Source: Saccoglossus kowalevskii
Taxonomy: Eukaryota > Hemichordata > Enteropneusta > Harrimaniidae
Length of the DNA stretch: 50,021 nt
Reading direction: 5' to 3'
Assembly: GCF_000003605.2 (NCBI RefSeq)
Contig: NW_003148770.1
Span: forward strand, 1-50,021
The notes under the pieces were generated by a model, which was not told where the DNA came from, did not search any database, and saw nothing but the letters and a program-made list of their open reading frames with translations. The position numbers and the translations under genes are program-made. This document shows, piece by piece, positions 1-50,021 of this stretch; positions within the stretch are counted from its first letter, which is position 1; each line of letters begins with the position of its first letter.

Positions 1-673
1 TAACTTTGGTTGTGGTGTGCATGCAGGGCATTGTGTTAATGCCATTAATAATTGGTCATACAGCCTGCTCACATAGCATTGAATTCCACATTTGCTTTAT
101 TTGAAGCGATGCTCTTTTGTAAACAAACTGTTAAATAATTATTATGAGTTGATCAGTGTGAGATCTCAAACATTTTCAACTCACTTTAATTTTGATTCTA
201 ATAGTGTATTTTTGATATAGCAAATACAGTATGGCTTGTGTAACAACATGTATGACTGCATTTTCACTTTGCTCCTTTCAGAAAATCAAGAGTGAGTTTC
301 AGTATCTAGAACTATTGTCTGGTTTAAATTTCTTCCCTGCTCAAAATGAGAATATAAGTTGTGAAAGTGTTTGTGAGTGATTTTAGCACAAGGGAATGCA
401 CGCTTCATTACTGACTTCTGCTTGCACTACATTGTCATGTACGCTAACTTTTAATGCTTACATCATCATGGTTTCCATAGTAACATGCATAATCTTGTTA
501 GTTTCCCATAATGCACTCGTTAGGAGACCTGAACTACACGTAGTAAGAGAGTCTTGTAAGTATCCTCTTAGAAATTTAATTTCTGCTAATCTAAGTGAAT
601 AATTTTTTTTTATTCATTTTTATGAGTGTTTTGCAAATCAAATGTTATTATATGTAAATTAATTGCAAATAGT

Positions 674-883
674 ATGCAAATTAAAATGTAAATAGATACA
701 AATCAATGCATATATTATGCAAAGAATATGCAAATCAGGTGCACAAACAATATGCAAATCAGATGCAAAAACAGTATGCAAACAACATGCAGAAGACTGT
801 GCAAACAGTATGCAAATAGTATGCAAATAGTATGCAAATCAGATGCAAATAGTATGCAAATCAGATGCAAATAGTATGCAAAT
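674..883 (+). repeat. Octamer-motif (ATGCAAAT) array
   Basis: Ten exact copies of ATGCAAAT at 674, 728, 752, 810, 821, 832, 843, 854, 865 and 876. The last seven are spaced 11 bp apart, with near copies (ATGCAAAA, ATGCAAAC) between. The unit is close to 11 bp with a consensus AGTATGCAAAT or CAGATGCAAAT. ATGCAAAT is the POU-factor octamer. It lies in a FAK intron. Confidence 0.9.
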
Positions 884-1098
884 TATTTGTAACTGCTAAT
901 GAAATGATGCAACTGTTATGCAAAAAAAAGATGTTCAATATCTTCAAATTGCACAAATACATGTAAATTCCTGACAGTAGAGAACTTCTGCAGCCAATAA
1001 GGCGATGTGGATTTTTAAAATATGTGCATAATAATCATAATCATTTCCAATAGAAGGTTATAGGTGATTTCAATTTAGGGTAGGTGGTTGAATTTTAA

Positions 1099-1320
1099 CC
1101 TTTCACCATCAGTTCTCCTTTTTCATAAAAAAATTCACAAGTTTATAATCTGCACTTCCCTTCAGAAGACTGGGACAAAAATAGCAATTTTTTTTTAATA
1201 AAACTGAAAATTGATTCAAGTTATGTCTGTTGGTTCCAAAATTAGGGTTCATTTCTATATTGAAGAATATAAAAAAGAAAGTGCAGACAAATTTGGCCAA
1301 GAAAGTGTGGTGGTGAAAAT
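1099..1320. mobile_element. TTAA-flanked MITE, family A, copy 1
   Basis: Starts after TTAA (1095-1098) with CCTTTCACCATCAGTT and ends near GTGGTGGTGAAAA. The internal sequence is shared with copies at 12167, 14634, 16563 and 25830 (for example GCACTTCCCTTCAGAAGA and GGGACAAAAATAGCAA). Terminal inverted repeats plus TTAA suggest a piggyBac-type non-autonomous element; no transposase is present. The right TTAA is decayed. Confidence 0.75.
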
Positions 1321-3508
1321 TATGTTTGTTGTGCACATGTTTTAAATAATCAAAGCCCCTGAGTGTCCTGGGTGCAATTACGATATTCGATAAAAGTATC
1401 CTGGTAATGCTGACTTAGAAAGATCTATACTATTGGCTGCAAATGATTTGTTGTTTTGTCTTCTGCATAATAATCTTTGCTAATTTTGCAATTGTAGTAT
1501 TGTTAATCGTTAAATATTGTTGTCAGAGGTTTTTATGATTTTAATATTTTAAGGGATACCATGGACGAAAATCAGTCTGTCTGCAAGAAGCCAAGAGAAC
1601 TGGTCACTGCTACAAAATCTTATAAATTAGTGAAAATTTTCTTGTGTGGTCTAAAGTTGATTAGTCAGGTTTCCATCAGTTACGAACTGGTTCCTGCATT
1701 GTTACCAATTTATTGTTGCAGTCTCTGTCAAGTCTAATTGTCAATACCAGATATAGGTTGTAAAGATGCAGGATAATTTTATTTGATGATTTTTTCTTAT
1801 TTTCCCTTGGTAGCATTTCCTTACTATTCCACCCCTATCTCCTTTGGTAAGGAATGTTGATTATTAACTAAAACACCAAACAAACAAACATTGTTTCCAG
1901 TATGTATGGGGTGCATTCAAGAAGAAAAATGTTCTCTGAGGCCTTGAGCATTTTTCTTTTGAATAACGCTTTTTTCATGGGCATTTCTTAACGATATTTG
2001 GAGTTTCGTAGGTTTAACAAGAACACATAGAGAAGCAAATATGGCACACATAGAGAAGCAAATATGACTAAACGTGGTTTGATGATGTCAACATTATGGT
2101 GTTGGCAATACTTTCTGTAAACACTGCATACTAGAAATACTCGGTTTGTTTGTTTGGTCTTTGCTCCAATTAAATCCATCCAGTTTCAAGTAATACTGGG
2201 CTGACAGAAAAAAGAATTTCACATATCACATCTGAGATGAGACAACCTCCATTGTAGAAATGCACTCAAAGTTATAGATTTAGATGTATTTGTTTTATCG
2301 CCATGGTGACCATGTGATCATACTCTTGATAATGTCTAAAGTAAAAATATCCAGTCATTTCAGTCCAGTATTATTTAAAAGTTTTTTTCCATGTTGCGTT
2401 AATTTCACAACTGCTAACATTGAATTGTTACATATTTCATGTATTATTTATTTGTTTGTTTTGTGATTTAAAACAACAAATCACGCTATCACATGTTCTG
2501 AGGAACATTCTAAAATAATATAAGCTTGTTCAGTTCTCATGCTGCCAAAGCTTGTACAGATACAATTCAAAATTGGGATCATTTGTCCTCGCGTCATTAC
2601 ACATGCTGAAATAAGTTGTCGTTACATTCCAATTTTCACTAATTGTCACACCATTTTTACAAAACAGTGAATTTGTGTTGTATTTTGAATATTTTCATTA
2701 ACAATCATCCATCGTCTGTCTACTATTTTTCAGCAAATTTTACTAAATTCAATTTTATTGAGATAAAAAAAAATACACAGAATTGATCTTTTTTAGAAGC
2801 ATTGGCGAAACTGGAAAACTAAAGTTCACTGACGACGATGTTTGCAAAAAACAAACATTGTGTTAACAATCAGCATCACATGAATTCAATGATAGGTCAT
2901 GACTGAGGTTCTGTTAACATGTTTAATTAATTGCACAGACAGCAGTAGAAATCTGTCAGTGTTTGTAATGGTCACCACTCAGTATTTCACTGCCTGAATA
3001 TTAAACTTTCGCATCAACCCTAATTTCTGCTTTAGACACTCTGAGTAATCATGTAGTCATGTTTTGACTTGAAAATTCTAAAAAAAACAAGAAACAAGAA
3101 AGTTTTCATGAGCTTATTGTTTATTCTACCATTTTGAGCTGCACCAATAGCACTACTTTTTTTATACGTATCAATACATATGGTTGATCAGGTGACGTCA
3201 TTACAAATGTATGTATTCTGACACATGAAATAAAGTAGTCCCCTAAAAAACTGGACAAATGCAAGTCCTGCACAGAGGAAGACTTTCTTAAAACTCCTGC
3301 ATATTCATTAACTAATTAGCATATTTCCATATTTGGGCATCTCTGTACATTACATTACATTTCACTCTACTAATTCCACATACATAGTAATGTCTCTAGA
3401 TATTTACATTACAATTGTCTGTTAAATATTGGTTGTATATTTCAGTGAGATATTTTTTATTACATACTCTTCATATCATGTTTAATATTTCTTTTGATTT
3501 TATTTCAG

Positions 3509-17146
<13,638 letters not shown>

Positions 17147-19486
17147 CAGGGTACTGCAAAGCATTCTGGGAATATTGTATATAATATGTAGATACTGTAT
17201 GCCATTGAATTTAAAGATCACTCATCTGGTGTTTTGAATTCTTACTTTTCTACTGCCTTTTCTTCTGCTGTTGCCACCTATGGCAAGTGAGGAAAATCTT
17301 TTGTTTTTATATTTATAAGAAAGTTTGTTCTATTACTGACTGGGACACATATGTTCACACTCAAATATATCATTTTCCTAAAAGACCTTCTGGTTTGAAT
17401 GAATTAGCCATAAAAAACAAATCTTTTCCAAATTTTCTGAATCCACGATGGTCGTAACTAACACACTTTTAGAACTAGAATGTAACTCTGCTAAATTATT
17501 TTTTGTGATTGGTTGAAGAAAAAATCTAGAGTATCCAAATTAGTTTTTGAATTATAAACCTTTTATTTTTTTCCATTTTTACATCTGAAAAGACTACAAA
17601 AATATGCTAATATGAAAATTGAAAAATCTTTGTTTTCATGGAAAAAACATGTTTGGGTACCCTAGACTTATTTGCTATTTGTCAGTTATTTGTCAGACAT
17701 TCACTTGGCAAAAATATCAAGAATTTTAGGTGCTTTTAGGTTTTCAATATTTCACTTGTTAGCCACTTCCCTCAATAAATGGAAACATCTTATCCAACTC
17801 AAACTCTCACAAAAAACAGGAAAATTTATTTCTGCCTTCAAATATCAACTTTAGAACCATAAAATTGACAATTACAGAGTCTTTGGAGCCTTGTCAATAA
17901 TCAAACCAACAAATACCAGTCTAACAGTTGAGATAAATAACATCGCGTTTCAGTTGAAAAATTTCATTAATTTGACTGTGCCCACTGTAAAACTATTTGA
18001 CGATCTGAGATGTGGAATATTGTCCAGTTGCACGACAACTGTAAAAATCTGATAGACCACATGAAATATAATTGTCCAGTAAGGTTTTTGTGTTTAACTC
18101 TCTGACCACTCAAGGCAACTTTGGCTACTCTTCAATAAAACTAGAATAATTGTTGGTTTCTTGAAAAATTACTCAAAGAAATCGATTTGGTTTTTATACA
18201 GCTGAATACTTTTGGTACACTTAACATGGGTGCTATTTTATAAGGGGATTTTTATTCGGTAGATTCAAGAGAAACATCAAATGAGAAATAGAATGAAAAT
18301 AAGTATGTCTTAACATTTGATGAATGGCTATACATCAAAGAAAACCATTTACAATTTATTGAATTCATATCACAAGCAGTCAATTATGCAAGCAAATGTT
18401 TGTTTTCTAGTTAACACTTCATATTTTCGTCTGTTGTTTAGTTTAGCTCTCTTTGCTGGATGGATAAAATCTTGTTCTCTTGTCGCTGTTTTTTTCCCCC
18501 CATTCATTTTGGCTAGTCATGAAGGCTTTCAGACGACGATGTGTTAAACTAGCCAGGAATCAAATTTATGTGATTAAATAGTTCAAATTGCTATTCCAAA
18601 ACGCTTCATCTGGATTCACAGATACACTTTTATATTGTCAACAAAAAATTTGATTTTAGTGACAAGTTTACACTGTAGGTTAGTCCAGTGTGACCAGGTC
18701 ATTGTTACTGCAAATTAGCTTAAACCAAAATAGCTGAATTGCCAATTATGGAAAAAATTGATGGTTTGCAAAAATGTTTGTACTTTGAGGTGTGCACCGT
18801 AAATGAAATACAACTTAGTACAGAGATTTTTATTAAAATGGCCAAATTGTATGAGATTATTTTGATAATGAGAAATTTGACATATAGCCCTTTTTTCCAG
18901 GCCTCTGATAAATTTATTGCTAAAATAAGAACCAGTCAGCTTTTAACCTCTAAGTTAGAAGATGTAAAGTCCGTAAAGTCCGTCATAATTGAATAACAGT
19001 TTCACATTTATTGTTATTGCAGCAACAGTACGTGTACTTGCTTCTTTCACTATATTTCTACCACCATTATAGCGAGTCCCGAAAGTATGGTCGCACATTG
19101 TCTAAAGATGTGACATATTTTGCATATTGCGGTTATTATTTCACTTCCTGTTATACTAATTATATGTTCATTGTAAATTATATCACAGTATGCGCAACAA
19201 CAAAAAACTAAAAAAAAAAAAAAAGAAGTCCTGTGACAAATTACAGCTTCTGATCTTTTAGACTTTATTTCTAACTGACTGAGATTGGGTGATCTCACTG
19301 ATGGAAGGGGGTGTTGGGTATTATGGAGAAGGGATTGATTGGAGTGGAAATGCAGAATATATTAAATATGTGAACATCATTCTTGCCAGCATAGGTACCC
19401 AGATAGCATTTAGTGTTAATTGAAAAAAAAAGATATTATATTTGAAATATTTTTTTGAATGAACTTGAAATCCTTTGCAATATATA

Positions 19487-19746
19487 GTAAGGCACAATTG
19501 AGGTCAAGTAGCCTGTGAGGTCAGAGGTTATATAGTCATACACAATTAATGTCACGTAGCCTGTGAGGTCAGAGGTTATATAGTAATACACAATTAATGT
19601 CAAGTAGCCATGATCAAAAATTATATAGCAAGGCACAACTGAGTCAAGCAAGGTCAAAGGTTGTATAGCATGGCACAACTGAGGTCAACCAAAGTCAAAG
19701 GTTATAAAGCATGGAACAACTGAGGTCAATCAAGGTCAAAGGTTTT
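19487..19746 (+). repeat. Minisatellite with AGGTCA-type motifs
   Basis: Six diverged units of 40-48 bp. Most contain AGGTCA followed by one base and AGGTT (AGGTCAGAGGTTA twice, AGGTCAAAGGTTG, AAGTCAAAGGTTA, AGGTCAAAGGTTT) plus a second GGTCAA word and ACACAATT or GCACAACT. The layout resembles a DR1 nuclear-receptor site repeated once per unit. Confidence 0.85.
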
Positions 19747-22019
19747 GCACTGGCAATATAACCTTGTTTTCTCCATAAAAAATTGTTGTACAAATCCATT
19801 CAATAATTAATTTTCAGCAGGTTTTTAATAGTGTTGCAATAGTGTATCTTAAAAAAAAAATGTTATTTCTATGTTTTATTTTATGTATTTAAAAGTTCTT
19901 TTCATGCAATATTATTTGGCATTTAGGAGTTTTGAATGTTTTCATAAAAGGGTATATATATATATTCTTTGGAAGTAGTACCTGAATATGGAGACTTTGA
20001 AATACAATATAGTATCAGTTTTGGTCTCAATTCATCCTCAGGTTTAGGCTGTTTGGAGTAACTGACAGTAGCACTACATTCCCAGATACTAATTTTGTAT
20101 GTAATTCTTTGTTTCTGATTTGTGTTACTTGGTCTCTGCAGCTAACTCATTTTAGAAATGCTGCAAAACTGAGATTATTGTCAGCTACAGACACTTAACC
20201 CTTATCTGGTGAAGTCACTGTAATAGTGCATGGGGCTGGCAAGATAACGGTTAAAACTAGAATTAATCTGAATAGGAGTCTACTAATTCAGCAGTCTTGA
20301 AAGCTGTAAACATTTTTTCACTATTCTTCGCTCTGAGTTTCAGTTTATTGATGTTCTATTTACATATTTCCCTCCCCCTCAAATGTAGTGTAATAATCAA
20401 TTGAGGGGGTGGGATGGCACTAATTATTAAATACGAAAAATTGAACATTTTTTTTTTATTCCACTAAATAACAGCCTTATACCTCATTGGAAGCACTGTA
20501 TTTTCAGAATTTATGGTATTTCCTTGTTTTGAAATATCACAGGGTGTCGTAGAGTAGTGGGATTCTATCAATGCACCTTTCTGATAACGCTGGACTTTTG
20601 AAATTCAACACGAGGTCATGTTTCAGACCATAGATGTACACTTATCAATGAGTATTAATATTCACAAAGTGAAATCTTGCCCGTCATTTGGGCAACATAT
20701 CAACGTAAATGTAATACGGTATAGCTTTAACTTCGGCAGTTTGTAAAATAACACTCACCAAATATATTGTGCATTGTTGATAGATACAGTTCTCTTGAAT
20801 CTTGATGCGAATCTTTCGCAAATTGGAATCTCTAGGTTTGGAGTTCAAACTTGCTGCTTTGATAATGAACTTGAATTCAATAATTCCTTGCCATACATAG
20901 ATTCTGGTCAGGAAATTAACTTGGGTTTTTAAAGCATTTTTTTAAAAATAAAAGTTCTGTTGTAAATACTGGACATGTTTCATTAGTGTGTTTCCTCTTG
21001 CATCATTATCTTTTACATTGATAGTGTTACCGAAAATCTAAAAAAAAAAGTGTTAACTACGACAAGCATCAACACAACTTATCAGTGTCAATTTCCATTT
21101 CATTTGTTGCACAAGTATATATTTTAAATATCAGAAACTTGCACACTAAAGTATTTCATAGAAAAACTTTATTTTGAAAACTTTCACACGTCATGGTTTG
21201 AATTGTTGAACAATACGATGGAGACATAAAAACATGAATTTAAAACCAATATATAAAAAAAACAACTTGAAATTTGGAAAATAAATTTATTTTCTGAAAT
21301 GGTACAAAATTAGTGGTAATTCCTATATTTTAGTGCTTGCATTGTGGTCATTTGGAGGATGCAGTTTCTGGTCAATCCATGAACAAATTCGGAGGGACAC
21401 TATTATAAATATTTTTTCAGTTTAACTTTTAAAACAAATTACAGCAAACCATGTACAGATGAATTGTAAAGAGAAAATACAGCAAAAAAAAAAAAAACAC
21501 AAACATTCCACACTTATTTAGTACAATTTGATAAACTCTGATTAGCTGCTGGTTATTTACAGTCCATTTAATTTGAATATTACGAGGTTATTACGAAATT
21601 TGATATTCTGTTATACTCTCTTGCCACAATGTTGTTGCATCCGATGTAAGCAAAGGAAAAAGGTATGAATGTGATGTAAATATGAAGAACGTATTCCAAA
21701 TAATAACATTTGAATGTGTATCAATAACATTTCATGGACGAATGAATTACAAAACCTTTGTTAAGTGACCATCTCTATCTAAAGACCCAGGTCCATAGAG
21801 ACCACCATCAGGCAGTCTTGTGACTTAATGTATAAAGGTATGTATGTGACCACGCATTCAGCAATATTTTTTGCCGATTTACCTTTCTTTACAAATGAAA
21901 ACATTAATTTCATTTTTAAAACAATTTTTAATTTCCACAAGTCAAACCTATTTGACTTTGAACAGCTCAAATAAATTTCTTTTTCTGTTGTTGCAACAGT
22001 ACCATCTCATATTCAAAAA

Positions 22020-22095
22020 TCAGCATAAATATCACTTGTATATAATGACCATTCTAATAGAGTCCCTTGGGTGGTCAATATACACAGGTTTGACT
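22020..22095. mobile_element. Right arm of a CAGTCAAACCTG-type element
   Basis: Ends GGTCAATATACACAGGTTTG, then ACTGTAC; it also contains GAGTCCCTTGGG. The same arm ends the element at 28965-29324. Similar but decayed words near 21775-21815 may be the other arm. Confidence 0.55.
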
Positions 22096-23188
22096 GTACG
22101 TTTCGATGTCAGATGCATAATAATAAATATTTTGTCATGGTATGGTGCCATAAAGTTTTCACTGAACGAAAAGTATATGCACCACCAGAGCAAATTTTAT
22201 ATACAGTATTTTTTCTATTAGAAGTTCACGTAAGCCTAAAATAAGAAAAAACTTGTAGAGTGATCAAGAAATCCTGCTGCATTTAACATGGTATTTACGC
22301 AAGTGTATGGACTTCGTATTGAGCAAATATGTTATCTATATATGATTTTTTTTAAAAGCGATTTAGCATGATTATTGAAAAACTTAAATTTGGAATTTAA
22401 TAATGCAGGTGTTTGTTTACACAAGGCATTTGTCAAATATTCGCTGAAATTTTACAACTTCCTGATTTTTTCAGAACGCAAATCAAATTGCATTTGAATG
22501 TAAATTAAATATTCATCTGAACGGAAAATTATCATACAAAACCAATATCTACGACTTATGTATCTTACAATCAGTAACATAGGGTGCCTTAGCAACAACC
22601 AGACACCTTAGCTGTTTGATATTTAATCCCCTTTCTGATTGGTTGATGACAATCCATAGGGAAATAAACAACTGTAAAGTGGGCAGTTTAATCCACATAT
22701 GGAGCTGCGATATCACAGAAATACTTTTTAAGTAATTATAGAATTTACCACACTATTAAGAATATAAGTACAGACAATTAGATAGTCTCTAACAACAAAT
22801 TTTTCACATATATACTGGCCACCCCCCCCCCCCCGATCCTTCCCTGGCATCTCGACATCTTTGTTTTGCAAGCTATGTCAAAAAAGCCAAATATTACGGT
22901 ATATTATTACTGTACATGGTAATCAGCAGTTTCAGAATTTTTTTTTCTCAGTGAAAACTACAAGAAATGCATTTATAGCATTTAAAAACTGCTGCCTGTC
23001 ACCCTTCCTGGCTTATCAAGTTTATGGTGTTCGGTGTTGCTATGATACAATATAAGGAATAGTGATTTTTACTGAGGAGGCAACGTTCTCTCCAGCAGTT
23101 GCACGTCCCATTTTATAAATATTAAGTCAATTTACAATTTACAAAATCTTAGAATTCTCCAAATTTTACAACTCATCAGTATCCTTAA

Positions 23189-23546
23189 ACCTTTGAGCAC
23201 TAAAGTCAACTTGTGTCACCATTCACAAAATAGTTCTATATACCGTCTGTGCATATTAATTAGGTAATTTGCATATCATTAATTATTTGAGCATCAAAGT
23301 CAATTTTTGTCACTATTAACAAAATAGTTCTATATACCATCTGTGCATAATAATTAGGTAATTTGCATATCATTAACCATTTGAGCACCAAAGCCAACTT
23401 TTTCACCATTCACAAATTTCAAACTCACATAATTTTTTTCATTATTTTTCATAAATTTTGATCAAAACTTGTAGCCAATAGGAAAATACTTCCATTTGGT
23501 TAAAAAAAAATACATAAAAACAGGACAGATTTTGGTGCTCAAAGGG
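23189..23546. mobile_element. TTAA-flanked element, family B, with internal triplication
   Basis: TTAA at 23185-23188 and 23547-23550. The left end reads ACCTTTGAGCACTAAAGTCA and the right end, read inward, CCCTTTGAGCACCAAAAT. The left about 100 bp (GAGCAYYAAAGTCAA through AATTTGCATATCATTAA) occurs two to three times in tandem. It starts 123 bp past the stop of the TIR/SAM gene, so it is probably within or near that gene's 3' UTR. Confidence 0.8.
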
Positions 23547-23669
23547 TTAATATGATATGCATGATCGGTTGTTTTACAAAAAAAAGTTAATCTGAGTGTA
23601 AATGTTCTCACAAGAGAAAGGTCATCGTAAAACAAACTTGGCTTGGACAAGGCTCTGTAGATGGTGAAT

Positions 23670-24205
23670 TCACATAAGAGATGATTTCATGTTAACAGCG
23701 AGGTGCTTACGGATTCTCTCCAACACCAGGTGGAAATTCTGTTTAAACAGTTTATCATTACTGAGATCAATCTGCACAGTTCTAGCCAGCATCTTCTTAA
23801 TACCGGGCTGCGCTGTATCGGGCGGCCATGCGACAAATCGCAGCATTATCGGAACTATCGGTTTATTCAGATACTCGGCTAGTGAGAGATCCTTAATACA
23901 ATTATCAGATTGGATGTACCGTGGAGTGATACAGCATAAAACCACGGCTGACGATTTCATGTTGCGTTGTATATTCAGCTGTAGCGTTTCTGTAACACTC
24001 CCGTCCATCTGACTGGTAGTTGAACTTCGTGAGCTGACGCTGCTATGTCCACGCTGTGCCATGGTAGGGCTAATATCGGCCCAGCACGGCAAGCCATTAG
24101 ATTCTAATATTCTCCTAATCTCCAACACCTTGGTTTGCATGTCCCACTGGTAACTGATGAAAACCTTAGGTTCTGGTAGCTCTTCTCCAAAAGAAAGCGT
24201 AGCTG
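23670..24205 (-). CDS. TIR/SAM gene exon 4: TIR 3 and C-terminus
   Basis: 536 nt ending in a stop at 23670-23672. Contains LPEPKVFISYQWD (box 1), LPCWAD (where related TIRs have VWxD), a Ser-rich insert of about 17 residues (roughly 565-577), SSAVVLCCITPRYIQSDNC, KPIVPIMLRF and AWPP. The position that is catalytic Glu in related TIRs (Cys+3) is Asp, D616. Confidence 0.93.
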
Positions 24206-27200
24206 CTATGAAAAAGATGAAATCATATCAACATCACAATATTATAGATGTCAATTTCATATCAGTTATTGGGATTGGAGATATATGTCTGCTCCATTTG
24301 AAATACAACACTGATAGTGGAGCACATTTAAACCAAAAATGTATTATATGCTAGATCATTATGACTTATTTTGATCATAGACACACCTCATTTACATATA
24401 AAGTACATGCATTACACATACAAATGTACTACTGTTTTTATTTGAAAGATCGCCCTGGGATGTTTTCACATCCATGCCTGACAGATCGGCTTTCTCATAC
24501 AGTAATTTCAGTCTACACTTGGTACTATTCAATCTTTTTTACGCATGACTGAACGTAACTACAGGTATGTGGCAAAGGAAAACCAAGTGCATATAGATTG
24601 TAACATTTCCTCGGTCAGCTTGAATGACTTTGACTCCATGCCATATATGGATGCCATGAGTGACAGGATGCGTGAATTCACTTTTTTGATTGGATAGCAT
24701 GTCAAAATTATTGTTACAACGAACTTGCATTATATATTTTTGAGGGAAAACAAAGAGTACAGGTACCTAATCTGTTTGATGTTCATCATGAGCATAACTT
24801 GGATGAATCAGCGTTATTTTTGTCAGTATTTACTGTGGAATACTTTATTTTTGCTGGAATTAATTTTCGCTGAAAAGGCTTTTTAGGCATTTTTTATGGA
24901 ATTTATTTACACTGATTTTTAATGAGTAGAATGTGAAATATAGGAAAAAAAGTATATTCGCTGGATTTTATTTTCACGGTATCATCCCTTCAGCGAAAAT
25001 AGCGAAAATAAATTCCAAGCGAAAATAAAGTATTCTACAGTATTTGTTTTTACAGCTTGAATATATCGCCAAGGTGCTGAAACATCACGGGTGGATCATG
25101 GGTGATCTTTTGCAGTGGGATGAGTTTCAGACAAATATAATGGTAATTCAATATATGTACCCAAACTCGTCTGACTAACCACCCATCCCCCCAACTTTTG
25201 GGGCATTTCTATTTTAGGGTTCACGTTTAGCTAAGTGCCAATCTCTGCCAAATTTGACTGTCTAGTCATAAAACGTGCTCAGTGAATATTGTTTGACTTT
25301 TCCGCATACACATGTTATTGCAAAGTGCTCGCTATTAATATTATATTGTGCTTTTTTTGGAACCAGAGGGTTATTTTAATATGTAAATTCACCCAGTTTG
25401 ATGTGAACTGTTCACATTTCTACTGTCTATATTTAGTCTAAGCTAATGGGTCCTTTTCTTTTTTGGAGGGGGTAAATAAAGAGTGTTGTAAATTTAGATT
25501 TCAATATCTATAACTGTAGCGTTTTTCGCAGTACAAATCTGTAAAATTTTGAGAAAATGCAAAAAACGTAAGCCATATGTAACAAAGACAAGTTGATGCA
25601 ATGCACATACCCTGTGAGGTTGCCAGTACTTGTAGAGGTTTCAAGCCTTCCGCCATTCTGTTCAGATATGCTTGTTCGAGTACCACACCCGGTACTTTGC
25701 GCAGCGGTTTGATTTGATGTTCAAGTACGTCCATGCTCTCGGCGTACATCTTCGTTTCAAAATCGATGGCAGGACATTCACCTAGCAGTGGATAAATAGA
25801 ATAAATGTTAGTCTTTTAATCACCAGTTACCTCAAATTTTGTCTGTTGGCTCCAAAATCAAGGTTTATTTCCAAAATATTGAAGAATACAAGAAAAAAGT
25901 GCAGAAAAAATTGGGCGAGAAAGTCAGGTGATAACAAGCCATGCATGGCACAGTCCCCGTTAGTTATCAAATTTAAGATATATAGTTTTGTTTAAGGTAA
26001 TATAGCTGGAATATAACCATGTCAGGAATATGATTTTTTAACATTAAAATCAGCATTCAAAATCAGCCATTGTGAATACATGTATATATATAACATGATG
26101 TATAACGAATATAAAATTTAAATATAATAAGTCAAAGCATTTATAAGATATGGCTCTAGAAGCCCAATCATTAAAACAAAATGGCCGCCAGTCAGCCATT
26201 TTGAATCCAATCTGAAAAATATAATGACGAGCATCAGGAACCCGTAATGTATGTATCAAGTTTGAACGAAATCCACCCATAAATGCTTGATATTTGATGA
26301 TTTTTTAGCACAAAAATGACCACCATTCAGCCATTTTGAATAGGATAGTCAAACCAATATATCTGTTTATCTATGTCTAGAAGCCCATTCATTAAAACAA
26401 AATGGCCGCGAGACAGCCATTTTGAATCCGATCTGAAAAATAAATAATGTGCATCAGGAACCTGTAATGTCTAATATATGTACCAAGTTTGAACAAAATC
26501 CATCCATAAATGCCAGAAATGCTTGATATTTGATGACTGTTTAGCACAAAAAAGGCCACCATTTGACCATTTTGAATAGGATCGTCAAACCAATACAGTA
26601 AAACCTGTCAAAACCGACCTCTGGATAAACCGACCTACTGTCAGAACCGACCGATTTATGTAGTCCCGAAATTTCTCCATAGACACCTATGTTAAAACAA
26701 CCTGTGAAATCCGACCATCCGACTTATTTAGCAAGTTGCAGAGCCACAAACACAGTGTAGCGTTGATGAATACCTCCACTTTGATGAACGTATACCGACT
26801 GAAGCAATGTATGACGGCGATTGGGAGCAACAGATTGTTAAGAATTTTATTGCAGACAAAGAAAACTATGAATCTACAGACAACGATGACATAAATTGCA
26901 ACAACAGTCAAATTATCAACCCCCACAACAGCAGTGACTTGACGGTGGCGATGTGCTAGACATGTTGACGAGATTACAAAACTTCAATTACTTGACAGAT
27001 ATCCAAAATTTCATAATTCAAACGGAAAACAAAATTGTTGAAAAAAGATGTTCTTTAAAGCAGTCAAAACTTGATGATTTTTTTACATCGTAATTTGATT
27101 CATTGACTTAACAGCAAAATCGACTGTCTGCATAAATTATGATAATTACTTGTAGCTCTCGTGAACTTACGTTGTGATGTCATTCAAAATAGACGCCTTC

Positions 27201-30200
27201 AGTTACGATACGCAATACTTACCCGGTCTGTTCCAACAGTTATTTTAATGTTTATTGATTTCATGTACATACCATAATATTCTTGTCTTGTTTGGTAAAT
27301 TATTTTATTGAAACAATACAATAAATGTAAATACATGTATAATCACCGGAGGCAAACTCCGGTGTCTTTCATTTGNNNNNNNNNNNNNNNNNNNNNNNNN
27401 NNNNNNNNNNNNNNNNNNNNNNNNNNNNNNNNNNNNNNNNNNNNNNNNNNNNNNNNNNNNNTTCCATGTTTACAGCACATGTAATTGTTGTTTCAATCGA
27501 AGTCACGCCCACCCTGAATAAACCGACTCCCTCTGAAAACCGACCATAGATCCCAGTCCCATTCATGGTCGGTTTTGACAGGTTTTACTGTATATCTGTC
27601 TATCTATGACATGATGTATAATGAAGATTTAAAATTTGAACATAATCAGTGAAAGCAAGTCAGAGATATGGCAGGAGAACCACATTCATTAAAACAAAAT
27701 GGCCGCCAGTCGGCCATTTTGAATCTTATCTGAAAAACAAAATTATTTGCATCAAGGTCCCATAATGTCTAATGTATATACCAAGTTTGAACAAAATCAA
27801 TCTGTAAACAGCCGAGAAATGGTTGATTTTTAGGATTTTTTAGCACAAAAATGGCCGCCATTTGGCCATCTTGAATCAGATCGTAAAACAAAATGATGTG
27901 CATCAAGGTTCTATAATGTCTAATGTAATGTATATACCAAGTTTGAACAAAATCCATCTGTAAACGGCCGAGAAATGCTTGATTTTGATGATTTTTAGCA
28001 CAAAAATGGCCGCCATTCAGCCACCTTGAATCAGATTGTGTAACAAATTGACATGCATATGTATAATATCATGTATTATGTATGTGTGAAGTTTGATTGT
28101 GATTGGTCCAGGGATTTCTAAGATACAGGTCCAGACGCACGCACACACGCACGGACACACGGAGGTCAAAACATAAGTCCCCGTTTTCGGACTGCGTCCG
28201 AACGGGGACTAAAAAGGTTAAACGCCATGAATGCTAAAGTCAGCATTGGTCACTTCTCATTCACCTAAACCTGTATATGTTTTTCAATATAAATTATTTT
28301 TAAAATCTGTGGCCAATAAAAATTTTAAAATCTGTGGCCAATAAAAAAATCTGACAATTAGGATTAAGATGAAAAAAAAATTAGACAAAAAATTATTTAT
28401 TATATTTTTCTGCACTCCTACCATTAATTAATATAGGTTGAAATTTGGAAAACGTTTCACAAAAATAACACAAGAGGGCACTCAAAAGTTTAAAGAGGGC
28501 GCTGTTTAGGAAGAAAACTAGTCAACCATGAGTCACGTTGCGAGAGGACATTGTTGCTTGTAATATATTAATTATTAAATACGTGCTCTATATATAAAAA
28601 CACTCCAGGTTTCCATTTCCTGCTAAATGGGAAACGATAACAATTGATTACGAGAAAGGTTGGAAATTAAAAAAATAACACGACGTTTACCCAACACGGC
28701 TTTCACAGAAGGCCTCAACTTTGGCCACACATTCTTGAACATTGCAGTAACCAAGGTTTTTCCCAGCCAATCAGCGAATAGCACCTCATGGAAGACAAAT
28801 GGAGATGATGCAGCCGCTTCGGTCAGAACAACAATGACATGCTTGGCTGTTGCAACGTGGGGGCCGTTGACTTGTAGAAACTCGTCTTTTGACTGACCCA
28901 GCTTCTCATGTGACAGTACCTGCAATGCATTATGGGTGAAATTAGTTGTCAGTCAAGAATAAGTACAGTCTATATATGTAAAAATTACCTGTCTATAGTG
29001 ACCACACATTTAGGCAGTCCCAAGGCATAACGTATGATCAACCTGTGTATAAAAACCATCTGGCTTATGAGACAATACGTTCAGCATTATCTTTGTAGTT
29101 TAGCCTTGCAATTTGGTTCAGGGACCAAAATAATAATTAGCATTCTGTTTATAACAGAATTTTGCATTCCTGAAAAGCCATACTAATCAACTCAAATTGT
29201 TCCAACAAGTACTATTTTATGTATTATATAAATGTACAAGTTGATGATCCATTAAAAAATAAAGTCTATATAAAGACCATTTTGAATAAGTCCCTTGAAT
29301 GGTAGCTATACGCAGGTTTGACTGTTACAACATAATGTTAATATTAAAATATTATTATTATGATAAATTATGGAATATTAATTTTTTGAAGATTGTACAA
29401 ATTTCATATTCAACGTTCCATAATTATGTAGCATGTGTGGAGAAGGAGAGATGGTGAATGTAATGCCATAACAATAGTCGCAGAAGGTGACTACACAGAG
29501 GTCAATGGTTCTTTGATTTAGTAAACCTGTGCAGTAAACAATTCAACTATAAATCCCAAGTAATACTGAGTAAAGCCAGAAGTCACCAATGCATGACATA
29601 TCTAAGCCGAACTCAGGCGTGACCTCTGTAACGTGTCTAACAATGCAGAATCATTTGGTAGTAGACACTTCCTGGAAACCATAAAACAAACAAATACAAC
29701 CCACATGCATCAAAAGATGATAATTTAACAGTCACGGCGACGCTAGAAACACTATATCGGTGGAGCCGATCAGCATGCAAAGTTACGGCGGTGTGGTGTT
29801 ACTAGTAGCATACTTTGCGTCAGGTTTACTGATAAACGTGGAAATAAATGAGGTCAAATTAGCGACTAAAAAACTTTATAGTATACAGCTCATCAAAAAA
29901 TCAAAGCTGGAGTGGAACAACATGCTATTACTTCAGTACTGGGTAGATATAATTAAATACACAATACCATCGACGTGATATAACTTCGGTAGATATACTT
30001 AGCTACGCATTACTGAACATGCAAGTTTTGACAATACTGTAGCTGTGTATGCCCGAATACTATACATATATACACGTACCTATAGCTCAATATTAGTATA
30101 CTTAATGAACCATAATTTTTCAAGTGCAACTTTTAGTGCAAAGTTTTGAACTAATGATTTCTTTTCAAATTCTGAAGCAAACAGACAGGATTCCCTGTTG

Positions 30201-33200
30201 CATGCATGTCTGGAGAGCATGCAGTTATGTAGTATTGTCTGCAAAACATTCAATACTACTGCCACTGTTTTCTAAGAGGCAAAAATAATTTCTGGGTCAT
30301 TGATATTTTTTACCCTAGCAACAGGTGTTACTATGGCATATGAGTATCATAGTGTACATGTAATTATAATGACAATCACAGTATGCTGCATGTTTATTCA
30401 GTATTATGACCAAATTGACACTCCAAGGATACCAGAGTATGACATCATAATTTGGTACTGTAAAATGACTAATTTTCACTGGGTTTAAATTTCACTGATT
30501 TACCATTTCAGGCATATTCAGTGGGTTTTAAATTCACGGTTTTATCATTTAGATAATGTGTTCTATGCTAAATTTTACATATTCACTGTGTTTTAATTTA
30601 GCACATTATTCCAGTCAGCGAAATAAGCTAAATTAAAACCCAGTGAATAATTACCCCTTTTACAGTATTTTGGGGCTTTCGCAAATACATGAACGTAATG
30701 TAATGGTAGACATGTATAAAGACACTCTCTTTAATACTAGAAATGTACAAGGGGTATCCAAATTAAAAATATTTTGTATAAACTTGCATTAAGACTGGAA
30801 GAGGGCGGTCAATGTAGTATATATCAGCACAATGGTGACATGAAAATTGGTTTTAATTTCTACCAAACCAAAATAAAGTCGGTAGGCTTTAACTGGATTG
30901 TAAAAATGCATACACAATGTACATCTAAGGCCAGACTGTTATTATCCCTTGTTTCGCAAACCCACCGAATGAACGTGAGCCAAAAATGAAATAAAAATAA
31001 AATTTTATTTCAGCGTAATTTCTCGCGCCCGCCGACTTGCAAAAAAAATATTATTTTTATCTTCATTTTTTTACCGCCTGCCGCATAACAAATCCAAGTT
31101 GCATTTTTGTGGGAGTATCATGATCAAAGTACCGAAGTCTCGCTCAGATGAGAAACAAGGTTATACATGGAATAAAATGTTATTTCATTTCTTCTCTCCG
31201 ATCAATGATCTCACTTACAATTCTTTGAGAATCACACAAATCTAATGGGAAAAAAAGAATTTATTTTATTTTTTTCCGCCCTCCTCAAAAAAATTGCCTT
31301 ATAAAAACTCGAGAAACAAGAACTAAAAAAAGTCTGGCCTAAGAGAGGATTTTTGTTGAACTTCTACAAGATGTTATGCGTAAAAACATCTGTCATAAAA
31401 ATCGAATGATTTGATTTTGAACTTGAATTTGTTTTACTATAGTTCAATGTCAAAATACTGATCATGGTGTGGATATTCCCTTTTGTGTTTGTCAAAACTT
31501 TATGTTTTACTGCCACTACGACCTGTTTCTCAAGTTTTTTTTTAGTTTTTTATTTACAGCTTATTGTTTAAAAAAGGACAGTGGTCATTGTTTGTTTTTG
31601 ATAAATGCATTGAATTCCCCACAATCTATACATGCATATTGCACTGTATGTTACTAGTATGTATGTGAGTTTTGATCTGGGTGAAATGAACACAGTGCTT
31701 ATAGGTTCATGTACTTTAATACATGTATAAAACTTAGCACCATCTACTGTAAAGGGATTAATTATTCACTGGGTTTTAATTTTGCTTATTTCGCTAAATT
31801 AAAACCCAGTGAATATGTAAAATTTAGCATAGAACACATTATCTAAATGATAAAACCGTGAATTTAAAACCCACTGAATATGCCTGAAATGGTAAATCAG
31901 TGAAATTTAAACAGAGTCAAAAATTAGTCATTTTACAGTATTTTCATATTGGTATGTACCGGTAATCCACACACATGTGTGGCAACGCTCTTTAATAACA
32001 AATTTTATAAATATTTGACTGAAAAATAATCATTCAACAGTACTAAATGTCCTGTCCAGGTAAGCCTTCAAATTACAGATGGTCAGTTTTATCAACATAG
32101 AAACTCTCTTCTGTATTAAACCTGGAATTACAGTTAATTGTGATATACGAGCGAAGTATACGTTCTCAGGTGCACGTAGAGTTTCTCTTTTCTCACAATG
32201 ATTCATGCTGACTGTTTCTAAGGAAATGTAGTGTTGGTTGCATAGCAACACATCTGCGTTGCAAATCACAGAGTAAAAAATTGAGCTACTTAATAATCAA
32301 ACTCGTCTTTTATGGATTAAGAATTGTTTGTTTTAGTCACAAAGGATTTAGTGTTAATTGGGTCATGATGATAAATGGATATTTTCGTTGAAAGGGTTGT
32401 GGTCGTCATGCGCGAGTTCAACAATCTTGTAAATAAACAAGGTAATTTACATGCAATGTACATCACTATGGCTCCCATATACACTCCACGGCGTAACGGC
32501 CATTAACCTTTATCAATGTTTTAAGCAGCAGAACAATAAAAAAATACAAGTTCATTGTATCATCAACGTCACTGATGTTCACTATAAAAGTTCACTTTGT
32601 GAATATATCATTCACCCTGCACTTAACACTAACAGTACAATTGTAAACCAATGTAGCTGCAAAAATCTTCAAGAACTAATCAAGGCCATTAATTGTAGCG
32701 TTGCCATGTTCAATGGTATCTCTAATCTCAAGAAAATAGACGCGGTGTTACAAAGGATAAAGGGGCGCCACTACAAGAAAAATTACAGAGTATCTTACAC
32801 ATAGTGAATAGGTAGTCCATTATGTGAGCAATTTCGAAATGTGTTACAGTCAATTCCAAAATAAATCGCTTGGATTAATAACGCTGGGTACACACAAGCG
32901 GTGCATGGATAACGAGTCAAAGAGCAAAGTCTATTTAGTTTAAAGTCACAGGGAAAAAAGCCACAGAATAAAAACTGCATCCTACAATCTATGCAATGAT
33001 CCCTTGCCCAACTACTGGATTGATTGATCAGATGGGTAGGTAATATATTTATAACCAAAACTTGCATAACTACATAATATAATATATTGGGGTAAATAAC
33101 AAGAAATTGTTAACTTCACCTTGATTCAAGAGTATCATTGTATGACACTAGGATTTTTTTTAGTAAGATGGATAACAATTCACCATAAAGTTAAATACTT

Positions 33201-36200
33201 TTTAATTATTTTTTGGAAAATTTAAAAAAAAAATCAGCATTATGACCACAAGTGCTCAAATGATGCAATAAGACACCTCACTGCTGTTTCAAAAAATGTT
33301 TGAAAAGTTTAAATAAACATTACAGTTTTGCAGAATGTGGAACCAACAACGCTGAACTGTTTATAGTACAATGGCATTCCTTCACCAGCAAACTAAAAGA
33401 CACACTCAAGACTTTTCAACTCAGAAGACATTTCTCATTTTAAACATCCTTTTCATAATCCCCAGACAAGAAAATTACAATACGAGCGGGTCAAAGCACG
33501 CCACTTGAAAGGTCCATTGTAAAGAATACGGCAACAATGGTACATGCAATCGTGCACCCCTACTAAGCAGATAGTTAATAAATTCAGATACGCAGTTTGG
33601 GAGACGACTCACCTTATGACCATGTAATAATGACGTGTTGAATTAAAAGCGCAACAGACAATAAAAGTTTACAAGGCACCGTGCCACTTGAAGCCTGGCT
33701 TTGTTGTACAAACAACAAATGCCAATCATGTCACTATTAACCGTGTGTGAATGAAAATTTGACGTTTTTGATTTTACCAATCAGCTGAATACTGTAAAAT
33801 GATTAATTTTCACTGGGTTTAAATTTCACTGATTTAGCATTTCATGCATATTCAGTGGGTTTTAAATTCATGGTTTTATCATTTAGATAATGTGTTCTAC
33901 ACTCAATTTTAAATATTCACTGGGTTTAAATTTATCGCATATTCCAGTCAGCGAAATAAGCAAAATTAAAACCCAGTGAATAATTAACCTTTTGACAGTA
34001 CTTAATTTTATCTTCAACATAAACGTAGCAATATTAAAGTTAGATGCACCAATATCAAAGCTAACCACAGAAATATAGTATTTGCTGTTATACCGTAATA
34101 ATGTTTTAACAGAGACGCATTGTAAGCCAAAACTGTTGACTCAAGTACACAACATCCACAATTTCAAACCGAGGAGACCAACACAATTTTATAACATTTG
34201 CTATGAGCAACTCACAGTAATATGGTAATAATTATGCAGGGTTTGAACCTCTCAGAGACATCAAAAGCAATTGTCTCAACTCGTTGCGTTTTTGGAGTCC
34301 CGGCAATTTCGAGTCCCGATTGTGTTAGTACTAACTCTGTAAGAAGAATATTTACGTACATTGCAAAGTACATTTGCCCCTTAAGCAAATAATTTATATT
34401 TGTTTTAATTTTAATCTGGACTTAATCTTAAGGATTCCAAATGCTGCAAATGATAATCACACCAGAAAACAAGTCTATTCTATAGTATTTCTATGCACAT
34501 TTCATCAGAGAAAAATTTGTCAAATGCAATTGAATAATGATGCACAAAACCGCAGTGAACAGACAGTTTTAATAAACGAGGGACAAACAGAACATCTGTG
34601 TTGCTGTCAGTAGGGAATTGAAGCTCAAGTCCCTTCAAGCAGCCATGGACGAAAACTCGTTGGGTCAGAAAACTTGAATGATTTTCCATCTGAAGTCACA
34701 GGCAACAATGATATCAATGGCTGCCTTTCAGAATGTGGAATTGAGCAAAATAAATCCCAAGTTGATTGGATCTAAAGCCGCTATGAAACTTGAAGTACTA
34801 GTATGTTTGAGTAAACAACATAACATATACATGTAACAACAACATATTTACTTTGCTGTTTTGTAAAGATGATTTTAATGATGGATATTCAGTCACATTC
34901 AAGTTCAGACAACAAATGCTGTCACAAATTTAATTATGTGTATATAAACAAAAACGATATAAAAAAAATATCTTAAACTAAGAAACGCTGATTTTAAAAT
35001 TCCCAAGACAATAAATTCCCAGACCCCAACCACCTGTTGATGAAAATACTGTAAACGTATTAATTATTCACTTAATTTGGCTATTTTTGCTGTTAAGTAA
35101 AATTGGCTAAATTAAATCCACATGAATATGTCAAAGAACAATAGCACTCATTGTTTTCCTGCAAAGTTTGAGAACTTGAAATCCAGTGAAATTGCTCAAA
35201 ACATCGAAATAGTGAAATTAAATGCCAGTGAAAATAAATGGTTTTACAGTATCATATTGTAGTAACACACTTCTAAATTTAGCTTTAAAAATATAACTAA
35301 CGAGTAATAAAAACAACTATATTTTAGTTCAAGTTATTTCGTTCACTCAATTCAATTCCCTGATTGGAAGCCAGCACATTCACGATAACCTTTCGCACAC
35401 GTTATCAGTACGATTCAGATTCAATAAAAAAAGTAACCTTCATTCTCTTTTGTTAGCAATGGACACAAAGTGAAATTGAACGTGTTAACACAAACACAAG
35501 TAGAAATCAAATACGTTCATTTGCTTTTCAGCAAAACTGGCAAAATGAAGTCTATTGTTACAACAAGTTGGGATGTTTACATGGAAACACCATACCAACG
35601 CAAACTTTCTCTAACGTTGAATACACTACCAGTAGCGTGTCGACATACACTTAGCTGAAATGTAGCGCCAAGGTGTAAACAACCGTGTTTTGAGTTACAA
35701 TCAGAATGACTCAGCTTATGGGGTACTGATTTATTGCAAAGGAAAACGACGAGCCGTCAATTCAGGAAGAGTTGTTCATTTCAAACACAATGTCATGTTT
35801 ATTCAATGCCTACAAAGCAACAATGCTACAACGTACCGTAGTGAAAAAATTCTCATTCAATTTATACTGCACATCGAAATATGATGCAAACCAATTTGCT
35901 CGTTCCCCTTCACCACAATACTATCAAATAGCAAAACGGGCGAATAAACATTTATTTGCGTCACAAAGAATAACATAGTAAATTTAATGGCTTTGACCAT
36001 TATACTTTGGTTGGAAGTCGTCAGTTTTTATGGAGAAATGCACAATAGGAAGTCGTACAAGTGCCGCTAATTAAAAATTGAGCTACATTACAGTGGGTAG
36101 AAAAACACGAGTGTTTCACCACTTGACCTCCGATTACACATTCACTCCTTAGACTTGAGCATGAATTTACAAGTCCAGGGTGAATTTTAGACTCCTCTCC

Positions 36201-39200
36201 TCATAATTGCAATAATTAATCTAATAATCATAATAATTAACCAGCAAAAACATTGGAGCAACATTTTATAAGCATGCAATCTGACTTCGATAGTTCTGTT
36301 AAAAATCTATTGGAATTTACGTTCTCCACTTACGACAGGTGGGGTTTCTATAACTTCCGAACCCAGATTGTTCGTACCACCCGCTACATTACATGTAAAT
36401 TTCTAGATCATCTGATTGGTTACTCTGACATTAAGGCTAGCTACTAAAGTAGGTGATATAAATGTATTCTATTACACATATAGATATACTATACTAGGAC
36501 AAATCTGAGCCGTTTTTTTACTGTATTAAATTTTTTTTCCCCTTGGAATTCAAACAAAAACAATTTAGCAAGCTGCGAATCATTTATAGAGAAACATTTC
36601 TTTCAACTGTATTCCAGATTCTCCCAATAAATGAAAAGTATTGATTATACAGTAGTAAAAAAGGGGACATTCACCCACTCTAATTAGCCAACTGACAAGT
36701 TAGTTGCTTTGACTAAAATGTATTTTAGTTTCAATTATTTGGAATTAATTTAATTTTTACGACAAACAAAATGTTAAGTTTAATCTATTGAGCATTAAAG
36801 TAAAATTGTCACTATTCACAAAACGAAACCCGTCATTTAAAAAAAAAAAATGTTTTTACCAAGATATGTAGGTAACATCAAATTAAGTCTACTTGGTTCA
36901 AAATAAATGAAAAAATTCTAGAAAAATTCAGAAAAGTTTTCAAGATTGTGTTGAAAAAATTTATGGTGTTCATAAGGTTAAGCACCTTGACACCAATATG
37001 TCATGCACTGCCCATAATACAGAATAAAACTTGTAAGGCATCCAGCGTTAATTTAATAATTGCCGTCCAGTTTCACTAAATCATTCACAATAAAATTTAA
37101 TTTTGCTAAATTAAATTCAACAGAATTTTCTATCAATCTATCATTTTAAAACCCAGTGATTATACATGTACCCCAAATATTGAAATTAAACCTTGGTGAA
37201 AATCAAATGCTGTTACGATATCCTCAGCAGCATATGTAGGAAACCGTAAACTTCACAATTATTTTGTGAGTGATCACGACACAAGCAATCAAACAGAGAT
37301 TTGTACCAACCAAATTAATCAAGCTTGGCTGAATGAATTTATTTTACAGGTGAGTGCATTCTACTATACAAGATTTCAAAGAAGCTTGACACTAATATAT
37401 TGTAGGAGAATTCATCACAAGGTTAAAGTTATAGAAGATTTGATATTGCAGCAGGTTTTAAATTCACTGGTTTTTAAAGAGAACAGCATATTATGTAGTT
37501 GAATTTGTATATTCAAGTTGAATATTACAATGTAATTTAATAATGAGAATGCTATTAAAAGTCGAGTTTTGTCACTATTCATAAAACAGACCTGCTTATT
37601 TGTTTTCAACTTTCTACAGAAATGTTGATTAAAACTGTTAGAAACTATCATCTATTTGGTCAACATTACAGTAATTAGATAAAACAATACAAAAAGGTAG
37701 GATATATTGTAAGCTGGATTTTTTTCATCATGCATCATTTTTAGTTTTTATGTTTAATTTTGTTTACAGTGTGAAAATTCTGGATAATAGATTCAGTTCC
37801 ATTGAATTCTCATTAACAAAATTTGCGATAGGTAATGAATTTTGAATAGGGTAAGGTGGTACACTAGTATTGATTTTGATTGATTTTTCAATTATATTAT
37901 ATTCAAGTCTATTCATAGTCAATATCAATGATTGAAATCAACATACTGTCTTTGCATACATGTATATCTTAATGCTGTGTGTTGCTAGGCAACATACACC
38001 AAAATATACACTAACCAAGTTGTAACCATGGTAACCTACTATGCAATATAAAAGATACTTTGATATTGAAAACATTTGGGTTACAGGTACATTTGTACCA
38101 GTTGGCTGTCACTGGGACAGGACTTGATTTTCAAAGTTGTTTACGGAACTCATTTTCGAGGCATGTTGAAAAGGTTTACACTCACTGAAACTGTGTAGTG
38201 AAAATTTAAGTATACAAAGGCAGTCAGGTGGGGCATCAAGGCAATGACTCGGTGTCATATTTCAAGCCTTGTTGGCTTTTTTTATTGATTGTTCTTGTCT
38301 ATATTTTCCCTCAGGTTAGTGATCTGATTAGGGAAAAACAGTGCAAAAGACAGATACGAGATATGCGACTACAATGACAACATTGCTGATGATTTCATTG
38401 ATAAGAAATCCAAGTTGAAACAAACGCATATTTCTAAAAATATTAATGACACGTTAGCGTGAAAGAAATGACTTCTCTTAGATTGTTCAGTCTACTGTTC
38501 CAGCGTGTTGGTACGCTAGTATAGTATGCATCACTCAACGTACAGACGATCACCTGAATTATTTACTTTTCGACAATTAAACCCTAGATATCGAACTATT
38601 GATGGGGTTCTGTATTTCTCAGAGCAATTGTAATTGGCTTGCATATGGAAAAAAAGAATTATCGGTATTAGACAGATTATATTATCTGTAATCTAGAGGC
38701 TGAAGCAATAAAACTGTTTGGTACGATACATAATTTATAGAGTTCATTATTTATGACCGTGCAGTTGGAAAACAAGTATACTGTGATATGTAAAGGTAAA
38801 GGTGCTTACGCAAACATGTCCTTATTTTCAACATGACATACATATTTCTGTCAGATTATGGAACATATATTACAACAAATAAATAGAGTTTTTTTCAAGT
38901 TGCATGCACTTTAATCTGAGTTCATTACTCCCAAATTTTGAAAAGTTTATGTCTATGTCAAATTTATGACATCAGTAACTGCAGTTTAATTATTGCTAGA
39001 ATAATCATTATGTTTCATACAATATAATGTTTAGAGTTTGTAATTTTCTAAAGAGTTGAAAAAAAAAATTTACCACGAGAGGTCGTTTAATAACACAAGA
39101 GAGCGATGTAGCCTTAACCCATCCAAGAGTTCACAGAGTAAACAACATTATTCAATAAACCTTTTATCCAGAGGAAACTGGTTAGAGACTTTTACAATTT

Positions 39201-42200
39201 ATTATTTTTTTGCATTGAATAACAATTTTTTTATACCTGAGTGGCTCAACATTGAGCATGCGGAAACTAATCACTGCTGTCACTTACCCTAGAAATAGTT
39301 ATGGTTTAGCCAAGACTCATTAGATATTTTCATAATTTTAATTATTAATGAATATACCACAAATATACTTTTTCCAATATTTCAGTATAAAAAATGTACA
39401 GCATTGGAATACCGTGACCGGTGATTAAATTACCATATGGTTAGCCAATCAAATTAACCTCTGCTCTTATTGAGTTAAAATGTTGCATTGCAACAAATCA
39501 TTGTTGTGAGTTGTGCTCGAAGTGTCAATAAAATGTTTTTTTAAGTACAAGCAAAGAAACAAACAAATTTGCTGCTTTGCCATGTATGTATATCACAAGA
39601 TTGGCCAATTACCTGTTTGTAAACTCTCGGTAAACGACATAATCAATTTGTATTGGCCGACAACTACCTCCATTATTAACAATTCTGTTAAGCCTAAAAA
39701 GGCAATTAGGAGCTGCATATTATAAGCAATACAATGTTAAAATGTCGCTGAAAGTAGTGAACTGTTTGATTGACGACTAAATATGCCAAGGAAAAGAAAT
39801 AATATATTTTCATTGTTTCTAATTGGTTAAATGTTTAATATTTTACTCAAAATTGTAAGCACACTACACTAGCTGCACTGTTTATGGATGATTTCACTTG
39901 TGTGTTTCTATAATAAGTTTCAACTCTGACATGATTTATTTTGTTAATATGGTACATTGTAAGAGGACCAGCTCTGCAATGCAGCATGAAGACAGGGTAA
40001 GGCTTATGTTGGTAAAGTAAACACTTCTGGTTAAAAGGATCTTAAGGGAGGTGAAACGCAAGATGCAAGGTACTCAACTATGGTCAAGGAGGATTTCAAT
40101 AACTGAAAAGAACCACTATTCAGTTCCTTGACTATGACAGAAAGGAATACGACTTGAAAAAGTTGCTTAGCAAAGGTCAAAGTTCACTTCAATTTGACAA
40201 TTAAAAAAGTGAATGAGATAGTTTTGAATAGAATATCATAACAGGCTGGGCTATACAGACAGATGACAAATTGTACATGCTGGAGGTGTATTCAATAATA
40301 ATCAAGTCTGTGTTGTGATCTGCATTGTGTACGAAACTTGGAGAGCATAAATAATGGCCGTCGCATTGAGACCAATGAGTTGTGTGCCTTGTCAGACATC
40401 TCAACACTTCACGACACACCCCAGATTAATAGATGTACTTCAGTGTTGGTGTGTTCATTAAAATGATCTGCAGCCCACAAGATCTGTGTTTTCTCAATAT
40501 GGTTGAACTGAGCCTCCCCCATTCCTGGTCATCACCAGACAAGGAATACAGAACCCCCTGATGAGTTATTTTATAAACCCCTCCATTTGAGAATACTATT
40601 TGAGCTAATAATAAAAAAAAGTATGCAAATTAATATTGTTATGCAAATTTGACAGCAGTGCCATCTATGATGTAAAAAAATATGCGTATAAATATTTGAT
40701 ACCTGTAAACCCATATATATGAAGTTCTTTGGAGACCATATTGAAAGCATGCAGCCATACGTCAAAAACACATGTACATAAACGACCACAAATACATACT
40801 GTAAAAGCATTATTTATTCACTGGGTTTTAATTTCACTATTTTCACTGACAAGTAAAATCTGCTACAATAAATCCATGTGAACATGTAAAATAACAATAG
40901 AACTCATTGTTTCCATGCCCAGTATGTGAACTTAAAACCCAGTGAAATTGCTCAAAGCATTGAAATAGCGAAATTAAATGCCAGTGAAAATAAATGGTTG
41001 TACAGTATATAAGTGCATGTAAAGTTGGATTTGTGGATGTTGTTGTGTTAGAAAAGAGAACAATAGAAAGTACAGAAGAACAGGCTCTGATTTCCACTTG
41101 ATGACCTACCTGTAAATTCTTTTTCCTCAAATCCTGTTTTAAGTTCTGTGCCAATCTTACATCCGTTGGATCGTACACTAAGTACACTGTATCCTGCTTC
41201 GCACGGACAGTTCTCGCCCTTAGGTGCCAATTATCAGCAACTTTGTGTTCTTTCTCCAGGATGGCAAGAATCTGTTGAAGGATTTTCTTGCGGACAACTC
41301 GACTGTCGACTCCAAGGAAATCCTGCATATCCTGATCATTCATGGACATCAGGAGAAAGCCATCAACTTGATTCTCAGCAAAACTCTGCCGATAGAACTC
41401 TCGCACACCGAGATCAAACAGCCATTCCTGTAGGTCGTACTGGCTCCACTGGCATATTTTCTTTTTTTTATACTCCCCGGTAAATTCCTTGGTAGTGTTT
41501 GGAAGCAGCGGAGTGTTTATCATAGCAAACTTCTCCAGTTGCTCCATCAAGCTACCTACCACTACTGATGCTTTCTCTGCAATACTACTTTTAACATGAG
41601 CTCCTGTTAGATCAACAAGCTCATGCAAAAACTCGTTATACATGCGGGGGATTTCAGTAGGAGTGAACAAAACTATGAAAATCCTTGGGACCACATTTCC
41701 TGATCGGACTCTCTCCAGCAAACATCGTCCTTCGTACACGGATACCGGACACTGAAAGTAACTGTCTGACAAGAAACATATAGAGGCTTTGCATCTCTCC
41801 ACAGCTTCCATTCTTTGAGAAAACCATGCAGGACTGTCTGTATTTTTCTCATCTTTGTCGAACCATATATCCTCACTCAAATTATTTTCTTTAAGTTGTC
41901 TAACAGTTTCAGCTACAAACTTTCTCTCCTGAAATCCAGCGTCAGGTGAGTACGAAATATAAATGCATTTTTTCGCCTTCTTGGCCTTACCATGCGCTGG
42001 TTTAGGGTTTCCTGGGGCAGTCATCTCCAGCGATCTCTCCATTTTCTTAGCTTCTGTTTTTACGATGTCCTCCATGTTTACTTGTGGTATCTGAATGTGG
42101 TCTGAATCGGATGGACGTTTTTTCTTCTTTTTCACTTCTGATCCACCAGTTCTGTTGGTACTCGCGTCTCCGGTTTCGTTCTCGTGGTGGCCATTTTCTT

Positions 42201-42240
42201 GCGGGTGATCCCGACGATCTGGATTTTCGCCGTCGCTCAT
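23670..42240 (-). CDS. TIR-SAM-TIR-TIR multidomain protein, 688 aa, four exons
   Basis: Reading on the minus strand the coding exons are 42240-41110, 28919-28691, 25781-25611 and 24205-23670, all GT-AG with matching phases (0, 1, 1). The ATG at 42240 is preceded in frame by TAG 48 nt upstream. Order: a charged, low-complexity N-terminus with KKKKKRP (37-43) and KAKKAKK (85-91); Toll/interleukin-1 receptor (TIR) domain 1, about 92-235 (CIYISYSPD); SAM domain, about 264-331 (WLFDLGVREFY, ENQVDGFLLMSM); TIR 2, about 350-454 (TVYLVYDPTD, HVIVVLTEAA); a helical linker; and TIR 3, about 523-680 (KVFISYQWD, IVPIML, WPP). No signal peptide or membrane segment, so cytosolic or nuclear. TIR and SAM domains mediate self-assembly, and TIRs are signalling adaptors or NAD-cleaving enzymes; a role in innate immunity or cell death is inference. 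It differs from SARM1, which has ARM-SAM-SAM-TIR. Confidence 0.88.
24832..25041. mobile_element. ACTGT-ended MITE with GCGAAAATAA arms
   Basis: Left ACTGTGGAATACTTTATTTT, right (read inward) ACTGTAGAATACTTTATTTT, flanked by TA. Fold-back interior with TTTTCGCTGAAAA and AGCGAAAATA words. Lies in intron 3 of the TIR/SAM gene. Confidence 0.8.
25611..25781 (-). CDS. TIR/SAM gene exon 3: linker between TIR 2 and TIR 3
   Basis: 171 nt, phase 1 on both sides. Encodes GECPAIDFETKMYAESMDVL and a Leu/Lys-rich predicted helix (KPLRKVPGVVLEQAYLNRMA), ending LATSQ. No domain recognised; codon phase, acceptor and donor all agree with the neighbouring exons. Confidence 0.85.
25830..25935. mobile_element. 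Truncated TTAA-type MITE, family A
   Basis: Only the right half of the family is present (TTTTGTCTGTTGGCTCCAAA, AAAGTGCAGAAAAAATTGGG, ending GTCAGGTGATAACAAG). It abuts the larger element that begins at 25952. Confidence 0.7.
26745..27093 (+). pseudogene. C-terminal remnant of a pogo/Tigger-like transposase
   Basis: Two frames joined by a frameshift near 26940: first VDEYLHFDERIPTEAMYDGD and WEQQIVKNF, then GDVLDMLTRLQNF and, before the TAA at 27091-27093, KRCSLKQSKLDDFFTS. An ending of the type KQxxLDDFF is characteristic of the acidic/C-terminal tail of Tigger transposases. The DDE catalytic domain is absent, so it cannot be active. Confidence 0.65.
27376..27461. other. Assembly gap of 86 N
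   Basis: A run of N inside the pogo-like element, next to a small hairpin (CCGGAGGCAAACTCCGG). Probably a repeat-caused assembly gap. Confidence 1.
28691..28919 (-). CDS. TIR/SAM gene exon 2: rest of TIR 2
   Basis: 229 nt between TGCATTGCAG and GTAAAC. It continues TIR 2 in phase after a 12.2-kb intron: ATAKHVIVVLTEAA, FVFHEVLFADWLGKTLV, NVWPKLRPSV. E422 (in FHEV) lies eleven residues before LVTA, the same spacing as the catalytic Glu of human SARM1 before IVPI. Confidence 0.9.
28965..29324. mobile_element. 360-bp element with CAGTC ends
   Basis: The left end contains CAGTC and CCTGTCTATAGTGACCAC with CAGTCCCAAGG; the right end, read inward, is CAGTCAAACCTGCGTATAGC, then ACCATTCAAGGGACT. 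The left arm has a small internal insertion. The element starts 45 bp upstream of the acceptor of TIR/SAM exon 2. Confidence 0.65.
30457..30666. mobile_element. ACTGTAAAA-family MITE, subfamily 1, copy 1
   Basis: Left ACTGTAAAATGACTAATTTT and right (read inward) ACTGTAAAAGGGGTAATTAT, flanked by TA. Inside are CACTGGGTTT and AAACCCAGTG arms. Opposite orientation to the copy at 31746. Confidence 0.85.
30929..31339. mobile_element. 411-bp PIF/Harbinger-like MITE
   Basis: TAA target site at 30926-30928 and 31340-31342. Left GGCCAGACTGTTATTATCCC, right (read inward) GGCCAGACTTTTTTTAGTTC, both followed by TTGTTTC. A 3-bp TWA site and GG-starting ends are typical of PIF/Harbinger. No coding sequence. 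Confidence 0.78.
31746..31939. mobile_element. ACTGTAAAA-family MITE, subfamily 1, copy 2 (inverted)
   Basis: Left ACTGTAAAGGGATTAATTAT, right (read inward) ACTGTAAAATGACTAATTTT. Nearly the reverse complement of the copy at 30457; they are 1.1 kb apart. Confidence 0.85.
33791..33999. mobile_element. ACTGTAAAA-family MITE, subfamily 1, copy 3
   Basis: Left ACTGTAAAATGATTAATTTT, right (read inward) ACTGTCAAAAGGTTAATTAT. Same orientation as the copy at 30457. Confidence 0.85.
35048..35250. mobile_element. ACTGTAAAA-family MITE, subfamily 2
   Basis: Left ACTGTAAACGTATTAATTAT, right (read inward) ACTGTAAAACCATTTATTTT. The interior matches 40798 (AATAGCACTCATTG, ATCCAGTGAAATTGCTCAAA, AATGCCAGTGAAAATAAATG). 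Confidence 0.82.
36783..36977. mobile_element. TTAA-flanked MITE, family B, shorter copy
   Basis: TTAA at 36779-36782 and 36978-36981. The left end TCTATTGAGCATTAAAG and the right end, read inward, CCTTATGAACACCATAAA are diverged forms of the ends at 23189-23546. Confidence 0.65.
40798..41006. mobile_element. ACTGTAAAA-family MITE, subfamily 2, beside exon 1 donor
   Basis: Left ACTGTAAAAGCATTATTTAT, right (read inward) ACTGTACAACCATTTATTTT. On the minus strand it begins about 100 bp after the splice donor of TIR/SAM exon 1. Confidence 0.83.
41110..42240 (-). CDS. TIR/SAM gene exon 1: basic N-terminus, TIR 1, SAM, first strand/helix of TIR 2
   Basis: A 377-codon exon from ATG at 42240 to KKNLQ|GTAGGT. 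It contains the whole of TIR 1 (DIWFDKDE, SICFLSDSYF, candidate catalytic Glu at E170 in VYEGRCLLER), the SAM domain and the beginning of TIR 2 (TVYLVYDPTDVRLAQNLKQD). Reading straight past the donor adds 88 intron codons with no domain similarity, so splicing here is the better model. Confidence 0.93.
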
Positions 42241-43653
42241 CTGTTCTCGATTTATTGCTACGTTACCGTTACGACGAAGGTTCTTCTACTTTTCGGTGCA
42301 GGCAATGTTATTATTTTGCTATGAGGGTACAACAGGTGCCTTGTCGACACTTAATACCACGCCGTTTCCTTCGCCTTCAGCTGGATCATGGGGCCGGACA
42401 GTCTTGTTGTTAGCGGGCTGTTCCGGACTTCCTTGCGGAATTGCGTAGGCTTTACTGTCAACCGCGGTTCCGTATACTTCCAGATTATCATTCACGGTTC
42501 GGTCGTTACCAATGTCGCTTATTTTCGGGACATGGTCACGTTGATTCCGCTACACTACGTAGCGATGTCTAACACTTAGAAACCAAACACAGATATGTTG
42601 TCTCATGAATATTCATTTATCAAAGTGGCTGTCACTTACACCATTTTTACTCCAACCGAATGCGCTTGAACAATCTCCTGATAAAGTAATGCGTTCATAG
42701 GCACATTTCATCAACTTTACAGAACGATTCGTGTCAGTGTTCACGTAAAATAAATTAAAAACCTCAATTTCTCAGCTCAGTGGCCATACGTATTTCCTTT
42801 ATTTTCCCCTCTACAGAGAAAATCACTTCCACGCACTAGTAGTGCTGTTCTGTATTTTGTTCAACCTCCTACAAATGGTTTGAAATCTCAGACAAGTCTC
42901 GCGGCCATAGGCTACGAGAACTAGACGAGACCTACCAGTGAGACCTATCAGGCGATCCTATTTATAGCTATATGACGTCATAGTTCTTCAGGTGAAGCTT
43001 ATTTTATGAAGAAATGCCATTCATAGCGACGAACTTTCTCTCGCCGACTTCGTTCACGTTAAAATGAGCAATAAACTCTACTGTATTCAAAATTCTTCAG
43101 CTTAGTGCTATTTTTTTCATGACTTTCACTGAACGTGATTCACCCATTTGATTGGTCGAGAGTGGATCAGCAGAGCACATTGCGATTTGATTGGTCAATT
43201 CTGCCGGGTGACATGAGGTCAAACTAGGTTGCTCTGATTTGTAGTGTGTTTTCATTCAATACTGCGGACAAGACTTGTAATACCAGGTTATGTACGGTAC
43301 AAGGAAAGATACAATTTATTTTAATTCACAAAGCCTGACCTGCAAATGATCTGTCATTTTTTTCGTCACCTTGCAAGAAGCAAATAACAGTCACTACACG
43401 GATATTATTGACAGCTGAGTGCCACGATACTGGAGTCAGATGTCACTGTCAAGATAGCTGGATGTAAAAGGAATCGGAACATGATCATTCCTTATATTGT
43501 TTCATGAGACGACCAATACATGGTGATGTATACGTGATACTCAAAAATATGTGCCAGCTTACGACAAACTACTGAAAAATCGGATATATTTACTGGATAA
43601 ATTCGGAAATTACAGACTTTTATTTAAAAGACTGCACGTGAAGGCTGCTCTCA
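42241..43653. promoter_or_regulatory. Divergent promoter region between the TIR/SAM gene and SQLE
   Basis: 1.4 kb between the two ATGs, which point away from each other. It includes both 5' UTRs and any non-coding first exon. Sites seen: palindromic CRE TGACGTCA (42973-42980), two inverted CCAAT boxes GATTGG (43150-43155 and 43189-43194), an SRE-like TCACCCGGC on the minus strand (43204-43212) and an AGGTCA half-site (43216-43221). Binding is inferred from motif only. Confidence 0.55.
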
Positions 43654-49307
<5,654 letters not shown>

Positions 49308-49318
49308 AAGTATACCAC

Positions 49319-49880
49319 ATTTTATTCACAATCAAAGAGGATATTTTCAAGTTTATAGGGATATAAATTTACACGGAATATATGCAGATTCACTTTGATT
49401 TGTATAATGAAGGATACAGTAATTTGGGGAATAGGTGAATCACTATAAATCTGACAAGTGTGAAGACATCGTAGGGTAGGGATTCACGTATGATTTGCTA
49501 GGATTCATGATGCACGATTGATACTCCTATTGAAATTTCTATAATTCACACAAATGCTTATATATAGCAATTTAAGCCAATGTAACAATATTTTTGTGTG
49601 GGGGAAAAAAAGGGATCAATTTACCTATTTTTTGTTTGAATCAAACTGTACGCTGTTTTCACGCTCGTGTTAGAACATGATTTGAAAGCATTAATAGCAA
49701 TTAAAATCAAGCAAATAGGAAACTTACATTTCAAAATCATATTTTCAAACTAAAAGCCTGAAAATTATGTATTATGGCATGACACATTATGTATACAAAC
49801 GATATACCAGTACTTGGTAGACTGTCGACAGTCCCTCTGGCCTTACGTGTGTGTGTTTTTTTATTAATATTAATATTAAT
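49319..49880. other. SQLE intron, no feature recognised
   Basis: AT-rich intronic sequence after the SINE. I see no exon matching the remaining SQLE C-terminus in it; a TTAATA run (49862-49880) leads into the hairpin cluster. Confidence 0.6.
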
Positions 49881-49939
49881 CAAACGCCGTAGGCGTTTGC
49901 GAAATGCCGAAGGCATTTCAAGCGAGGGCCATAAGGCCC
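49881..49939. repeat. Three adjacent short hairpins
   Basis: CAAACGCC-GTA-GGCGTTTG (49881-49899), GAAATGCC-GAA-GGCATTTC (49901-49919) and GGGCC-ATAA-GGCCC (49926-49939). Each is a perfect stem with a 3-4 base loop. GC-rich in an AT-rich intron; probably the end of a transposable element that continues past the window. Confidence 0.8.
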
Positions 49940-50021
49940 GAGAGACTGTTATAGCCTGCTGCGCCACCACTCGCCACTGTAGAGAAATTCTCCTGTAGCG
50001 TACCATCATGATTGACAGGCA

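Follow-up and report, generated by a model that had tools for sequence, protein, structure and literature searches.

A predicted four-exon gene for a TIR-SAM-TIR-TIR protein in the acorn worm Saccoglossus kowalevskii

A gene whose predicted product carries three TIR domains around a single SAM domain, in the order TIR-SAM-TIR-TIR, was found on the minus strand of the window, the 50,021-nucleotide stretch of Saccoglossus kowalevskii contig NW_003148770.1 that was analysed. Our favoured reading, with a probability of about 0.6, is that of a cytosolic protein, its TIR1-SAM exon single-copy as found, which would work as a scaffold or adaptor.

Gene model

The spliced frame is built of four exons and codes for 687 residues followed by a stop codon; all introns are of the GT-AG type, with phases 0/1/1. 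The order and phase-matched exons proposed in the initial annotation were therefore recovered, with the length corrected from 688 to 687 residues. The features are as follows:

41110..42240, minus strand: exon 1 (aa 1-377), containing a basic N-terminus, TIR1, the SAM domain and the start of TIR2; start codon ATG at 42240 preceded by an in-frame stop, donor CAG/GTAGGT
41650..41970, minus strand: TIR1 (aa 91-197); 29.9 bits against TIR_2 alone, 30.3 bits at 41644-41964 in the six-frame scan
41266..41451, minus strand: SAM domain (aa 264-325); SAM_1 E 2e-8, best solved relative SARM1 SAM1
28691..28919, minus strand: exon 2 (aa 378-453 plus one base), the TIR2 core; joined TIR2 score and codon score
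27376..27461, no strand: 86-N assembly gap in intron 2, unreadable
25611..25781, minus strand: exon 3 (171 nt), the TIR2 end and a linker; codon score and exon-skip comparison
23670..24202, minus strand: exon 4 (aa 511-687 plus stop), TIR3; TIR_2 55.8 bits, stop codon ending at 23670

TIR2 is interrupted by a 12.2-kb intron. Neither the exon 1 tail nor exon 2 on its own gave a TIR_2 match up to E 10 in Pfam, a search whose filters discard most matches above about E 0.1, and the unspliced read-through of the junction gave none either, whereas the joined exons scored 25.6 bits (E 1.9e-5, below the 28-bit cut-off), a pattern that supports the join. When 714 AG acceptors were ranked by the similarity of the joined product to the SARM1 TIR, the exon 2 acceptor came first. 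It came fifth in the same ranking against TIR3, where the better-placed acceptors all lie inside exon 2 itself, and the top six of both lists fall within one exon.

For the joins between exons 2 and 3 and between exons 3 and 4, the support consists of the splice sites, the matching phase and the codon usage. In the test of the exon 3 acceptor, an equally long frame was left by 10 of the 168 acceptors, and homology did not single the exon out (rank 10 of 168 against TIR3, in a list headed by the self-match of exon 4, and rank 108 of 168 with the SARM1 TIR as reference). Its codon score, 0.298 bits per codon, was reached by none of 946 open intron windows, all of which exon 2 also exceeded; these windows are not independent tests, since they overlap and come from the same introns that served as background to a training set of 659 codons, drawn from exon 1, exon 4 and the FAT exon of a neighbouring gene. 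Skipping exon 3 yields a 630-residue protein with frame and domains kept. Exon 4 contains no methionine ahead of TIR box 1, so that an upstream exon is needed, and the assembly gap leaves room for a missed exon in intron 2. Taken as a whole, the four-exon gene is, as predicted from its sequence, a real gene for a TIR-SAM-TIR-TIR protein.

The gene is located between two plus-strand genes. The first, a focal adhesion kinase gene at 8376-17143, comprises the last part of a tyrosine kinase domain together with a FAT domain whose match ends near 17.1 kb, and among solved structures is nearest to focal adhesion kinase 1 (E 1.4e-29). The second, a squalene epoxidase gene of several exons at 44473-48853 (matches from 44.5 kb), stands head to head with the TIR gene. 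Tandem repeats make up 20 rows in the window, including a 156-bp unit in 2.4 copies at 27696-28058, which lies within intron 2 and close to the gap; another, at 12737-13108, has a 29-bp unit in 12.9 copies.

Domain content and relation to SARM1

Pfam recognised TIR_2 in three stretches of the spliced protein (E 1.7e-28) and SAM_1 once (E 2e-8). TIR3 is the highest-scoring TIR, with 55.8 bits alone and 51.2 bits in the genome-wide scan; TIR2 as an isolated domain reaches 26.0 bits, under the curated cut-off of 28 bits. The highest mean hydropathy over 19 residues (Kyte-Doolittle) is 1.38, bearing out the earlier statement that the protein has no membrane segment. No other domain passed the Pfam cut-off in the protein, the scanned minus-strand introns or the 5' flank, which speaks against extra domains from missed exons in all but the unreadable 86-N gap: three-frame minus-strand scans of 21.6-41.2 and 42.2-45.5 kb, at E up to 1, returned nothing beyond TIR3 and a sub-cut-off match to DUF5846 (E 0.037). 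Rfam gave nothing at gathering score, NCBIfam gave no match near any cut-off, and the matches in PADLOC were weak and partial, the best being to bSEFIR (E 1e-4) across 32 residues of TIR3. Single-sequence AlphaFold models, computed for exon 1 (aa 86-377) and for exon 4, were of unusable quality, with mean pLDDT values of 36.2 and 38.3.

The closest comparison is with SARM1/TIR-1, in which a SAM domain likewise adjoins a TIR. The best solved relative of the SAM domain is SARM1 SAM1 (E 1.3e-8, 21 of 64 aligned columns identical), and none of 500 shuffles reached the score of the alignment of TIR2 with the SARM1 TIR, for which z was 7.8 locally and 6.8 globally. This alignment was rejected as proof of kinship, as it depends partly on a DW..K..VTA match in a register other than the one favoured below, and TIR2 alone did not return SARM1 from the solved structures at E up to 10. 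SARM1 differs in its ARM repeats and tandem SAM domains; here a single SAM is present, Pfam found no ARM repeats in the protein, the introns or the minus strand of 42.2-45.5 kb (the 86-N gap being unreadable), and there are three TIRs, one of them ahead of the SAM. By architecture the protein is therefore not SARM1, its SAM being single and ARM repeats not having been found, and its order is unlike that of SARM1, as initially annotated. The same holds for MyD88, which shares the pairing of a TIR with an assembly domain and a weak similarity to TIR1 (E 0.39) but has a death domain and one TIR; Pfam found no death domain in the 687 residues, and the TIRs number three.

Each TIR used alone as a query retrieved no credible relative among solved structures, the MyD88 similarity of TIR1 being of the weak kind just given, and a profile of all three TIRs matched MyD88 weakly (E 0.0091-0.013). 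TIR1 is not clearly like TIR2, TIR3 or the SARM1 TIR, its scores being equalled by 33 to 379 of 500 shuffles.

Relatives in the genome

The genome searched comprises 572,110,611 bases in 4830 contigs. The sole match of exon 1 apart from itself was a SAM stretch of weak score (E 0.45), and the TIR1-SAM exon has, at the level of sequence, no convincing second copy in these 572 Mb. With E 1e-3 as the limit, 43 TIR_2 stretches were counted among the candidates scored, and this gene accounts for two. When TIR1, SAM, TIR2 and TIR3 were compared separately by tblastn with 42 loci (the window's own, L016, left out), relatives of TIR3 within the limit of E 1e-3 were present at 8 of the 41 TIR_2 loci outside this gene. 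At the same loci TIR1 had no relative better than E 0.29, that one carrying an internal stop, TIR2 none at E 0.5, and the SAM domain no match at all. Such scans ignore introns, so that intron-split domains can escape them, as TIR2 of this gene did. Exon 4 had no relative in prokaryote genome contigs, and neither exon 1 nor exon 4 had one in viral contigs.

The TIR_2 repertoire of the genome is rich, and one of the matches lies within an open frame of 9244 residues at C4202. Two adjacent TIR domains at C4186 (L005 and L010, about 114.6-116.1 kb), each split between frames and related to TIR3 with the Glu described below kept, probably form one tandem-TIR gene.

Candidate catalytic residues

The segments that may correspond to the catalytic site are CPVSVYE in TIR1, SPFVFHE in TIR2 and SDNCIKD in TIR3. 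For SARM1, we take residue 642 to be the catalytic Glu, with a Trp four residues before it. At the column that, judged by spacing, may correspond to this Glu, the C-terminal TIR3 has an Asp. Six of its eight relatives are readable at the column, both relatives at C843 ending before it; five of the six have Glu (two at C4186 and one each at C1644, C563 and C3691), and the sixth, at C3164, has Leu, so that the loss of Glu in TIR3 is not unique. Compared with these relatives, TIR3 is in addition lengthened by an insertion that follows strand B. Any NADase role of TIR3 has probably been lost, judging by these residues.

TIR1 and TIR2 have, by a judgement of spacing, a Glu at the place equivalent to that of SARM1, without the SARM1 Trp, which in this register is replaced by Phe in TIR2. 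Counted on the sequences, the TIR2 Glu lies nine residues ahead of the Lys in a GK pair, an interval also seen in SARM1. Local and global pairwise alignments and MAFFT did not place the candidate Glu on that of SARM1; the pairwise alignments match DW..K..VTA instead, putting a Thr of TIR2 on the SARM1 Glu. As the Glu of TIR1 and TIR2 may sit at the catalytic position, NADase activity could still reside in TIR2 or TIR1. The "NAD-consuming complex" of the initial annotation is consequently left with weak support, in its favour the Glu residues placed by spacing and against it the Asp of TIR3 where five of six relatives have Glu.

Proposed function

In SARM1, the SAM domains form an octameric ring and the TIR cleaves NAD by means of a catalytic Glu, and TIR assemblies are divided into scaffold and enzyme types, as described in the accessible text of PMC8635717. 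By analogy with SARM1 and other SAM domains, the SAM of the present protein would polymerise and bring copies of the chain together; the clustered chains would bring their TIRs together, and these would recruit or template other TIR proteins, here presumed as partners. An immune role is suggested by the type of domain. Given that TIR3 is devoid of the Glu and that both other TIRs have diverged, a scaffolding output is likelier than NAD cleavage. Consistent with a scaffold are the three TIR_2 domains and one SAM in a spliced frame, with a supported TIR2 join and a coding-like exon 3, the lack of a membrane segment or further domain, the Asp of TIR3 and a SAM nearest to SARM1 SAM1; against it count the possibly catalytic Glu of TIR1 and TIR2, and the Leu at C3164, by which the loss in TIR3 is not unique.

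An enzyme of the SARM1 kind, in which TIR2 would cleave NAD once the SAM has clustered, regulated by TIR1 and TIR3, would account for the SAM1 likeness, the TIR2 alignment that beats its shuffles and the spacing of Glu and Lys. We consider it unlikely, because none of the alignments puts the TIR2 Glu on that of SARM1, Phe stands for Trp in the favoured register, TIR2 alone failed to return SARM1, TIR3 has Asp and ARM repeats were not found. Somewhat more doubtful still is an inhibitory decoy, whose degenerate TIRs would bind the TIRs of receptors or adaptors and block signalling: the weak TIR_2 matches of TIR1 and TIR2, the lack, at the 41 other loci, of any relative of theirs with an E value below 0.29 and the Asp of TIR3 where its family has Glu are all compatible with it, but divergence by itself does not show inhibition. 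That the architecture is partly an artefact, of two genes or of an exon missed in the intron 2 gap, is very improbable despite that gap and the two joins lacking homology support, as a start codon is missing from exon 4 ahead of the TIR, the intron phases match, exon 3 is coding-like and the introns hold no further Pfam domain.

Discussion

The scaffold or adaptor favoured here has several partial counterparts in print. TIR-SAM hybrids have been published for amphioxus, a transcript having been recovered for one of them, Brafl1_131196, which resembles our protein in having TIR and SAM in one chain; the available text of that report does not give the number or order of its TIRs, and the comparison is one of descriptions, not of sequences (PMC2575513). 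The ecTIR-DC are invertebrate TIR families, several of them cytosolic, with unusual partner domains and a proposed adaptor role, features shared by the protein described here as an invertebrate, cytosolic TIR protein with an unusual partner; their family 6 combines two TIRs with ARM-like and death domains, which were not found here, and is set apart by its description in the accessible portions of these papers (PMC6321704, PMC5549309, PMC6836662). Other surveys of invertebrates, as far as their available text goes, pair TIR with other domains (PMC5094078, PMC9334734, PMC10236652, PMC8260672, PMC4083563, PMC4346834, PMC7075850), and in that of Aplysia, among them (PMC9334734), a gene with TIR and SAM domains is named SARM, so that proteins like TIR-SAM-TIR-TIR may be filed under that name. 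Two tandem TIRs in a eukaryotic protein are described for TirE of Dictyostelium in the accessible part of its report (PMC13142454).

No paper naming the orders TIR-SAM-TIR, TIR-SAM-TIR-TIR or SAM-TIR-TIR was found in a literature search that lay outside most subscription journals and supplementary tables, and TIR-SAM-TIR-TIR seems to be a novel combination of familiar modules. The invertebrate TIR families of ecTIR-DC, for which Gerdol 2017 is the main catalogue, may already include it.

As a more speculative proposal, which we hold to be rather improbable, the protein would represent an undescribed animal family in which SAM assembly unites three TIRs that have evolved along different lines, one of them a scaffold deprived of its catalytic residue and another still capable of cleaving NAD; both types of TIR assembly, scaffold and enzyme, would then share one chain. 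Three unlike TIRs and a SAM in a single chain could serve to test whether the two modes coexist, and the protein extends the little-studied set of invertebrate TIR proteins that are not receptors.
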